From Dechloromonas sp. CZR5 (GTDB lineage: Bacteria; Pseudomonadota; Gammaproteobacteria; Burkholderiales; Rhodocyclaceae): a stretch of 64,000 bases of DNA. The translations under genes and the position numbers were made by a program. Location of the stretch: the NCBI RefSeq assembly GCF_008711155.1, contig NZ_VUYQ01000004.1, positions 147,627-211,626 of the forward strand, read 5' to 3'. A model generated the notes under the pieces. That model saw only the letters and a list, made by a program, of their open reading frames with translations, had not been told where the DNA came from and made no database searches. Shown here one piece after another: positions 1-64,000 of the stretch; the stretch's first letter is position 1, and each line of letters opens with the position of its first letter.

Positions 1-305
1 AGTGCGTCGAGCGACCAGGCGACGGCGGAGCCGAGGGCGCCGAGCGTGCTGAGCAGGGTGGTCAGCGCGATCAGGCGGTACTTGCCGAGGCGGTCGCCGA
101 GCGGGCCGAACAGGGCCTGGGTGAGGCCGTAGGCGATGGCGAACGATGAGATGACCGAGGCGGCGGCGGTCGGCGTGGTCGCGAAGCTGCGGGCGAGGTC
201 GGGCAGCAGCGGGTCGCACAGGCGTGCGGCGGCCGCGCTGGCGAAGGCGGCGACGGAGAGCAGTGTGACGGCACGGCGGTGTTGGGCGTCCGGGGCTTCG
301 GGCAT
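1..305 (-). CDS. MFS transporter, N-terminal part (runs off window)
   Basis: Reading the minus strand from the ATG at 305 gives about 101 residues, open to the window edge, so the C-terminal three quarters lie outside. The N-terminus (MPEAPDAQHRRAVTLL) is followed by two hydrophobic helices and the loop GPLGDRLGKYR. That loop fits the major facilitator signature between helices 2 and 3 (G-x-x-x-D-R-x-G-R/K). This supports a 12- or 14-helix inner-membrane antiporter or exporter; the substrate cannot be told. It begins 14 bp after the luciferase-like monooxygenase stop, so it is the distal visible gene of the TetR-controlled redox cluster. Confidence 0.8.
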   Translation of the reverse strand, partial: MPEAPDAQHRRAVTLLSVAAFASAAAARLCDPLLPDLARSFATTPTAAASVISSFAIAYGLTQALFGPLGDRLGKYRLIALTTLLSTLGALGSAVAWSLDA

Positions 306-319
306 GAGTTCTTTTGTGG

Positions 320-1324
320 TCAGGGCTGCCAGCAGGCTTGGGTGGCGATGTCCAGCGAGCGCAGGCGCAGCTCGGGGTCGAAGACGTCGCTGACGAACAT
401 CATTTCGTCGGCGCCGGTGGCGGCGTACAAGTCGCGCAGGCCGTCGCGCACGGTATCCGGGCCGCCGATCACGGCGGCGCCGAGGAAATCGGCAATGCCG
501 GCGCGTTCCTGCGGGTGCAGTTTTTCGACATAGCCGTCGACCGGGGGCGGCAGCGGGCGGCGGTCGCCGCGCAGGATGCCGAGCACGCGCTGGAAGGTGC
601 TGGTGGCGAGGTAGCCCGCTTCGTCGTCGGTGGTGGCGGCGATGACCGGCACGCCGATGATGACGTAGGGCTTGGCCAGCTTGGCCGAGGGCTTGAAGTT
701 ATGGCGGTAGATTTCGATGGCTTGCAGCAGCATGGCCGGCGCGAAGTGCGAGGCGAAGGCGTAGGGCAGGCCGCGTTCGGCGGCCAGACGGGCCGAGAAC
801 AGGCTGGAACCGAGCAGCCAGATCGGCACCTCGGTACCGGCGCCGGGCACTGCGACGACCTGCTGGTCCGGCTGGCGCGGGCCGAGCAGGCGTTGCAGTT
901 CAGCCACGTCGCGCGGGAAATCGGCTTCGGTTTCGACGCGATCGCGGCGCAGGGCGCGCATGGTCAGGCCATCGGTGCCCGGGGCGCGGCCAAGGCCGAG
1001 ATCGATGCGGCCGGGGTAGAGCTCGGCCAGCGTGCCGAAGGCTTCGGCGACAACCAGCGGCGCGTGGTTGGGCAGCATGATGCCGCCGGAACCGACCCGG
1101 ATGTGCTGCGTGTTGCCGGCGATGTGGCCGACCAGCACGGCGGTGGCCGAACTGGCGATGCCCGGCATATTGTGGTGCTCGGCCAGCCAGTAGCGGGTGT
1201 AGCCGAGCGCTTCGACGTGGCGCGCAGTGCGCAGCGAGATGGCCAGGGCATCGGCCACTGTGCCGCCTTCGCGGATGGCGACCAGGTCGAGCATCGAGAG
1301 CTTGAGATTGGCGAGCGGGTTCAT
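320..1324 (-). CDS. Luciferase-like monooxygenase (LLM class flavin oxidoreductase)
   Basis: 334 residues. The start ([14 protein letters not shown]) overlaps the stop of the upstream DMT transporter by four bases (ATGA), indicating translational coupling. The N-terminal half has the bacterial luciferase-like TIM-barrel pattern: the segment [16 protein letters not shown], the strand [15 protein letters not shown], and [14 protein letters not shown]-like text (here [14 protein letters not shown]). This is the YhbW/MsnO8-type subgroup, which uses FMNH2 supplied by a separate reductase. The substrate is unknown. Co-transcription with an Old Yellow Enzyme and two exporters suggests processing of xenobiotic or electrophilic compounds; that is inference. 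Confidence 0.88.
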
Positions 1325-2238
1325 GCGCTTTCTTTGGTGGTGACGAGCGCCGGGTTGCGCCGGCTGGCTGCCCAGCCGAGCAGCGAGAGCAGGGCGAGGC
1401 CGCCGCCGATGAGCAGGATGCCGGCGATTTCGGTGCCCTTGAAGGATTCGCCGAAGGTGAGGCGCGACGACAGGATGGCGACGACCGGCGTGCCGAGTAC
1501 CGACAGGCTGGCTTCCCAGGCCGGCACGCGGTCGAGGATGTAGATCCACAGCCACCAGCACATGGCCGTGCTGGCGACCGACATGAAGAGCAGGATGCCG
1601 GCGTAGGCGGGCGTCCAGTTCGTCGCCGGCTCGGGCACGGCGAGGGCGATCAGGATGAGCGGCACGGCGCCGATGATCATCTGCCAGGCGGTGAGCGTCA
1701 GCAGGTCGACCGGCGTAACGGCCCGCAGGCGCTTGATCAGGACGGTGCCGCTTGCCCAGCACAGGGCCGCCATCAGGCCGAGGAACTTGCTGAACAGGCT
1801 GGCGTGCATGTCCCACGGCTCGATGATCAGCAGCAGTCCGGTCAACGTGCTGACGGCAGCCAGCCATTGCTTGCCGCGCACCCGTTCGCCGAGCAGCGGC
1901 CAGGCGAGCAGAAGGGTCCAGATCGGCATGGTGAAGATAAGCACGGCCGTCTTGCCCGGGCCGCCTTCGACCAGCGCCCAGGTCTGGAAGAACATGAAGC
2001 CGGCGACCTGGGTGAAGCCGATGCCGATGGTCTGGAAGGGGGCGACCAGCGTCAGGCGCCGGCCGGTGAACTTGAGAGCGACGAGCAGGGCCAGGGCGCC
2101 GCCGACGCAGCGTTCGGCCGCAAAGGCGAAGGGCGGCGCGTAGGCCAGGCCCTGCTTGGCGAGCACCCAGGTGTAGCCCCAGGTGAGGGATAGGACGGCG
2201 AGGGCGATGGCGGGCAGCCAGCGGCGGTAGGCGTTCAT
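1321..2238 (-). CDS. EamA/DMT-family transporter
   Basis: 305 residues from [16 protein letters not shown]. The protein is almost entirely hydrophobic, with about ten predicted helices in two repeats of the EamA type: [19 protein letters not shown] near residue 20 and a second repeat beginning near [18 protein letters not shown]. It ends in a basic cytoplasmic tail ([16 protein letters not shown]). The family exports small metabolites; the substrate is not predictable. An in-frame ATG exists upstream at 2352 but it lies inside the reductase 3' end, and the start at 2238 fits the usual family N-terminus. It overlaps the monooxygenase by four bases. Confidence 0.88.
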
Positions 2239-2302
2239 GCTGTTCTCTGTTGGCCGCGCCCGGATGTTTCCGGTGCGCGGCCTGGGGTTGGGGTTTTTGT
2301 TA

Positions 2303-3385
2303 TCAGGCGGCGAGCGTCGGGTAGTCCGTATAGCCTTCCGCGCCTCCACCATAGAGCTTGTCGGCGCGCAATTCGTTCAACGGCGCACCGTCACGCAAGC
2401 GGCGGACGAGGTCCGGGTTGCTGATGAAACTACGACCGAAGGCGACGAGGTCGGCCTTGCCGTCGGCCACTGCCTTTTCCGCGAGGTCGCGGTTGTAGCA
2501 GTTGTTGATCATCCACGGGCCGGAGAAGGCGCGGCGCAGCGCGGCGTAATCGACCGATGTGCCATCCGGCGTGCGGGTGCGGCCGGTATCGCCTTCGATC
2601 ACATGCAGGTAGGCGAGGCCGAGCGGTGCCAGTTGCTCGACGACATAGCCATAGACGGCCTGCGGGTCGCTGTCGAGCGGGGCAGTGAAGAGGGTCTGCG
2701 GGCTGAGGCGGATGCCGGTGCGGCCGGCGCCGATCTCGCCGGTAATGGCGTGGACGACCTCGAGCAGCAGGCGGGCGCGGTTCTCGATGCTGCCGCCGTA
2801 GGGGCCGCTACGATCATTGATGCTGTCACGCAGGAACTGTTCGAGCAGGTAGGTATTGGCGGCGTGGATTTCGACACCGTCGAAGCCGGCGGCGATGGCG
2901 TTGCGTGCCGCCTTGCGGTAGTCCTCGATCAAGGCCGGGATTTCGTCGTCGCGCAGGGCGCGCGGCTTGGAGACCGGTGTGAAGCCTTCGCGGGTAAAGG
3001 TCGCGCCGTTCGCTGGTTTGTCGGTCGATGACACCGGCACTTCGCCGGCCGGCAGCAGCGAGACATGCGAGACGCGGCCGACGTGCCAGAGCTGCAGCAC
3101 GATCTTGCCGCCTTCGGCATGCACGGCATCGGTGACTGCTTTCCAGGCAGCGACCTGCTCGGTCGACCAGATACCCGGCGTGTCGAGATAGCCCTGGGCG
3201 GTCGGGCTGATCGGGCTGGCCTCGGCAACGATCAGGCCGGCCGTGGCGCGCTGGCGGTAGTACTCGACGCTCAGCGGGCCGGGCTTGTTGCCCTCGATGG
3301 CACGGTTGCGCGTCAGCGGGGCCATCACGATACGGTTGGCGAGGGCGATGTCGCCGATCTGGATGGGATCGAACAGGGTGGTCAT
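2303..3385 (-). CDS. nemA: Old Yellow Enzyme family alkene reductase (NemA-like)
   Basis: 360 residues. An FMN-dependent NAD(P)H ene-reductase of the N-ethylmaleimide reductase/xenobiotic reductase type, which reduces activated C=C bonds and nitro compounds. It shows the N-terminal strand IALANRIVMAPLTRNRA, the active-site segment EIHAANTYLLEQFL with the conserved His/Asn pair that binds substrate, and the following YGGSIENRARLLLEV motif; the C-terminal YTDYPTLAA is typical. An AGGAGAAG ribosome site precedes the ATG. The gene sits directly after a TAGACC-type operator and downstream of a TetR gene, as in nemRA loci. The symbol is by family resemblance. Confidence 0.9.
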   Translation of the reverse strand: MTTLFDPIQIGDIALANRIVMAPLTRNRAIEGNKPGPLSVEYYRQRATAGLIVAEASPISPTAQGYLDTPGIWSTEQVAAWKAVTDAVHAEGGKIVLQLWHVGRVSHVSLLPAGEVPVSSTDKPANGATFTREGFTPVSKPRALRDDEIPALIEDYRKAARNAIAAGFDGVEIHAANTYLLEQFLRDSINDRSGPYGGSIENRARLLLEVVHAITGEIGAGRTGIRLSPQTLFTAPLDSDPQAVYGYVVEQLAPLGLAYLHVIEGDTGRTRTPDGTSVDYAALRRAFSGPWMINNCYNRDLAEKAVADGKADLVAFGRSFISNPDLVRRLRDGAPLNELRADKLYGGGAEGYTDYPTLAA

Positions 3386-3414
3386 GCGCTTCTCCTGGTT
3401 GGTTATTGCTTGAT

Positions 3415-3429
3415 TAGACCGGTCGTCTA
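3415..3429. promoter_or_regulatory. TetR/NemR-type operator before the ene-reductase
   Basis: The sequence TAGACCGGTCGTCTA contains the inverted arms TAGAC and GTCTA. The same 15 bases occur at 4092-4106 in front of the TetR gene. On the minus strand it overlaps TCTAAT, a plausible -10 hexamer 30-45 bases before the reductase ATG, so a bound repressor would block that promoter. Similar TAGACC palindromes are known as NemR boxes. Assignment to the adjacent regulator is inference. Confidence 0.8.
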
Positions 3430-3440
3430 GTTGTGAGGCT

Positions 3441-3470
3441 CAAAAAATGGCCGCTGTGGCGGCGGCCATT
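3441..3470 (-). terminator. Rho-independent terminator after tetR
   Basis: On the minus strand a 9-bp stem (AATGGCCGC / GCGGCCATT, loop 3455-3461) is followed by a run of T. It lies between the TetR stop and the operator of the reductase, so the reductase operon is expected to have its own promoter rather than reading through from tetR. Confidence 0.75.
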
Positions 3471-3485
3471 CGTGGGGTGAAATGC

Positions 3486-4070
3486 TTATCGTGACAGCAG
3501 TTTTCGGGTGAAGGCCATGGCGTTTTCCAGCGCGGCGGTGTCGCGGTGCAGCTTGCCGAGCAGACTGGCGCCAAGCCACATCTGGTAGAGCGTTTGGGCC
3601 GTCATGCGCGGATCGAGCGGGGGCATCGAGCCATCGGTGACGCCGGTTTCGATGATGCGGGCGATGCGCTGCACGATCTGGTCGGTGCCGTCGCGCAGGG
3701 TGATGCGCATAGCGTCGGAGAGATCGGCGACTTCGCCGGCCAGCTTGACGACCAGGCATTTCTGCTCGGCGCAGGCATCGCGCTGCATGCCCAGCCAGCG
3801 CTGCCAGTAGCGCATCAGGCGCTCAAGGGCGGAGGGGCTTTCGGCCGCGAACAGTTCGTCGAGGTTGGCCAGATAGTTGTCGAAATACTCCTGCAGCAGA
3901 GCCTGGCCGTATTGCTCCTTGGAAGCGAAGTAGTGATAGAACGACCCCTTCGGCACACCGGCCGAGGTCAGGATTTCGTTCAGCCCGACGCTCGCGAAGC
4001 CCTTGCCCACGATGATGCGGCGGCCGGTTTCGAGGATGTGCTGGCGGGTGTTGTCGTGACGCGAGTTCAT
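3486..4070 (-). CDS. TetR/AcrR-family transcriptional repressor
   Basis: 194 residues. The N-terminal helix-turn-helix spans about residues 8-55 (ILETGRRIIVGKGFASVGLN, then GVPKGSFYHYFASKEQYGQAL), the typical TetR recognition helix. The remaining helical part is the ligand-binding domain and contains cysteines near the middle (DACAEQKCLV). In NemR a cysteine senses electrophiles, so a similar mechanism is possible here. It is flanked by operator copies at 4092-4106 (its own promoter, autoregulation) and 3415-3429 (reductase promoter). The predicted role is repression of the reductase/exporter cluster. Confidence 0.9.
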   Translation of the reverse strand: MNSRHDNTRQHILETGRRIIVGKGFASVGLNEILTSAGVPKGSFYHYFASKEQYGQALLQEYFDNYLANLDELFAAESPSALERLMRYWQRWLGMQRDACAEQKCLVVKLAGEVADLSDAMRITLRDGTDQIVQRIARIIETGVTDGSMPPLDPRMTAQTLYQMWLGASLLGKLHRDTAALENAMAFTRKLLSR

Positions 4071-4091
4071 GCAGGGCAGTCTGGCATGAAT

Positions 4092-4106
4092 TAGACCGGT
4101 CGTCTA
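4092..4106. promoter_or_regulatory. TetR/NemR-type operator before tetR
   Basis: An exact copy of the 15-base palindrome at 3415-3429, placed 22 bases upstream of the TetR ATG and again containing TCTAAT on the minus strand. The identity extends to the flanking bases (ATTAGACC...TCTAG), which supports a real binding site and autoregulation. Confidence 0.8.
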
Positions 4107-4316
4107 GTAAATATTTGTAGCATCGCTGTGATCTGGTTGCAGAGCGTCCGATTTGTTAATGCATTGAATTTTTGGTGCTATTTTTTAATTGAAGGTGTTC
4201 GTTGCCTTCCGTTGCCTGCATCCTCCAGCTTGGTCGTGACTTTTTTCACAAAGAAAATTTGTCGTCGGCGATAGCATGCGCCTTACACCAATCAACTTCT
4301 TGAGGAGGGGTCCGCG

Positions 4317-4493
4317 ATGTCTGTGGCGATTGAAGTCAAAACCCTCGAGGAGGGCTGGATTCAACTGGTGGATGGCGTGAAGGAAAGCGGCGAGCTGGTC
4401 GAGGAATGGATCGGCCTTGCTCATGAACTCTATCCGGCCAGTGAAGTCCGTGTCGTCCAGGTCCACGATCCGGCGGGTGCGACCCGTCACTGA
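4317..4493 (+). CDS. Small conserved-looking hypothetical protein (58 aa)
   Basis: A 58-residue ORF beginning MSVAIEVKTLEEGWIQLVDG and ending DPAGATRH. A very strong ribosome site (GAGGAGGGG, 4301-4309) sits at good spacing before the ATG, and a strong terminator follows directly, so it looks like an isolated monocistronic gene. The protein is acidic, without signal peptide or membrane segment; a short amphipathic helix (ESGELVEEWIGLAHELY) lies in the middle. I do not recognise the family. The 207-bp region before it, divergent from tetR, shows AT-rich promoter-like sequence but no clear hexamers. Confidence 0.65.
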   Translation: MSVAIEVKTLEEGWIQLVDGVKESGELVEEWIGLAHELYPASEVRVVQVHDPAGATRH

Positions 4494-4507
4494 TCCAGGG
4501 CAGTGCA

Positions 4508-4553
4508 CAAAAAAAGCCCCGGTCCTCCACGCGGAGGGCCGGGGCTTTTGTTT
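4508..4553. terminator. Bidirectional Rho-independent terminator
   Basis: A 13-bp stem (GCCCCGGTCCTCC / GGAGGGCCGGGGC, one G-T wobble, 4-base loop) is flanked by an A-run on the left and a T-run on the right. It can therefore terminate both the small plus-strand gene and the convergent tyrS. Confidence 0.9.
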
Positions 4554-4564
4554 GACCTGCCGCC

Positions 4565-5839
<1,275 letters not shown>

Positions 5840-6057
5840 TGCGTTTTCTCCACGGGACGGGCACCGGCCCGGTGCCAAAAATTCGAACCCGCAATTTTAG
5901 CAGAGCTATCGCAGCCGACTGCGCCTGGGGATGCCTTTTCAAGGCGGATGTTTCGCCCTGCCTGAAGGAGCTGCACGCGCAGGCGGCGACGAGCGCGATG
6001 GGAAGCGGTGGGTGTTGTAAATATGCAACTGATGTTGCAAAAAAGCCTAATGTGTCC

Positions 6058-6086
6058 TTGACGCGGATGGCGGCTGTCATGACAAT
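6058..6086 (+). promoter_or_regulatory. Sigma-70-like promoter of the rtcB leader
   Basis: TTGACG (6058-6063), a 17-bp spacer, then GACAAT (6081-6086). Five of six and four of six bases match the consensus with ideal spacing. A transcript would start near 6093, 40 bases before the leader ORF. I looked for, but did not find, the TGGCAC-N5-TTGC element expected if rtcB were sigma-54/RtcR driven as in enterobacteria. Confidence 0.55.
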
Positions 6087-6132
6087 GGCCATTCGTCGTA
6101 TCGCAACCCATTCTTTTCCAGGAGGAAAAACC

Positions 6133-6165
6133 ATGTCTGCATCATTCGAGGTTTCCACGCGCTAA
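6133..6165 (+). CDS. Ten-codon leader peptide ORF upstream of rtcB
   Basis: ATG to TAA encodes MSASFEVSTR. An almost perfect Shine-Dalgarno sequence (AGGAGG, 6120-6125) lies seven bases before the ATG, far better than that of rtcB itself. It is followed by a hairpin and then an intrinsic terminator, an arrangement resembling a leader/attenuator. Alternatively the transcript 6093-6260 is a small RNA. No run of a single amino-acid codon is present that would name an attenuation signal. Translation is inferred from the ribosome site only. Confidence 0.45.
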   Translation: MSASFEVSTR

Positions 6166-6182
6166 ACCGCAGGCATGCTTTT

Positions 6183-6212
6183 GCCCGGAGCGCGTTTCAT
6201 GCGAATCCGGGC
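6183..6212 (+). other. Leader RNA hairpin 1
   Basis: GCCCGGA (6183-6189) pairs with TCCGGGC (6206-6212), and CGC/GCG pair inside. It lies between the leader ORF stop and the terminator and could compete with or stabilise neighbouring structures. Confidence 0.5.
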
Positions 6213-6223
6213 CGGGAAGATCC

Positions 6224-6259
6224 AAAACCCCCAGGCCATCGCCGGGGGTTTTTGTTTTT
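6224..6259 (+). terminator. Intrinsic terminator between leader ORF and rtcB
   Basis: CCCCC pairs with GGGGG, and after a bulged A, GGC pairs with GCC around a CATC loop; TTTTTGTTTTT follows. It is a strong plus-strand terminator 86 bases before the rtcB ATG, so rtcB expression would require read-through, antitermination or a second promoter. Confidence 0.8.
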
Positions 6260-6267
6260 CCGAACCC

Positions 6268-6321
6268 GCCGACCATAGGTCGGCCACGCCCGGATTCCTT
6301 CATGGCGGCCTTGCTGCCGCC
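6268..6321 (+). other. Leader RNA hairpins 2 and 3 before rtcB
   Basis: Two further perfect inverted repeats follow the terminator: GCCGACC/GGTCGGC (6268-6284, 3-base loop) and GGCGGC/GCCGCC (6304-6321, 6-base loop). Both end before the rtcB ribosome site AAGGA (6334-6338). Their regular spacing suggests a structured 5' region. Confidence 0.5.
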
Positions 6322-6344
6322 GGCAAGTCATTCAAGGAATCAAA

Positions 6345-7543
6345 ATGGGCATTCAATTGGAGCTCAACAAGGCGCGTGTTCCCGTCAAGATATGGACGCG
6401 CGACATCGAAGCCGAAGCGATGCAGCAACTGCTCAACGTCGCTTCGCTTCCCATCGTGCATGGCCACATCGCCGCAATGCCCGACGTACACGCCGGTATC
6501 GGCGCCACTGTCGGCAGCGTCATTCCGACGCACCGGGCGATCATTCCCGCCGCTGTCGGCGTCGATATCGGCTGCGGCATGAACGCCGTGCGTACATCGC
6601 TGACGTCGGCGCAACTGCCGGACAATCTGCGCGGCTTGCGCCTGGCCATCGAGGCCGCCGTGCCGCTCGGCTTCAACCAGCACGCCGCCAGCCGCATGCG
6701 CGGCAGCGAGCTGCAACGGCAAGGGCGGGCGCTCAACGACCGGCTTGACCGCATCGTCGGTCGACATCCGGGCCTGATGAAGATGCAGCGCCGTTTCAAC
6801 GAGACCTGGCTGTGCCAGATCGGCACGCTGGGCGGCGGCAACCACTTCATCGAACTATGCCTGGACGAGACGCAGCAGGTGTGGATCATGCTGCACTCCG
6901 GTTCGCGCGGCATCGGCAATGTCATCGGCCGCTATTTCATCGCTGCCGCGCAGAAGGATATGCGCCGCCATCAGGTGCGCCTGCCGGATGCCGATCTGGC
7001 GTATTTCAGCGAAGGCTCGGCGTTGTTCGACGATTATGTCGAGGCCGTCGAGTGGGCGCAGGATTACGCGCTGCTCAACCGCCGGCGCATGCTGGCGGCG
7101 GTGGTCGAGGCGATCAAGCCTTTGCTGCCCGGCTTCAGGCTGGTGGATGAGGCGGTCGATTGCCATCACAACTACGTCAGCCGCGAATCGCATTTCGGCG
7201 AAAACCTCTTCATCACCCGCAAGGGGGCGATTTCGGCACGCGAAGGCGAGCTGGGCATCGTGCCCGGCAGCATGGGGGCCAAGTCCTACATCGTGCGCGG
7301 CCTGGGCAATGCGCAATCGTATTGTTCCTGCTCGCACGGCGCCGGCCGACGCATGAGCCGCAGCGCCGCTACAGCCGCTTCGATCTCGAAGCGCAGACGG
7401 CGGGTATCGAATGCCGCAAGGACGGCGGCGTGGTCGACGAACTGCCTGCCGCCTACAAGGATATCGATGCCGTGATGGACAACCAGCGCGATCTGGTCGA
7501 GGTCGTCCATACCTTGCGCCAAGTGCTGTGCGTGAAGGGGTGA
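6345..7543 (+). pseudogene. rtcB: RtcB-family RNA ligase with single-base frameshift
   Basis: RtcB joins RNA 2',3'-cyclic phosphate (or 3'-phosphate) and 5'-OH ends using GTP and Mn2+. The reading frame from the ATG at 6345 shows the family motifs: HGHIAAMPDVHAGIGATVGS, GVDIGCGMNAV (metal-binding Asp/Cys), GTLGGGNHFIEL, and CSCSHGAGRRMSR, with the guanylylated His at codon 331. After codon 342 (near 7368-7370) the frame breaks. The true C-terminus (TAGIECRKDGGVVDELPAAY, then the YKDIDAVM region, ending RQVLCVKG) continues in another frame to the stop at 7543. Inserting one base would restore 399 residues, close to E. coli RtcB. As read, translation instead ends at 7475 and loses the nucleotide-contacting C-terminus. 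It could be real decay or a sequence error; the downstream genes remain intact and tightly spaced. Confidence 0.88.
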
Positions 7544-7546
7544 GCC

Positions 7547-7750
7547 ATGACCAAGAAAGCCAGACTCACCGCGCCGCTGATCCTTCCGCAAAGCCGCCCG
7601 CGCAACCCCGTGCTCGTCCCCGGCCTCACACGCCGCGCCGGGCCGCACGGGGCCACGCGCAAAGCGACCCGCCACAACATGCGCCAACGCACCCGGCAAC
7701 TGCTCGATGAGCTATTGACGGGCGAGGTGGCGGAATTCGAGATCGATTGA
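7547..7750 (+). CDS. Small basic protein of the rtcB operon
   Basis: 67 residues, starting 3 bp after the rtcB stop, so it is almost certainly co-transcribed. The N-terminal two thirds are rich in Arg, Pro, His and Thr (RRAGPHGATRKATRHNMRQR), and the last fifteen residues are acidic (LLTGEVAEFEID). No membrane segment, cysteines or known motif. The charge pattern fits an RNA-binding or adaptor peptide, but the function is unknown. Position directly after an RNA ligase is the only contextual clue. Confidence 0.65.
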   Translation: MTKKARLTAPLILPQSRPRNPVLVPGLTRRAGPHGATRKATRHNMRQRTRQLLDELLTGEVAEFEID

Positions 7751-7907
7751 CACACCCGCCGGGGCCATTCCGCCCCGCTTTACCCCAGGGCCAGCGCTTC
7801 CCCGGAGCACCGCCCACCTTTGATTCAGGAGAAAAACATGCATGTACCCGCTGCCTTCGTATCGACACCTTCCGACCTTCCGTTTACCGCCTGTCGAGGA
7901 GTCCCGC

Positions 7908-8882
7908 ATGGACCACGAAAGCGCCCACGAAGTCATCGCCTGCCTGGGCGATGAGCGCAAGATTTTTCACTACTACCGCGACCGCTACAGTCTCGGCCTG
8001 CTGCGCCAATTGGCCGGCCGGCAAGACAACGGGGAGCTGCCGCTCGCCCGCTTGCGGCAATCCCCTTACGCCGGCCTGCTACAAAAACCCCGCCTGCGCC
8101 GGATGCTCGCCTCCCTCGGCCGGCAGGCCCTGAGCGAGGCTTTCATCGCCGGCCACGATCACGACCCGCAGCAGGAAGCCTTCGTGCTCGGCATCGACCA
8201 TTGGGGCGGCGGCAGCTATCGCGCCCGCCGCCGCCAGCAGACCTCGCGTCCCGGCTGCAACCTGGTCTTGCAACTCAACCTGAGCCGTCGCCACGACGCC
8301 AACTACGCCCGCCTGGGCTGTGCGCCGGGGCTATTCAATTACCGGGGGCATCCGGTATCCGGCAAGCGCAACACGCTGGCCTGGGCGCGCATCGATCTCG
8401 ATTGGGCGAGCAATACCGCCCTGATCGAGGAAATCCAGTCCGACTGGATACGCGACGTTGCCTGGCTGGCCGAGCGCTTGCAGAACAAAGTGCGGCGAGG
8501 GGAGCGGCTCGATTCCCCCGCCAAGCTCTACCGCCTCGATTGCTCCATACGGACAGCGCTCGACTATTGCCGCCAGATCCTCGCCACCTACCGGCCGATC
8601 TGGGACGAAGCCATGCTTTGGGCCGCCATCGGCTTCATTCGCGACGAACTGGGGCTGGCGCATATCTACTACCACAGCGAGCAAAGCGGCCGCCTGCTCA
8701 AGCGCATCGCCGGCAGTTCGCCGCCGCGCGCCCTCTACAGCGACCTGCCGCGCCGATTCTGCTTCACGGCAACCCGGACGCTTCCGGAATTCCTGCTGCG
8801 CGAACCGCAGGTGAACAAGGCATTGAAACACCATCCCGACCTGAGCTTGTTCCGGTTGGCCATGGAATCACCGCTGGGGTGA
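7908..8882 (+). CDS. EIQSDW-motif protein related to phage polyvalent-protein domain
   Basis: 324 residues from the ATG at 7908, chosen over the in-frame ATG at 7842 because GAGGAG (7896-7902) precedes it. The central part reads HPVSGKRNTLAWARIDLD, then IEEIQSDW, and later WDEAMLWAAIGFIRDELG and AHIYYHSEQSGRLLKRI. From memory this order (N-x-L-A-x-x-R, EEIQSDW, then W/E helix and a G-x-x-x-I strand) matches a domain found in very large phage and mobile-element polyvalent proteins, where its activity is not established. Here it is a compact stand-alone protein in an RNA-ligase operon. The N-terminal 90 residues are Arg/Leu-rich and helical. No signal peptide or TM segment. Enzymatic function unknown. 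Confidence 0.75.
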   Translation: MDHESAHEVIACLGDERKIFHYYRDRYSLGLLRQLAGRQDNGELPLARLRQSPYAGLLQKPRLRRMLASLGRQALSEAFIAGHDHDPQQEAFVLGIDHWGGGSYRARRRQQTSRPGCNLVLQLNLSRRHDANYARLGCAPGLFNYRGHPVSGKRNTLAWARIDLDWASNTALIEEIQSDWIRDVAWLAERLQNKVRRGERLDSPAKLYRLDCSIRTALDYCRQILATYRPIWDEAMLWAAIGFIRDELGLAHIYYHSEQSGRLLKRIAGSSPPRALYSDLPRRFCFTATRTLPEFLLREPQVNKALKHHPDLSLFRLAMESPLG

Positions 8883-9084
8883 TTGTTTGGCCTCACGGCA
8901 ACCGGTGAAGCCCGCGTTTGATCTGCCTTACCATTCCGGCGATGACTTGCCGCGATGGTGGCGACGCCGGTGGGCCGTAGATGATCTGCTCCAGTCACTA
9001 CGTCGCGTGACGCGCCTCGGGATCGTCCAGGGTTTCGGCCAGCGCTCCCAGCGAGCACGGCGGCGCGCAAATTCTCGATGTCGC

Positions 9085-9522
9085 TTAGCTACCGATATCC
9101 TCGTTCCACAGCGCCGGCCGGCTGGCGATGAAGTCGCGCATCAGGGCGACGCATTCCTCGCTCTGCAGGACATCGACGCGAACGCCGCGGCTGCGCAGCA
9201 GTTCTTCTTCGCCCATGAAGGTCTGGTTTTCGCCGACGACGATCCGGGGAATGCCGTAGAGCAGGATGGCGCCGCTGCACATGGAGCAAGGGGATAGGGT
9301 GGTGTACAGCACGCAGTCGCGGTAGACGCTGGCCGGCTGGCGGCCTGCCTGTTCCAGGGCATCCATTTCGCCATGCAGGATGGCGCTGCCTTGCTGTACG
9401 CGCCGGTTGTGGCCGCGGCCGATGATGCGGCCCCGATGCACGATGACGGAGCCGATGGGGATGCCGCCTTCGGCCAGGCCCTGACGGGCTTCGGCAATGG
9501 CGGCCTGCATGAATTCGTCCAT
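9085..9522 (-). CDS. Cytosine deaminase of the yeast (FCY1) type
   Basis: 145 residues of the zinc-dependent cytidine/deoxycytidylate deaminase fold. The zinc site is HGEMDALE (His and catalytic Glu) plus SPCSMCSG (two Cys). Several stretches resemble yeast Fcy1 rather than TadA or GuaD: GRGHNRR, YTTLSPCSMC, the following AILLYGIPRIVVGEN, and the C-terminal ALWNEDIGS, which parallels the WFEDIGE end of Fcy1. Predicted reaction: cytosine to uracil plus ammonia (pyrimidine salvage). It follows creC by 27 bp with a GAGG ribosome site, so it is probably in the creB-MOSC-creC operon. A broader nucleobase specificity is possible. Confidence 0.85.
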   Translation of the reverse strand: MDEFMQAAIAEARQGLAEGGIPIGSVIVHRGRIIGRGHNRRVQQGSAILHGEMDALEQAGRQPASVYRDCVLYTTLSPCSMCSGAILLYGIPRIVVGENQTFMGEEELLRSRGVRVDVLQSEECVALMRDFIASRPALWNEDIGS

Positions 9523-9549
9523 GATTGCCTCGCGGTGGTCGGTAGCCCG

Positions 9550-10977
9550 TCAGGCGCGGGGCAGCCGCAAATGGGCCTGGCCGCCACCTTCCGGGTGATT
9601 CTCGAACGATGCCTCGCCGCCGTGCAGGCGGGCCACTTCGCGTACCAGCGCCAGGCCGAGGCCGGTGCTCTTGCGGCCGGTAGCGGGGCGGGGCAGGGAA
9701 TAGAAGCGGTCGAACAATTGCGGCAGGGCGTAGTCGGGGGCGCCCTGGCCGTGGTCGCGGATGGCGAACACGATGTCTTCGCCGTCGTCGGTAGCGGATA
9801 GCTCGATCTGCCCGCCTTCCGGCGAGAACTCGATGGCATTGTCGAGCAGGTTGAGCACGGCTTGTTGCAGCAAGAGAGCATCGCCTTGCAGCTGGATTCC
9901 GTCGCCGACCTGCAGGCGGCAGGCGATATGGCGATCTTCCAGGGCCTGTCGGCAAAGGTCGAGGCAGGTTTGCAGCAATTCGCTCGCGGTCAGACGGCGG
10001 AGGCCTTCGGGCGATTGCAACTGTTCGACGCGGGCGAGCAGCAGCATGCGGTCGATGATGGCCTGCAGGCGCCGCGACTGCTCGGTGATGCTCTCGGCGA
10101 AACGCTGGCGGTCCGCTGCCGGCGGGTCGCCTTCGAGGATTTCGGCGGCGCCGATGACGGCGGTGAGCGGGCTCTTCATCTCGTGCGCCAGGTTTTGCAC
10201 GTAGCGCTCGACGTACTGCTTGCCTTCGAGTTTTTCGCGCATGGCGGCGAGCGCCTCGGCCAGTTCGGACAGCTGGCGGCCGCCGCCGGTCGGCGGCTCG
10301 CTCTTGCGGCCTTCGCTGACGTCGCGGGCATAGGCACGCAGGCGATGGATCGACCAGCTCAGCCAGGCGGTGAAGAAGAGGCCGATGGTGGCGCTGGCAA
10401 CGAGGAGCAGCAAGCCGGACTCCTTGACCCGGCGGGCTGCGCGCTCTGCATAGGGGGCTACCGAGGCCATCGGCTTGGCCAGCGAAAGGACGCCGATCAG
10501 TTCGCCTTGCCAAAAGATGGGAGCGGCAACGTGCATGACCGCCGAGGTCGGATCGTAGGGATCTTCGCGGGTCTGCCGGGCGCCGTATTCGCCGCGCAGC
10601 ACGCGGGCGATGTCGCGCCATTGCGAAAAGTCCTCGCCGACGGCCGCCTGCTTCGAGTCATAAACCACGGTGCCGCCGGCATCGGTGACGACGATGCGGA
10701 AATCGATGCTTTCCTTGTGCACGCCCGAAATATCGGCTTGCGGACTGCGCCGGATGGCGGCGCGTACCGCATCGGCGAACGCTCCCCGGTTGATCCGGTC
10801 GGCGGAGAGTTCCAGTGCGGCCATTTCGGCCAGCACGTGGGCGGTGTCGACCAGCGTCTCCTCGGTAGCCTGGCGAATGCCGGGTTCGGTTTCGCGATTG
10901 ACGGTATTGAGGACGAACCACGCCGCCAGGCCGACGATCAGGAAATAACCGAAGAAAAGGCGGATGGAGATGTTCAT
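9550..10977 (-). CDS. creC: CreC-like sensor histidine kinase
   Basis: 475 residues starting MNISIRLFFGYFLIVGLAAW. Domains in order: TM1 (about 7-25), a periplasmic sensor region of about 160 residues (contains DFRIVVTDAGGTVVYDSK and MHVAAPIFWQGELIGVLSLA, a PAS/Cache-like fold), TM2 (about 185-205), HAMP, HisKA with the phospho-acceptor in NLAHEMKSPLTAVIGA, and HATPase with the N box LLDNAIEFSP and the G boxes DHGQGAPDY and STGLGLALV. The layout and the adjoining creB match CreC, which in E. coli responds to carbon-source shifts. Starts 7 bp after the MOSC gene stop. Confidence 0.9.
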   Translation of the reverse strand: MNISIRLFFGYFLIVGLAAWFVLNTVNRETEPGIRQATEETLVDTAHVLAEMAALELSADRINRGAFADAVRAAIRRSPQADISGVHKESIDFRIVVTDAGGTVVYDSKQAAVGEDFSQWRDIARVLRGEYGARQTREDPYDPTSAVMHVAAPIFWQGELIGVLSLAKPMASVAPYAERAARRVKESGLLLLVASATIGLFFTAWLSWSIHRLRAYARDVSEGRKSEPPTGGGRQLSELAEALAAMREKLEGKQYVERYVQNLAHEMKSPLTAVIGAAEILEGDPPAADRQRFAESITEQSRRLQAIIDRMLLLARVEQLQSPEGLRRLTASELLQTCLDLCRQALEDRHIACRLQVGDGIQLQGDALLLQQAVLNLLDNAIEFSPEGGQIELSATDDGEDIVFAIRDHGQGAPDYALPQLFDRFYSLPRPATGRKSTGLGLALVREVARLHGGEASFENHPEGGGQAHLRLPRA

Positions 10978-10984
10978 GGAAGTA

Positions 10985-11443
10985 TCAGGCGTCGACCGTG
11001 ATCGTGGCGCCGACGCCGATCTCGCCGCTGTCGATGACCGTCGCACGCAGGCCGCCGCGGCCGACCCAGCGTTTGACCACGGCTGTCGCCGACAGCGTGT
11101 CGTCGGCCAGGGCGCGACCTAGGTCGCCACAAGGTTCGCAAGTCTCGATACCGTGCAGTGTCGCGCTGCCGATGGTAAATGTCTTGCCGACGAGATCGTT
11201 GAGGTGAACGCCCCGGGTGACCAGGTTGCGGCGCGTGATCGCCGGCTCGTCCGGTCGCCCGGTTTCGGCGCAAAAACACGCGATTTCCTCGGCTTCGACC
11301 AGCGTCAGGTTCTGGCCGGGCCAGTCGCTGCGGCCGAAATGACGGTCGCCGACGATGCCGGCACCGCGTTCGACCCGGATGCTTTCGCATGCCTGTTGCG
11401 CGCCACCGGGTTCGCGGCTGATGAAAATTCGTTCGACGATCAT
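10985..11443 (-). CDS. MOSC-domain protein
   Basis: 152 residues from MIVERIFISREPGGAQ, preceded by AAAGGA. The MOSC fold is associated with molybdenum-cofactor sulfur transfer and N-hydroxylated-base reduction (YiiM/YcbX type). Conserved features include GDRHFGR, NLTLVEAEEI, the motif ITRRNLVTRGVHLNDLVGK and a Cys in ETCEPCGDLGR, the expected Moco/sulfur-binding position. It sits between creB and creC, 25 bp after creB, so it is co-expressed with the two-component system. A link to the downstream deaminase (detoxifying modified nucleobases) is attractive but inferred. Confidence 0.85.
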   Translation of the reverse strand: MIVERIFISREPGGAQQACESIRVERGAGIVGDRHFGRSDWPGQNLTLVEAEEIACFCAETGRPDEPAITRRNLVTRGVHLNDLVGKTFTIGSATLHGIETCEPCGDLGRALADDTLSATAVVKRWVGRGGLRATVIDSGEIGVGATITVDA

Positions 11444-11468
11444 GGCGAATCCTTTGCGGGGGCGGCAT

Positions 11469-12152
11469 TCAGTCCGCAGCGAGGCTGTAGCCGAGGCCAC
11501 GATGGGTGAGGATGATCTCTTCGTCGCGCACGGTGCGCAGTTTGCCGCGCAGGGTCTTGATGTGCGTATCGACGGTACGTTCCAGGCTTTCCCCGCCGTC
11601 TTGCCAGACGCTTTCCATGATCTGCTGGCGGCTCAGGATGCGCCCCGGGCGCTCGAGCAGCAGCGCCAGCAGCAGGTATTCGTAGCGGGTGAGGTTGAGA
11701 CAGGCGCCGTGGAAGGCGATGCGCAGGCCGTCCCGGTCAATGGTGAAGCGAGCGGTGTCTTGTGCTGTCGTTGTCGCCCGCAGCCGTGGTTCCGGATGCA
11801 GGCGCCGCAGGATGGCGCGAATCCGCGAGGCCACCTCGCGCGGGCTGAAAGGCTTGGGCACGTAATCGTCGCCGCCCAGTTCAAGGCCGACGATGCGGTC
11901 CACCTCGTCGGAGCGCGCGGTCAGGAACAGCACGGGAATGTCGGAAGTCCTGCGCAGCGCCCGGCAGACATCGAAACCGGTCATGTCCGGCAGGCCGACA
12001 TCGAGGACCACGAAGTCGATGGCGCCGGCCTGCAGCCGCAGCAGGGCCTCGCCGCCCAGCGTACAGCACTCGGTGGCGAAACCCTCGGCACGCAGCGCGT
12101 AGCTCAGCGTATCGGCGATGGCCGGTTCGTCGTCGACGATCAGGATGTTCAT
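11469..12152 (-). CDS. creB: CreB-like OmpR-family response regulator
   Basis: 227 residues. The receiver domain (about 1-120) has the acidic pair DDE at residues 7-9, the phospho-acceptor Asp in FVVLDVGLPDM, Thr in FLTARS and Lys in PKPFSP. The C-terminal winged-helix (about 130-227) includes LNLTRYEYLLLALLLERPGR and RTVDTHIKTLRGKLR, typical of OmpR/PhoB DNA-binding domains. It is the first gene of the creB-MOSC-creC-deaminase cluster and lies 63 bp after the VWA gene of the preceding operon. Confidence 0.92.
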   Translation of the reverse strand: MNILIVDDEPAIADTLSYALRAEGFATECCTLGGEALLRLQAGAIDFVVLDVGLPDMTGFDVCRALRRTSDIPVLFLTARSDEVDRIVGLELGGDDYVPKPFSPREVASRIRAILRRLHPEPRLRATTTAQDTARFTIDRDGLRIAFHGACLNLTRYEYLLLALLLERPGRILSRQQIMESVWQDGGESLERTVDTHIKTLRGKLRTVRDEEIILTHRGLGYSLAAD

Positions 12153-12215
12153 GATGGCGGCAATGATAAGGCAAGGTGCCGGACGGCGCGTGTCGCTCCG
12201 ACCCGTTCCGGCGTC

Positions 12216-13394
12216 TCAGCCTTCCGCCCGGGCGGTAACGATGCCTTGCTGGGCGGCCCAGAGCCCGACATCTTCGCGGCGGATGGCGGCGGCCATCAGA
12301 CCGGGGAACTGGTCGGGCGTGCAGGCAAAGGAAGGGACGCCGAGGGCGGCGAGCTTACAGGCGAGGCGATGGTCGTAGGCCGGCGCGCCTTCGTCGCTGA
12401 GCGCCAGCAGGGTGATCACCTGGACGCCGGATTGGACGAGTTCGCTGGCTCTCTGCAGGAGGTTCTGCTCGACGCCGCCTTCGTAGAGGTCGGAGATCAG
12501 CACCATGATGGTGTTGCGCGGGTCGCGAACCAGGGACTGGCAATAGCCGATGGCCCGGTTGATGTCGGTGCCGCCGCCGAGTTGCACGCCGAACAGCACC
12601 TCGACCGGGTCGCTGAGTTGTTCGGTGAGGTCGACGACGGCGGTGTCGAAGACCACCATGTGCGTCTTGACGGCGGGCAGCGATGCCATGACCGCGCCAA
12701 AAATACTCGAATAGACAACGGAGGCGGCCATCGAGCCGCTCTGGTCGATGCACAGGATGACTTCGCGCTGGGTCCGCCGGCTTTTGCGGCCATAGCCGAT
12801 CAGGGTTTCCGGGACGATGCTGCGGTGGCTTTCCTGCCAGTGGCGGAGATTGGCGCGGATGGTGCGATGCCAGTCGATTTCGGCGTGCCGAGGCCGGCGG
12901 TTGCGGACCGCGCGGTTGAGGGCGCCGGTGACGGCGCTACGCATCGGTTCCTCCAGTTTCTTCATCAGCGCATCGACCACTTTGCTCACCACGCTGCGGG
13001 CGGTGTCCCGGGTTTTCGCCGGAATCACGCCGCGCAAGGACATCAGCGTGGCGACCAGGTGTACGTCGGGCTGTACGGCTTCGAGCATTTCCGGTTGAAA
13101 GAGCATGCTCTTCAGATCGAGTCGCTCGAAGGCATCCTTCTGCATGACCTGGACGACGGAGGCCGGGAAATAGCGGCGGATATCGCCCAGCCAGCGGGCG
13201 ACGCGCGGCGACGAGGCGCCGCTGCCGCCGCGCAGGCCGCCCGCTTCGTCGGCGTCGTAGAGGGCGCTCAAGGCTTCGTCGATGCGCAGGTCGTCACCGG
13301 CCAGCAAGCCGCTGCAGGATGTCTCGGCCGGTTCGCCGAGGACCAGGCGCCAGCGCCGCTTGCGGGCGTCGTCGGCGGCATTGTTTTCGTTCAT
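12216..13394 (-). CDS. VWA-domain protein of the SWIM/MoxR operon
   Basis: 392 residues. The start MNENNAADDARKRRWRLVLG overlaps the preceding DUF5682 stop (ATGA). The N-terminal half is helical. The von Willebrand factor A domain begins near residue 200 with an intact MIDAS: CIDQSGSMA (DxSxS), then a Thr in GGGTDINRA and an Asp in ISDLYEGG. Such proteins act as metal-dependent adaptors presenting substrates to MoxR AAA+ ATPases. It is the last gene of the five-gene operon and likely partners the ATPase at 15698-16777. The substrate is unknown. Confidence 0.9.
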   Translation of the reverse strand: MNENNAADDARKRRWRLVLGEPAETSCSGLLAGDDLRIDEALSALYDADEAGGLRGGSGASSPRVARWLGDIRRYFPASVVQVMQKDAFERLDLKSMLFQPEMLEAVQPDVHLVATLMSLRGVIPAKTRDTARSVVSKVVDALMKKLEEPMRSAVTGALNRAVRNRRPRHAEIDWHRTIRANLRHWQESHRSIVPETLIGYGRKSRRTQREVILCIDQSGSMAASVVYSSIFGAVMASLPAVKTHMVVFDTAVVDLTEQLSDPVEVLFGVQLGGGTDINRAIGYCQSLVRDPRNTIMVLISDLYEGGVEQNLLQRASELVQSGVQVITLLALSDEGAPAYDHRLACKLAALGVPSFACTPDQFPGLMAAAIRREDVGLWAAQQGIVTARAEG

Positions 13395-15691
13395 GACTCG
13401 ATTCCCAGCAACAGACGCAGCAGCGGCAAGGGTTTTTCGGCGCGTGTAGTGTCCCAATCGGCGAGGATTCCCTGTGGCGCGGCGTTGCGCCGGCCGGCCC
13501 GTTCGCCGAGCTGGCGCCGCTCCGGCGCGCTGAAGGCGGCGAAGGCGCGGCGCAGCAGCGGAAGTTCGCGGGTGAAGCCGTCTTCGCTCAGCGCACTCAG
13601 CCAGCCGTCGACCATGCCCCACAACTGCGGGTCGTGCAGCAGCACCATGCCGCTTTTGTTGAGAAAGCCTTCGAGCCAGGCGGCGGCCGGCCCTGGTTCG
13701 TTGCCGACCGATAGGGCCTGGCTCATGGCCTGCGCGGTCTGCTCGGGGGCGACTTGCTGTTCGTCGAAGAGCAGGCGGTTGGCCAGGCCGCAGATCAGGC
13801 CGTGGCAACTGCCGAGTTGGGCCAGTCGGCGCAGGGCCTGCCACCATTCGTCCAGCAGGTTCTGGCGGGCGAGCAGGCGTACCGCCTGATGCATGGCGAC
13901 GAGATGCTCGCGCATCGCCTCGGCGGCTGCGTCGTCGAGCGCCGCACAGGCGCCGGGCAGGCCGATGGCGGCGCGCGGCACGAGACGATCGAGCAAGTGT
14001 TCGACCATGCCGGCGTCGGTTCGGCGGACGTTGCCGTAGCGGGCGACGTTGACCAGCGGCGGCACGGCAGCCATCAGTTGTTGCGCGTCGCTGGCGACGG
14101 CGGCGAGATTTTCCAGCGCTTGCGACACCGGGGCGATGGCTTCTTCCAGATCGGATAGCAGAACCTGATTCACCAGTTCCGAGAGATCGGGCAACTGGTC
14201 GGCCGCCAGCGCCCGGTCGATGGCCCGGTTAGCGGCAGCTTGTCGCACGTCATTGCCCCAGCGGCTGGCATCGATGACGGCGATGACCAGTTCCGGTGTC
14301 CATTGCAGCGTCCATATTTCGTGGAAACTACCCTTGGCGCTGCGCCCCGCCTTGTTCAGGCTGCCCCAGTCGATATCGAGCAGCCGCAGACGGTGCAATA
14401 AATGGCTGCGTGCCAGATCGTTGCCTTGTCGCAGGTCGAGGTCGAGCGTTTTTTGCGTGGCCTCCGCCTTCAAGCGCAGGCTTTTCTGCTGTTGCGCGAG
14501 GTCGCGCAGCAACGGGACGGCCGGCGCCGCTTCCGGCGTGCTGCCGAGTCGGTCGCCGACGGTCATCTGGCGCCGGATAAGCTGCATCGGCGCCTCGTCG
14601 CCCATGCAGACGACGGCGCGCAAGGCGGCGTCGAGTTCGTCGAGTCCGGGTTGCGGGCGTTCGCGCAGGGCGGCCAGGGTTTCGGCCAAACGGACGGCTT
14701 CGATGATGTGGGCTGACGAGCAGTCCAGGCCGTTGTCGCGGAACAGCCGGGCGGCTCGTGCCAGCCAGCCGACGGCCCGGTCGCCTTCTTGCCGCCACAG
14801 GTATTCGTACCAGCCGGGCGAGGCCACGCCGGCGCCATAGCCGCTGGCAAAGCTGAGATTGTGGTAGGACCATGGGACCCAGGTCGTGGCGACCTTGATC
14901 TTCGGCAGGCCCTTGAGCAGTTCGTTGTCGGCCCTGGCCGGCGGCAGGTCGCTCAGGGCCGGTAGGTGCCAGGCGCCGCAGACCACGGCGATGCGCTGGA
15001 AACCTTCTTTTTCAGCCTGGCGCATGCATTTGCGCATATGCGCCTCGCGCAAAGCTTCGCGTTGTTCGATCCGGGCGCCGCGTTGTCGGGCCGGTGCTTC
15101 GCTGCGCACGCTGGTCATCGCCTCGCGGATGGCGGCGAACAGTTCCAGGCTGTCGCCACGCTCCTCGACCATGTGGTTCCACCAGGTTTCGCCGTCGCCA
15201 TAACCGGCGGCGCGGCCCAGCCAGTCGAGCGGGTCGTCGTTCGGGCCGGCCTCGTCGATGGCAGCTTCCGGCGGGCTTTCGATTTCGTTTTCCGGGGGCG
15301 GTGCCGTCGCCTCGTCGGCAGGCGCTTCACCGCTCAACGCGGCTTCGTCGGGCCGGCTGAGCGCAAACCGGTGGGCGGCCGGCAGATCGATGAAACGGGT
15401 GGGAATCTGCCGTGCTAGCGCGAAACGCAGCGCATTCCATTCAGGCGAGAAGGTGGCGAAGGGGTAGAAGACCGCTTCGCGGGCATCGTCAGGGTTGTAG
15501 ACGAGCAGGGCGACCGGCGGTACCAGGCCTTCGTCCAGCATCAAGGCCAGCATTTCCTCGCTGTCAGGCGGGCCTTCGACGAGCAGGCAATCGGGTTGCA
15601 GTTCGGCGAGGGCGCGCAGCAGGCTACGGGCGCAGCCCGGCCCGTGATGGCGGATGCCGAACAGGTGGAAAGGGGAGGCTGCGCCGGCCAT
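13391..15691 (-). CDS. DUF5682 family protein
   Basis: 766 residues. It opens with FGIRHHGPGCARSLLRAL and LLVEGPPDSEEMLALM, the hallmark of DUF5682. The HHGPG and EGP elements resemble the TraB/Tiki/EreA-type superfamily in which paired His/Glu residues form an active site; that relation is inferred. A low-complexity acidic/proline stretch lies near residues 120-150 (EAPADEATAPPPENEIESPP). A second motif region contains VVCGAWHLPALSDLP, fitting the GxxH element of that superfamily. The C-terminal half is a long helical region. Six bp separate it from the MoxR gene; it overlaps VWA by four bases. Function unknown. Confidence 0.88.
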   Translation of the reverse strand: MAGAASPFHLFGIRHHGPGCARSLLRALAELQPDCLLVEGPPDSEEMLALMLDEGLVPPVALLVYNPDDAREAVFYPFATFSPEWNALRFALARQIPTRFIDLPAAHRFALSRPDEAALSGEAPADEATAPPPENEIESPPEAAIDEAGPNDDPLDWLGRAAGYGDGETWWNHMVEERGDSLELFAAIREAMTSVRSEAPARQRGARIEQREALREAHMRKCMRQAEKEGFQRIAVVCGAWHLPALSDLPPARADNELLKGLPKIKVATTWVPWSYHNLSFASGYGAGVASPGWYEYLWRQEGDRAVGWLARAARLFRDNGLDCSSAHIIEAVRLAETLAALRERPQPGLDELDAALRAVVCMGDEAPMQLIRRQMTVGDRLGSTPEAAPAVPLLRDLAQQQKSLRLKAEATQKTLDLDLRQGNDLARSHLLHRLRLLDIDWGSLNKAGRSAKGSFHEIWTLQWTPELVIAVIDASRWGNDVRQAAANRAIDRALAADQLPDLSELVNQVLLSDLEEAIAPVSQALENLAAVASDAQQLMAAVPPLVNVARYGNVRRTDAGMVEHLLDRLVPRAAIGLPGACAALDDAAAEAMREHLVAMHQAVRLLARQNLLDEWWQALRRLAQLGSCHGLICGLANRLLFDEQQVAPEQTAQAMSQALSVGNEPGPAAAWLEGFLNKSGMVLLHDPQLWGMVDGWLSALSEDGFTRELPLLRRAFAAFSAPERRQLGERAGRRNAAPQGILADWDTTRAEKPLPLLRLLLGIES

Positions 15692-15697
15692 GGCGGC

Positions 15698-16777
15698 TCA
15701 GTTCCGTTCCCGGCAGGCGCGATAGAGATCCTTCCAGTCGCTGCGTTCCTTCATGACCGTTTCCTGGTATTCGCGCCAGACTACTTCGTCTTGCACGGGG
15801 TCCTTGACGATGGCGCCGACCAGGCTGGCGGCGATGTCGGCGGCGCGCAACTCGCCGTCCCCGAAATGGCCGGCCAGGGCCATGCCGCTGTTGATGACCG
15901 AAATCGCTTCGGCGGTGCTCAGCGTGGCGCTGGAGGTCTTGAGTTTGGTCTTGCCGTCTTCGGTTTGGCCATTGCGCAGTTCGCGGAAAATCTGCACGAC
16001 CCGGCGGACTTCCTTGAGCGCCGGCGGTTCGCCCGGCAACTGCAGGGCTCGTCCGAGCTCGGCGACGCGCTTGCCGACGATGCTGACCTCCTCTTCCTCG
16101 CTCGCCGGCACGGGCAGGATGACGGTATTGAAGCGGCGCTTCAGGGCGCTCGACAATTCGTTGATGCCCTTGTCCCGGTTGTTGGCCGTGGCGATGACGT
16201 TGAAGCCGCGCACCGCCTGGGTTTCGATGCCGAGCTCCGGCACCGGCAGCGATTTTTCGGAAAGGATGGTGATCAGGGTGTCCTGCACGTCGGCCGGAAT
16301 CCGCGTCAGTTCTTCGACGCGGGCGGTTTTACCGCCTTCCATGGCGCGCATCAGCGGGCTGGCTACAAGGGCCGCTTTCGACGGTCCCTTGGCCAGCAGT
16401 TCGGCGTAGTTCCAGCCGTAGCGCAACTGTTCCTCGCTGGTGCCGGCCGTGCCCTGGATGAGCAGCGTCGAATCGCCGCTGACGGCGGCTGCCAGGTGTT
16501 CGGACACCCACGACTTGGCCGTGCCCGGCACGCCGAAAAGGAGCAGGGCGCGATCGGTGGCCAACGTGGCAATGGCGATTTCCATCAGGCGCCGGTTGCC
16601 GATGTACTTGGCGCTGACCTGGAAACCGTTGGCCAGCGTGCAGCCCATCAAGTATTCGGCGACGGCCCAGGGCGAGAGTGCCCAGTTTTCCGGTCGTTCG
16701 CGGGTATCCGCCTTCTTCAGTTCTTCCAGTTCCTCGGCGAATTGGTGTTCGGCGTGCTGACGCAGGATTTGGCTCAT
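15698..16777 (-). CDS. MoxR-type AAA+ ATPase
   Basis: 359 residues. Walker A is GVPGTAKS (around residue 82); the sensor-1 strand is FNVIATANNRDKG and the arginine-finger region is SSALKRRFN. The Walker B position reads TARVEELTRIPADVQDTL, where the usual acidic pair is present as EE. The C-terminal lid is helical. MoxR proteins are chaperone-like remodelling ATPases that work with VWA partners, and the operon supplies one. Starts 11 bp after the DUF5691 gene. No signal or membrane segment, so it is cytoplasmic. Confidence 0.92.
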   Translation of the reverse strand: MSQILRQHAEHQFAEELEELKKADTRERPENWALSPWAVAEYLMGCTLANGFQVSAKYIGNRRLMEIAIATLATDRALLLFGVPGTAKSWVSEHLAAAVSGDSTLLIQGTAGTSEEQLRYGWNYAELLAKGPSKAALVASPLMRAMEGGKTARVEELTRIPADVQDTLITILSEKSLPVPELGIETQAVRGFNVIATANNRDKGINELSSALKRRFNTVILPVPASEEEEVSIVGKRVAELGRALQLPGEPPALKEVRRVVQIFRELRNGQTEDGKTKLKTSSATLSTAEAISVINSGMALAGHFGDGELRAADIAASLVGAIVKDPVQDEVVWREYQETVMKERSDWKDLYRACRERN

Positions 16778-16788
16778 GGTGGGGTCCG

Positions 16789-18336
16789 CTATCTGAGAAT
16801 TTGGTGAAGGGTTTTGCGTTGTTCGACGATGGCCAGGACTTTGGCCAGGGTCTTGCTGAAATATTCAGTTTCCGGGCCGAGCGCCCAAGCGTCGCTGAGC
16901 GCGGCGAAGTTGGTCGGCGGGATGAGACAGACGAAGTCGGGCAGGACCTGACAGATTTCGTAAACGCCCCTGCCGATAGAGGCCGGCTGGCTTGCCAGAC
17001 GGCGGATTTCGGCCAGGATGCGGTCGGCAAAATCCGGCGAGGGCGCTGCTTGCCGCTCCGAGAATTCAGCGAGCAGTCGCGCCAGCAGCAAGCCGCGCGT
17101 ATGGTTTTGCAACTTGTCGTTCAAGATGGCCAGCCAGTGCCGTTCGCTTTCGTGCGCCGGCAGCAGGGCGAGCAGTTCGAAGATGTCGATCTGCAGTCCC
17201 CACGAGCCGCTGTGGGTGATGAATTCGCTGCTCCAGTCCGTCATCGGTTGGCGCAGCAAAGCTTCATGCCAGGCGCGCAGGATGGCCTCGCTCCAGTCGG
17301 TTCCGCGAACCCATCCGATCAGTTCGGCCGGCGTCAGGCCGGTACTTTTCTGCCACCAGTCGAGCGGCAGATGGCGCGCGATCTGGTAGAGCCACCAGGC
17401 TCGCTCGCCCAGGCTTTCGTTCTTGGCCCGGTTTTCCTCCAGCCCATCTTTCTTCCAGTCGGCGGCGAAGGCTGCCGGCGCTTCCAGGGTGCGCACGGTG
17501 CGAAAGAGTTTGCGCTCCTGGCCGATGCAGGCCGCCATCCGCTGCGCCATGCGCTGGCCATAGCGACTCTCCGGCAAGGTCGCCAGCAGGCCGCCGGCGC
17601 GCTGGCGAACCTCCTTGCTGCGGTCGCCAAGCAGGCTTTCGAGAAAATCCTCGTCGGCCGGCCCGAGGCGGATACGCATCGCGTCCAGCAGACTGACCCG
17701 TTCGCGCGCCTCGATTTGCGAAAACCCTTCCTGCAGCAGTTGGCGCGCCTGCTCGGGATCGTTTCGCCGCAACGATTCGAGTAGCTGCTTGCGTTGTTCC
17801 TGGCTACCGTGCTCCCACTGCTCAAGGTCGATGTCGGGCGCGTTGGCGCCGATGGCGTAGGACCAGTCAGGGTTGAGGGCGGCGAGCCAACCGCCGCGCT
17901 GGCCGAGCACGGGAAAGAGGGTCGGGCGCAGGTCGCGGTTTTTACCGCCCAGGGTTAGGGCGGGGACGAGCAGCGCCGGGGGTAGGCAGTATCCGCAACT
18001 TGCCAGGCGCTGCATGGCTTCACGGCGCAAGCCATCGGGGCCGTCGATAAGAATCTGCTGCAGCGTCGCCAGCAGTTGCGGGTCGTCCGGCGTCCTCGTT
18101 TGTTCTGTCGGGCAGGCGGGTGGTGCTGGTGTTTCGGAGCTGGCCGGGGCGTAGCCGGCTGCCGCGCAGATGGCCAGGCTGCCGGCCTGGCGCAAGAGCA
18201 TACTTTCCTGGTCGCCGCCCTGCCGGGCCAAGGCCTGGAGAAAGGCGCCGAGTTCGCCGCTGCCTTCCAATGGGGGCGGCGGCCGTCGTTCGCAGCCGAG
18301 CAGGAGTTGGGAGGACAGTTCGTGCAAGAGTTTCAT
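16789..18336 (-). CDS. DUF5691 family protein
   Basis: 515 residues from MKLLHELSSQLLLGCERR. The start overlaps the SWIM gene stop by four bases. It is helical and Leu/Arg/Trp-rich throughout, with repeat-like segments (EQWEHGSQEQRKQLLESLRR; LLGDRSKEVRQRAGGLLATL) that look like HEAT-type helical repeats. The C-terminal WALGPETEYFSKTLAKVLAI is a conserved-looking end. DUF5691 proteins are found next to SWIM, DUF5682 and MoxR/VWA genes in many bacteria. It probably acts as a scaffold; this is inference. Confidence 0.85.
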   Translation of the reverse strand: MKLLHELSSQLLLGCERRPPPPLEGSGELGAFLQALARQGGDQESMLLRQAGSLAICAAAGYAPASSETPAPPACPTEQTRTPDDPQLLATLQQILIDGPDGLRREAMQRLASCGYCLPPALLVPALTLGGKNRDLRPTLFPVLGQRGGWLAALNPDWSYAIGANAPDIDLEQWEHGSQEQRKQLLESLRRNDPEQARQLLQEGFSQIEARERVSLLDAMRIRLGPADEDFLESLLGDRSKEVRQRAGGLLATLPESRYGQRMAQRMAACIGQERKLFRTVRTLEAPAAFAADWKKDGLEENRAKNESLGERAWWLYQIARHLPLDWWQKSTGLTPAELIGWVRGTDWSEAILRAWHEALLRQPMTDWSSEFITHSGSWGLQIDIFELLALLPAHESERHWLAILNDKLQNHTRGLLLARLLAEFSERQAAPSPDFADRILAEIRRLASQPASIGRGVYEICQVLPDFVCLIPPTNFAALSDAWALGPETEYFSKTLAKVLAIVEQRKTLHQILR

Positions 18337-19661
18337 GTCTCCTCCATGCCCTTTTGCCAGAGAAGCTTTTCCTGCCAGGCGGCGAGGGGGTGCAGGGTGT
18401 CGTCTTGCCATTCCCCGAACAGGGTGAGAGGGCGGCCGCCACTAACCGCAAGGAGTTGCCAGCCATCCTCGTCACGCAGATGTAGTTTGAGTTGCCGGTT
18501 TTCCGGGTAGCGCAGCAACCAGCCGTGCGTATTGGCTTGCGGCACGCCGCCGTCAATCAACAGGGGTTGCGGCGATTGCCACGGGTTGGCGGCGACGGCT
18601 TCGGCCAATTCGGACAGTGCGCGATCAAGGGAAACACTAGGCGGCGTGCCGACGGGCAGCAAGCGGCTGTCGCCGGTTTCCAAGGCACGCAGCGGCCGGT
18701 TGCCGGGAAAGAAAGCCAGTTCGCCGTGCAGGCAACTGGCGGTCAGGTAGTTCTGTTCAAAACGCCGGCTACCGTGGGCGAAGTCGAGCAGCAGCGCCGG
18801 GCGTTGCGACTGTTGGCCGAGCAGCCAGACGCGGCGTGACCATAGATTGCCCTCTTCGTCGGTGCTTTGCCCGAGGACCAGCCAATCGTCGCGCAGCCGT
18901 TCACCGTCGGCCAGTACGTTGTCACGGTCGATGTTGATGCCGAGGGCGCTGCGGACATCCTGCTGGACGCCGGCGGGAAGGCTTTCGAGACGGCGGAAGG
19001 CATCGACCAGCAGGCGCAGTTGCCCGAGACCGCCCAGTACCTGGGCCGGCCAAGCTTCATCCCGGCCGACCCGGGCGGCGATCCGGCGCAGGCGAAAGGC
19101 CAGACCGGGGAGTTGGGCGTCGATCATGCGCCGGGCCAGGTCCTCCCAGATTGCCGCTTGTCCCGGCAATTGCGCCAGGCCCTGGCGCAGGCGGTCGCCG
19201 AGCCAGCGTTCCAGCTCTTCCAGTCCGCCGGCCATGCGTTGACGGCGGCTCTCCTCGCGCCGCGCTGCGGCTTGCGGATCGGGCGGGGCCTCACGTTTTT
19301 CGGCAACCCTGATTTCCTGCTTTTCCGCTCGCTGGCGGCGCGAGGCCAGCCATTCGGCGACCCAGGCCGGAGCTGGGGCCGCCGAGAAAATCGAGGCATC
19401 CTGCGCCAACAGAAGCAGCAGCGCCAAGCCATGTTTGCAGGGGAATTTGCGACTGGGACAACTGCAGCGGAAAGCAGGCCCCGATTTGTCCACCTGTACC
19501 TGGTAGGGCTTGCTGCCGCTACCCTGACATTCGCCCCAGACGGCATGCTCGTCATACTCCAGGCGCGGCCATTTGCCGGGCTGTACCAGGCCCTTGGCTG
19601 CCTTGGCCGAAGAGTCGTCGGGCGATAGTTGCAGGACTTCGCCCACGCTAAGCTGCATCAT
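18333..19661 (-). CDS. SWIM zinc-finger protein
   Basis: 442 residues, first gene of the five-gene operon. A SWIM finger (CxCx6CxH type) is clear at about residues 66-80: FRCSCPSRKFPCKHGLALLL. SWIM domains bind DNA or proteins. A charged segment follows (about 105-150: RRQRAEKQEIRVAEKREAPP), and the rest is a mixed domain with a C-terminal beta-rich part (QPLLIDGGVPQANTHGWLLR). Two in-frame ATG codons lie at the start; the first is used here. No strong ribosome site is visible. The 301-bp region upstream must hold its promoter. Confidence 0.88.
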   Translation of the reverse strand: MMQLSVGEVLQLSPDDSSAKAAKGLVQPGKWPRLEYDEHAVWGECQGSGSKPYQVQVDKSGPAFRCSCPSRKFPCKHGLALLLLLAQDASIFSAAPAPAWVAEWLASRRQRAEKQEIRVAEKREAPPDPQAAARREESRRQRMAGGLEELERWLGDRLRQGLAQLPGQAAIWEDLARRMIDAQLPGLAFRLRRIAARVGRDEAWPAQVLGGLGQLRLLVDAFRRLESLPAGVQQDVRSALGINIDRDNVLADGERLRDDWLVLGQSTDEEGNLWSRRVWLLGQQSQRPALLLDFAHGSRRFEQNYLTASCLHGELAFFPGNRPLRALETGDSRLLPVGTPPSVSLDRALSELAEAVAANPWQSPQPLLIDGGVPQANTHGWLLRYPENRQLKLHLRDEDGWQLLAVSGGRPLTLFGEWQDDTLHPLAAWQEKLLWQKGMEET

Positions 19662-19962
19662 CGAATTCTCGTTGTTCTGGAGAACTGGAATTCTAGGCGT
19701 TTGGCATGGCGTGCGGCAATGACCTTCTTGCGGTATGGCGCGTGCCGATCAGGGGACGCTGTATCAGGCAAGGTCTGCCGCTTATTTTGCCGCGTGAAGA
19801 TGTCTTCAGGTGTCTGCCGCGAATAATTTGCGATTGCCCGGCTTGCTCTGTGCCTTGGCGCAAGGGTGTTGCTTGATCAGATGGCGAGCTATCGCAAGTA
19901 TCGGGAAGCGTTGCCGTTTCGGGTAAAATACGTTTTTTTTCCGCAGTTTGGCCTTGTCCATC
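19662..19962. other. Divergent intergenic region between SWIM gene and purM
   Basis: 301 bp with no convincing gene on either strand. Near purM it contains GGGTAAAATACG (19921-19932), a TAAAAT-type -10 placed 34 bases before the purM ATG, followed by a T8 run. The equivalent word TAAAATCGCG is seen before the DedA gene and the TonB receptor, so it is likely a promoter element. No purR-like box was recognised. Confidence 0.4.
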
Positions 19963-21003
19963 ATGACCCAGAATACCTCCCTCTCCTACCGCGATGCCGG
20001 CGTCGATATCGATGCCGGCGACGCTCTCGTCGACCGTATCAAGCCCCTGGCCAAGAAGACCCTGCGCGACGGCGTGCTGGGCGGTATCGGCGGCTTCGGC
20101 GCGCTGTTCGAAGTGCCTAAGCGCTACAAGGAGCCGGTGCTGGTTTCCGGTACCGATGGCGTCGGCACCAAGCTCAAGCTGGCCTTCGAGCTGAACCGCC
20201 ACGACACGGTCGGCCAGGATCTGGTCGCCATGAGCGTCAACGATATCCTGGTGCTCGGCGCCGAGTCGCTGTTCTTCCTCGATTACTTCGCCTGCGGCAA
20301 GCTGGATGTGGACACCGCAGCTGCCGTGGTCGGCGGCATCGCCAAGGGCTGCGAACTGGCCGGCTGCGCGCTGATCGGCGGCGAAACCGCCGAAATGCCG
20401 GGCATGTACCCGGCCGGCGAATACGACCTGGCCGGCTTCGCCGTCGGTGTCGTCGAAAAGTCCAAGGCCATCGACGGCAAGAGCATCCAGCCGGGCGACG
20501 TCGTCCTCGGCCTGGCTTCCTCCGGCGCCCACTCCAACGGCTACTCGCTGGTGCGCAAGATCATCGAGCGTTCCAACCCGGACATGAATGCCCCGTTCGA
20601 CGGCGACCGTTCGCTGGCCGACGTGGTCATGGCGCCGACCCGCATCTACGTCAAGCAGGTGCTGGCCACCATGGAAAAGGTCGCCATCAAGGGCATGGCC
20701 CACATCACCGGCGGTGGCCTGCTTGAAAACGTGCCGCGCGTGCTGCCGGAAAACACCGTTGCCGAAATCCAGAAGGCCGCCTGGCCGCGTCCGAAGCTGT
20801 TCGACTGGATGCAGAAGGAAGGCAACGTGGACGAGAAGGAAATGCACCGGACCTTCAACTGCGGCATCGGTTTGGTCATCGTTGTTGCTGCCGCCGATGC
20901 GAATGCCGCCATGGCCGAACTGAAGGCGCAGGGCGAAGCGGTGTACAACATCGGCGTCATTCGGGCCCGCCAGGGTGACGAAGCGCAGACCGTGGTGGTC
21001 TGA
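19963..21003 (+). CDS. purM: Phosphoribosylformylglycinamidine cyclo-ligase (AIR synthetase)
   Basis: 346 residues beginning [20 protein letters not shown]. Catalyses ATP-dependent ring closure of FGAM to aminoimidazole ribonucleotide, step 5 of purine synthesis. Signature segments: [45 protein letters not shown] and [20 protein letters not shown] five codons earlier is in frame, but the E. coli-like N-terminus supports the ATG. The ribosome site is weak. purN lies 7.3 kb downstream rather than adjacent. Confidence 0.97.
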
Positions 21004-21604
21004 TATCACGCGGTGGGCCGCGGCAATCGCCTGCGGCCTGCTGTTGTGCCAAGCCCCGTCGACCGTCTGGGCGGCGGGCAAGAAGCAATCGGCCAAGCCG
21101 GCAGCAGCCCGGCAGGCCAAGAAGGCAGTACGCAAGCCGGCTGCCTTGCCGGCCGGCGATTTCGGGCCGGCCGACATTATCGACGACGACGGCCAGGGCT
21201 TGCGCGGTCAGGCCAGTTTCTACGGCAAGGCCTTTCAGGGGCGCAAGACCTCGACAGGCGAGCGCTTCGACCGCCGCGAATTCACCGCTGCCAGCAATCG
21301 TTTTCCCCTCGGCTCACGGGTTGCCGTGCGTCGGATCGACAACGACCGTTGCGCCATCGTCAAGATCAACGACCGTATGCATGCCCGCCACCGCAAGCGG
21401 GTGATCGACGTGTCGCATGGCGTAGCGGAATATCTGGGGATGCTGCGTGCCGGGGTCGTTTTCGTTCGGGTTGCGCCGGTCAGGCGCGATGGCTTGTTGG
21501 CGGAAGATGCCTGTCGCTCCGCTTTCGAACCCGATACCTCCTGTGTCGATTGCGACGAACCGGCGCAGCGCCTGCCGGATTTTCTCCCATTCACTTCCAA
21601 TTGA
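20975..21604 (+). CDS. rlpA: RlpA-like septal ring lytic transglycosylase
   Basis: 209 residues from a GTG start that overlaps purM by 29 bases; no other start codon lies in frame before the hydrophobic signal ([23 protein letters not shown]). A Lys/Ala-rich linker is followed by the double-psi beta-barrel domain (about 75-165): [51 protein letters not shown], with the expected catalytic Asp/His-type residues. It cleaves naked glycan strands at the septum. There is no C-terminal SPOR domain, unlike the long E. coli form; the tail has four Cys (ACRSAF, SCVDCD). The start codon is the least certain point. Confidence 0.82.
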
Positions 21605-21638
21605 TCGCCTGAGCCGTATTTTCAGATTGCATATTTCA

Positions 21639-21660
21639 ATTATGGCAAATGTGCCATAAT
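21639..21660. promoter_or_regulatory. 22-bp perfect palindrome upstream of response regulator
   Basis: ATTATGGCA and TGCCATAAT are perfect inverted arms separated by AATG, ending 25 bases before the ATG of the response regulator and 13 bases before its ribosome site. No T-run follows, so a terminator is unlikely. It has the form of a dimeric repressor/activator operator; the cognate factor is unknown. Confidence 0.6.
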
Positions 21661-21685
21661 GATGCCGGATTGTAAGGAGGGCGAG

Positions 21686-22813
21686 ATGGATACCGATTTG
21701 CGCGTATTTGTTGTCGACGACGACCCCTTGATGCTGGATGTGCTGAGTTCGACCCTGGCTGGCGTTTGTCGGGTGCAGACCTTCGCGTCGGCGGCGGCAT
21801 GCCTCGATGCGCTGTCGGTGTCGCGGCCGGATCTCTTCCTGCTCGATGTGACGATGCCGGTGATGGACGGTTTCGCCTTGTGTCGCCGCCTGAAGGACGA
21901 CTGGGAGACGCAGGATATCCCGGTCGTTTTCGTTTCCGCCAGCGATACGCTGGAAACGCGTCTGCTCTGTTACGAAGCGGGCGGCGAGGATTTTATCCAG
22001 AAGCCCTTCGAGTTAGCCGAATTGCTGAGCAAACTCCACGTCGCGGGCCGGATTCTTGCCGAGAAAAAGGCGCTGCGCGAGCAGGCGGGGTATGCCCAGC
22101 GGACGGCGATGACGGCCATGGTCAGCATGGGCGAACTGGGTGTCGTGCTGCAGTTTCTGAGCAAGTCGTTCGCCTGCGATTCGCTGGAGGAACTGGCGCT
22201 CGCCTTGCTCGAGACGATGCGCCAGTACGATTTGCAATCGGCACTCCAGATGCGCATGGGCGATGAGATGCTGACGCTCAGCGCCAACGGGCGCAACCTG
22301 CCGCTGGAGGTTTCGGTGCTCAATCATATCCGGGACAGCGGGCGGATTTTCCAGTTCAAGTCGCGCTGCGTATTCAACTACGGCGGCGTGACCTTGTTGG
22401 TCAACAACATGCCGATGGACGATCCGGACCGTTGTGGCCGTATCCGGGACAACGGCGCCTTGCTGGCGGAGGGCGCAGATGCTCGGTTGAAGGCCATCGA
22501 GACCGAGGTGCTCGCCAGCCGGCGGCGGGCCGGCATCGAGGATGCGCTGCCGAGACTGTACGGTACGCTGGACGGCGTGCAGAACAATTACCGGCGCAAT
22601 TGTTTTGAACTGACGCAGGTGATGATCGAGTTTCAGGAGACGCTGACCAAGGCGTTCATTCATCTCGGCTTGTTGGAACGCCAGGAAGAAATGATCAGTG
22701 CCATGGCCAACGAGTTCATGCTGCGTGTCGTCGGAACGCAGGATGCCTCGCTGGAAATCGTCGGTCAGCTCGAAGCCTTGGCAGACGACCTGAAGGTTCT
22801 GCTCAGGAACTGA
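21686..22813 (+). CDS. Response regulator with uncharacterised output domain
   Basis: 375 residues from [20 protein letters not shown], with an excellent AAGGAGG site (21674-21680). The receiver (about 1-125) has DDD, the acceptor Asp in [13 protein letters not shown], Ser in FVSASD and Lys in IQKPFELAE. The remaining 250 residues have no HTH, GGDEF, EAL or kinase motif; they look mostly helical ([20 protein letters not shown]; the C-terminal [20 protein letters not shown]). Related proteins are seen as stand-alone regulators in Betaproteobacteria, with unknown output. No partner kinase is adjacent. Its 3' end overlaps miaA convergently by 11 bp. Confidence 0.85.
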
Positions 22814-23747
22814 GGAAGGCGTCGGTACGCGCGGCGATCCGCTCGGGCATTGCCGGGTCGAGGCAGTCGAAGTGTTCCGCCTCGAAGGAGTTGGTCAGCC
22901 AGGTGATCTGCCGCTTGGCCAGCTGCCGGGTGGCAAAGATGCCACGGTCGCGCATTTCGCCTGCAGGCATCAGGCCATCCTGGGCTTCCCAGACCTGGCG
23001 ATAGCCGACGCAGCGCATCGAAGGCAGTCCGAGATCGAGCGTGTATTTTTCGCGCAGCCGGCGAACCTCTTCATCCAGTCCGGCGTGCAGCATGTCGTCG
23101 AAGCGCTGCGCGATGCGCTCGTGCAACACGGCGCGGTCAGAGGGTAGCAGGCCGATGGACAGAAATTCGTAGGGCGGCTTCTGGCTTTCGCTTTCGGCGA
23201 GCAGGTCCGACATCTTGCGGCCGCTCAGGGTGCAGATTTCCAGCGCGCGCTGCAGGCGCTGGCTGTCGGTCGGGTGCAGGCGGGCTGCTGTTTCCGGGTC
23301 GATGGCGGCAAGCCTGGCATGCATCGCCGGCCAGCCGTTGATCGCTGCTTCGGCGTCGATGGCGGCACGTAGCGCGGCGTCGGCCTGCGGCAGTTCGGCC
23401 AGTCCGAGAAGCAATGCCCGGAAGTAGAGCATGGTGCCGCCGACCAGCAGTGGAACCTTGCCGGCTGCAGTGGCTTCGGCCATCGCGGCGAGCGCGTCGT
23501 GGCGAAAACGGGCGGCCGAATAGCGCTCCTCCGGCGTGATCAGGTCGATCAGGCGATGGGGGTAGCGGGCCAGCGTCGCGCGGTCCGGCTTGGCCGTACC
23601 GACATCCATGTCGATGAAAACCTGCGCCGAGTCGACGCTGATCAATTCGACCGGAAAGCGGTCGGCCAGCGCCATCGAGACGGCAGTCTTGCCCGAGGCG
23701 GTCGGGCCCATGATCAGGATGGCAGGAGGATGGCGGCGGGCATTCAT
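22803..23747 (-). CDS. miaA: tRNA dimethylallyltransferase
   Basis: 314 residues from [20 protein letters not shown]. Adds a dimethylallyl group to N6 of A37 in tRNAs reading UNN codons. The P-loop GPTASGKT (residues 14-21), [37 protein letters not shown] and the [11 protein letters not shown] segment are all diagnostic. It lies 74 bp after mutL on the same strand, an order common in Proteobacteria (mutL-miaA). No hfq gene follows; instead a convergent response regulator overlaps the end. Confidence 0.97.
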
Positions 23748-23821
23748 GGCGGCGAATGTTAACACGCCGGGGTGCTCGGCCAGCTTTCCCGAGGACTCCC
23801 TTGGGCCGAGAACGGCGATGC

Positions 23822-25657
23822 CTACTGTCCGCGCAGGAAGAGCTTGTCGAGTTGGTCCAGCGTCAGTTCCGTCCAGGTGGGGCGGCCGTGGTTGCACTGG
23901 CCGGCTCGCTCGGTTTCCTTCATCTGGCGGAGCAGGGCGTTCATCTCCGGGATGGTGAGCTGGCGGCGGGCGCGTACGGCGCCATGGCAGGCCATGGTGG
24001 CGAGCAGTTCGTTGCGGTGGGCGGTGGCCAGCTGGGTGATGCCGTGTTCGCGCAACTCGCTGATCAGCGAGCGGGCAAGGGCCGCCGGATCGCCGGATTG
24101 CAGCAGGGCCGGCACGCTGCGCACGCCCAATTGGTTCGGACCGAGCGGAGCGATGTCGAAACCGAGATCGCGCAGGGCCTCGCCATGTTCCTCGACTGCG
24201 GCGATGTCGAGCGGATCGGCCGAGAATACGGCCGGAATCAGCAGGTTCTGGGTGGCGATCTGTCGGTTGTCGAACGCCGTCTTCAGCTTTTCGTAGAGGA
24301 TGCGCTCATGCGCGGCATGCATGTCGATCAGGATCAGGCCGCGGGCGTTCTGGGCGAGAACGTAAATACCGTGCAGCTGGGCCAGCGCATAGCCAAGCGG
24401 CGGCGCTTCCGGGCTGGCGGTTCCGGATGGTACGAACTGCGGCAGGGTATCCGGATGCGGGGGCGGGTTCTGGCTGATGTTTTGGGCGGCGCGGGCAAAG
24501 GCGAGGTAGGCAGCGGCAGCCGGCTCGGCGACACCGAGGCTGGCCTGGCGCGGCGCTTCGTTGGGCGGTTCGTAGGGCGGTGTCCAGGTCGGGCGCGAGG
24601 CGGCGCTTGACGAAGCATTCTCCTCGGCGGCGATGCCTTGTGCCGGGAGCGGGGGGCGCGGCGAGGTATCGGCCTGAACCGGCGCCGCCAGCGTGCGCTG
24701 GATGGCGTGGAAGACGAATTGATGCACGGCGCGCGAATCGCGGAAGCGGACTTCGGTCTTGGCGGGATGCACATTGACGTCGACCAGTGCCGGGTCGATG
24801 TTCACGAACAGGCAGACGGCCGGCTGGCGGCTGCCGTGCAGGACGTCGCGGTAGGCTTCGCGCAGGGCGTGGCCGATGATCTTGTCGCGCACGAAGCGGC
24901 CGTTGACGAAGACGTACTGGCCATCCTTGGCATCGGTGGCGCGAGTCGGATCGATGGCGAAGCCGGCCAGCGTCAGTGGGCCGGAAGCGGCTTCAATATG
25001 GCGGGCGGCGCCGATGAATTCCTCGCCGAGGATGTCGGCGATGCGCCGGCCGGGGTCGGCCGGGGCCAGCTGGAACAGACTGCGGCCGTTGTGCGTCAGG
25101 CTGATCGCGACATCGGGTCGGGTCAGTGCCAAGCGGCGCACGGCGTCGGCGCAATGGGCGAATTCGGTGCTTTCGGACTTCAGGAACTTGCGCCGGGCCG
25201 GGGTGTTGAAATACAGGTCACGCATCTCGACCACCGTGCCCGCCATCAGGGCCGCCGGTTCCGGTTCGGCGGCTGGCTCGCCACGCAGTTTCCAGGCATG
25301 GCTGGCGCCCCGTTCGCGGCTGGTCAGCGTCAGGCGGGCAACCGAGGCGACCGAAGCCAGGGCCTCGCCGCGAAAACCGAGGGTGCCGACCCGTTCGAGG
25401 TCGTCGAGACTGGTGATCTTGGAGGTTGCGTGGCGGGTCAGGGCCAGCGCCAGTTGCTCCTTGGCAATGCCGCAGCCATCGTCGGTAATGCGGATCAGCT
25501 TGACGCCGCCTTCCTCCAGGTGCACCTGGATGGCCTTGCTGCCGGCATCCAGACTGTTTTCGAGAAGCTCCTTGAGGACGGAAGCGGGTCTTTCGACCAC
25601 TTCGCCAGCGGCAATCTGGCTGATCAGGAGGTCGGGTAGGCGGGCGATGACGGGCAT
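23822..25657 (-). CDS. mutL: DNA mismatch repair protein MutL
   Basis: 611 residues from [24 protein letters not shown] ATPase with motifs [26 protein letters not shown] and [12 protein letters not shown] in the N-terminal 130 residues, then the transducer domain with [15 protein letters not shown] Pro/Ala-rich linker (about 340-415) precedes the C-terminal dimerisation domain ([18 protein letters not shown]). The DQHA(x)2E(x)4E endonuclease motif is replaced by [11 protein letters not shown]. The protein couples MutS recognition to downstream nicking. Upstream is the divergent solute-binding gene. Confidence 0.96.
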
Positions 25658-25776
25658 CCGTGCATTATCCCAGAATCCCCGGTTCGACGGAGATGCGCCA
25701 CAGGGGAATTGGCCGTATGATCCAGCCCATCGGTCAATTGGAACGGCGCATGCAGGCCTGTTCAAGGGAGGCAACG

Positions 25777-26910
25777 GTGGCGATTAAACAGTGGGTTGGT
25801 CTTTTTTCTCTCCTGGCTATTCTGAGCAGCGGTTTGCGGGCAGAGCCCGGGGTGAGCGATACCGAGATTCTGATCGGCCAGTCGGCGGCGTTTTCGGGGC
25901 CCGCCGAGCAGTTGGGCAAGCAGATGGCCGCGGGGGCCAAGGTTTACTTCGATCACGTCAATCAAAACGGTGGTATTCACGGGCGGAAGATCCGCCTGCT
26001 GTCGCTCGACGACGGCTACGAGCCTGACCGGGCCAAGGCCAATACCCTGAAGCTGATCAATGCCGAGAAGGTCTTCGCGCTGTTCGGGTATGTGGGTACC
26101 CCAACCTCGTTGGCAGCCTTGCCGATCTTCACCGAGGAGAAGGTCCCGTTCTTTGGTGCGTTCACGGGGGCACAGGCCCTTCGCGAGCCGTTCAACCGTT
26201 ACATCTTCAATGTGCGTGCCGGCTATAACGAGGAAACCGAAGAGATCGTCAATCAGTTGCTGACCCTCTCGTTGAAGCGTATTGCCGTGTTCTACCAGAA
26301 CGACGCTTATGGCCAGGCGGGCTTGAAAGGGGTGACGGAAGCGCTGGCGCGGCGCAAATTGGCCCCCGTGGTCACGGGAACGGTCGAACGAAACTCGACC
26401 GACGTGGCTGCTGCCGTTAAAGCGATCGGCCCGGTAAAAGCCGATGCCGTGATCATGGTCAGTGCCTACAAGAGCGTCAGTGCTTTCGTCAAAGCCATGA
26501 AGCGTGAGGGGTTCAATACCCAGTTCCACAACGTTTCCTTCGTCGGCAGCATGGCCTTGGCCAAGGAACTCGGCGCCGACGGCAGTGGCGTGGCGGTCGC
26601 CCAGGTGATGCCGTTTCCGTGGCGAGGAACGCTCAGGATTGTTCGCGACTACCAGGAGATGATGAAGAAGGCCGGGAAGGACAACATCGATTTCGTCTCG
26701 CTGGAGGGCTATGTCGCAGCCCAGGTCCTGGTTGAGGGACTGCGCCGTACCGGAAAGGACCTGACGCGGGACAAGCTGATCAGCGGCCTTGAAAGCATGA
26801 GCAAAACGGATGTGGGCGGTTTTGCGATCAATTTCTCGAAAAGCAGCCACAATGCGTCGTCGTTTGTCGATTTGACGATCATCGGCAAGAACGGAAAGTT
26901 CTTTCGCTGA
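25777..26910 (+). CDS. ABC transporter substrate-binding protein, branched-chain amino-acid type
   Basis: 377 residues. A GTG start is chosen because AAGGGAGG (25764-25771) precedes it and the resulting N-terminus is a signal peptide (AIKQWVGLFSLLAILSSGLRA-EPG). Upstream ATG codons would add non-signal residues. Two-lobed Peripla_BP_6 fold: ILIGQSAAFSGPAEQLGKQM, INAEKVFALFGYVGTPTSLA, KRIAVFYQNDAYGQAG, ADAVIMVSAY. No permease or ATPase gene is nearby, so it is an orphan; it may deliver ligand to a distant Liv-type transporter or act in sensing. Divergent from mutL with 119 bp between starts. Confidence 0.88.
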   Translation: MAIKQWVGLFSLLAILSSGLRAEPGVSDTEILIGQSAAFSGPAEQLGKQMAAGAKVYFDHVNQNGGIHGRKIRLLSLDDGYEPDRAKANTLKLINAEKVFALFGYVGTPTSLAALPIFTEEKVPFFGAFTGAQALREPFNRYIFNVRAGYNEETEEIVNQLLTLSLKRIAVFYQNDAYGQAGLKGVTEALARRKLAPVVTGTVERNSTDVAAAVKAIGPVKADAVIMVSAYKSVSAFVKAMKREGFNTQFHNVSFVGSMALAKELGADGSGVAVAQVMPFPWRGTLRIVRDYQEMMKKAGKDNIDFVSLEGYVAAQVLVEGLRRTGKDLTRDKLISGLESMSKTDVGGFAINFSKSSHNASSFVDLTIIGKNGKFFR

Positions 26911-26954
26911 ACTTGCCCAGGTGTGAGGTGGCGACAGGTCGATAAAGTCGCCTT

Positions 26955-26982
26955 CGGGTAAAATCGCGGGACTTTTTACCCG
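26955..26982 (+). other. Inverted repeat in DedA leader
   Basis: CGGGTAAAA and TTTTACCCG form a perfect 9-bp inverted repeat with a 10-base loop just before the DedA ribosome site. The left arm contains TAAAAT, a likely -10. It could be an operator, or an RNA hairpin if transcription starts farther upstream. Confidence 0.45.
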
Positions 26983-26992
26983 GAGCAGATGC

Positions 26993-27634
26993 ATGGAATT
27001 TTTCGCGCAGTTCATCGACATCGTCCTGCATCTCGACAAGCATCTGGCGGTGTTGGTCCAGCAGTACGGACTGTGGATCTACGGCATCCTGTTCTTCATT
27101 GTTTTTGCCGAAACCGGCTTTGTCGTGACGCCCTTCCTGCCCGGCGATTCGCTGCTCTTCGTAGCCGGCGCACTGGCCGCACTGGGTGAGGGCGGGATGG
27201 ACGTGTTCACCCTGATGGCGGTGCTCGTCGTCGCGGCCGTACTCGGCAATACGCTCAATTACCAGATCGGCCGCTTTCTCGGGCCCAAGGTCTTCCACTG
27301 GGAGAATTCCCGCTTCTTCAACCGCGATGCGCTGGTCAAGACGCACGCGTTTTACGAGAAGCACGGCGGAAAGACGCTGGTCATTTCACGCTTCCTGCCG
27401 CTGTTCCGGACCTTTGCGCCTTTTGTCGCCGGCATCGGCGCCATGAGCTACGCCCGCTTCACCTTGTTCAACCTGATCGGTGCGCTGGGTTGGGTGGTAT
27501 CGCTATGCCTGGCCGGCTACTGGCTGGGCAACATGCCTTGGGTCAAGGCCAACCTGTCTTGGATCATCATCGGCATCATCATCTCGTCGCTGATTCCGAT
27601 CGGCTGGGGTTATCTGAAGAGCAAGGAAGCCTGA
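26993..27634 (+). CDS. DedA family membrane protein
   Basis: 213 residues, integral inner-membrane protein with about five hydrophobic segments. It shows the DedA core: ETGFVVTPFLPGDSLLFVAG, NTLNYQIGRFLGPKVF, and the conserved FxxxR-x3-G-type segment ISRFLPLFRTFAPFVAGIGAM. The family includes lipid scramblases/undecaprenyl- and phospholipid-flippase-like proteins needed for envelope homeostasis. Its stop codon overlaps the ATG of the next gene (TGATG). Confidence 0.92.
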   Translation: MEFFAQFIDIVLHLDKHLAVLVQQYGLWIYGILFFIVFAETGFVVTPFLPGDSLLFVAGALAALGEGGMDVFTLMAVLVVAAVLGNTLNYQIGRFLGPKVFHWENSRFFNRDALVKTHAFYEKHGGKTLVISRFLPLFRTFAPFVAGIGAMSYARFTLFNLIGALGWVVSLCLAGYWLGNMPWVKANLSWIIIGIIISSLIPIGWGYLKSKEA

Positions 27635-28341
27635 TGCGCGGCCTGGCCGTCCTGCTTGCCCTGGTGCTGGCGGCAGCTTGCTCGACGCGCTTGGGCAAGG
27701 ACGGTCGTACGGATACCACGGTCGACGTCAAATACCTGGCCAAGACCGAGGTCGATCGCATTGCCGACACCAATCGCGCGGAGGTGGTCGATGGCCTGCT
27801 GCTGATTGCCGACAAACTCTACAAGCGCAATCCGAAAGAGTGGCGGAAGGCCGGTCTGCCCAGCCGCGAGGCGGCGCTGGAACGCCTGCGCCATCGCCAT
27901 ACCCAGCGTTGGCCGGAAATGAACGGTTTGCGCGAAGGCCAGGCGGCGGCGCTGGCCTTCACCGAAGCCTACTCGGGCGACCGGGTCGCTGCCCTGGTCC
28001 TCGGGCTGTTGACGATGGTCGATGCTGCCTACGAGTACAAGGATGAGTTCTACATCCTCGACAGCCTCAACGAAATGAAGCTCTACAATTCGGCGCGCAA
28101 CATGGATGTCGCCATCTGGAAACTCGGCCACGACCGCAATGCCGCGGGCGAGTTATTCCTGTTGTCCAACGAGCTCGATCCGGTCAACCGCAATCTGTCC
28201 TTCGAGCGTGAATTCGGCCGTGTCATGGGCCTGCTCGATTTCATGGCCAAGATCGTCGCTGACCGTAACGGCCGTGGCTTTTCCCGGCTGACCCAGACCG
28301 CGGTCAGCACCATTTTTCTCCCGGTGAGTTTTTTGAAATGA
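27634..28341 (+). CDS. Predicted outer-membrane lipoprotein, unknown function
   Basis: 235 residues starting MRGLAVLLALVLAAACSTRL. The N-terminus is a lipoprotein signal with lipobox LAAAC, and Ser at +2 favours the outer membrane. The body is helical without known motifs (TEVDRIADTNRAEVVDGLLL; AAYEYKDEFYILDSLNEMKL). The start overlaps the DedA stop by one base, and the stop overlaps purN by four, so translation of dedA, this gene and purN is coupled. The function is not recognised. Confidence 0.8.
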   Translation: MRGLAVLLALVLAAACSTRLGKDGRTDTTVDVKYLAKTEVDRIADTNRAEVVDGLLLIADKLYKRNPKEWRKAGLPSREAALERLRHRHTQRWPEMNGLREGQAAALAFTEAYSGDRVAALVLGLLTMVDAAYEYKDEFYILDSLNEMKLYNSARNMDVAIWKLGHDRNAAGELFLLSNELDPVNRNLSFEREFGRVMGLLDFMAKIVADRNGRGFSRLTQTAVSTIFLPVSFLK

Positions 28342-28985
28342 AGAAGATCGTCATCCTGATTTCCGGTCGCGGCAGCAACATGGAGGCCTTGATCGCCGCC
28401 CGCGATGCCGGCAATCTGCCCGTCAACCTCGCTGCCGTCATCAGCAACCGGCCCGATGCCAAGGGGCTGGAAACGGCGGCCAAGGCCGGTATCGCCACCC
28501 ATTACATCGACCACAAGGCTTTTGCCGGCCGCGAAGCCTTCGACGCCGCCCTGGCCGAGTGCATCGACGGCTTCGTGCCGGATCTGGTCGTGCTCGCCGG
28601 CTTCATGCGTATCCTCAGCGAAGGTTTCGTGCGCCATTACGAGGGCAGGCTGATGAACATCCACCCCTCCCTTCTGCCTTCCTTCCCCGGTCTGCACACG
28701 CACCAGCGGGCGCTGGAAGAGGGGGTGCGCATCCACGGCTGCACCGTGCATTTCGTGACCCCGACGCTGGATCACGGTCCGGTCATCATCCAGGCCGCCG
28801 TTCCGGTGCTCGACGGCGACGATGAAGGTGCCCTGTCCGCCCGTGTCCTGCGCCAGGAGCATCTGATCTATCCGCAGGCCGTGCGCTGGTTTGCCGAGGG
28901 CAGGCTGACCCTGGACGGCGCTCGGGTTCGGCTGTCGGCCGAACTGGATGACAGGGCCGCCTTCATTTCCCCCCTCCTGCGCTGA
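28338..28985 (+). CDS. purN: Phosphoribosylglycinamide formyltransferase
   Basis: 215 residues. Transfers a formyl group from 10-formyl-THF to GAR, step 3 of purine synthesis. Motifs: VILISGRGSNMEALI at the N-terminus, LVVLAGFMRILSE, the catalytic Asn/His/Asp set in MNIHPSLLPSFPGLHTH and GCTVHFVTPTLDHGPVI. Length matches PurN. It overlaps the preceding lipoprotein gene by four bases (ATGA) and is followed after 6 bp by the DUF3108 gene. Confidence 0.97.
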   Translation: MKKIVILISGRGSNMEALIAARDAGNLPVNLAAVISNRPDAKGLETAAKAGIATHYIDHKAFAGREAFDAALAECIDGFVPDLVVLAGFMRILSEGFVRHYEGRLMNIHPSLLPSFPGLHTHQRALEEGVRIHGCTVHFVTPTLDHGPVIIQAAVPVLDGDDEGALSARVLRQEHLIYPQAVRWFAEGRLTLDGARVRLSAELDDRAAFISPLLR

Positions 28986-28991
28986 CCGCTC

Positions 28992-29972
28992 ATGCCCATC
29001 GCCATCGTCCTGGCGCTGGCGGCTTCGCTGGGTATCCATGTCGCCGCCCTGTTCGGGCCGGATATCGAGTTGTTTGGCGGCGCAACGGACGACTCCATGG
29101 TGTTGCACGCCGAATTGCAGGCGCCGCCTGCTTCGCCGCCGCCTCCAGAGAAGAAGGCGACGGTGAAGCCCAAGGCCAAGCCTAAAGCCAAACCCAATCC
29201 CAGCCCCAATCCGGTTCCGCTGATGGCGGGCAAGCCGGTTCAGGATGCGCCGGTCGTGCAACACGCCGATCCGGCACCGCCTCCGGTAATCGACGAGGCG
29301 GCCAAGACAGAATCCGTGGCATTGCCTGAACCGACCAAGCCGATGTTGCCGGCCAACGGGGTCATCCGCTTTTCCATCCTGATGGGCAGTCAGGGTTTCC
29401 CGATCGGTCGCGCCGAGCATCGCTGGGAATTTACCGAGGGCGGCCATTACCATCTGTACGGGATGACCGAAACCAGCGGCTTGGTGGCCTTGTTCAAAAC
29501 GCTTCGCTTCGAAAACGAAAGCCACGGGAGGCTGGTCGCCGGCGGTCTGCAGCCCGAGCGCTACCTGACACGGAAAAACGGCAAGGATGCCAACGAGAAC
29601 GCCGATTTCGACTGGCCTGCCGCACAGGTTCAGCTGTCCCGCGACGGCCTGGTCAGACAGGTTGCGCCGGGTACGCAGGACATCCTGTCCCTGAACTATC
29701 ACCTTGCCTATGTGCCGCGGCCGGAGTATGGCGCCTCCGTCGGCGTGGTCACTGGCAAGAAATATGAGCGCTATGCCCTCGATTCACTGGGCGAGGAGGA
29801 AATCGATACGCCGGCCGGCCGCTTCCGCACCCTGCACCTGCGCGCCATGACCGACAGCGTCACCGAAATCTGGCTGGCACTCGATCATTATCGTTTGCCG
29901 GTTAAAATACGTTTTACCGACAAGAAAGGCGACGTTTTCGAGCAGATCGCCACCGAATTAGGAACACCATGA
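28992..29972 (+). CDS. DUF3108 domain protein
   Basis: 326 residues. A short N-terminal hydrophobic segment (IAIVLALAASLGIHVAALF) anchors or exports it. A proline/lysine-rich linker follows (about 38-75: KPKAKPKAKPNPSPNPVP), as in TonB-like periplasm-spanning proteins. The DUF3108 beta-rich domain begins near residue 120 (NGVIRFSILMGSQGFPIGRA) and continues to LPVKIRFTDKKGDVFEQ. The role is unknown, probably envelope-associated. It overlaps the rsmB-like gene by four bases. Confidence 0.85.
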   Translation: MPIAIVLALAASLGIHVAALFGPDIELFGGATDDSMVLHAELQAPPASPPPPEKKATVKPKAKPKAKPNPSPNPVPLMAGKPVQDAPVVQHADPAPPPVIDEAAKTESVALPEPTKPMLPANGVIRFSILMGSQGFPIGRAEHRWEFTEGGHYHLYGMTETSGLVALFKTLRFENESHGRLVAGGLQPERYLTRKNGKDANENADFDWPAAQVQLSRDGLVRQVAPGTQDILSLNYHLAYVPRPEYGASVGVVTGKKYERYALDSLGEEEIDTPAGRFRTLHLRAMTDSVTEIWLALDHYRLPVKIRFTDKKGDVFEQIATELGTP

Positions 29973-31231
29973 AAGCCCGCTTTACCCCAGCCCTTTTTGC
30001 CCACGCCGAAGCCGTTCTCGGCCAGTTGCTGCGCTTCGATCACCCGGCCGATGCCGTCGTGTCGCGCTATTTCCGGGAGCATCGTCAACTCGGTCATGCC
30101 GATCGGGCCTTCGTGGCAGAAACCGTTTTTGCCGTGCTGCGCCGCGGGCGGAGCATCGAGGCACGCTGTGCCGGGCAACTCTCCGACCGTCGTCGCCTGC
30201 TGGCCGCGCTGGCATTGGTGCGTGGCTGGAGCCAGCGCGAACTGGCGCCGGTGCTCAAGGCCAGCGAGGAGGCGTGGCTGGCCGCCGCCAAGGCAATGCC
30301 GGAGGCCGATCTGCCGCCCGCCGTGCGTTGCGACCTGCCGGACTGGCTGTACCAGCGCCTGGAGCAGCAGTTTGGTGCCGATGAAACGCTGGCCCTGGCG
30401 CACGCCATCAACCAGTCTGCACCGCTCGACCTGCGCGTCAATACGCTGAAGGCAGGCCGCGAAGCCGTGCTTGCCAAGCTCGCCGCCGACAGTATCGCAG
30501 CACAGCCCGGTGCCTTGTCGCCGCTCGCCGTACGTCTGCGCGACAAGCCGGCGCTGGCCAGGCATCCGTTGTTCCTCGAGGGGGCTTTCGAGGTGCAGGA
30601 CGAGGGTAGCCAGTTGCTCGGTTTTCTGCTCGACCCGAAGCGCGGCGAGATGGTGGTCGATTTTTGCGCCGGTGCCGGTGGCAAGACGCTGTTACTCGGC
30701 GCCCTGATGCGCAATACCGGACGGCTCTACGCCTTCGACGTGTCCGACAAGCGCCTGGCCAATCTCAAGCCGCGCCTGGCGCGTTCCGGCCTGTCCAACG
30801 TGCATCCCGGTCGCATCGAGCACGAGCGCGACCAGAAGATCAAGCGCCTGGCCGGGAAGGCCGACCGCGTACTGGTCGATGCGCCCTGTTCGGGGCTCGG
30901 CACCCTGCGCCGTAATCCGGATCTGAAATGGCGGCAGAGCGAGACCTCGGTGGCCGAACTGACCCTCAAGCAGGCGTCGATTCTCGATGCGGCGGCGACC
31001 TTGGTCCGTCCGGGCGGCCGACTGGTCTATGCTACCTGCAGCCTGTTGACGGTCGAGAACGATGCCGTCGTCGCGGCCTTTCTCGAAAAACACCCCGATT
31101 TCTCCTTGTTGCCGGCTGCCGGCCTGCTCGGCAAGCAGGGTATTGCCTGCGAGGACGAGGTGTTGCGCCTGTTGCCGCACCGGCACAATACCGACGGTTT
31201 CTTTGCAGCCGCCATGGAGCGCAAGGCATGA
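29969..31231 (+). CDS. RsmB/NOP-family RNA (cytosine-5) methyltransferase
   Basis: 420 residues. SAM-dependent m5C methyltransferase of the RsmB/Nop2-Sun class. An N-terminal NusB-like helical region (about 1-100) is followed by the Rossmann domain: FCAGAGGKTLLLGALM (SAM-binding), YAFDVSDKRLANLKPRL, and the catalytic DAPCSGLGTLRRNPDLKW with the Pro-Cys. The second catalytic Cys is in LVYATCSLLTVEND. Target probably 16S rRNA. Only a truncated NusB domain is visible, so it may be a paralogue rather than RsmB proper. Overlaps the MscS gene by four bases. Confidence 0.9.
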   Translation: MKARFTPALFAHAEAVLGQLLRFDHPADAVVSRYFREHRQLGHADRAFVAETVFAVLRRGRSIEARCAGQLSDRRRLLAALALVRGWSQRELAPVLKASEEAWLAAAKAMPEADLPPAVRCDLPDWLYQRLEQQFGADETLALAHAINQSAPLDLRVNTLKAGREAVLAKLAADSIAAQPGALSPLAVRLRDKPALARHPLFLEGAFEVQDEGSQLLGFLLDPKRGEMVVDFCAGAGGKTLLLGALMRNTGRLYAFDVSDKRLANLKPRLARSGLSNVHPGRIEHERDQKIKRLAGKADRVLVDAPCSGLGTLRRNPDLKWRQSETSVAELTLKQASILDAAATLVRPGGRLVYATCSLLTVENDAVVAAFLEKHPDFSLLPAAGLLGKQGIACEDEVLRLLPHRHNTDGFFAAAMERKA

Positions 31232-32487
31232 GCGAGAAGAACCAGGCGCTGCGCCTGATCAACGATCTGCTCGCCGATGTGCGGGACCCGAGTTTCATCT
31301 GGCAGGTCGTTACCCTGGTGGTCTGTATCGGTTCGGCATGGCTGGTGGCTCACTGGTGGCGGAGCCGCCATACGGAGGGTGAGGGGCGACTGAGCGACGT
31401 GGGCGCGCGCCTGGTCTTTCCCTTGACCGGCATGCTGCTGACCGGGATCGCGCTGGGCACGCTCGGTTCCTTCATGCATCTCAACCTGCTCAAGCTGGCG
31501 ATGCCGTTGTTCGGTTCGATGGCGCTGGTGCGCGGTGTCATCTTCGTGCTGCGCCAGGCTTTTCCGCGTGCCACCTGGCTTACGGCTTGGGAGCGCATCA
31601 TCGCCGCCACCGTGTGGGGTTGGCTGGCGCTCTACATCACCGATCTGGCTCCTTTCGTCATCGATGCGATGGAGAGCATCCAGTTTTATGTCGGCAAGCA
31701 GAAAATCGACTTGTGGACGGTCCTGCGCGGCATCGCCACCATTTTCCTGACGGTTGTCTTTGCGCTCTGGGTCGCCGGCCTGATCGAGGCGAAGCTGATG
31801 CGCATCCAGTCGCTGGATGTGAACCTGCGCATTGTCGGCGTACGCGTTGCGAAGGCCGTATTGACGGTGGTGGCCATCCTGACCAGCCTGGCGCTGGTCG
31901 GCATCGACATGACCGCCTTGTCCGTGTTCACCGGGGCGCTCGGCGTCGGTCTCGGCTTCGGCCTGCAGAAAATCGCCAGCAACTACGTTTCCGGCTTCAT
32001 CATCCTGCTTGATCGCTCCATCCGTATCGGCAACATCGTCCAGGTCGGCAGCGACAGCGGCGAGGTGACGCAGATCACCACGCGCTATACGGTGCTCAAG
32101 CACCCCGGCGGTACCGAATTCATCGTTCCGAACGAAACACTGATTGGGTCGATCGTCCAGAACCAGACGTATTCCAATACCCGTATCCGCCTGGCGACCA
32201 GCGTGGGCGTGGCCTACGACAGCGACCTCGACCTGGCCTCCCGCTTGATGGTCGATGCCGCCGCAGCCCATCCCAGGGCACTGAGCGACCCGCAGCCCAA
32301 GGTTTTCCTGACTCAGTTCGCCGACAGCGCGATCAATCTCGAAGTCGGCTTCTGGATCAACGATCCGGAAGAAGGCAGGGGCAACATCGTGTCCGACGTG
32401 AATTTCGCCATCTGGCGGGCTTTCAAGGACAACGGCATCGGCATCCCCTTCCCGCAGCGCGAAGTGCGTATTCTCAACGCGACGTAG
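31228..32487 (+). CDS. MscS-family mechanosensitive ion channel
   Basis: 419 residues from MSEKNQALRLINDLLADV. About six hydrophobic segments; the pore helix TM3 region is LSVFTGALGVGLGFGLQKIA followed by SNYVSGFIILLDRSIRIGNI, the hallmark MscS signature. The cytoplasmic beta domain (VQVGSDSGEVTQITTRYTVL and IVPNETLIGS) and C-terminal alpha/beta cage complete it. It releases solutes on hypo-osmotic shock. The start overlaps the methyltransferase stop (ATGA); it is the last gene of the run that begins at dedA. Confidence 0.93.
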   Translation: MSEKNQALRLINDLLADVRDPSFIWQVVTLVVCIGSAWLVAHWWRSRHTEGEGRLSDVGARLVFPLTGMLLTGIALGTLGSFMHLNLLKLAMPLFGSMALVRGVIFVLRQAFPRATWLTAWERIIAATVWGWLALYITDLAPFVIDAMESIQFYVGKQKIDLWTVLRGIATIFLTVVFALWVAGLIEAKLMRIQSLDVNLRIVGVRVAKAVLTVVAILTSLALVGIDMTALSVFTGALGVGLGFGLQKIASNYVSGFIILLDRSIRIGNIVQVGSDSGEVTQITTRYTVLKHPGGTEFIVPNETLIGSIVQNQTYSNTRIRLATSVGVAYDSDLDLASRLMVDAAAAHPRALSDPQPKVFLTQFADSAINLEVGFWINDPEEGRGNIVSDVNFAIWRAFKDNGIGIPFPQREVRILNAT

Positions 32488-32624
32488 TAGGGTTTACCTA
32501 GTCTTTCTCCTAGGTCGCACGATGCATGTTTTTGTTAAAATCGCGTCCGCTCTCAGGGTTTTGAATCAATAATTAGACAGAACGACCCTGCGAAGTTTTG
32601 GGGGCGTCGCAGACCTCCCGTCGA

Positions 32625-34763
32625 ATGGATGCCGTGAATACAACGACTCGTTTTCCCTTTCATCGTTCCGCATGCCTGTCTGCCTTGCTCGGGGCCTTGG
32701 TCTCGTTTCCGGTGATCGCAGAGGACGACGTCTTCTTTTCCAGCCTTCCCGTCGTCGCATCGGTCAGCCGCCTGCCACAGCAGCTTTCCGAAACACCGGC
32801 TTCGGTTACGGTCATCGATCAGGAAATGATCCGCGCTTCCGGTATGCGCACGGTGGAGGATTTGCTGCGTCTTGTTCCCGGATTCCAGGTTACCTCGCAC
32901 AATCAGGATCCCGCCATCGTGGCCTACCATGGGATGGGCTACGGTCTGTCCAGCGAGGAATACGGGCCGCGCGTGCAGGTGCTGGTCGACGGGCGCTCAC
33001 AGTATTCGCCCCTCTTCAAGTCGGGGGTTAACTGGAACCTGTTGCCGGTCGCTCTGGAGAACATCGAGCGTATCGAGGTCATCCGCGGTTCGAATACCGT
33101 TTCATACGGCTCCAACGCCTTCATGGGTGTGGTCAACATCATCACCATGGACCCGGCACTCACCAAGGGCTGGATGGTGTCGGCCAATCACGGCAACAAC
33201 GGCATCCGCGACGAGGTCCTGCGCTGGGGCGGCAGTGTTGGTGAGGCCAATCTTCGCTTCACCGCGCGTTCTTTCCAGGATGACGGATTCCAGTACGGCT
33301 TCTACAGCGGCAGATGGACCTATTCGCCAGACAGCCGCCAGTCCCAGCTCTTTGACCTGCGGGCCGACATCCCGCTCAGTGACCGGGATGAGTTGCAACT
33401 GACGGGTACTTTTGCCCGCGACATGTCCCAACTCGGGCGCCCGGCCAATGCCAACGATCCGATTCGCAACATGGAGCAATCGTCAACGGCGTTCGGCATT
33501 CAGTGGCGCCGCATCGTGTCGGCGACTGAAGAGATCAAGCTGCGTTATGGTTATCGCGATGACCGGGCGCAGTCACCGTATCGTACCCGGGTTAACTTCA
33601 CGACCAATCTGGCCGTGCCTTCCTCGGTGACCTTCTTTCCGATCATCGATCCTGGTGGGCGTTCGCAGCAGCACGAACTCGAGTTCGACCACTTGCTATC
33701 GCCACGCAAGAATTTGCGCATGATGTGGGGCGCAGGTCTGAAGTCCACTGAGGTGCAGTCTTACGAGCAATTCAGTTCGGATGCGTGGAAAAGCAGGTTC
33801 GCCTATCGGGTTTTCGGGAACCTGGAATATCGCGCTGCCGATCCCTTGATTTTCAACGTCGGGGCGAGTTACGAGCATGACAATATTACCGGGGCGATGT
33901 TCGACCCGCGCATGAGTGCCAGTTTCCACGTCATGCCCGGACATACCTTGCGTCTGGTTGCTTCGCGTGCCCATCGGAATCCCAGCCTGTATGAGACCTC
34001 CGGTCATTCGGAGAGGCGGGACGTCGGCGGAACCGGTTTGGCCGACGTTCTTTTTCATGCGCAAGGTGTGAAGCCGGAGCAGATCGATACGCTGGAACTG
34101 GGTTACCTGGCCGAACTGAAGGAGTATCGGGCAATGGCCGATGTCCGGATATTCAGCGAACGGATTCCCAACTACATCCAGATTCTGCCCCTGGCGCTGC
34201 CGGCTAGTAGCCCGGATGACCGGGAGGTACAGTTTTTGCGGATGAACTCGATAAATTATGCGGCCTATCCGAACGGCCGGGCCGATAGCGCGGTCAATCT
34301 GGCCAATGTTCGAATCCAAGGCTACGAGTATCAGTTGAACTGGCGTCCTTTCGAGACGACGCGGCTGATGTATGGCAATGCGCTGATCTCCATTTCGGCG
34401 GATTACACGGATATCTCCCGGGTTGCAGACGACTTCAACAACGGCCCGAAGATCATCAATCAAACGCGTGATTCGGCACCTACGCATTCCCAGACGGCGA
34501 TGTTGGTTCAGCAACTGCCTTACGCTGTGACTGCGTCGATCATGTATTTCCGCGCATCTCCCATGCGCTGGCGCAGAAATGACAGTGCGCCGATCGAAGC
34601 CAGCGAACGGATTGACTGGCGCCTGGCCAAGGGATTCCGTCTTGGGCAGATGGGCGGAGAGATCGCCTACGTCTCGCAGATGGTCAATGAGCAGCAGCAG
34701 GGTCGGACGATCAATCGCCTGGCTGACCGTGTGCATTGGCTGTCGCTGCGCCTCGAATTCTGA
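32625..34763 (+). CDS. TonB-dependent outer-membrane receptor
   Basis: 712 residues from MDAVNTTTRFPFHR, with a signal peptide ending near VIAEDD. The plug domain shows ETPASVTVIDQEMI, VEDLLRLVPGFQV, VQVLVDGRSQYSP and IERIEVIRGSNTVSYGSNAF, closest to the iron-complex/cobalamin BtuB/FepA-like class. The beta-barrel follows and ends in an aromatic residue (LSLRLEF), required for BAM insertion. The ligand cannot be assigned. Weak ribosome site. The 5' region contains TTAAAATCGCG (-10-like) and two inverted repeats (CAGGGT/ACCCTG and CTGCGA/TCGCAG, 32553-32612). No TonB gene is adjacent; one lies at 57148. Confidence 0.92.
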   Translation: MDAVNTTTRFPFHRSACLSALLGALVSFPVIAEDDVFFSSLPVVASVSRLPQQLSETPASVTVIDQEMIRASGMRTVEDLLRLVPGFQVTSHNQDPAIVAYHGMGYGLSSEEYGPRVQVLVDGRSQYSPLFKSGVNWNLLPVALENIERIEVIRGSNTVSYGSNAFMGVVNIITMDPALTKGWMVSANHGNNGIRDEVLRWGGSVGEANLRFTARSFQDDGFQYGFYSGRWTYSPDSRQSQLFDLRADIPLSDRDELQLTGTFARDMSQLGRPANANDPIRNMEQSSTAFGIQWRRIVSATEEIKLRYGYRDDRAQSPYRTRVNFTTNLAVPSSVTFFPIIDPGGRSQQHELEFDHLLSPRKNLRMMWGAGLKSTEVQSYEQFSSDAWKSRFAYRVFGNLEYRAADPLIFNVGASYEHDNITGAMFDPRMSASFHVMPGHTLRLVASRAHRNPSLYETSGHSERRDVGGTGLADVLFHAQGVKPEQIDTLELGYLAELKEYRAMADVRIFSERIPNYIQILPLALPASSPDDREVQFLRMNSINYAAYPNGRADSAVNLANVRIQGYEYQLNWRPFETTRLMYGNALISISADYTDISRVADDFNNGPKIINQTRDSAPTHSQTAMLVQQLPYAVTASIMYFRASPMRWRRNDSAPIEASERIDWRLAKGFRLGQMGGEIAYVSQMVNEQQQGRTINRLADRVHWLSLRLEF

Positions 34764-34786
34764 TTACGATTGCCTGCCGGCAACCC

Positions 34787-34812
34787 AAAAAAACCCCGCC
34801 ACGAAGGCGGGG
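34787..34812 (-). terminator. Terminator of the small membrane-protein operon
   Basis: On the minus strand CCCCGCC/GGCGGGG (5-base loop) is followed by seven T. A second inverted repeat (TCTCGAA/TTCGAGA, 34824-34847) lies between it and the stop codon. The orientation fits the minus-strand small genes, not the plus-strand receptor. Confidence 0.8.
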
Positions 34813-34859
34813 TAACAGGGGGGTCTCGAATTGGGGGATATTCGAGAGGAGGGTAACTT

Positions 34860-35039
34860 TTAGCGCTTGTTGCGGTGTTTCAACAAGGCGCGGGCGATGG
34901 CGATGATGCCGCCGGCTGCGATGGCTGCGATGGCTGCCTTCAGGGGTTCCGCCTGGCCTTCGGCAAGCCAGTCGTAACCGGCGATGCCTACGAAGACGCC
35001 GAGCGATTCGCTGATCGGCAGGTGATCCGCAAAGGCCAT
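34860..35039 (-). CDS. Small membrane-type protein (59 aa)
   Basis: 59 residues, MAFADHLPISESLGVFVGIA onward, ending RALLKHRNKR. The second half is an Ala/Gly/Ile-rich hydrophobic segment (AAIAAIAAGGIIAIARALL) with a strongly basic C-terminus, suggesting one membrane-spanning or amphipathic helix with the tail in the cytoplasm. Its ATG overlaps the stop of the 49-residue gene (TAATG), and a terminator follows. I recognise no family. Possible roles include a regulator of the neighbouring sensor kinase or transporter, or a membrane-active peptide; all are inference. Confidence 0.65.
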   Translation of the reverse strand: MAFADHLPISESLGVFVGIAGYDWLAEGQAEPLKAAIAAIAAGGIIAIARALLKHRNKR

Positions 35040-35188
35040 TAACGGTCCTTTTTGAGCGGAACCGTGGCTAGCGCGGGTTGTGCCGGAACCAGAGCGAACA
35101 GATACTGGCGGGTTGCTTCGATAAACTGTTTGATATTCATGCTGATCATTTCCTCGTCATCCTCTTGGCGGGTTTCGTTTTCTGACAT
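35039..35188 (-). CDS. Small hypothetical protein (49 aa)
   Basis: 49 residues: an acidic N-terminus (MSENETRQEDDEE) then an amphipathic part (MNIKQFIEATRQYLFALVPA) and a basic end (PLKKDR). Internal ATG codons at MISM and MNIK have better ribosome sites (GAGGA), so the translated product may be 33-36 residues. It is coupled to the 59-residue gene by TAATG. Upstream lie 10-bp-phased direct repeats typical of OmpR-family regulator binding. Unknown family. Confidence 0.55.
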   Translation of the reverse strand: MSENETRQEDDEEMISMNIKQFIEATRQYLFALVPAQPALATVPLKKDR

Positions 35189-35244
35189 GCATCGCATTCT
35201 AGAGGGACGCAAGTACGCCGTCTGTTGTATGAGCGTTGCGTGGC

Positions 35245-35280
35245 AGTAACGGGTTTTGATCTTGTGTGACGCTTTGTAAC
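35245..35280. promoter_or_regulatory. Phased direct repeats before the small-protein operon
   Basis: AGTAAC (35245-35250), TGTGAC (35265-35270) and TGTAAC (35275-35280) recur in register with 10-bp periodicity. Read on the minus strand they are GTTACA, GTCACA and GTTACT; GTTACA is the core of the enterobacterial RstA box. Spacing by one helical turn is characteristic of OmpR-family regulators, and an RstA-like gene is 1.4 kb away. Binding is inferred. Confidence 0.5.
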
Positions 35281-35294
35281 AACCAGGAGAGGTG

Positions 35295-36731
35295 CTATTG
35301 GTGGGCTTTCCAGCTGAGCGTGAAGCGTGCACCACCCAGCGGTGAGGCATCGGCGGTTGCGTTTCCACCGTGCAATTCGAGTACCCGGCGGGCGATCGCC
35401 AGGCCAAGGCCGTAGCCGCCCGTCGAGCGGTCGCGCGAACGATCAAGTCGAGTAAAGGCCGAGAAGATGTGTTCGCGCTCTTCGGGGGGGATGCCGATTC
35501 CGTCGTCGTCGACGTTGATGCGTATCTCGTCACCGGCCAGTTCGGCATTGACCGAAATGCGACTACCCGCGTACTTGAAGGCATTGCGCAGCAGATTACG
35601 TAGCGCGTAGGGCATCGCCTTGCGGTCGAGGTCGACATGCAGATCATCGGGCAGCTTGCTGGTATCCACGCCGACCTCAAGCTGGCGCCCAAGCAGCCGG
35701 ACGGAATCGACTTCGTCCGTCAGCCACTCGGCGAATTTGACGCTGGCGAAATGGGGTTCCGGTGTCTCGCGTTCGAAGCGGGCATAGGTCAGGCTGGTGT
35801 CGATCAGTTGGTCGAGCTCGTCGAGATCGGCTTCCATCATGGCCCAGAGGCGTTCCCGTTCTTCCTTTTCTTCTGTCTCGGCCAGCATTTCCAGCGCAAA
35901 ACGCATGCGGGCGATGGGGGTGCGCAGTTCATGCGAGATGCCGCAGGATAGTTCCCGATGGGTGGCCAGCAATTGGCGGATGCGGTCGGCCATGCTGTTC
36001 ATCGTGTCGGAGAGCGGTGCGAACAATTGTGTCTTGGCGGCCGGCGAGCGGGCATCGAAATGGCCGTCACCCAGATCGCGAGCCGTCTGGCGCAGGGTTT
36101 CGAGGTCGCGCCACACGGGGCGAATCCAGAACCACAGGGCGATTGCGAAAATGACGCCGATCAGGCTCCAGGTCAGGAGGCGGAGGCGGAGTTCCAGTGG
36201 CAGGCGATCGGCCAGTTCGGGATTCCGGCCGGAGGCGAGCGGTCCAACCACGAGGACGAGACTGGATGTCCCCAGGCGGTGGTACATGATGTCGCCGTCG
36301 TGATCGATGGCAATGTCACCAGCGTCCAGCTTGCTGACCTGGAATGGCGTCAGGGTGCGGTCGAGCGAGATGCGCTCGACGATGCCCAGGTTGTAGGAGA
36401 ATTTTTCGTCGAGTTCGCTTACTTTCTTTTGCCATTCGCGGCGGGGGTGCCGGAATAGTTCGTCCTCGATCAGGGTGATCGTACCGCGCATGAAGCGGCG
36501 GGCGTAATCGTCGGTAATGCCGCGCTGGGCGGTCGAGATGACAAAGTCGGCGGTGAAGGCGATGGCCACGAACGAGCCCATCGCCAGCAGATAGAAGTTG
36601 AAGAACAGCCGCGACAGGCTGTAGCGGCTACCTCGCCAGCGCGGCAGTGAAACACGGAACAGCGAACGGGCGAGCCCCTGGTTATGATCCTTGGCCGCCT
36701 TGCTTTCGGCTGGCGAATCAGTTCCAGTCAT
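35295..36731 (-). CDS. RstB-like sensor histidine kinase
   Basis: 478 residues. TM1 is about residues 43-62 (FFNFYLLAMGSFVAIAFTADF), a periplasmic domain of about 115 residues follows, and TM2 is LTWSLIGVIFAIALWFWI (about 190). HAMP, then HisKA with GISHELRTPIARMRFALEML, and HATPase with LLRNAFKYAG, DDDGIGIPPEE and GYGLGLAIARRVLELHGG. The organisation (regulator first, overlap of 14 bp) resembles RstAB/CpxA-type pairs. The signal is unknown; RstB responds to acid and cations in enterics. The stop lies next to the phased repeats at 35245-35280. Confidence 0.9.
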   Translation of the reverse strand: MTGTDSPAESKAAKDHNQGLARSLFRVSLPRWRGSRYSLSRLFFNFYLLAMGSFVAIAFTADFVISTAQRGITDDYARRFMRGTITLIEDELFRHPRREWQKKVSELDEKFSYNLGIVERISLDRTLTPFQVSKLDAGDIAIDHDGDIMYHRLGTSSLVLVVGPLASGRNPELADRLPLELRLRLLTWSLIGVIFAIALWFWIRPVWRDLETLRQTARDLGDGHFDARSPAAKTQLFAPLSDTMNSMADRIRQLLATHRELSCGISHELRTPIARMRFALEMLAETEEKEERERLWAMMEADLDELDQLIDTSLTYARFERETPEPHFASVKFAEWLTDEVDSVRLLGRQLEVGVDTSKLPDDLHVDLDRKAMPYALRNLLRNAFKYAGSRISVNAELAGDEIRINVDDDGIGIPPEEREHIFSAFTRLDRSRDRSTGGYGLGLAIARRVLELHGGNATADASPLGGARFTLSWKAHQ

Positions 36732-37422
36732 GTTTGCTGAACAGGTAGCCTTTGCCGCGTACGGTCTTGATGCGGGTCGGATTTTCCGGGTCGTCGTTCA
36801 GCTTCTTGCGCAATCGCGAGATGCGGGCATCGATGGAGCGATCCAGGCCGTCGAAACCGATGCCGCGCAATTCCTGTAGCAGGTCGTCGCGGGACAGGAC
36901 GTTGCCGGCATGTGTGGCGAGCAGCCACAACAGGTCAAACTCGGCGGTGGTCAGGTCGATGCCTTCGCCGGCCAGTGTGGCGGTGCGCGTTGCCTGGCTG
37001 ATCCGGAACTGGCCAAAGATCATTTTGTCGGCTTCGCCGGCTGGGGTGTCGCCGGGTGAGGGAAGGCGGCGAAGCAGGGCCTTGATGCGGGCAAGCAGGA
37101 CGCGGGGTTGAACCGGCTTGGCAATGTAATCGTCGGCCCCCATCTCAAGGCCGAGAATCTGGTCGAAGTCCTCGTCGCGGGCGGTGAGCATCAGGATTAC
37201 GCCACGGTACTGGGAGCGCACGGCGCGACAGACTTCGAAGCCGTCCTTGCCCGGGAGCATGACGTCGAGAATGACCAGGTCGGGCTGCTCCGCCAGGATG
37301 CGTGTCTCGGCGACATCGCCGCGCGGCTCGATGGCGACTTGCAGGTCATTTTTGGTGAGGTATTCGGCGGTCAGTTCGGCCAGCCGTTCGTCGTCTTCGA
37401 CAAGAAGTATGCGTGTGTTCAT
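36718..37422 (-). CDS. RstA-like OmpR-family response regulator
   Basis: 234 residues. Receiver with DDE (MNTRILLVEDDERLAELTAE), acceptor Asp in LVILDVMLPGKDG, Thr in MLTARDED and Lys in IAKPVQPR. The C-terminal winged helix contains LTTAEFDLLWLLATHAGN and the recognition region LDRSIDARISRLRKKLNDDP followed by IKTVRGKGYLF. The adjacent sensor kinase overlaps its end by 14 bp, so both come from one transcript. A likely target is the small-protein operon with GTTACA repeats. Confidence 0.92.
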   Translation of the reverse strand: MNTRILLVEDDERLAELTAEYLTKNDLQVAIEPRGDVAETRILAEQPDLVILDVMLPGKDGFEVCRAVRSQYRGVILMLTARDEDFDQILGLEMGADDYIAKPVQPRVLLARIKALLRRLPSPGDTPAGEADKMIFGQFRISQATRTATLAGEGIDLTTAEFDLLWLLATHAGNVLSRDDLLQELRGIGFDGLDRSIDARISRLRKKLNDDPENPTRIKTVRGKGYLFSKHDWN

Positions 37423-37548
37423 CCGGCAATCTTAACGGTCGGCCGGGTCCGGGTCCAGTCTGCCCTGGCGATGTCCGTATGATCGAAGGGGGGCATACGC
37501 CTTGAGCTGGCTTAGAATATCCGTTGGTTACTCTTGGGAAGCTTGTGA

Positions 37549-38046
37549 ATGATTTGGTCAAAAGTGCCCGTCAGGGCTTGGTTTGCGACATTGGGGATCG
37601 GTTGTCTTGGGTTGGTCGCCATTGGGATGGAATTGCAGAATCTGTTGCGTCTGGCGCCGTGTCCACTCTGTATCTTTCAGCGTCTGCTCTATATCGCCAT
37701 TGGCGTCGTCGGTTTGCTGGGATGGGTCATGCCATCGGGACGTCTGCTCTGGTCGGCGCTGACGGTCGGGCTGGCCGGACTCGGTTTGGGTGTCGCCGCG
37801 TATCAGACCTGGATGCAGGCTTATCCGCATCTGGCGCCGGAGTGCAGTTTTACCGATCCGAATGCCATCGAGAGCCTGGTCGACTGGTTGGGCATGCAGA
37901 TGCCCTCCCTGTTCCTGGCGACTGGCTTCTGTACCAGTCGGGACTGGGAATTCCTGGGGATGTCGATGGCCAACTGGTCGGCTGTCGTCTTCGCCGGTAT
38001 CGTGGGTTACGCCATCCTGCTCTTCCGGAGTCGCTTCCGGAACTGA
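37549..38046 (+). CDS. dsbB: Disulfide bond formation protein B
   Basis: 165 residues, four hydrophobic helices. It reoxidises DsbA and passes electrons to quinones. The first redox pair is PCPLCIFQR (CxxC near residues 38-41); the second pair is in the second periplasmic loop (APECSF and TGFCTS). Arg in the FQRLLY segment after the first CxxC fits the quinone-interacting residue. Length and topology fit DsbB. Divergent from the RstA-like gene; its stop abuts the terminator shared with rpmG. Confidence 0.94.
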   Translation: MIWSKVPVRAWFATLGIGCLGLVAIGMELQNLLRLAPCPLCIFQRLLYIAIGVVGLLGWVMPSGRLLWSALTVGLAGLGLGVAAYQTWMQAYPHLAPECSFTDPNAIESLVDWLGMQMPSLFLATGFCTSRDWEFLGMSMANWSAVVFAGIVGYAILLFRSRFRN

Positions 38047-38075
38047 AAAAACAAAACCCGCCGAAAGGCGGGTTT
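38046..38075. terminator. Terminator between dsbB and rpmG
   Basis: CCCGCC/GGCGGG with a GAAA tetraloop. A long A-rich tract on the left gives a strong T-run for the minus-strand rpmBG transcript; TTTGT on the right gives weaker termination for dsbB. Confidence 0.85.
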
Positions 38076-38098
38076 GTCGAATGCCGGAGTTGGCTGAA

Positions 38099-38266
38099 TT
38101 ACTTCAGCTTAACTTCCTTGTAAGCGACGTGCTTACGGGCCTTCGGATCGTACTTCATGAACTCCAGTTTTTCAGGCGTCGTACGCTTGTTCTTGGAGGT
38201 GGTATAGAAGTGTCCGGTACCAGCTGTAGATTCCAGCTTGATCTTTTCGCGACCGCCTTTAGCCAT
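38099..38266 (-). CDS. rpmG: 50S ribosomal protein L33
   Basis: 55 residues: [20 protein letters not shown] onward, with [20 protein letters not shown] and ending [11 protein letters not shown]. The sequence matches proteobacterial L33. It lacks the four zinc-binding cysteines, i.e. the C-minus form. It lies 19 bp after rpmB, the conserved rpmB-rpmG order, and ends at a strong terminator. An AAGGA site precedes the ATG. Confidence 0.97.
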
Positions 38267-38285
38267 TTTTCGTATCCTTCCTTAA

Positions 38286-38519
38286 TCAGACTTCGCCGCG
38301 GGCACGCAGATCGGCCAGAACGACTTCGATGCCCTTCTTGTCGATGATGCGCAGGCCGGCGTTGGAAACGCGCAGGCGCACGAAGCGGTTTTCAGTTTCG
38401 ACCCAGAAACGACGATACTGCAGGTTCGGCAGGAAGCGGCGCTTCGTTTTGTTGTTGGCGTGGGATACGTTGTTCCCAACCATCGGGGCTTTACCCGTTA
38501 CTTGGCAGACTCGCGCCAT
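38286..38519 (-). CDS. rpmB: 50S ribosomal protein L28
   Basis: 77 residues from [20 protein letters not shown], with [19 protein letters not shown] and [20 protein letters not shown], a textbook L28. An in-frame ATG 22 codons upstream is not used, since the family always begins MARVC. First gene of the rpmBG operon; radC is upstream on the same strand with 81 bp between. Confidence 0.98.
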
Positions 38520-38600
38520 GATGGTGCTCCAGAATTCGCTAGAAGAAAGCCCGTGAGTATAACCAAAAGTCCTGAATGGGATCAAGGGGTTTCTGCATTT

Positions 38601-39281
38601 TCATATCAGGCCGCGCTCGGCGAACGAAAGCGGCGGGGTCGTACCGGCGACGATGAAATGATCGAGGACTTTGACGTCGACCATGGCCAGCGCTTCCTTC
38701 AACGAGCGGGTGAGCATCTCGTCGGCTCTGGAGGGTTCGGCGACACCGGAGGGGTGATTGTGCGCCAGAATGACCGCGGCTGCATTATGGGAGAGCGCAG
38801 ACTTGACCACTTCCCGCGGGTAGACGGAAGTCTGGGTCAGCGATCCGGTGAATAATTCCTCGGCTTTCAGCAGGCGATTCTGGGCGTCGAGCCACAGCGC
38901 CATGAAAATTTCCTGTGGCCGGTGGGCGAGCTTCAGGCGCAGCCAGTCGCGAACCTTTCCGGGAGAGGTGAAGTTGTCCCGACTACCCATCTCCTGTGTC
39001 AGTGCACGGCGGGCCAGTTCGAAGCTGGCTTTCAGTTGGGCTGCCTTGGCCATACCGATGCCGGAGACGCTGGCCAGTTCATCCAGCGAAGCTTCGACCA
39101 GAATGCCGAGCTGGCCGTCAAAGCGATTCAGCAGATCGCGGGCCAGATCGACCGCACTTTTGCCACGCACGCCGACGCGTAAGTAAATAGCCAGCAATTC
39201 GGCGTCGGAGAGTGCCGCCGGACCGTGGGCAAGCAGTCGTTCGCGCGGACGTTCGCCTTCCGGCCAGTCGGTGATCGCCAT
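38601..39281 (-). CDS. radC: RadC family protein (JAB/MPN domain)
   Basis: 226 residues beginning [21 protein letters not shown] helix-hairpin-helix segment ([18 protein letters not shown], about 67-85) is followed by a JAMM-type metal-binding domain with [14 protein letters not shown] near residues 170-185 and the upstream Glu. The family was named for DNA repair but its real role is unsettled. Divergent from coaBC with 48 bp between starts, an arrangement often seen in Proteobacteria (radC beside coaBC, dut, rpmBG). Confidence 0.95.
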
Positions 39282-39329
39282 TTTCGTTCCAAGGTAGAAT
39301 GTGCAGAGTCCAATTCTAACGGTAAGACA

Positions 39330-40523
39330 ATGGAATTAAATGGTAAGCGCATCGTCCTTGGCGTAACCGGCGGAATTGCCGCCTACAAGGCAGCCGAACT
39401 GGTTCGCCTGCTGGGCAAGCAAGGGGCCGAGGTCCAGGTGGCGATGACCGAAGGGGCGACCCATTTCGTGACGGCGACCACCTTCCAGGCGTTGTCCGGG
39501 AAACCGGTTTATCTCGACCAATGGGATGCGCGCATGCCGAATGCCATGGCGCATATCGACCTGTCGCGTGCTGCCGATTTGATCGTGGTTGCGCCGGCTT
39601 CGGCCGATTTTCTGGCACGCATCGCCCAAGGCATGGCTGACGATTTACTGGTAACCATGGTGCTTGCCCGCGACTGTCCGTTGCTGGTGGCGCCGGCGAT
39701 GAACCGCCAGATGTGGGAGAACCCGGCCACTCAGCGCAACGTCCGCCAGCTGCAGGCCGACGGGGTGCAGATCCTTGGTCCGGCCAGTGGCGAGCAGGCC
39801 TGCGGCGAGGTTGGTGCCGGTCGCATGCTCGAGCCGGAGGAAATCGTCGAGGAGGTTGTCGCCTTCTTTGCAGCCAAGGTTTTGGCTGGCCGCAAGGTGC
39901 TGATCACGGCCGGGCCGACCTTCGAAGCCATCGATCCGGTGCGCGGCATCACCAATTTGTCGTCCGGCCGTATGGGTTACGCCGTGGCCCGAGCTGCCCG
40001 GCAGGCGGGGGCCGAGGTGACGCTGGTGTCCGGACCGGTAGACCTGCCTGTGCCGCAAGGCGTCGTGCGGGTCAAGGTGAGGAGCGCGCTCGACATGCAT
40101 GCGGCCGTGATGGCCCGCGCAGCGGACGCGGATGTCTTCGTCGGCGTGGCGGCGGTGGCCGATTACCGCGTGAACAACGCTGCCGAGCACAAGCTGAAGA
40201 AGGATGCCGGCGGTATTCCACCAATCGAACTGATCGAAAACCCGGACATCCTGGCCGAAGTCGCTGCCCTGAAGAAAGGCCCGTTCTGCGTCGGGTTCGC
40301 CGCTGAAAGCCGCAATCTCGAAGAGTACGCACAGACCAAGCGGCGCAAGAAGAACATCCCTCTAATCGCCGGCAACCTGATCCAGGATGGATTCGGTGGT
40401 GACGATAACCGGCTGGTGTTGTTCGACGACAAGGGGACGCATCCGCTGATACCGGCGCCCAAATCCGTGCTTGCCCGCCAGTTGGTCGAGCACATTGCCC
40501 AATTGTTAACAGGAAAAATGTAA
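39330..40523 (+). CDS. coaBC: Bifunctional PPC decarboxylase / PPC synthetase
   Basis: 397 residues from [20 protein letters not shown]. The N-terminal CoaC flavoprotein domain (about 1-190) holds the catalytic His in [19 protein letters not shown] and the [16 protein letters not shown] substrate-binding motif. The C-terminal CoaB domain (about 190-397) contains [35 protein letters not shown] and KLKKDAG. It makes 4'-phosphopantetheine in CoA synthesis. The stop overlaps the dut start by one base (TAATG). Confidence 0.97.
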
Positions 40524-40972
40524 TGCATCACATTGACGTCAAGATTCTCGATACCCGTTTGCGGGAAACGCCGCCACAGTACGCGACGCCCGGATCGGCC
40601 GGTCTCGACCTGCGCGCCTGCATCGACGGACCGCTGCATGTCGAGCCGGGGCAAACCACCCTCGTGCCGACCGGCATGGCCATTCATCTGGCCGATCCGG
40701 GGCTGGCGGCAATGATCCTGCCGCGCTCGGGTCTGGGGCACAAACACGGCATCGTGCTCGGCAATCTGGTCGGCTTGATCGATAGCGATTACCAGGGCGA
40801 GTTGATGGTTTCGGTATGGAATCGCGGGCATGCCGGCTTCACCATCAATCCGCTCGATCGGATTGCGCAACTGGTGATCGTGCCGGTGCTGCAGGTCGGT
40901 TTCAATATCGTGGACGATTTCGACGCCAGCCATCGCGGCGAGGGTGGGTTCGGCAGTACGGGCAAGTCCTGA
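40523..40972 (+). CDS. dut: dUTP diphosphatase
   Basis: 149 residues. Hydrolyses dUTP to dUMP and PPi, keeping uracil out of DNA. The five trimeric dUTPase motifs are present: [46 protein letters not shown], and the glycine-rich C-terminal [10 protein letters not shown] that closes over the active site. Coupled to coaBC (TAATG) and to the cytochrome gene (TGATG), so the three are translated from one mRNA. Confidence 0.98.
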
Positions 40973-41571
40973 TGCGCCTGCTGGCCGTGCTGCTGGTGAC
41001 GGGCTGCGCGCTGTCGGTGCAGGCGGCCGAAGATCCCGTATTGATGCAGCGTGGGGAAGAGCAGGTCATGGGCAAGTGCTTTCTGTGCCACGGCGCGACC
41101 GGCGACAGTTCCAGCCCGCTCTATCCCAAGCTGGCTGGCCAGAATGAAGCCTATCTGCTCAAGCAGTTGCGCAACTTCAAGGCTGGGGAGCGTGACAGCA
41201 ACGACATGCGCAAGGTCGTTGCCGACATGAGCGACGACGACATGCGCGCCGCAGCGCATTTCTTCAGCCACCAGCAGCCGAGTCGCGGCAAATCGGCCTA
41301 CGGTGACATGCGGGCGGTGGGCGAGCGGCTTTACACGCAGGGAAATCCTGACAAGGGTTTGCTACCGTGCCGCGATTGCCACGGGGAGAGCGGTGCCGGT
41401 TCGGACAAGTTGCCCCGTATTGCCGGGCAACACACGCTGTACATCGAAACCCAGTTGAGCCTCTTCGAGGAGCGCAAGCGGACCAATGACAACGCCCAGA
41501 TGCAGGATATTGCCAAGCGCCTGAGTGTTGATGAGGCGCGGGCTGTGGCGGAGTATCTGCGCGGGCTGTAA
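40972..41571 (+). CDS. Cytochrome c4-type dihaem protein
   Basis: 199 residues with a signal peptide ([20 protein letters not shown]). Two haem-binding motifs, CFLCH at residues 36-40 and CRDCH near 130, each head a cytochrome c domain of about 90 residues; downstream Met ligands are probable. Cytochromes c4 carry electrons to terminal oxidases in the periplasm. The ATG overlaps the dut stop. The Cys at position 12 of the signal is not in a convincing lipobox. Confidence 0.93.
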   Translation: MRLLAVLLVTGCALSVQAAEDPVLMQRGEEQVMGKCFLCHGATGDSSSPLYPKLAGQNEAYLLKQLRNFKAGERDSNDMRKVVADMSDDDMRAAAHFFSHQQPSRGKSAYGDMRAVGERLYTQGNPDKGLLPCRDCHGESGAGSDKLPRIAGQHTLYIETQLSLFEERKRTNDNAQMQDIAKRLSVDEARAVAEYLRGL

Positions 41572-41610
41572 ATGCCGGACAGCGAGCCGGCGTACTGCCG
41601 ATCCAATCGG

Positions 41611-42831
41611 TCAGAACAGCTCGATTTCCCCGTCGTTGTTTGATTTGGCGTTGCTGACCGAGTGGCTCGAACGCAGGGAATCGCTCTTGACGTGCGAATT
41701 GACCAGCAGTTCGACCAGTTTCTGGCTGCGCTTGCGGAAACGTTGCAGCCCATCGCTTTCGTTGTCCTGATGCAATGCCAGGAACGCATGCATGTACTCG
41801 CCGACGTTTGCCATGCGCTGGCCGACGCGTTCCATCATCTGGCTGACGATATCCTCGAACTGCATGGCCATCACGCCTTCCTGGGTGAGGTTGTGCATCT
41901 GTTCAGTCACGGCAGTGATGTGCGCCGAATGCTCGCGTGCCTTGGCCGTCAATTCCAGCAATTCGCCGCCCAGTTCGTTGAGCATGGTGCGCGATTTGTC
42001 GGCAATGCTCATGTCGATGTTCGCGGTATCGCTGATGCGGTCGCCGACTTCGCGCAGCGAGTCGAGAATTTCGGTCAGCTCGTTGCGAATGTCGATGTTG
42101 AATTCGCCGGTCCGTGCCGCCAGATTGCGGACTTCGTCGGCGACAACGGCAAATCCTCGGCCAGCCTCACCGGCGCGGGCCGCCTCGATTGCTGCGTTGA
42201 GCGCCAGGAGGTCGGTTTGCTTGGTAATGCCGGCGATGTCGTTGAGCGAACCGGAAATCCGGGTGACCTGCGCCTGCATCTGCTCGAAACTGCTGGCGAT
42301 CCCCTGACTGGTCTCCTTCAGATGCGTCATCTTGCTGGCAAATTCGGCGATCAGGGTATTGGTCTCGTCGAAAAAGCGTTGCAGGCTGACTTCTTCGTGA
42401 TCTCGAGCATTGGAGTCGGTCATCTCCAGCATCTGGTCGATCAGCGAGCGCAGTACCTGCCGTTGGTTGGATGACTGCGATTCAAGACCGGTCAGGCTCC
42501 CCGAAATCCGGTTCACCGAAGCGCGGATAATTTCCCGGGCTTCGTTCATTTCCGTTTCCAGCGAGATGAATTGCAGTTTGGCGTGGGCCATGGCCTCGTC
42601 GGAAAGTACCTGGTACTCCGACATGACATTGTTCAATTCCTGGAAGTGGACCTTCTGCCGCGATTGCCAGTTGCGACGCTCCCGAAGGGAAAGCGCGGTG
42701 GTTGTCAGCAGCAGAATGGCGAGCGCAAGGAAGGCATGAGCCGTCACCGGCCCCGCTATGAGCGACCACAACCAGAGCGCCAGGCAGGTTGCAATTGAGG
42801 CCCAGATCAGCAGGTCGTCGATTCGTTTCAT
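41611..42831 (-). CDS. Methyl-accepting chemotaxis protein without periplasmic domain
   Basis: 406 residues. Two closely spaced N-terminal membrane helices ([33 protein letters not shown]) leave no sensory domain outside, so it senses cytoplasmic or membrane state. The signalling hairpin [20 protein letters not shown], then [15 protein letters not shown], is intact. There is no HAMP. The C-terminal helix [18 protein letters not shown] is followed by a long tail ending NDGEIELF. No chemotaxis genes are adjacent. 71 bp separate it from pntB. Confidence 0.9.
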
Positions 42832-42902
42832 GAACGGGGGTCCGGTAGGCTGGATTGTAGAAGTGTGCCTGGTTGGCTACTTTTCGATTGTCTTGAAAAT
42901 GA

Positions 42903-44273
42903 TCATCCCATTGCCTTCAGGTGCTGGATGATCTCGCCGGCCATGGGTTGTGCGTCGCCATAGAGCATGCGGCAGTTGTCGGTGTAGAACAGCGCATTCT
43001 CGACGCCGGAGTAACCGGTGCCCTTGCCGCGCTTGATCACGATGACGTTCTGCGCCTGATCGGCGTTAAGAATCGGCATACCGTAGATCGGGCTGGTCTT
43101 GTCGGTGCGCGCACTCGGATTGACCACGTCGTTCGCCCCGATGATCAGCGCCACGTCGGCCTGGCCGAACTCGCCGTTGATTTCCTCAAGGTCGAAGATC
43201 TTGTCGTACGGCACGCCGGCTTCCGCCAGCAGCACGTTCATGTGCCCCGGCATGCGGCCGGCCACCGGGTGGATGGCGAACTTCACCTCGACCCCGGCCT
43301 CTTCGAGGATGGAGGTCATCTCCCATACCTTGTGCTGGGCGTGCGCCACCGCCATGCCGTAACCCGGCACGATGATGACCTTGGAGGCATAACGCATCAT
43401 CGCCGCCGCATCGAGGCCGGACAACTCCTTCATCGATCCGCTGATCGCCTCACCCGGACCCGAGGCCACCATCGGCGTAAAGAGGATGTTGGTCAGCGGA
43501 CGATTCATCGCCTTGGCCATCAACTGGGTGAGCAGCGTACCCGCCGCCCCAACGACGATACCGGCGATGATCAGCGCCGGGTTGCCCAGCACATAGCCTT
43601 CGAAGCCCACGGCCAGGCCGGTGAAGGCGTTGAACAGCGAGATCACCACCGGCATGTCGGCCCCGCCGATGGGCAGGGTGACGATCAGGCCGAGGACCAG
43701 CGAGACGGCGAAGAAGAAGAGGATCAGCTCGGGCTTGGCCGGGGCCATGACCACCATCGCCGCACCGAGGCCGATGGCGTTGAGCGCCAGCAGGACGTTG
43801 ATGGCGTTCTGCGCCGGCAGGCGATAGGCCTTCTTCAGCACGCCCTGCAGTTTCGCCCAGGCGATGCAGGAACCGGTGAAGGAGACGGCACCGATCAGCG
43901 CACCGACCACGGCGAGGATGGTGGTGACGGTACTGTGCGCATCGCCCTTGGCAAACTCGATGGCGGCAATGGCGGCGGCGGCACCGCCGCCCATGCCGTT
44001 GTAGATGGCGACCATCTGCGGCATGTCGGTCATCTTGACCTTCTGGCCGGAGATCCAGGCGGCGGCACCGCCCACGGCGAGGGCCACGGCCATCAGGGCC
44101 AGGTTCTTCAGGCCAGGGATCAGGAAGGTGGCAGCGATGGCGATCAGCATGCCGTAGCCGGCGATGACGATGCCTTTGCGGGCACTGGCCGGAGAGCTCA
44201 TGCCCTTGAGACCGAAGATGAACAGGGCGGCGCCAAGGAACCAGGCGCCTTGAACGTAAACGGGTAGCGTCAT
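42903..44273 (-). CDS. pntB: NAD(P) transhydrogenase subunit beta
   Basis: 456 residues from MTLPVYVQGAWFLGAALFIF. About nine TM helices of the proton channel fill the first 270 residues, then the NADP-binding domain III begins with KVIIVPGYGMAVAHAQHKVW and continues with VAGRMPGHMNVLLAEAGVPY and GANDVVNPSA. The complex uses the proton-motive force to drive NADH + NADP to NADPH. The start is 2 bp after the pntAb stop; no ORF is missing, so all three subunits are present in order. Confidence 0.97.
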   Translation of the reverse strand: MTLPVYVQGAWFLGAALFIFGLKGMSSPASARKGIVIAGYGMLIAIAATFLIPGLKNLALMAVALAVGGAAAWISGQKVKMTDMPQMVAIYNGMGGGAAAAIAAIEFAKGDAHSTVTTILAVVGALIGAVSFTGSCIAWAKLQGVLKKAYRLPAQNAINVLLALNAIGLGAAMVVMAPAKPELILFFFAVSLVLGLIVTLPIGGADMPVVISLFNAFTGLAVGFEGYVLGNPALIIAGIVVGAAGTLLTQLMAKAMNRPLTNILFTPMVASGPGEAISGSMKELSGLDAAAMMRYASKVIIVPGYGMAVAHAQHKVWEMTSILEEAGVEVKFAIHPVAGRMPGHMNVLLAEAGVPYDKIFDLEEINGEFGQADVALIIGANDVVNPSARTDKTSPIYGMPILNADQAQNVIVIKRGKGTGYSGVENALFYTDNCRMLYGDAQPMAGEIIQHLKAMG

Positions 44274-44275
44274 GA

Positions 44276-44557
44276 TCAGGCCTCCTTCTTCTTGAACATG
44301 CCGAGCATGCGCTCGGTCACGACGTAGCCGCCGGCGGCATTCGCAGCACCGAGGGCGACGGCGAAGAAGCCGATGGCTTGTTCGAGCACGGTATCGGCAT
44401 TGCCGAGGGCGATCATGGAGCCGACAACGACGACGCCGTGGATGAAGTTGGAACCGGACATCAGCGGGGTGTGCAGGATGACCGGGACCTTGGCGATAAT
44501 CTCGTAGCCGGTGAAGGCGGCGAGCATGAAGATGTATAACGCGAGCAGGCCGTCCAT
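44276..44557 (-). CDS. pntAb: NAD(P) transhydrogenase subunit alpha part 2
   Basis: 93 residues: MDGLLALYIFMLAAFTGYEI onward, with three hydrophobic helices, ending RMLGMFKKKEA. It is the membrane part of the alpha subunit, separate here as in many Alpha- and Betaproteobacteria (fused in E. coli). The ATG overlaps the stop of the NAD-binding subunit (TAATG) and pntB follows after 2 bp, so subunit synthesis is coupled. Confidence 0.95.
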   Translation of the reverse strand: MDGLLALYIFMLAAFTGYEIIAKVPVILHTPLMSGSNFIHGVVVVGSMIALGNADTVLEQAIGFFAVALGAANAAGGYVVTERMLGMFKKKEA

Positions 44558-45684
44558 TACGACTCTCCCAGAACTTGTTTGACCGTGGCATGAACGGTGG
44601 CACCGTCACGACAGAGGACGGTGCCGGCGAGGACTTCGTCTTCCCAGTCGAAAGCCAGGTTGCCGTCCTTGATCCATGGCGACAGGAAGTTGTACAGGTT
44701 CTTGGCGTACAGCTCCGAGGCGTGGGTCGGCATGCGCGACGGGAGGTTGAGGGGGCCGTGGATGTTCACGTCGTTGGCGACGACGTGTTCGCCCGGCTGG
44801 GTGAGTTCGCAGTTGCCACCGGATTCGGCGGCCATGTCGACGATGATGGCGCCGTATTTCATGCGCCCGACCATGTCGCGGGTGATGATGACGGGGGCTT
44901 TCTTGCCGGGAATGGCGGCAGTGGTGATCACCACGTCGGCGGCCGCGACGGCCTTGGCGAGTTTCTCGGCCTGTTGGGCCTTTTCGTCGGCGCTCAGTTC
45001 GCGGGCATAGCCGCCGGTGCCGTCGGCGGAAACGCCGGTGTCGACGAACTTGGCGCCGAGCGATTCGATCTGTTCGCGGGCGGCGGCACGGACATCATAG
45101 GCTTCGACCATGGCACCGAGGCGGCGGCTGGTGGCGATGGCCTGCAGGCCGGCGACGCCGGCCCCGATGACCAGTACACGGGCCGGACGGATGGTGCCGG
45201 CGGCGGTGGTGAGCATGGGGAAGAACTTGGTGCAGCGGGCAGCGGCGATCAGGCCGCACTGGTAGCCGGCGCAAGCGCCCTGGCTGGACAGGGCGTCCAT
45301 GCTCTGGGCGCGCGAGATGCGCGGCAGCAGTTCGAGCGAGAAGGCGGTTATCTTGCGGGCATTGAGGGCGGCCAGGCGCGCCTTGTCCTCGAAGGGCTTC
45401 AACAGACCGACGAGAACCGAGCCTTCCGGCATGGCGGCGATTTCCTCCGCGCTTGGCGGGGTGACGCGCAGGATCAGGCCGGCTCCTGTGTAGGCATCGG
45501 CAATACCGCCGACGAGTTTGACTCCGGCATAGTCCGAGTCGAGGAAGTGGCTTTGGATGCCCGCGCTTTGCTCCATGCTGAGCTGGGCGCCGAGGGCGGC
45601 GAACTTCTTGGCCGTCTCGGGAACCAGCGCGACACGGCTTTCGCCGGACGAGCGCTCCCTCACGACCGCGATGCTTAGCGGCAT
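44557..45684 (-). CDS. pntAa: NAD(P) transhydrogenase subunit alpha part 1 (NAD-binding)
   Basis: 375 residues from MPLSIAVVRERSSGESRVAL, preceded by a TGGAG site. Soluble domain I, an alanine-dehydrogenase-like double Rossmann fold. The NAD site is VLVIGAGVAGLQAIATSRRL; the neighbouring AYDVRAAAREQIESLGAKFV and the mobile loop region GRMKYGAIIVDMAAESGGNC are typical. It begins the pntAa-pntAb-pntB operon, 65 bp after the aceK stop on the same strand. Confidence 0.97.
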   Translation of the reverse strand: MPLSIAVVRERSSGESRVALVPETAKKFAALGAQLSMEQSAGIQSHFLDSDYAGVKLVGGIADAYTGAGLILRVTPPSAEEIAAMPEGSVLVGLLKPFEDKARLAALNARKITAFSLELLPRISRAQSMDALSSQGACAGYQCGLIAAARCTKFFPMLTTAAGTIRPARVLVIGAGVAGLQAIATSRRLGAMVEAYDVRAAAREQIESLGAKFVDTGVSADGTGGYARELSADEKAQQAEKLAKAVAAADVVITTAAIPGKKAPVIITRDMVGRMKYGAIIVDMAAESGGNCELTQPGEHVVANDVNIHGPLNLPSRMPTHASELYAKNLYNFLSPWIKDGNLAFDWEDEVLAGTVLCRDGATVHATVKQVLGES

Positions 45685-45749
45685 GCTGTTACTCCAGTGG
45701 GTAGCACAAGGGTATTTTTCCCCTGTATTTTTTTGTTGATGAAAATGCG

Positions 45750-47522
45750 TCAGTCTGCTTGGGTCGGATTGTTACAGAAACGCAGCGCTTGTGGGTAGGG
45801 GAAAAAGTCCTCCACGTGTCCTTCGCGGATCTTTTGCTGTGATTCCTGCCAAAATTTGGGTGAAAGCAAGTCCTTGTGGTGCTTGATGAACAATTTGCGG
45901 ACCTGCGGCGAGGCGAGGAGAAAGGTGGCGAACTCCTCAGGAAAGACATCGTTCTTGGCAACGCCATACCAGACCTCGCCGGACATTTCCGTTTCGAAAT
46001 CGGGTGCCGGCGGAATCCTGCGGAAGTTGATGTCGGTCATGTATTCGATTTCGTCGTAGTCGTAGAACACGACGCGGCCGAAGCGGGTGATGCCGAAGTT
46101 CTTCCACAGCATGTCGCCGGGGAAGATGTTGGCCTGGGCCAGTTCGCGGATGGCGCTGCCGTATTCCCGGATGGCGTGCTCCATGCCGTCGAGATTGTTG
46201 GTCTTGTCCATGCGGTCGAGGTGGATGTTCAGCGGCTCCATGCGGCGCTCGATGTACAGGTGCTTGATGATCAGCTGGTCGCCGTCGATCTCGAACTTGG
46301 AGGGGGCGAGTTTCTGCAGTTCGCCCAGCACCTCGTCGTCGAAGCGCTTGAGCGGAAACATCACGTTGGAGAATTCCAGCGTATCGGCCATGCGCCCGAC
46401 GCGGTCGACCTGCTTGACCATCATGAACTTGCGCTTGACCGTGGCCTGATCCATTTCCTTCGAGCTGCCGAATACGTCCTTGATGATCTTGAAGACGTAG
46501 GGATAGGAAGGCAGCGTGAACACCAGCATGACCAGGCCGCGAATGCCGGGGGCCATGATGAATTTGTCTTCCGAATGGTGCAGGTGATAGATGAAGTCGC
46601 GGAAGAACATGGTCTTCCCCTGCTTGCCGAGGCCGAGCATGATGTAGATCTCGGAGCGCGGCTTGTTGGGCATGATCGAGCGCAGGAACTGCACATAGCC
46701 CGAAGGGACTTCCATGTCGACCATGAAGTAGGCGCGGGAGAGCGAGAAGAGCAGGCCGATCCGCCAGGAGTCGAGCAGGATGGTGTCGAGGTAGAGCCGG
46801 TTGTTCCCGTCCTGCAGGACAGGAATGGCGAACGGGTATTCGTTTGCGCCGTTGATCGCCTTGCCCAGGATGTAGGCAGCCTTGTTGCGATAGAAGGCGG
46901 AAGCGAGTACCTGTATCTGGAAATTCACCTCCCGCCGCGGCATGCCGTTCAGGTAGCCAAGCACGGCCTGGTAGACATATTCCAGATCGCGATCCAGATC
47001 GGCAAATGGACGGTGCCAGTCGAAGTCGCTGACGATTTGGCGTATGGCACCGCGCAATCCGTCGTCCTTGGCGTAATAGCTGCGGTAGGTCGGCGTGTCC
47101 TCGCTTTCGATGTTTTCCGTCGAGATGCTGGGGCGAACGAAGATGAAATCGTTGTGGAAATAGTTGCGGTGCAGGATCTTGGTGGTGACCGAGTTGAAGA
47201 AGGTCTCGGCCAGTTCGGGTTGCTTGTGGTTGAGCAGGAGGCCGATGTACAGCAGCTTGACCTGTTGCCAGGTGGCGTCATCGATGGAGCCGGCATCGAA
47301 TTCGTTGCGCAGGCGCTCGACGCATTCGTCAACGCGGTCGTCGTAGAAGCGGATTCGTTCCTTGACAGCCTTGTGCACGCCCAGCCAGTCGCTTTGCTCG
47401 AAGCGTGTCTTGGCCTCGCGGCTGGTTTGCCGGAAGAGCGTGTAGTGCTTGTTGAATCCCTGGATCATGGCCAGGGCAATCTGGTGCGCGTTGGTACCGT
47501 AGAGTCCGACCGATATTTTCAT
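45750..47522 (-). CDS. aceK: Isocitrate dehydrogenase kinase/phosphatase
   Basis: 590 residues, starting MKISVGLYGTNAHQIALAMI. AceK phosphorylates and dephosphorylates Icd, switching flux between the TCA cycle and the glyoxylate shunt. The N-terminal regulatory part is followed by the kinase-like part with MLGLGKQGKTMFFRDFIYHL, ERRMEPLNIHLDRM, NIFPGDMLWKNFGITRFGR and VVFYDYDEIEYMTDINFR (the DYDE metal/catalytic segment). Length fits the family (E. coli 578). It is divergent from the monomeric icd, not adjacent to the dimeric icd that carries its target serine. No aceA or aceB is nearby. Confidence 0.97.
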   Translation of the reverse strand: MKISVGLYGTNAHQIALAMIQGFNKHYTLFRQTSREAKTRFEQSDWLGVHKAVKERIRFYDDRVDECVERLRNEFDAGSIDDATWQQVKLLYIGLLLNHKQPELAETFFNSVTTKILHRNYFHNDFIFVRPSISTENIESEDTPTYRSYYAKDDGLRGAIRQIVSDFDWHRPFADLDRDLEYVYQAVLGYLNGMPRREVNFQIQVLASAFYRNKAAYILGKAINGANEYPFAIPVLQDGNNRLYLDTILLDSWRIGLLFSLSRAYFMVDMEVPSGYVQFLRSIMPNKPRSEIYIMLGLGKQGKTMFFRDFIYHLHHSEDKFIMAPGIRGLVMLVFTLPSYPYVFKIIKDVFGSSKEMDQATVKRKFMMVKQVDRVGRMADTLEFSNVMFPLKRFDDEVLGELQKLAPSKFEIDGDQLIIKHLYIERRMEPLNIHLDRMDKTNNLDGMEHAIREYGSAIRELAQANIFPGDMLWKNFGITRFGRVVFYDYDEIEYMTDINFRRIPPAPDFETEMSGEVWYGVAKNDVFPEEFATFLLASPQVRKLFIKHHKDLLSPKFWQESQQKIREGHVEDFFPYPQALRFCNNPTQAD

Positions 47523-47619
47523 GGTGCCCGATCCAATAGACAGGCGGAAATATAGCATCGGCCATGTTCGGAAAAAAATGCCATTTTTCAAGGACATCGC
47601 AATGTGAAAACGCGTTTCG

Positions 47620-47648
47620 TTGACTGAGATTCGATGGGGGCCGATACT
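47620..47648 (+). promoter_or_regulatory. Sigma-70-like promoter of monomeric icd
   Basis: TTGACT (47620-47625), a 17-bp spacer and GATACT (47643-47648), with transcription expected near 47655, about 80 bases before the icd ATG. The aceK promoter must lie in the same 214-bp divergent region. Confidence 0.6.
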
Positions 47649-47736
47649 CTCAATGTTTTGCTTCAGCAAACCGGTTCACAAAGGGTCGAGTCTTACCCTC
47701 GGCCTAAAAAACTCAATCCAACGCAAGGGGATATAC

Positions 47737-49974
<2,238 letters not shown>

Positions 49975-50012
49975 TCCCCAGGCCGGTGGAAACCGGCCGG
50001 CAAGATGAGAAT

Positions 50013-50046
50013 CCCCGTCCGGCGGTTGCCGGGCGGGGATTTTTTT
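50013..50046 (+). terminator. Terminator of monomeric icd
   Basis: CCCCGTCCGGC pairs with GCCGGGCGGGG (one wobble, loop GGTT), followed by ATTTTTTT. A separate perfect hairpin (GGCCGGT/ACCGGCC, 49981-49998) precedes it. Confidence 0.9.
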
Positions 50047-50409
50047 CTGCGCCGTACTTTTCCGACACACCATCGGAGCTTTTGCTTTGCCATGGCGTTG
50101 TTCATGAAAACCTTGCGGAAAGGCTTGTGCGTAATCAAGGGGCCGGCAGACCAAAAAATCGGCCGGTCGGGTTCGCTATCGATCGTGCGAGTAGCCTTTG
50201 GTACACCACCGGTCCAAGAGCGACGACGCTCCGGGTGGATTGCGCGGCTGTCGCCCCGCCTTGGTATCTGAGGGTGGAAGCCCGGTCATACTTGTTGGCA
50301 TCTGACTATTGCTTGTTTGTGACCGACTGTGACGAAAATATGAAAAAGAAACCTGTTTGTGTGACAGGCAGCTTGTTTTCAACGCATCGGATGCAACAAT
50401 GCGCCGCTT
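50047..50409. other. Intergenic region before acyltransferase
   Basis: About 360 bp. Several short open frames exist but none has a ribosome site with a convincing protein. The last 100 bases are AT-richer than the surroundings (GTGACGAAAATATGAAAAAG, 50329-50348) and probably hold the acyltransferase promoter. No RNA gene recognised. Confidence 0.35.
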
Positions 50410-51468
50410 GTGTTTTTCCGTGTCGGCGCTGTGATTCAACCGTCTTTTCTTTTGGCGCTGCGCGCATTCGCGGCGTTGTCCATCGTGTTTCATCATTTCG
50501 CCCTGTATGTGCCATCGAGCGATTGGGCGGCGCCGCTGAAGGGCGGTGTGCTGGACTGGCTGGCGGAGTATGCGCGCACGACGCAAGTGTTCTTCGTCGT
50601 CGGGGGCTACGTAGCGGCCCACACGCTGGGTAGCCGCGACTGGACGCTCGGTCATCTCGGCCGTTTCGCCCTGCAGCGTTACTGCCGGCTGGGCCTACCC
50701 TGTCTGGCCGTCGTGTTCGCCATGCCGGCGATCATCGGCTTCGCGCGTGGCTGGGTCGATGACGAATTGCTCGGGCAGCCAGCCACCGTGAAGCAGTTGG
50801 TGGCCCACGTTTTCTTGCTGCAGGACATCCTGGGTTACGAAGCCTTGTCGGCGGGCCTGTGGTTCGTCGGCATCAGCTTCCAGCTCGGGGTCGCCTATGC
50901 GCTCGGGCTGGTCCTGCAGCAAGGCTGCGGGCGTTACGGCCAGGCGGCATTTGCCCTGCTGGCCTGGGGGGGCGCCGCTTATGCGCTGTTTCATTTCAAT
51001 CTCGATGCGGCCGGCGACGCCTGGGCTTTGTATTTCTGGCCTTACTTCTATTTGGGGGTGCTGGTGCAGAAAGCTCATCGCCTCGATGGCAAAGCCGAAT
51101 TCTGGGCTTTTCAGGGCTTGCTGCTGCTTGCCGCACTGTTCGCCTGGCGGTGGCGGCTGCTCATGGCGATAGCCGTCGGCTTGCTGCTCTACGTCGCGCA
51201 GCGCACCGGCTGGGGGCGCCTATGGCCGCGCGGCGGTGTGTTGACCGGGATAGGGCGCATTTCCTACAGCCTTTTCCTCGTTCATTTTCCCGTTCTGCTG
51301 CTGGTCAGCGCCGTCTGGGCACGCTTCGCGCCGGATTGGCCGGCCGCTGCGGCAACCGGGCTGGCGGTCGCCTTCACCGGCAGCCTGGCTGTCGCCTGGG
51401 GCTTCCACCGCTGGGTGGAGTCGCCGGCTGCACGGTTGTCGCGGCGCTTTGGCGCGGTCGGAACCTAG
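50410..51468 (+). CDS. Acyltransferase 3 family membrane protein
   Basis: 352 residues from GTG 50410; a second GTG at 50431 is equally possible, and neither has a clear ribosome site. About ten TM helices. The N-terminal family motif is LLALRAFAALSIVFHHF, with the conserved Arg and His; later GRISYSLFLVHFPVLLLVSA and the terminal helix ending FHRWVESPAARLSRRF are diagnostic. Such proteins O-acylate sugars on surface polysaccharides or lipids. No glycan gene is nearby, so the substrate is unknown. Confidence 0.85.
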   Translation: MFFRVGAVIQPSFLLALRAFAALSIVFHHFALYVPSSDWAAPLKGGVLDWLAEYARTTQVFFVVGGYVAAHTLGSRDWTLGHLGRFALQRYCRLGLPCLAVVFAMPAIIGFARGWVDDELLGQPATVKQLVAHVFLLQDILGYEALSAGLWFVGISFQLGVAYALGLVLQQGCGRYGQAAFALLAWGGAAYALFHFNLDAAGDAWALYFWPYFYLGVLVQKAHRLDGKAEFWAFQGLLLLAALFAWRWRLLMAIAVGLLLYVAQRTGWGRLWPRGGVLTGIGRISYSLFLVHFPVLLLVSAVWARFAPDWPAAAATGLAVAFTGSLAVAWGFHRWVESPAARLSRRFGAVGT

Positions 51469-51620
51469 CTCGTCTCCCGGCTCCGCGATGCGGCGAGCGG
51501 GGGGACGGGCGCGGCGATTGAACGATTCCGCCGCTTTTGGCCCATAATGTTCCGCTCTGGCGGCGGGACGGCAAGGCTACGCGGTCGCCGGGCAATACCG
51601 AAATCACGCATGGAGTGACT

Positions 51621-52862
<1,242 letters not shown>

Positions 52863-52888
52863 TTCGCTGCCGATTGTGATTGAATGAG

Positions 52889-52914
52889 GCCCCCGCCAAG
52901 GGGGCTTCTTTTTT
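52889..52914 (+). terminator. Terminator after dimeric icd
   Basis: GCCCCC/GGGGGC with a 5-base loop, then TTCTTTTTT. It sits only 12 bases before the murI start codon, so murI is separated from icd by a terminator. Confidence 0.85.
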
Positions 52915-52926
52915 GTCAGGCCAATC

Positions 52927-53712
52927 TTGAATAACCAGCACATTGCCGTCTTCGATTCGGGCCTGGGAGGCCTGACCGTGCTGCACGCCCTGCGCGAGCG
53001 CTTGCCGCATGAAGATTATTTCTATTTTGCCGACACCCGGTTTTTACCCTATGGCGATCGTTCGGAGCACTTTCTCCGCGAGCGGGGGGTCGTCATTGCC
53101 GAGGCATTGGCGCATCGCGGAGCCAAGGCGCTAGTCATCGCCTGCAATACGGCCACGGCGGCGGCGGCCGAAGCCATTCGCGCAGCCATCGATTTGCCCA
53201 TCGTCGCCCTTGAGCCGGGGGTCAAGCCGGCTGCCTCGCTGAGTCGGTGTGGCGTGATCGGCGTTTTGGCAACGACCCGGACGCTGAATAGCGAACGTTT
53301 CCAACGGCTGGTCGGCAATCACGCGAATCAATTGCGCGTCGTGACGCAAGCCTGTCCGGGGCTGGCCGAAGCGATCGAGGGCGAGGGACCGGGCAGCCCG
53401 CTGGTCGAGCGCCTGCTCGATGACTATGTGGCGCCGCTGGCGGAGGCCGGGGCGGATGTCGTGGTATTGGGCTGTACGCACTACCCCTGGGTTGCCGCCT
53501 CGATAGCCCGGCGCCTGCCCGAGGGGACGCGCTTGCTGGACACCGGAGAGGCGGTGGCACGGCAGCTCGAACGCCTGCTGGCAGCAGGCGGCCTGCTCGG
53601 CGGCGGCAGCGGCCACCTGAGCCTGGCAACCAGTGGCGCCCCGCAGTCGGTCGGGGTTACGATAGACCGGCTGCTCGGCCGGAAAATGCACGTTGATCAC
53701 TGGGAGCCTTGA
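52927..53712 (+). CDS. murI: Glutamate racemase
   Basis: 261 residues. A TTG start gives the expected N-terminus (NNQHIAVFDSGLGGLTVLHA). Interconverts L- and D-glutamate for peptidoglycan. The two catalytic cysteines are in VIACNTATAAAAEAI and VLGCTHYPWVA; the Asp/Ser pair in AVFDSGLGG and YGDRSE also fits. No good ribosome site precedes the TTG, and the icd terminator ends only 12 bases upstream, so its own promoter must overlap the icd end or read-through is used. The next gene starts 1 bp after its stop. Confidence 0.93.
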   Translation: MNNQHIAVFDSGLGGLTVLHALRERLPHEDYFYFADTRFLPYGDRSEHFLRERGVVIAEALAHRGAKALVIACNTATAAAAEAIRAAIDLPIVALEPGVKPAASLSRCGVIGVLATTRTLNSERFQRLVGNHANQLRVVTQACPGLAEAIEGEGPGSPLVERLLDDYVAPLAEAGADVVVLGCTHYPWVAASIARRLPEGTRLLDTGEAVARQLERLLAAGGLLGGGSGHLSLATSGAPQSVGVTIDRLLGRKMHVDHWEP

Positions 53713-53713
53713 T

Positions 53714-54913
53714 ATGAAGGATGCTGCGAAGCCGCTCGCCGGGTTGCGCGTCGTCGAACTCGGTACGCTGATTGCCGGTCCCTTCTGCACCCGCATCATG
53801 GCCGAATTCGGCGCCGAGGTGATCAAGGTTGAATCGCCGGACGGCGGCGACCCGCTGCGCAAGTGGCGCAAGCTGTATGAAGGGACATCCTTGTGGTGGT
53901 ACGTCCAGGCACGCAACAAGAAATCGGTGACGGCCAACCTGAAGCATCCGGAAGGGCGCGAGTTCGTGCGCCGCCTAATCGCGGGGGCCGATATCTTGGT
54001 CGAAAACTTCCGGCCGGGCGTGCTGGAAAAACTCGGCCTGGGGTGGGAGCAGCTGAAGGCCGATAACCCGGGGCTGGTCATGGTGCGCCTTTCCGGCTTC
54101 GGCCAGACCGGGCCGTACAAGGACCAGCCGGGCTTCGGCGCGGTCGGCGAATCGATGGGCGGGCTGCGTTACATCACCGGATTTCCGGATCGGCCGCCGG
54201 TGCGTACCGGCATCTCGATAGGCGATTCGATTGCCGCACTCTGGGGCGCCATCGGTGCGCTGATGGCGCTGCGCCACAAGGAAGTCAATGGCGGCGCCGG
54301 GCAGGTTGTCGATGTGGCGCTCTACGAGGCGGTTTTCGCGATGATGGAGTCGCTGGTGCCCGAGTGCGATGTGTTCGGCTTCGTGCGCGAACGGACCGGG
54401 AACATCATGCCTGGCATCACGCCATCGAACACGCACACCACGCGCGACGGCAAGCATGTCACCATCGGCGCCAACGGCGATGCCATCTTCAGGCGTTTCA
54501 TGACGGCCATCGGGCGTCAGGATCTGGCCGACGATCCGACGCTTGCCGATAACGCCGGCCGGGATGCGCGCCGCGAGGAAATCTATGGTCTGATCGACGC
54601 CTGGTGCGCTGCCCGCGATGAGCAGGAGGTGCTGGCGATTCTTGCGGAGGCGGAGGTGCCGTCGTCACGCGTCTATTCGGCGCTCGACATGTTCGCCGAT
54701 CCGCAGTTCATCGCCCGTCAGATGTTCCAGTCGGCTACCCTGCCGGATGGCCGGGCCTTCCGCATGCCGGGTATCGTGCCGCGCTTGTCTGAAACGCCGG
54801 GCGCTACCACCTGGATCGGCCCGGCGCTGGGAGAGCATACCGACGATGTCTTGCTGGGGCTCGGTTATCCGCCGGAACGGATAGCGGCCCTGCGGGGCGA
54901 TGGGGCGGTGTAA
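53714..54913 (+). CDS. CaiB/BaiF type III CoA-transferase
   Basis: 399 residues from MKDAAKPLAGLRVVELGTLI (GGGAG ribosome site). Moves CoA between carboxylic acids through an aspartyl-CoA intermediate; the nucleophile is most likely Asp171 in GISIGDSIAALWGA, in the position of Asp169 of Frc and CaiB. Other conserved parts: AGPFCTRIMAEFGAEVIKVE, NKKSVTANLKHPEG, VENFRPGVLEKLGLG and GFGQTGPYKDQPGF. The acid substrate is unknown. It starts 1 bp after murI, so the two are likely co-transcribed although functionally unrelated. Confidence 0.92.
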   Translation: MKDAAKPLAGLRVVELGTLIAGPFCTRIMAEFGAEVIKVESPDGGDPLRKWRKLYEGTSLWWYVQARNKKSVTANLKHPEGREFVRRLIAGADILVENFRPGVLEKLGLGWEQLKADNPGLVMVRLSGFGQTGPYKDQPGFGAVGESMGGLRYITGFPDRPPVRTGISIGDSIAALWGAIGALMALRHKEVNGGAGQVVDVALYEAVFAMMESLVPECDVFGFVRERTGNIMPGITPSNTHTTRDGKHVTIGANGDAIFRRFMTAIGRQDLADDPTLADNAGRDARREEIYGLIDAWCAARDEQEVLAILAEAEVPSSRVYSALDMFADPQFIARQMFQSATLPDGRAFRMPGIVPRLSETPGATTWIGPALGEHTDDVLLGLGYPPERIAALRGDGAV

Positions 54914-55013
54914 AGGCCCTATGCCCCGGGAAGCGCAGGCTGCACGCGGCATCGTCCGCGGCAAGGCGGGGACGATGCCGTAGTCGGCGAGGGGCCTGTC
55001 CAGCCCCGGAGGT

Positions 55014-56651
55014 TCAGGTCTTGAAGCGGCCGACGAGTTCACGCAGGTTGCCGGCGATGGTTTCGAGTTCGTGCGCCGATTGGGTTGTACCCCGGATCGT
55101 TGCTGTCGTTTCTTCGACCATGTTGGCGATCTGCTCGACACGCTGGGCGATCGAGGTGCTCGCCGAGCTCTGTTCCCTGGTCGCATCGGCGACCTCGCCA
55201 ACGCGTTCCAGGGTGCGGCGTGAGCTGTTCTCGATGGCGAGCAGCGAATCCGATGCCGAGGAGGCCAGCTGGACGCCTTCCTGAACCTCGGGCAGAGCGG
55301 CATTCATGGCTTCCACGGCACCTATGGTATCGGCCTGGATGCCGCTGATCATCTGTTCAATTTCGAGGGTTGCGCTGGAGGTCCGTTCGGCCAGCTTGCG
55401 CACTTCGTCGGCCACGACGGCGAAGCCACGCCCCTGTTCGCCGGCGCGTGCGGCTTCGATGGCGGCGTTCAGGGCCAGCAGATTGGTCTGGCCGGCGATG
55501 TCCTTGATCACGCTGGCGATGGTGGACACCTGCCTGGCGCGTTCTTCCAGCGCATGGATGCGGCCGGAGGCGTCGGATACCGTCGAAGCGATCTTCTCGA
55601 TGGCGGTACTTGCCTGCAGGACGCGTGCGCTGCCTTGGGCAGCCAGTTCGGCTGCCTCGGAGGTTTCCCGGGCCGTTTCATGGGCGCTGTCGGAGATGTG
55701 GTTGGAACTGACTGTCAACTCCTCGACGGCCGCCGCCATTGACGATGTCGAGTCGGTCTGCTGTTCGGCTGCCTGGGTAACTTCGTCGGAGGCACGGGCG
55801 ATGTGCTCGGCATTGGCTACCAGCTTTGCGGCATCGGAATTGATGCTGCTGATCATCCGGTGCAGCGAGCCGACCATATTGCCGAGCGAATGCAGCAGGC
55901 TGCCTTTCGGCATGTTGTCGAGCTGTGCAGTAAGGTCGCCATCGGCCACGCGCTGCATGATTTCATTCGCCATTCTGGGTTCTCCGCCAATCTGGAGGAG
56001 GACGCTGCGGGCGATCAGGAATCCGAGCAGCCCAATCAGCAGGGCGAGGCCAAGCGCCTCCAGCGACGACTGAAGAAGGTTCTTGCGGAAGTCCGCGTCG
56101 ACATCGTCGATGTAGATGCCGGTGCCGAGCATCCAGTTCCAGTTGGGCACCGCCATCACGAACAGCAACTTGGGCACTGCTTCCGTCCCGCCGGGCCGCG
56201 GGAATTCGGCATCCAGGAAGCCTTCCGGGGCGGTGCTCAAGACAGCTTGCATGTCCTTGAGCGTATACCGGCCCTTGCTGTCTTTCAGTTTTTCGACCAT
56301 CGGGCGCCCTTCCAATTCGCGCTTGATGTGGACAACGCCGACCCCTTCGCTGGTCCAGGCGTAGTAGTACTCTGTCTTGCCGTCGACTCCGCCGTAGCGG
56401 GCGTTGAGGATGATTTCCTTGGCCAGGCGCTGGGCTTCCTCGCGTGTCAGCTTGCCTTCGTTTTCCTGTTTCTGTAGGTGCATGACCGCATTGAATACGC
56501 CCTGCGTGCCGTAACGAATCAGCATCTTCTTGTCTTCCATCAGCCTGGAGCGGGACTGCACCGCACTGATGCTCGCCAGCAGGAGCATCCCGGCCAGTGC
56601 CGCCAGAACAATCAGCGCGAGTCGCGTACGCAGTGTTAAGTGTGAAAACAT
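55014..56651 (-). CDS. Methyl-accepting chemotaxis protein with sCache_2 domain
   Basis: 545 residues. TM1 near 10-28 ([19 protein letters not shown]), a periplasmic single-Cache domain (about 35-190) including [40 protein letters not shown] and [20 protein letters not shown]2 near 205, HAMP, then the signalling domain with [20 protein letters not shown] and [18 protein letters not shown]. Cache domains bind small organic acids; here the ligand is unknown. A GGGGGAAA site precedes the ATG. No other chemotaxis genes are near. Confidence 0.93.
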
Positions 56652-57147
56652 AGCTTTCCCCCTGTTATGCTATTTTAATAAATGAGAACTCCATTAGACT
56701 GCTCTAAAATTGAACAATGCGCAAGAGCGTGATGGCTTCTTTGCGCTTGCCACGGTCATCTCCGAGCGTTCGCCAGTGCGTCGGACCCTGTTTTTGGAGC
56801 GAGGTGGATATGCAGGAGGAGCGTCTTTAGGGGCACGAAATCAGGAGCATTCCGTCGCGGCGTGAGCTCTGGGCGCGCCCGGATCGGACTATTTGTTCAG
56901 AAGGATGAGCCGCGTATCGAACAGCGGGACGACCGACGCCGCACAGGGGGGCATGTCGAAGATATAGTGGCTGTCGATTGTCTCGCCGCCTATGCTGCTG
57001 ACGATGGAGAGCGAGATGGACATCACCAGCGGCGCAGAGCCGCAAGGTCTTTGAGGGGGTAAAGCGCTTTCTGCGAGGTTTGATCGGGACTGCAAGGTAC
57101 TGCCTGGTGGCAGGCTGACGTGATACTGCTTGGCGGATTCGGGAGGG
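56652..57147. other. Intergenic region, no convincing gene
   Basis: 496 bp. It is AT-richer next to the chemoreceptor start (TTATGCTATTTTAATAAATG, 56665-56684), fitting a promoter for it. A minus-strand open frame at 56889-57023 (44 codons, MSISLSIVSSIGGETIDSHY and onward) has no ribosome site and no recognised family; it may be a gene remnant. No repeat or RNA gene seen. Confidence 0.35.
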
Positions 57148-57669
57148 TCAGCGCAGGCGGAAGCGAACCGGCAGAACGGTTTGCCGTGGGGCGTCTGCCG
57201 GCAGCGAGTTCAGCGTGCGGGCGGCCCGGAGGGCCGCTTCGTCGAGGATGGGGTGGCCGCTTCCCTGCTCGATCCGGGTGGCAACGACCTGCCCGCTCTC
57301 ATCGATGATCAGCAACACGTGTACCTCGCCTTCCAGCCCCCGCGCAATCGCTTCGGCCGGATAAAACTGGCCCGCCCTGTCGAGTTTCTTCAGCTGTTCG
57401 CGGACAGCCTGGGTCCAGGTCGTGGGTGCTTCCGCCTTGCTTCGTGCAGGGGGCGGGCGGGGTGCTGCGGATGTTGTCGGGGGCGGCGGCAGATGCAGGG
57501 GAGGGGAGGCGTCCTCCTCCGGGGGCGGTGGGCGCAACTCCGCCAGCAGCGGTGACGCGGCGGGAGGAACGGGCCGGGAACTATCGAATACGCCCGGCAG
57601 GACAGGGAGCAAATGCAGGAAGAGCGACAGCGCCAGCGCAGCAAATAACCGGTAATCGGTTTGGGTCAT
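57148..57669 (-). CDS. TonB-like energy transducer
   Basis: 173 residues from MTQTDYRLFAALALSLFLHL, giving a single N-terminal membrane anchor (about 8-24). A Pro-rich periplasmic linker follows (about 45-85, runs of PPP). The C-terminal TonB domain (about 105-173) has YPAEAIARGLEGEVHVLLII and ATRIEQGSGHPILDEAALRA. It would couple proton-motive force to outer-membrane receptors such as the one at 32625. No exbB/exbD is adjacent. Divergent from the ankyrin gene with only 37 bp between start codons. Confidence 0.85.
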   Translation of the reverse strand: MTQTDYRLFAALALSLFLHLLPVLPGVFDSSRPVPPAASPLLAELRPPPPEEDASPPLHLPPPPTTSAAPRPPPARSKAEAPTTWTQAVREQLKKLDRAGQFYPAEAIARGLEGEVHVLLIIDESGQVVATRIEQGSGHPILDEAALRAARTLNSLPADAPRQTVLPVRFRLR

Positions 57670-57706
57670 GAGAAAATGGAGGCTGGCCTGTGGGAATGGA
57701 AACGCA

Positions 57707-58735
57707 ATGAGACGGACTGCAAAAAGACTGGTCGCCATGATAATCGGGATGGGAGGCTTGCTGTTGGCGGCGGCCCCGGTTTTTTCCGCGAGTGCGACGC
57801 CCGATCCGGTCGCTTTTACCAACAGCATGGAACTCGGCGATGTTCGCCAGGCCGAGCAGTGGCTGGATGCCGGCATGTCGCCCGATTACACGGGCAGCCG
57901 GATCGGTAGCGGACTGATGATCGGGGCCTGGGAAGGCAAGATCGAACTGATGCGGCTGTTCATTTCGCGCGGGGCGAATATCGATTTTCTCAACGCCAAC
58001 GGCGAATCGGCGCTGGCCCTGGCTGCGTGGCGCGGGCAACTCGAGGCGGTCAAATGGTTGCTGGAACGGGGTGCGCGGATCAACGCGCCGAGCCGGAAAT
58101 GGTCGGCACTGCACTACGCCGTGTTCAGCGGACACGCCGAGGTGGCCGATTACCTGATCGAGCAGGGGGCGGATATCAACGCCCAAAGCACCAATGGTTC
58201 CAGCGTACTGATGATGGCGGTTTATGAAGGGCATCAGGATATGGCGCGCAAGCTGATCGAAAAGGGCGCCGATCGGACGCCGAAAAACGATTGGGGCGAT
58301 GGCGCGCTGGAATGGGCGATGCGGCAGAATCGCCTGGAGATCGCCCGCATGGTCAGCAAGCCGGAAGAGTTCAACATCGCTGTCGCCAAGCCCAAGGAGA
58401 GTTGGGGCGAACCGGTGCGTTCCTTGCGCACCTCGAAGGAACTCGAAAATCTCCTCAATATTCGTGAAACCCTGGTCAAGCGCGGTTTTTCGACCGAGGC
58501 GGTGGACAAGCGCATTTCCGTCGAGCGGATGCGTATCGTACGCTCCGAAATGGACAGGACCACGCCGGGCCGGGCCGCCACCATGGAAATCACGGCAAGC
58601 CGCGCCAAGCCGCAGGAGCAGTCGACCCAGATCATTTACGACGACAAGGGCAAGGCCGTCGGCTACAAGGCGCCGCCGGCGACTTACTTCGGAACGCCGA
58701 AAATGCCGCCCAAGGCACCGGTCAGGAATTACTGA
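57707..58735 (+). CDS. Exported ankyrin-repeat protein
   Basis: 342 residues from MRRTAKRLVAMIIGMGGLLL, with a signal peptide cleaved near VFSASA. At least four ankyrin repeats fill about 45-220: GSGLMIGAWEGKIELMRLFI, GESALALAAWRGQLEAVKWL, WSALHYAVFSGHAEVADYLI and GSSVLMMAVYEGHQDMARKL. A charged C-terminal part (about 230-342) is unassigned and ends in KMPPKAPVRNY. Probably a periplasmic protein-binding scaffold. It shares a 37-bp divergent region with the TonB-like gene. Confidence 0.85.
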   Translation: MRRTAKRLVAMIIGMGGLLLAAAPVFSASATPDPVAFTNSMELGDVRQAEQWLDAGMSPDYTGSRIGSGLMIGAWEGKIELMRLFISRGANIDFLNANGESALALAAWRGQLEAVKWLLERGARINAPSRKWSALHYAVFSGHAEVADYLIEQGADINAQSTNGSSVLMMAVYEGHQDMARKLIEKGADRTPKNDWGDGALEWAMRQNRLEIARMVSKPEEFNIAVAKPKESWGEPVRSLRTSKELENLLNIRETLVKRGFSTEAVDKRISVERMRIVRSEMDRTTPGRAATMEITASRAKPQEQSTQIIYDDKGKAVGYKAPPATYFGTPKMPPKAPVRNY

Positions 58736-58824
58736 GACGGTATGGGCGGAACTGGACGGAGGTCCAATTGCAAAGGCCGCCGGGCTGATGCAGACTCCTC
58801 CGCATGACAAAGGAAGGAGCCGGC

Positions 58825-59157
58825 ATGCTTTACGTGAGCAGGGACGATCAGGGGCAGATCAGCGAATTGCATTCGACGCCCGTCAGGGAGGCGCAGGAGT
58901 TGCTGCCCAGTGATCATCCCGATGTACTCCAGTTTCTCCACGAACGCTGGCGGCAGAGCGAACTGGATCAGCTGGACCGGGGCTTCGTGCGGGCTGTCGA
59001 GGACTTGATCGAGTTGCTGATTGCCAAGGAGGTGATCATGTTCACCGATCTGCCGGCCAAGGTTCAGGAAAAACTGCTGCGCCGCAAGGAAGTGCGTCAG
59101 CAGACCCATTACCTTGGCGGAATGGGCGTTGGTGGCGACGACATCATTCCGCTGTGA
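58825..59157 (+). CDS. Hypothetical protein (110 aa)
   Basis: 110 residues from MLYVSRDDQGQISELHSTPV; this ATG is preferred over the one at 58804 because GGAAGGAG (58812-58819) precedes it. The N-terminal pattern and the acidic/helical middle (FVRAVEDLIELLIAKEVIMF, FTDLPAKVQEKLLRRKEVRQ) are typical of a small cytoplasmic family widespread in Betaproteobacteria, sometimes labelled, without good cause, as tryptophan-synthase-beta-like. Function unknown. Convergent with the FixJ-type regulator. Confidence 0.75.
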   Translation: MLYVSRDDQGQISELHSTPVREAQELLPSDHPDVLQFLHERWRQSELDQLDRGFVRAVEDLIELLIAKEVIMFTDLPAKVQEKLLRRKEVRQQTHYLGGMGVGGDDIIPL

Positions 59158-59208
59158 CGTCTCCCGGCCGCTGACCGGTCATTGACGACAGGGCGGCGTC
59201 GCCACGGC

Positions 59209-59817
59209 TCAGTGCACCGACATCACGGCCTTGACCAGTTCGGCCAGGGTGCGCACGCCCATCTTCTCCATGACCCGCGCCCGGTGGGCTTCGACGGTCT
59301 TCATGCTGATGTTCAGGTCGTCGGCGATCTGCTTGTTCAACTTGCCGGCGACGACGAGGTCCATCACCTCGCGCTCGCGCTGGGTGAGTTGATCCAGTCG
59401 TGACGAAATGGCGCCGTCGCGCTGGCGGCGTTCCGCTTGTTCCCGGTCGAGCCCCAGGGCGCGGACGATACGCGATAGCAGGTCTTCGTTGTGGAACGGT
59501 TTTTCGATGAAATCGCAGGCGCCACGCTGCAGGGCGCTGACCGCCATCGGAACGTCGCCATGGCCGGTGACGAAGATGACCGGCAACTGCGAGCCCAGGC
59601 TGTCGAGCTTCTCCTGTAGTTCGAGCCCGCTCATTTCCGGCATGCGGACATCGAGTACCAGGCATCCGCGCATATCGTCGCGATAAGCCTTGAGAAAGGC
59701 CTCCGCCGAGTCGAAGCAGGCGACCTTGTAGCCTTCTCCTTCCAGGAGCCAGGTCATCGAATCGCGCATGGCCTCGTCGTCATCGACCACATGAATGGTT
59801 TGTGTCTGCTCACTCAT
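59209..59817 (-). CDS. FixJ/NarL-type response regulator
   Basis: 202 residues from MSEQTQTIHVVDDDEAMRDS. Receiver with DDDE, acceptor Asp in CLVLDVRMPEMSGLEL, Thr in FVTGHGDVPMAV and Lys in IEKPFHNEDL, the FixJ/TtrR subgroup. The C-terminal LuxR-type HTH is LDQLTQREREVMDLVVAGKL, then NKQIADDLNISMKTVEAHRA. It overlaps the preceding kinase by 8 bp, forming a cognate pair. Likely controls sigma-70 promoters of unknown genes. Confidence 0.93.
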   Translation of the reverse strand: MSEQTQTIHVVDDDEAMRDSMTWLLEGEGYKVACFDSAEAFLKAYRDDMRGCLVLDVRMPEMSGLELQEKLDSLGSQLPVIFVTGHGDVPMAVSALQRGACDFIEKPFHNEDLLSRIVRALGLDREQAERRQRDGAISSRLDQLTQREREVMDLVVAGKLNKQIADDLNISMKTVEAHRARVMEKMGVRTLAELVKAVMSVH

Positions 59818-62209
59818 TGCTATCCCCGTTGCTTTCCTCGGTCGGTACGGTGAAGTGGAACTCGGTACCGCCATCCCGCCGTGGGCTGACCCACAGTCGC
59901 CCTTGGTGGAACTCGATGATGGAGCGGCAAATGGCAAGCCCGATCCCCATCCCTTCCGGCTTGGTCGTGTAGAAGGGGGCGAAAATCTTCTCGACGTCCT
60001 CTGCCGCAAGTCCATGACCCTGATCCGAAACGGTGACCTCCATCATCCGCTCGTCGACCAGTCGGGCCAGCAGGCGCAACTGGCGTCGCTCGACCGGAAT
60101 GTCGTTCATGGCTTCGATGCCGTTCTTCACCAGATTGAGCAGTACCTGTTCGATCATGATGCGGTCAACGACGATGCGTGGCAAGTCCTCGGGGATGTCC
60201 ACGATGATCTGCGTTCCGGTGCGCTGGGCTTCGATGTCGGCGAAGGCGCGGGCTTCGTCGATCAGTTCCGGCAAGGCAATGGGTTGCCGGTTGGGGTCGC
60301 CTTTCTTGACCATGTCGCGCATGCGGCGAATGATCTTGCCGGCCCGCTCGGCCTGGCTCGATGCTTTCTGCATGGCGATCAGCAGATCGTCCAGCTTGTA
60401 GTTGCCGGCCTGCATGCGCTTGACGCAGCCGGCGCAGTAATTGGCGATGGCCGACAGTGGCTGGTTCAGCTCGTGGGCCAGCGACGAGGCCATCTCGCCC
60501 ATGGTGATCAGACGCGAGGTTTGTTCCAGGCGCTTCTGCTGCTGCAGGTTGACTTCGTCGATGTGCTTGCGGTCGGTAATGTCGGCAGCTACCTGGACGC
60601 GGACGGTACGGCCGTCCACCCAGCGGATGGCGCGCTCGTGCAGGTGGTACCAGTGGCCCGACAGGGCGTGCTGGATTTCGCCGTCGTAGATTTCGCAGGG
60701 CAGTTCCTCGCCGCCGATCAGCGCCGGGTCGTGCAGGTAGGCATCGGGCGGCGGGCGGCAGGGGGCGGTGACCAGCGCCGTGTCGCGGCCGACGGCGTCG
60801 AATCCGTAAATGTTCTGGAAAGCCCGGTTGGCGAACAGGATCTCGCCGCTCTGGGCATCGGCAACGTGCACGGCCGAATCGAGGCCGTCGATGACCGTGA
60901 CGAAGCGCTCGTGAGCGCGCTCCAGTTCGACACGGACCCGCTTGGGTTCGGTGATGTCGTTCAGCGAGGCCATCCAGCCGATCTGCTGGCCGTTGGTGTC
61001 GATCAGCGGCGAGAAGTAGAGGCGCACGTCAAAACGTTCGCCGTTCTTGCGCATGATCCGCATTTCGAAGCCGCTGGCCGGCGCCTTTCCGGCCAGGGCC
61101 GTGTCGATGTTGTTCTGCAGCTTGTCGAATTCCTCGGGCGGCCAGTAAGGGTAGGGCGGCTTGATGCCGACCAGCTCATTTTCGTTGAAGCCGGTCATCC
61201 GGCAGAACGAGGCGTTGACGAAGGTGATCCGGCCGTCGAGGTCGATGGCGCGCAGCCCGGTGATGAGCGAGTTCGACATGGCCTGGCGGAAGGCGTAGGC
61301 CGCCCGCAATTCCTCTTCGGTGGCGGCGCGATGCCTGGCGTGGCGGCGCAGCAGGATCAGGGTGACCGTTGCGATCAAGGTCAGGACGATGATCAATGCG
61401 GCAGGAAGGAAGGGGAGCCAGGCGCCGCCGCCGCGATAGGCGACGATGTTCAGCCCGAGCCGGTTGTTCGGCAGCTCCAGGTTGATCAGGCCCGAGAGCT
61501 GGCGATCCGTCGGCTTCACTGAGGAATTGCTGTAAACCTCCCGGTTGTCGGCGCTGACGACGGTCAGGCTGTAGCGGGTCGTGAAGACGGCGGGCAGCGT
61601 GGACCTGAGCAGGCCCTCCAGCGATTGCAGGGCGATGAAGGCGCCCAGGTCGGCACTGCCGCGCTGGACCGGGAGAATGATGTCATGGAGCGCGCGCTGG
61701 GTGACATCCCGATAGTCCGGGGAAACCAGTTCCCGACGGGTGCGCAGTGCTTCCTGCAAGGCGCTCAGCCGGTTGCCTTCGATCTGCTCGCCGACAAAGG
61801 TCGCCGTTGCTTCGTTGGGCGCTACCCATTCGACCTTGCCGTCGGTATTGACCCAGATAATGGCCTGGATTTCGCTGTTTTCCCGCACGTAGCGCGAAGC
61901 GCGAACCTGGAAGGTCTCGTAGGTCAGTTGTTTGAATTCCTGCTCGCGCCCCAATTCGGCCAGGAAGTCCTGGTGGGCGTGGAGGCGGGATTCGATGGTC
62001 CGCTCCGCCCAGTGCATGTCGCCCTCCAGGGCCGAGCGGGCCGTATCCAGCTCGCGCCACTGGAGTATGGCGGTGACAATGAGCATGGCTACGGCAAAAA
62101 CACCGATTGCGAAATAGGGGGCAAGCCAGAGCCAGGTTTGTTTTGGGGACTTGGACGGGACGCGTGGCAACATGGCCGAATTCTTCGTCTGTCCGGGTTT
62201 TACGGCCAT
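59810..62209 (-). CDS. PAS-domain sensor histidine kinase (DctS/FixL-like)
   Basis: 799 residues. TM1 near 30-50 (YFAIGVFAVAMLIVTAIL), a periplasmic domain of about 235 residues (DctB/CHASE-like, with IQAIIWVNTDGKVEWVAPNE), TM2 near 290 (LPAALIIVLTLIATVTLILL), PAS1 (RAIDLDGRITFVNASFCRMT), PAS2 (VIDGLDSAVHVADAQSGEIL, NRAFQNIYGF), HisKA with MASSLAHELNQPLSAIANY, and HATPase ending KPEGMGIGLAICRSIIEFHQ. The periplasmic fold suggests a C4-dicarboxylate or similar ligand. The next sensor gene lies 44 bp upstream. Confidence 0.92.
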   Translation of the reverse strand: MAVKPGQTKNSAMLPRVPSKSPKQTWLWLAPYFAIGVFAVAMLIVTAILQWRELDTARSALEGDMHWAERTIESRLHAHQDFLAELGREQEFKQLTYETFQVRASRYVRENSEIQAIIWVNTDGKVEWVAPNEATATFVGEQIEGNRLSALQEALRTRRELVSPDYRDVTQRALHDIILPVQRGSADLGAFIALQSLEGLLRSTLPAVFTTRYSLTVVSADNREVYSNSSVKPTDRQLSGLINLELPNNRLGLNIVAYRGGGAWLPFLPAALIIVLTLIATVTLILLRRHARHRAATEEELRAAYAFRQAMSNSLITGLRAIDLDGRITFVNASFCRMTGFNENELVGIKPPYPYWPPEEFDKLQNNIDTALAGKAPASGFEMRIMRKNGERFDVRLYFSPLIDTNGQQIGWMASLNDITEPKRVRVELERAHERFVTVIDGLDSAVHVADAQSGEILFANRAFQNIYGFDAVGRDTALVTAPCRPPPDAYLHDPALIGGEELPCEIYDGEIQHALSGHWYHLHERAIRWVDGRTVRVQVAADITDRKHIDEVNLQQQKRLEQTSRLITMGEMASSLAHELNQPLSAIANYCAGCVKRMQAGNYKLDDLLIAMQKASSQAERAGKIIRRMRDMVKKGDPNRQPIALPELIDEARAFADIEAQRTGTQIIVDIPEDLPRIVVDRIMIEQVLLNLVKNGIEAMNDIPVERRQLRLLARLVDERMMEVTVSDQGHGLAAEDVEKIFAPFYTTKPEGMGIGLAICRSIIEFHQGRLWVSPRRDGGTEFHFTVPTEESNGDSNE

Positions 62210-62253
62210 TGGTACTTACCCTAAGCCGAATGACCGGAGGATACCGGCGGCTC

Positions 62254-64000
62254 TCAGGCTGACGTGCTATCCGGGGCCGGTGCCGTCAGCGGGATATTCA
62301 GTTCGAATGTCGTGCCCTGGCCGGTGGTACTGCTCACCGAGATGCTTCCGCCGAGTATGTTGGAGGCAATGTTGTGGGCGATGTGCAGACCGAGCCCCGT
62401 GCCGCCGCGTCCCATCCGGGTGGTGACGAAGGGATCGAATATTCGCGACAGCATGTCGGGGGCGATGCCGATGCCGTCGTCGCCGATGCGCAGCTTCAGG
62501 CGATCCGACTCGGCTTCGGCATGCACCGTGATCGTGCCGCGATCCCGGTCGCTGAAAGCATGGACCGTGGCATTGGTGATCAGGTTGGTGATGATCTGGC
62601 CCAGGGGCCCGGGGTAGCTATCCATCGTGATGGCCGGTGGAATGTCCAGGCTGAGCTTGGCAACGCTGTGCTTGAGCGTCGGGCCCAGGGTCAGGGCGAT
62701 TTCCCGGACGGCTTCGTCAAGCTTGAAGCTGCGGCGCTGGGAGCTGGTCTGGTCCGCGGCAACCTGCTTGAAGCTGGTCACCAGTTCGGCCGCGCGTTCC
62801 AGGTTGCGCTCGGCAATCGTCGATCCGGTGTCGATTGCTTCGACGAAACTGTCGAGCACGGAGCGCTTCATGCCGTTCGCACTGTCTGCGCGGAAGCGCT
62901 TGAGCGAGTCCCGCATGGTGCTTACGGCCATTACGCCATTGCCGATAGGGGTGTTCAGTTCATGTGCTACGCCTGCTACAAGGGAGCCCAGGGAGGCCAG
63001 CTTTTCCGAGCGAACCAGTTCGTTTTGGGCAAGTTTCAGATGTTCGACGGTGGTCGATAGCTCGGTATTGGCCTTGCGCAGTTGTTCGGTTCGTTTCTGG
63101 ACGCGGACCTCCAGCTCGGCATTGAGTTCGCGTACCTCGCCTTCGATACGGCGAAACTCGGTAATGTCTTCGACCACCCAGATCGTCCGCTTGGCGCCGC
63201 CGATCTCGACCGCGCGCGCCTGAAGGAGTGCGAGAAATTCGCTGCCGTCCTGGCGGCACATCCAGCTTTCGATCTGGCCGATATCCTGTTTGTCCAGCAG
63301 GGAGAGCATCGCTTCGCGGTCGGTACGGTGCTTCCAGAGCCCCAGCTCCAGCCCGGTCTTGCCGACTATCTGGTCGCGTTGATAACCGAACAGTCGCAGG
63401 ATGGCTTCGTTGGCCCGGGCGAAAACGAAGCTGGGGCTCGGCTCGGTCAGCAGCATGCCGACGGGCGACGATTCGACGATGGTTTCCAGTTCCCGCTCGC
63501 GTTCTCGAATCGCATTTGACATGCGCTCGATGTCGGTGGACAGCTGGTTCAGTTCGATGACCGAACTGCGGGGCCAGTCGCCACCGGTTTTTCCTTCAAC
63601 CAGTTGCCTGGCGCGTTCGGCAATGGCGTCGATGGGGCGGGCGGTGCGGGCCGCCCAGACCGGCGCGAACAGCAGGCTGAGCAGCATCAGGGAAATCATC
63701 GCGGTGACGCCCAGGTTGAGCGCTGTGCGCAATTGCGGGGAGGCCAGGCCAGCCGGCGTGCGCACGATGAAATACCAGTTCATCAGCGCCGATCGGGACA
63801 CGGCCATGTCGTAGCTCCGGCCTTCGAAACGGCCTTGGTCGACGGCCTGGAATTTCGTTTGCGCCTGGGAAAATACCGGCAGGTTGGCCACGTTGACCAC
63901 GCCGACGCGCTCGCTATGCTCGGAGTCGGCCAGGATGTCGCCATAGCCGTCGGTAACCCAGATTGACCAGTCGGCCTGGGTGCTCGAATCGGTGACCGTG
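62254..64000 (-). CDS. Cache/PAS sensor histidine kinase, 5' part outside window
   Basis: The open frame continues to the window edge, giving about 582 visible residues. The N-terminal visible part (WSIWVTDGYGDILADSEHSE, GRSYDMAVSRSALMNWYFIV) resembles a dCache sensor. It is followed by a TM helix (ALNLGVTAMISLMLLSLLFA), HAMP, PAS (ESSPVGMLLTEPSPSFVFAR), a coiled coil (RTEQLRKANTELSTTVEHLK), HisKA (GSLVAGVAHELNTPIGNGVM) and HATPase (IGDDGIGIAPDMLSRIFDPF). It is tandem with the kinase-regulator pair downstream and may share its regulator. Ligand unknown. Confidence 0.88.
   Translation of the reverse strand, partial: TVTDSSTQADWSIWVTDGYGDILADSEHSERVGVVNVANLPVFSQAQTKFQAVDQGRFEGRSYDMAVSRSALMNWYFIVRTPAGLASPQLRTALNLGVTAMISLMLLSLLFAPVWAARTARPIDAIAERARQLVEGKTGGDWPRSSVIELNQLSTDIERMSNAIRERERELETIVESSPVGMLLTEPSPSFVFARANEAILRLFGYQRDQIVGKTGLELGLWKHRTDREAMLSLLDKQDIGQIESWMCRQDGSEFLALLQARAVEIGGAKRTIWVVEDITEFRRIEGEVRELNAELEVRVQKRTEQLRKANTELSTTVEHLKLAQNELVRSEKLASLGSLVAGVAHELNTPIGNGVMAVSTMRDSLKRFRADSANGMKRSVLDSFVEAIDTGSTIAERNLERAAELVTSFKQVAADQTSSQRRSFKLDEAVREIALTLGPTLKHSVAKLSLDIPPAITMDSYPGPLGQIITNLITNATVHAFSDRDRGTITVHAEAESDRLKLRIGDDGIGIAPDMLSRIFDPFVTTRMGRGGTGLGLHIAHNIASNILGGSISVSSTTGQGTTFELNIPLTAPAPDSTSA

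Follow-up and report, generated by a model that had tools for sequence, protein, structure and literature searches.

A candidate RNA-repair operon of RtcB and two unannotated protein families, with a predicted attenuator leader, in Dechloromonas

In the 64,000-nucleotide stretch of Dechloromonas sp. CZR5 DNA analyzed here (the window), rtcB is followed on the forward strand by a 67-codon ORF (7547–7750) and a 324-codon ORF (7908–8882), referred to here as the small and EIQ genes. This is the order given in the original prediction, and profile searches combined with comparison of gene neighborhoods showed the three-gene order to be real and conserved. On the best reading, the window locus is one member of a widespread type of operon. 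We give about an even chance to the explanation that this is an RNA-repair operon switched by ribosome stalling, in which a leader attenuator precedes the genes for RtcB, the small protein, and the EIQ protein, and the latter two act on the damaged particle.

What triggers the operon, which RNA it repairs, and what the two new proteins do are inferred as follows. Damaged or stalled ribosomes would disturb translation of a short leader ORF, the leader RNA would refold such that a terminator and a hairpin covering the Shine-Dalgarno sequence are bypassed, and the operon would be made. RtcB reseals RNA ends carrying a 2',3'-cyclic phosphate or 3'-phosphate and a 5'-OH, and here it would reseal cleaved RNA. 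The small and EIQ proteins would target the damaged particle, with the 30S subunit or its 16S rRNA as the likeliest candidate. The small protein may serve the ribosome side, as PrfH does in RtcB2 operons, and the EIQ protein may be a GNAT-fold transferase or RNA-binding factor whose donor site is modified.

Organization of the locus and its linkage to rtcB

Features of the locus (window coordinates, strand, description) are:

6133..6165, +, leader ORF of 10 codons (MSASFEVSTR, ending in CGC-stop), with a purine-rich Shine-Dalgarno sequence before its start
6183..6212, +, leader hairpin A:B (GCCCGGA / GAATCCGGGC), from the alignment of leaders
6224..6259, +, intrinsic terminator between the leader ORF and rtcB, shared by 7/7 aligned leaders plus L290 and L291
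6289..6341, +, element C (CCCGGATTC) and the rtcB Shine-Dalgarno stretch D (GGAATC), from the leader alignment
6345..7543, +, rtcB (RNA ligase), frameshifted, from Pfam PF01139 in two frames and alignment with six relatives
7547..7750, +, gene of the 67-residue basic protein, from the family A2 alignment and profile matches
7908..8882, +, gene of the 324-residue EIQ protein, from the family A1 alignment, AlphaFold2 model, and PDB fold matches

For the EIQ ORF, an alternative in-frame start upstream at 7842 is possible. The window has no tRNA genes, and an Rfam scan of 5800–9200 gave only matches far under family thresholds.

The original prediction had described a single unit spanning 6058–8882. 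Its gene order stands, but rtcB does not lie in one frame, and the conserved leader (6133–6341), which falls inside that range, was missing from the description. The ORF at 6345–7475 corresponds to positions 1–367 of the Pfam RtcB domain and a second frame, ending at 7543, to positions 359–426 (PF01139; E values of 1e-106 and 5.1e-16, respectively). Between 7371 and 7372, 10 nt that are present in 6/6 aligned relatives are missing. The window thus has no full-length, one-frame RtcB domain, whereas L010–L014 and L017 keep one frame. The claimed spacing of 3 bp between rtcB and the small gene holds for the shifted frame only, and not for the frame that ends at 7475. This rtcB is the only one of its genome and is probably inactive, but the 10-nt gap, seen in a single assembly, may reflect an error or variation within the population. 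In a close relative, rtcB is split by an insertion. The two lesions together suggest that the EIQ and small proteins may matter without RtcB.

Linkage between EIQ genes and rtcB exceeds chance. Across non-redundant EIQ loci, rtcB is present in 37/69, always within 1 kb and on the same strand, a count that scores L019 (a 105-nt rtcB remnant) and L029 (a deleted rtcB) as having RtcB. The nearest RtcB match is likewise within 1 kb and on the same strand in 41/41 loci with a match in the examined flank. The small protein, a second unannotated family, is encoded in 35/69 of the non-redundant loci (in L020 the match is ∼4.6 kb from the EIQ gene), and 31 of these 35 have rtcB; profile matches to it were found in 40 of the loci searched. 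With both new genes repeatedly linked to rtcB, the refuting condition named in the original prediction, that their homologs lie mostly away from it, fails. Four clusters have the EIQ and small genes without rtcB nearby (L008, where the EIQ gene is partial, L025, L035, and L066, which begins near a contig end), and 28/69 EIQ loci have neither rtcB nor the small gene in the examined flank, some flanks being short. Linked RtcB proteins are 43–90% identical to that of the window, indicating that more than one RtcB type is involved. The genes are also present in Thiothrix type strains.

EIQ genes adjoin rtcB in 9/13 class-sample and 5/6 family-sample genomes, and across 369 genomes of the class the EIQ and small proteins each track RtcB (Fisher's test, 5e-5 and 7e-8). 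The tightest association is between the small and EIQ proteins themselves (2.5e-13), which occur together in 11 of the 12 EIQ genomes other than that of the window. The class-sample genome G371 has an EIQ gene and lacks RtcB. An RtcB match was also absent from 12/33 searched genomes with an EIQ gene, including Ruegeria faecimaris (L068), the 33 having been chosen because no rtcB, or an incomplete one, was seen at their EIQ locus.

Some loci have further neighbors. RtcB2, PrfH, and EIQ are encoded in one array in L024, L031, and L033, with RlaP in the latter two as well, and the presence of PrfH and RlaP next to EIQ strengthens the RNA-repair context originally proposed for the locus. In this small sample, all three PrfH loci are without the small protein. 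An RbfA-like gene is directly upstream of rtcB in L018, L021–L023, and L028. Those of L018, L023, and L028 were considered as archease and rejected, scoring 32.8, 36.6, and 43.8 bits as RbfA-like in Pfam (the cut-off is 34.7 bits, and L018 is below it). A link between EIQ and tRNA genes is weak, as tRNA genes adjoin RtcB/Band_7 loci whether or not EIQ is present.

A leader ORF and terminator upstream of rtcB

All nine leader peptides read in the clade of the window (the window, L011–L015, L017, L290, and L291) have 10–12 codons and end in [T/S/M]-R-stop. The distance from the stop codon to hairpin A:B is 17–18 nt in 7/7 aligned leaders, across which element C is invariant, and D is off by one base in L015. 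In the predicted structures, a C:D stem would hide the Shine-Dalgarno sequence of rtcB and B:C would form an alternative 10-bp pairing. With hairpin A blocked, predicted accessibility of the Shine-Dalgarno sequence rises only to 0.02–0.46, and the RNAalifold covariation term for the leader is only −0.67.

A leader ORF followed by a terminator precedes linked rtcB in 15/28 test loci. The 28 include nine from the window's own clade and one identical pair (L069/L279; distinct counts are 21/27 and 14/27); they were scored with a terminator limit of 23 that was chosen after the test loci had been seen, leaving out loci with another gene preceding rtcB. The same arrangement was found in 0/17 control rtcB loci (17 of 20 were scored; L306–L308, with Band_7 or tRNA genes before rtcB, were omitted) and for 1/171 other long ORFs, a mechanically called set in which some may be false. 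The window leader matches a leader model, R1, which has four matches of at least 85 bits in 150 family genomes. All four are directly upstream of an EIQ-linked rtcB, but three are sequences used in building the model (G000; G043 and G094, which hold L012 and L014, as equated by identical EIQ proteins) and G018 is independent. G018 and G094 each have a second rtcB with no R1 match among the matches listed. Absence of R1 elsewhere is provisional because at most 22 first-look candidates were scored per genome.

A tRNA-specific signal is not favored because leaders outside the clade of the window do not end in Arg. Twenty-one upstream stretches were also scanned for a sigma-54 promoter, with no full match and a best partial match of 9/11 positions. 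Finding a leader and terminator ahead of many rtcB genes suggests that RtcB may repeatedly be controlled by ribosome-sensed attenuation where RtcR is missing. Such attenuation of an RtcB-like gene has been proposed for one Pseudomonas operon (PMC12057347).

The small and EIQ proteins

The 67-residue protein had been described as basic/acidic, which agrees with a net charge of +7 and an acidic C-terminal end. Its family, A2 (31 sequences), has the core R-N-P...R-[RK]-G-G-x-H-x-K-S...R, in which H34 is invariant. The EIQ protein belongs to another unannotated family, A1 (65 sequences aligned), and contains the EEIQSDW block noted originally. Scans of the window's two proteins against Pfam, NCBIfam, PHROGs, and PADLOC found no credible family, and neither did scans of the aligned small proteins (Pfam and NCBIfam) or the aligned EIQ proteins (Pfam). 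Sequence searches of the PDB pointed to no credible family either, one of them giving weak matches. Searches of phage and plasmid records by tblastn gave no match for EIQ or for the L028 small protein. A replacement for a release factor was considered as a role of the small protein. In L225, an ArfB-like ORF (recognized by eye from a GGQ motif and basic tail) adjoins the small gene, so the small protein need not stand in for a release factor, and this candidate role is weakened.

A GNAT-like fold is predicted for the EIQ protein. Its AlphaFold2 model (pLDDT of 92.8, pTM of 0.93) has an N-terminal helical part (residues ∼1–85) and a GNAT-like fold (∼86–322), with EEIQSDW at a predicted strand-helix turn where Q177, D179, and W180 are invariant and S178 and R182 nearly so. 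Among the matches listed, nearly all PDB structures similar to the model are GNATs; the best has a Z score of 8.7 (rmsd of 3.5, 127 aligned residues), just above the range (<8) in which the fold-comparison tool warns, and Foldseek gave weak E values, the best being 0.11. GNAT enzymes have a donor loop for acetyl-CoA with the motif Q/R-x-x-G-x-G/A. This motif is not found in EIQ, which has Q-S-D-W-x-R in that place.

The resemblance of EIQ to phage polyvalent proteins, proposed originally, has support from predicted structure; at the sequence level, similarity outside the motif is not significant. In the phage EIQSDW domain, the motif is at the same strand-helix turn and a GNAT-like fold is also predicted, from a model of middling confidence (mean pLDDT of 71.5), and the top BFVD match of EIQ has an E value of 3.5e-5. 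Alignment by hhalign of EIQ with a phage profile, gathered from among the matches listed with the motif as bait, gave 95.2% (P = 2.8e-8) with the motif and P = 0.21 with the motif masked. Among the matches listed, phage copies are mostly within long ORFs, unlike the stand-alone EIQ protein. No confirmed relative was found among 600 viral-contig stretches that matched an A1 pattern, and neither RtcB nor PrfH was found in 120 phage stretches examined. An EIQSDWHQ domain of phage polyvalent proteins has been described (Iyer et al. 2017; PMC5512222), in an article whose text does not contain the motif itself.

We consider a broader reading rather improbable. The EIQSDW domain could be an unrecognized class of GNAT-fold enzymes, in which a phosphate- or RNA-facing site takes the place of the acetyl-CoA loop, that joins bacterial ribosome rescue, phage protection, and a damage-reading leader peptide. 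In bacteria, the enzyme would work next to RtcB to rescue cleaved ribosomes, the small protein being the ribosome-side factor; tailed phages would inject it within polyvalent proteins, shielding translation from host RNases at entry.

Alternative explanations and comparison with known RtcB systems

It is somewhat unlikely that the EIQ and small proteins work as a self-contained pair, modifying a translation component for instance, whose genes accompany rtcB without depending on it. Their co-occurrence being the tightest of all fits such a pair, as does their retention where rtcB is frameshifted (window), split (G181), reduced to a remnant (L019), or internally deleted (L029/G414). A quick tree, with 26 open forks, also has large EIQ groups without RtcB, but the linkage recurs in many of its branches (seven changes). 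Moreover, the small gene adjoins rtcB without an adjoining EIQ gene in G182, G255, G285, G340, G402, and G421, G414 has a second, full-length rtcB, and broken rtcB copies may be artifacts, given how many of the genomes are draft or metagenome assemblies. We regard as unlikely the explanation that one or both proteins are archease-like activators or chaperones that aid nucleotide uptake or reloading by RtcB and leave the ribosome untouched. Strict proximity and strand, the lack of an archease match (PF01951) in the window genome (6/14 controls were positive), and the service of more than one RtcB type are consistent with activators. However, E. coli RtcB functions without archease, the predicted fold of EIQ is GNAT-like, and both genes persist without rtcB nearby in the four clusters above, as does EIQ in genomes with no RtcB match.

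A decaying or misassembled operon, a relic with no present function, is very unlikely. The frameshift in the genome's only RtcB gene and the different lesion in the close relative are what a relic would predict, but the EIQ ORF is open and its product 97% identical to that of L009, the small ORF is likewise open, the leader fits the model, and the gap itself may be an assembly error or variant. The stall-switched repair operon is our preferred reading. Two conserved families that have neither a Pfam nor an NCBIfam model would gain from it a role, open to testing, in the repair of RNA or ribosomes. For a motif frequent in phage polyvalent proteins, the analysis provides a predicted fold and a setting in the cell. 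No description of this type of operon was found in the literature searched, a scope without the catalog of Burroughs and Aravind 2016 (NAR 44:8525).

The locus was originally held to be neither rtcBA nor RtcB2-PrfH, and this is borne out for the window genome. Like the rtcBA/RtcR operon, it would place an RtcB ligase under stress-type control, but the genome has no match to RtcA (PF01137) or RtcR (PF06956), both of which were detected in the E. coli control, and there is no full sigma-54 match upstream. With the RtcB2-PrfH (RFH-RtcB) module it would share the coupling of an RNA ligase with a ribosome-side factor, as described in PMC9223846 and PMC6514570, the latter of which speaks of charged accessory proteins without naming them. 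In contrast to L024, L031, and L033, where PrfH is beside RtcB2, the window has an RtcB that shares only ∼26% identity with L024 RtcB2, and the best matches to PrfH (TIGR03072) in its genome, 127.3 and 106.3 bits, are on other contigs and below the curated cut-off of 166.65. Relative to the GNAT superfamily, EIQ shares a predicted fold and differs in its replaced donor loop.

A close anatomical parallel is in Pseudomonas aeruginosa, where a leader, PA5471.1, precedes armZ (PA5471, RtcB-like) and prfH (PA5470). According to PMC12057347, expression of this operon goes up when ribosomes are impaired, through leader-peptide attenuation, and the neighboring prfH acts on stalled ribosomes. ArmZ is described there as a MexZ anti-repressor with PrfH as its neighbor, whereas the window has an ordinary type of RtcB with the small and EIQ proteins. 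The two loci are alike in anatomy, each having a short translated or translatable leader and predicted termination ahead of its RtcB-like gene.

Gene order and state of rtcB

The original prediction named an RNA-ligase operon of rtcB, a 67-codon ORF and a 324-codon ORF, and this gene order is borne out on the + strand:

6345-7543, + strand, rtcB, frameshifted in the assembly
7547-7750, + strand, ORF of 67 codons encoding a basic protein (the small protein)
7908-8882, + strand, ORF of 324 codons encoding a protein with an EEIQSDW block (EIQ)

The rtcB gene is the only RtcB gene found by a search of the 4.29-Mb genome, and it is broken in the assembly, with Pfam RtcB positions 1-367 in one frame and 359-426 in a second. 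Alignment with six relatives places 10 missing nucleotides between 7371 and 7372. Genome G181 encodes an EIQ (locus L009) with 97% identity to that of the window; its rtcB follows the same upstream gene but is interrupted by ∼3.86 kb of other sequence, after which comes a small-family ORF. The insert, which lies in L312 (G181:C158:21000-28141), carries ORFs that measure 563 and 324 codons from stop to stop and is probably a mobile element. Elsewhere, rtcB has lost about 125 codons from its interior beside open EIQ and small genes (L029 and L209, G414:C174) or is reduced to a short remnant (L019). Separately, the - strand of the window at 12216-16777 holds three consecutive long ORFs of 543, 766, and 359 codons, by eye resembling a VWA-type protein, a large protein of no named type, and a MoxR-type ATPase.

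Association of EIQ and the small protein with RtcB

A scan of GTDB genomes found EIQ relatives encoded at 68 loci, and 73 EIQ loci (L004-L076) were examined. When the ORFs of these loci are clustered all against all, EIQ and RtcB (the latter in 40 of 73 loci) stand out; two other large clusters, from 39 and 30 loci and with medians of 142 and 133 residues, presumably represent the same genes read in reverse or alternative frames. Collapsing the loci at 95% identity left 69 clusters. In the examined flanks, 37 clusters have RtcB and 35 have the small protein; 31 have both and 28 have neither. Band_7 occurs in eight, an RbfA-like gene in four, and PrfH and RlaP in three each. The two genes of the original prediction that had no known function represent genuine families recurrently linked to RtcB. 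In all 41 EIQ loci with RtcB, the nearest match is within 1 kb and on the same strand. The largest distances (806-914 nt) belong to three loci, all with the order RtcB2, PrfH, EIQ (L024, L031, and L033; RF-1 domain E 1.5e-24 or better) and all lacking the small protein. One or two RlaP-family nucleotidyltransferase genes precede two of these arrays (L033:1890-3569, L031:2366-3292), and L010 also has an RlaP match.

Neither Pfam nor NCBIfam has a family for the small protein. An iterative profile search of short ORFs near EIQ yielded 33 relatives, and a six-frame search of the loci then assembled gave matches in 40. In their core, R-N-P precedes R-[RK]-G-G-x-H-x-K-S and R; H34 is invariant, and 29 of 31 members have a net positive charge. 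The gene lies before EIQ in the clade of the window, after EIQ in many gammaproteobacteria, after RtcB where EIQ leads (L043, L044, L047, L051, and L053), and, as a match in L020, 4.6 kb away. An association that persists across different gene orders speaks more strongly for shared function than a single fixed order does.

Co-occurrence extends to unseeded samples. Among 369 genomes of the class, the window's included, EIQ occurs in 13, the small protein in 27, and RtcB in 128, with RtcB present in 12 of the 13 EIQ genomes. With the window's genome left out and kinship ignored, Fisher tests associate EIQ with RtcB (11/12, p 5e-5), the small protein with RtcB (22/26, p 7e-8), and the small protein with EIQ (11/12 EIQ genomes, p 2.5e-13). 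Read from coordinates, EIQ adjoins RtcB in nine of 13 genomes (G000, G213, G324, G348, G379, G414, G437, G486, and G531), and in 14 of 27 the small gene has RtcB or EIQ no more than 300 nt away. In the family sample, EIQ occurs in six of 150 genomes, window's counted; RtcB is present in all six versus 69 of 150 overall, and adjoins EIQ in five. Nevertheless, 12 of 33 genomes chosen for an EIQ locus with no or incomplete rtcB have no RtcB match anywhere, which argues against strict dependence of EIQ on RtcB. Several of the 12 are labeled as MAGs; that of Ruegeria faecimaris (L068) is not. RtcB linkage changes seven times across the EIQ tree and is absent from two groups, an alphaproteobacterial one and another that mixes phyla.

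Some neighbors hint at a substrate. In L018, L021-L023, and L028, rtcB comes after a gene like that of ribosome-binding factor A (RbfA), directly so at L018:192-638, L023:3971-4420, and L028:4279-4683; the products of these three are candidates for a 30S factor specific to repair. Because RbfA occupies a site on the 30S subunit close to the 16S 3' end, the region cleaved by MazF and colicin E3, the object of repair is likely the small ribosomal subunit. L225:835-1806 has an ArfB-like ORF (by eye, with a GGQ motif and basic tail), with a short remnant of rtcB and an ORF of the small family after it. Single tRNA genes or arrays lie upstream of Band_7/RtcB/EIQ genes in L020:479-4439 (20 tRNA genes), L043, L053, L051, L010, L050, L274, L278, L280, L288, and L306-L308 (16 in L307), and such genes occur beside Band_7/RtcB loci with and without EIQ. 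A few, with anticodons that are unreadable or correspond to stop codons, might be tRNA mimics. In Anabaena, a repressor, TrcR, is reported to be common to a tRNA operon, rtcB, and a slipin gene (PMC10272220).

Predicted fold of EIQ and the phage domain

The AlphaFold2 model of EIQ (65 sequences; pLDDT 92.8, pTM 0.93) has no strong PDB match by Foldseek (best E 0.11). Nearly all matches listed are acetyltransferases, and those listed by a structural aligner are nearly all GNATs (best Z 8.7), one being ornithine decarboxylase antizyme. By the aligner's own caution, a Z below 8 can carry little meaning; support for a GNAT-like fold is therefore moderate and rests on how consistent the matches are. 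Residues of about 1-85 are predicted to be helical. There are 19 invariant columns, including H148, W159, R161, D163, E174, E175, Q177, D179, W180, Y220, K265, and Y277; in the model, E174-W180 form a strand end and the start of the next helix. At that turn, GNATs hold the acetyl-CoA pyrophosphate by Q/R-x-x-G-x-G/A, whereas EIQ has Q-S-D-W-I-R, which makes ordinary acetyl-CoA binding doubtful.

The pattern EIQ-x-DWHQ is common in IMG/VR (at least 120 stretches), in frames of 349 to 4073 codons, stop to stop, among the matches listed; none of the 120 phage stretches listed has an RtcB or PrfH match. Among viral structures, the five that best match the EIQ model all belong to long phage proteins; one is named large polyvalent, and the top one (E 3.5e-5) is unnamed. 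The phage domain was modeled from 44 rows, with a mean pLDDT of 71.5 and higher values in the core, and this model has GNAT matches in the PDB (E 4.6e-4, probability 0.99; Z 7.0 at best). Comparison of EIQ and phage profiles gave 95.2% (P 2.8e-8) versus at most 0.4% for five column shuffles, and P 0.21 with the motif masked. These results support a common motif at the same structural place in a similar fold; common descent across the whole domain is likely.

A leader upstream of rtcB

A conserved leader precedes rtcB in the window and six relatives. It consists of a Shine-Dalgarno (SD), an ORF of 10-12 codons ending CGC-stop, a hairpin A:B 17-18 nt beyond the stop codon, an intrinsic terminator, element C, and the rtcB SD (D). 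Folding exceeds that of shuffled sequences, with z -5.41 for the window and -4.42 for L014. The resting fold is predicted to pair C with D; the alternative B:C has 10 bp. Blocking A raises the predicted unpaired probability of the rtcB SD from 0.00-0.01 to 0.46 in the window and 0.42 in L014, and to only 0.02-0.19 in the other five leaders. The peptide is kept in L290 and L291 (MPVTTEEVLSR, MPAANHKEHTTR), and by eye the hairpin sequence of L291 differs. In 150 family genomes, a covariance model has four matches of at least 85 bits (G000, G018, G043, and G094), all directly upstream of EIQ-linked rtcB; the next, at 34.9 bits, is background. Because three of the four were used to build the model, the one independent match is G018 (85.8 bits). 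In G026, a match sits in the expected position but is weak (26.9 bits). The second rtcB of G018 and of G094 has no EIQ beside it and no leader match listed.

Beyond the clade, we scored 330 nt upstream of rtcB in loci where it comes first. With a score limit (23) set after the loci were seen, and an identical pair and nine members of the window's clade among the 28, a terminator precedes 22 of 28 linked rtcB versus 1 of 17 control rtcB (without EIQ or small) and 11 of 171 other long ORFs from EIQ loci; a leader ORF then terminator precedes 15 of 28, 0 of 17, and 1 of 171, respectively.

The RNA-repair module originally proposed finds support in outline, with corrections for a broken rtcB and a conserved leader. 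We infer that the operon is a kind of ribosome-stall-responsive RtcB operon. RtcA, RtcR, and archease have no match in the window's genome, and PrfH none above cut-off, which leaves room for leader-type control. The published counterpart of a leader and terminator before linked rtcB is PA5471.1-armZ of P. aeruginosa, where impaired translation of the PA5471.1 leader peptide is proposed to let transcription reach armZ, an RtcB-like gene beside prfH, with read-through after ribosome-targeting antibiotics, as described in PMC12057347.
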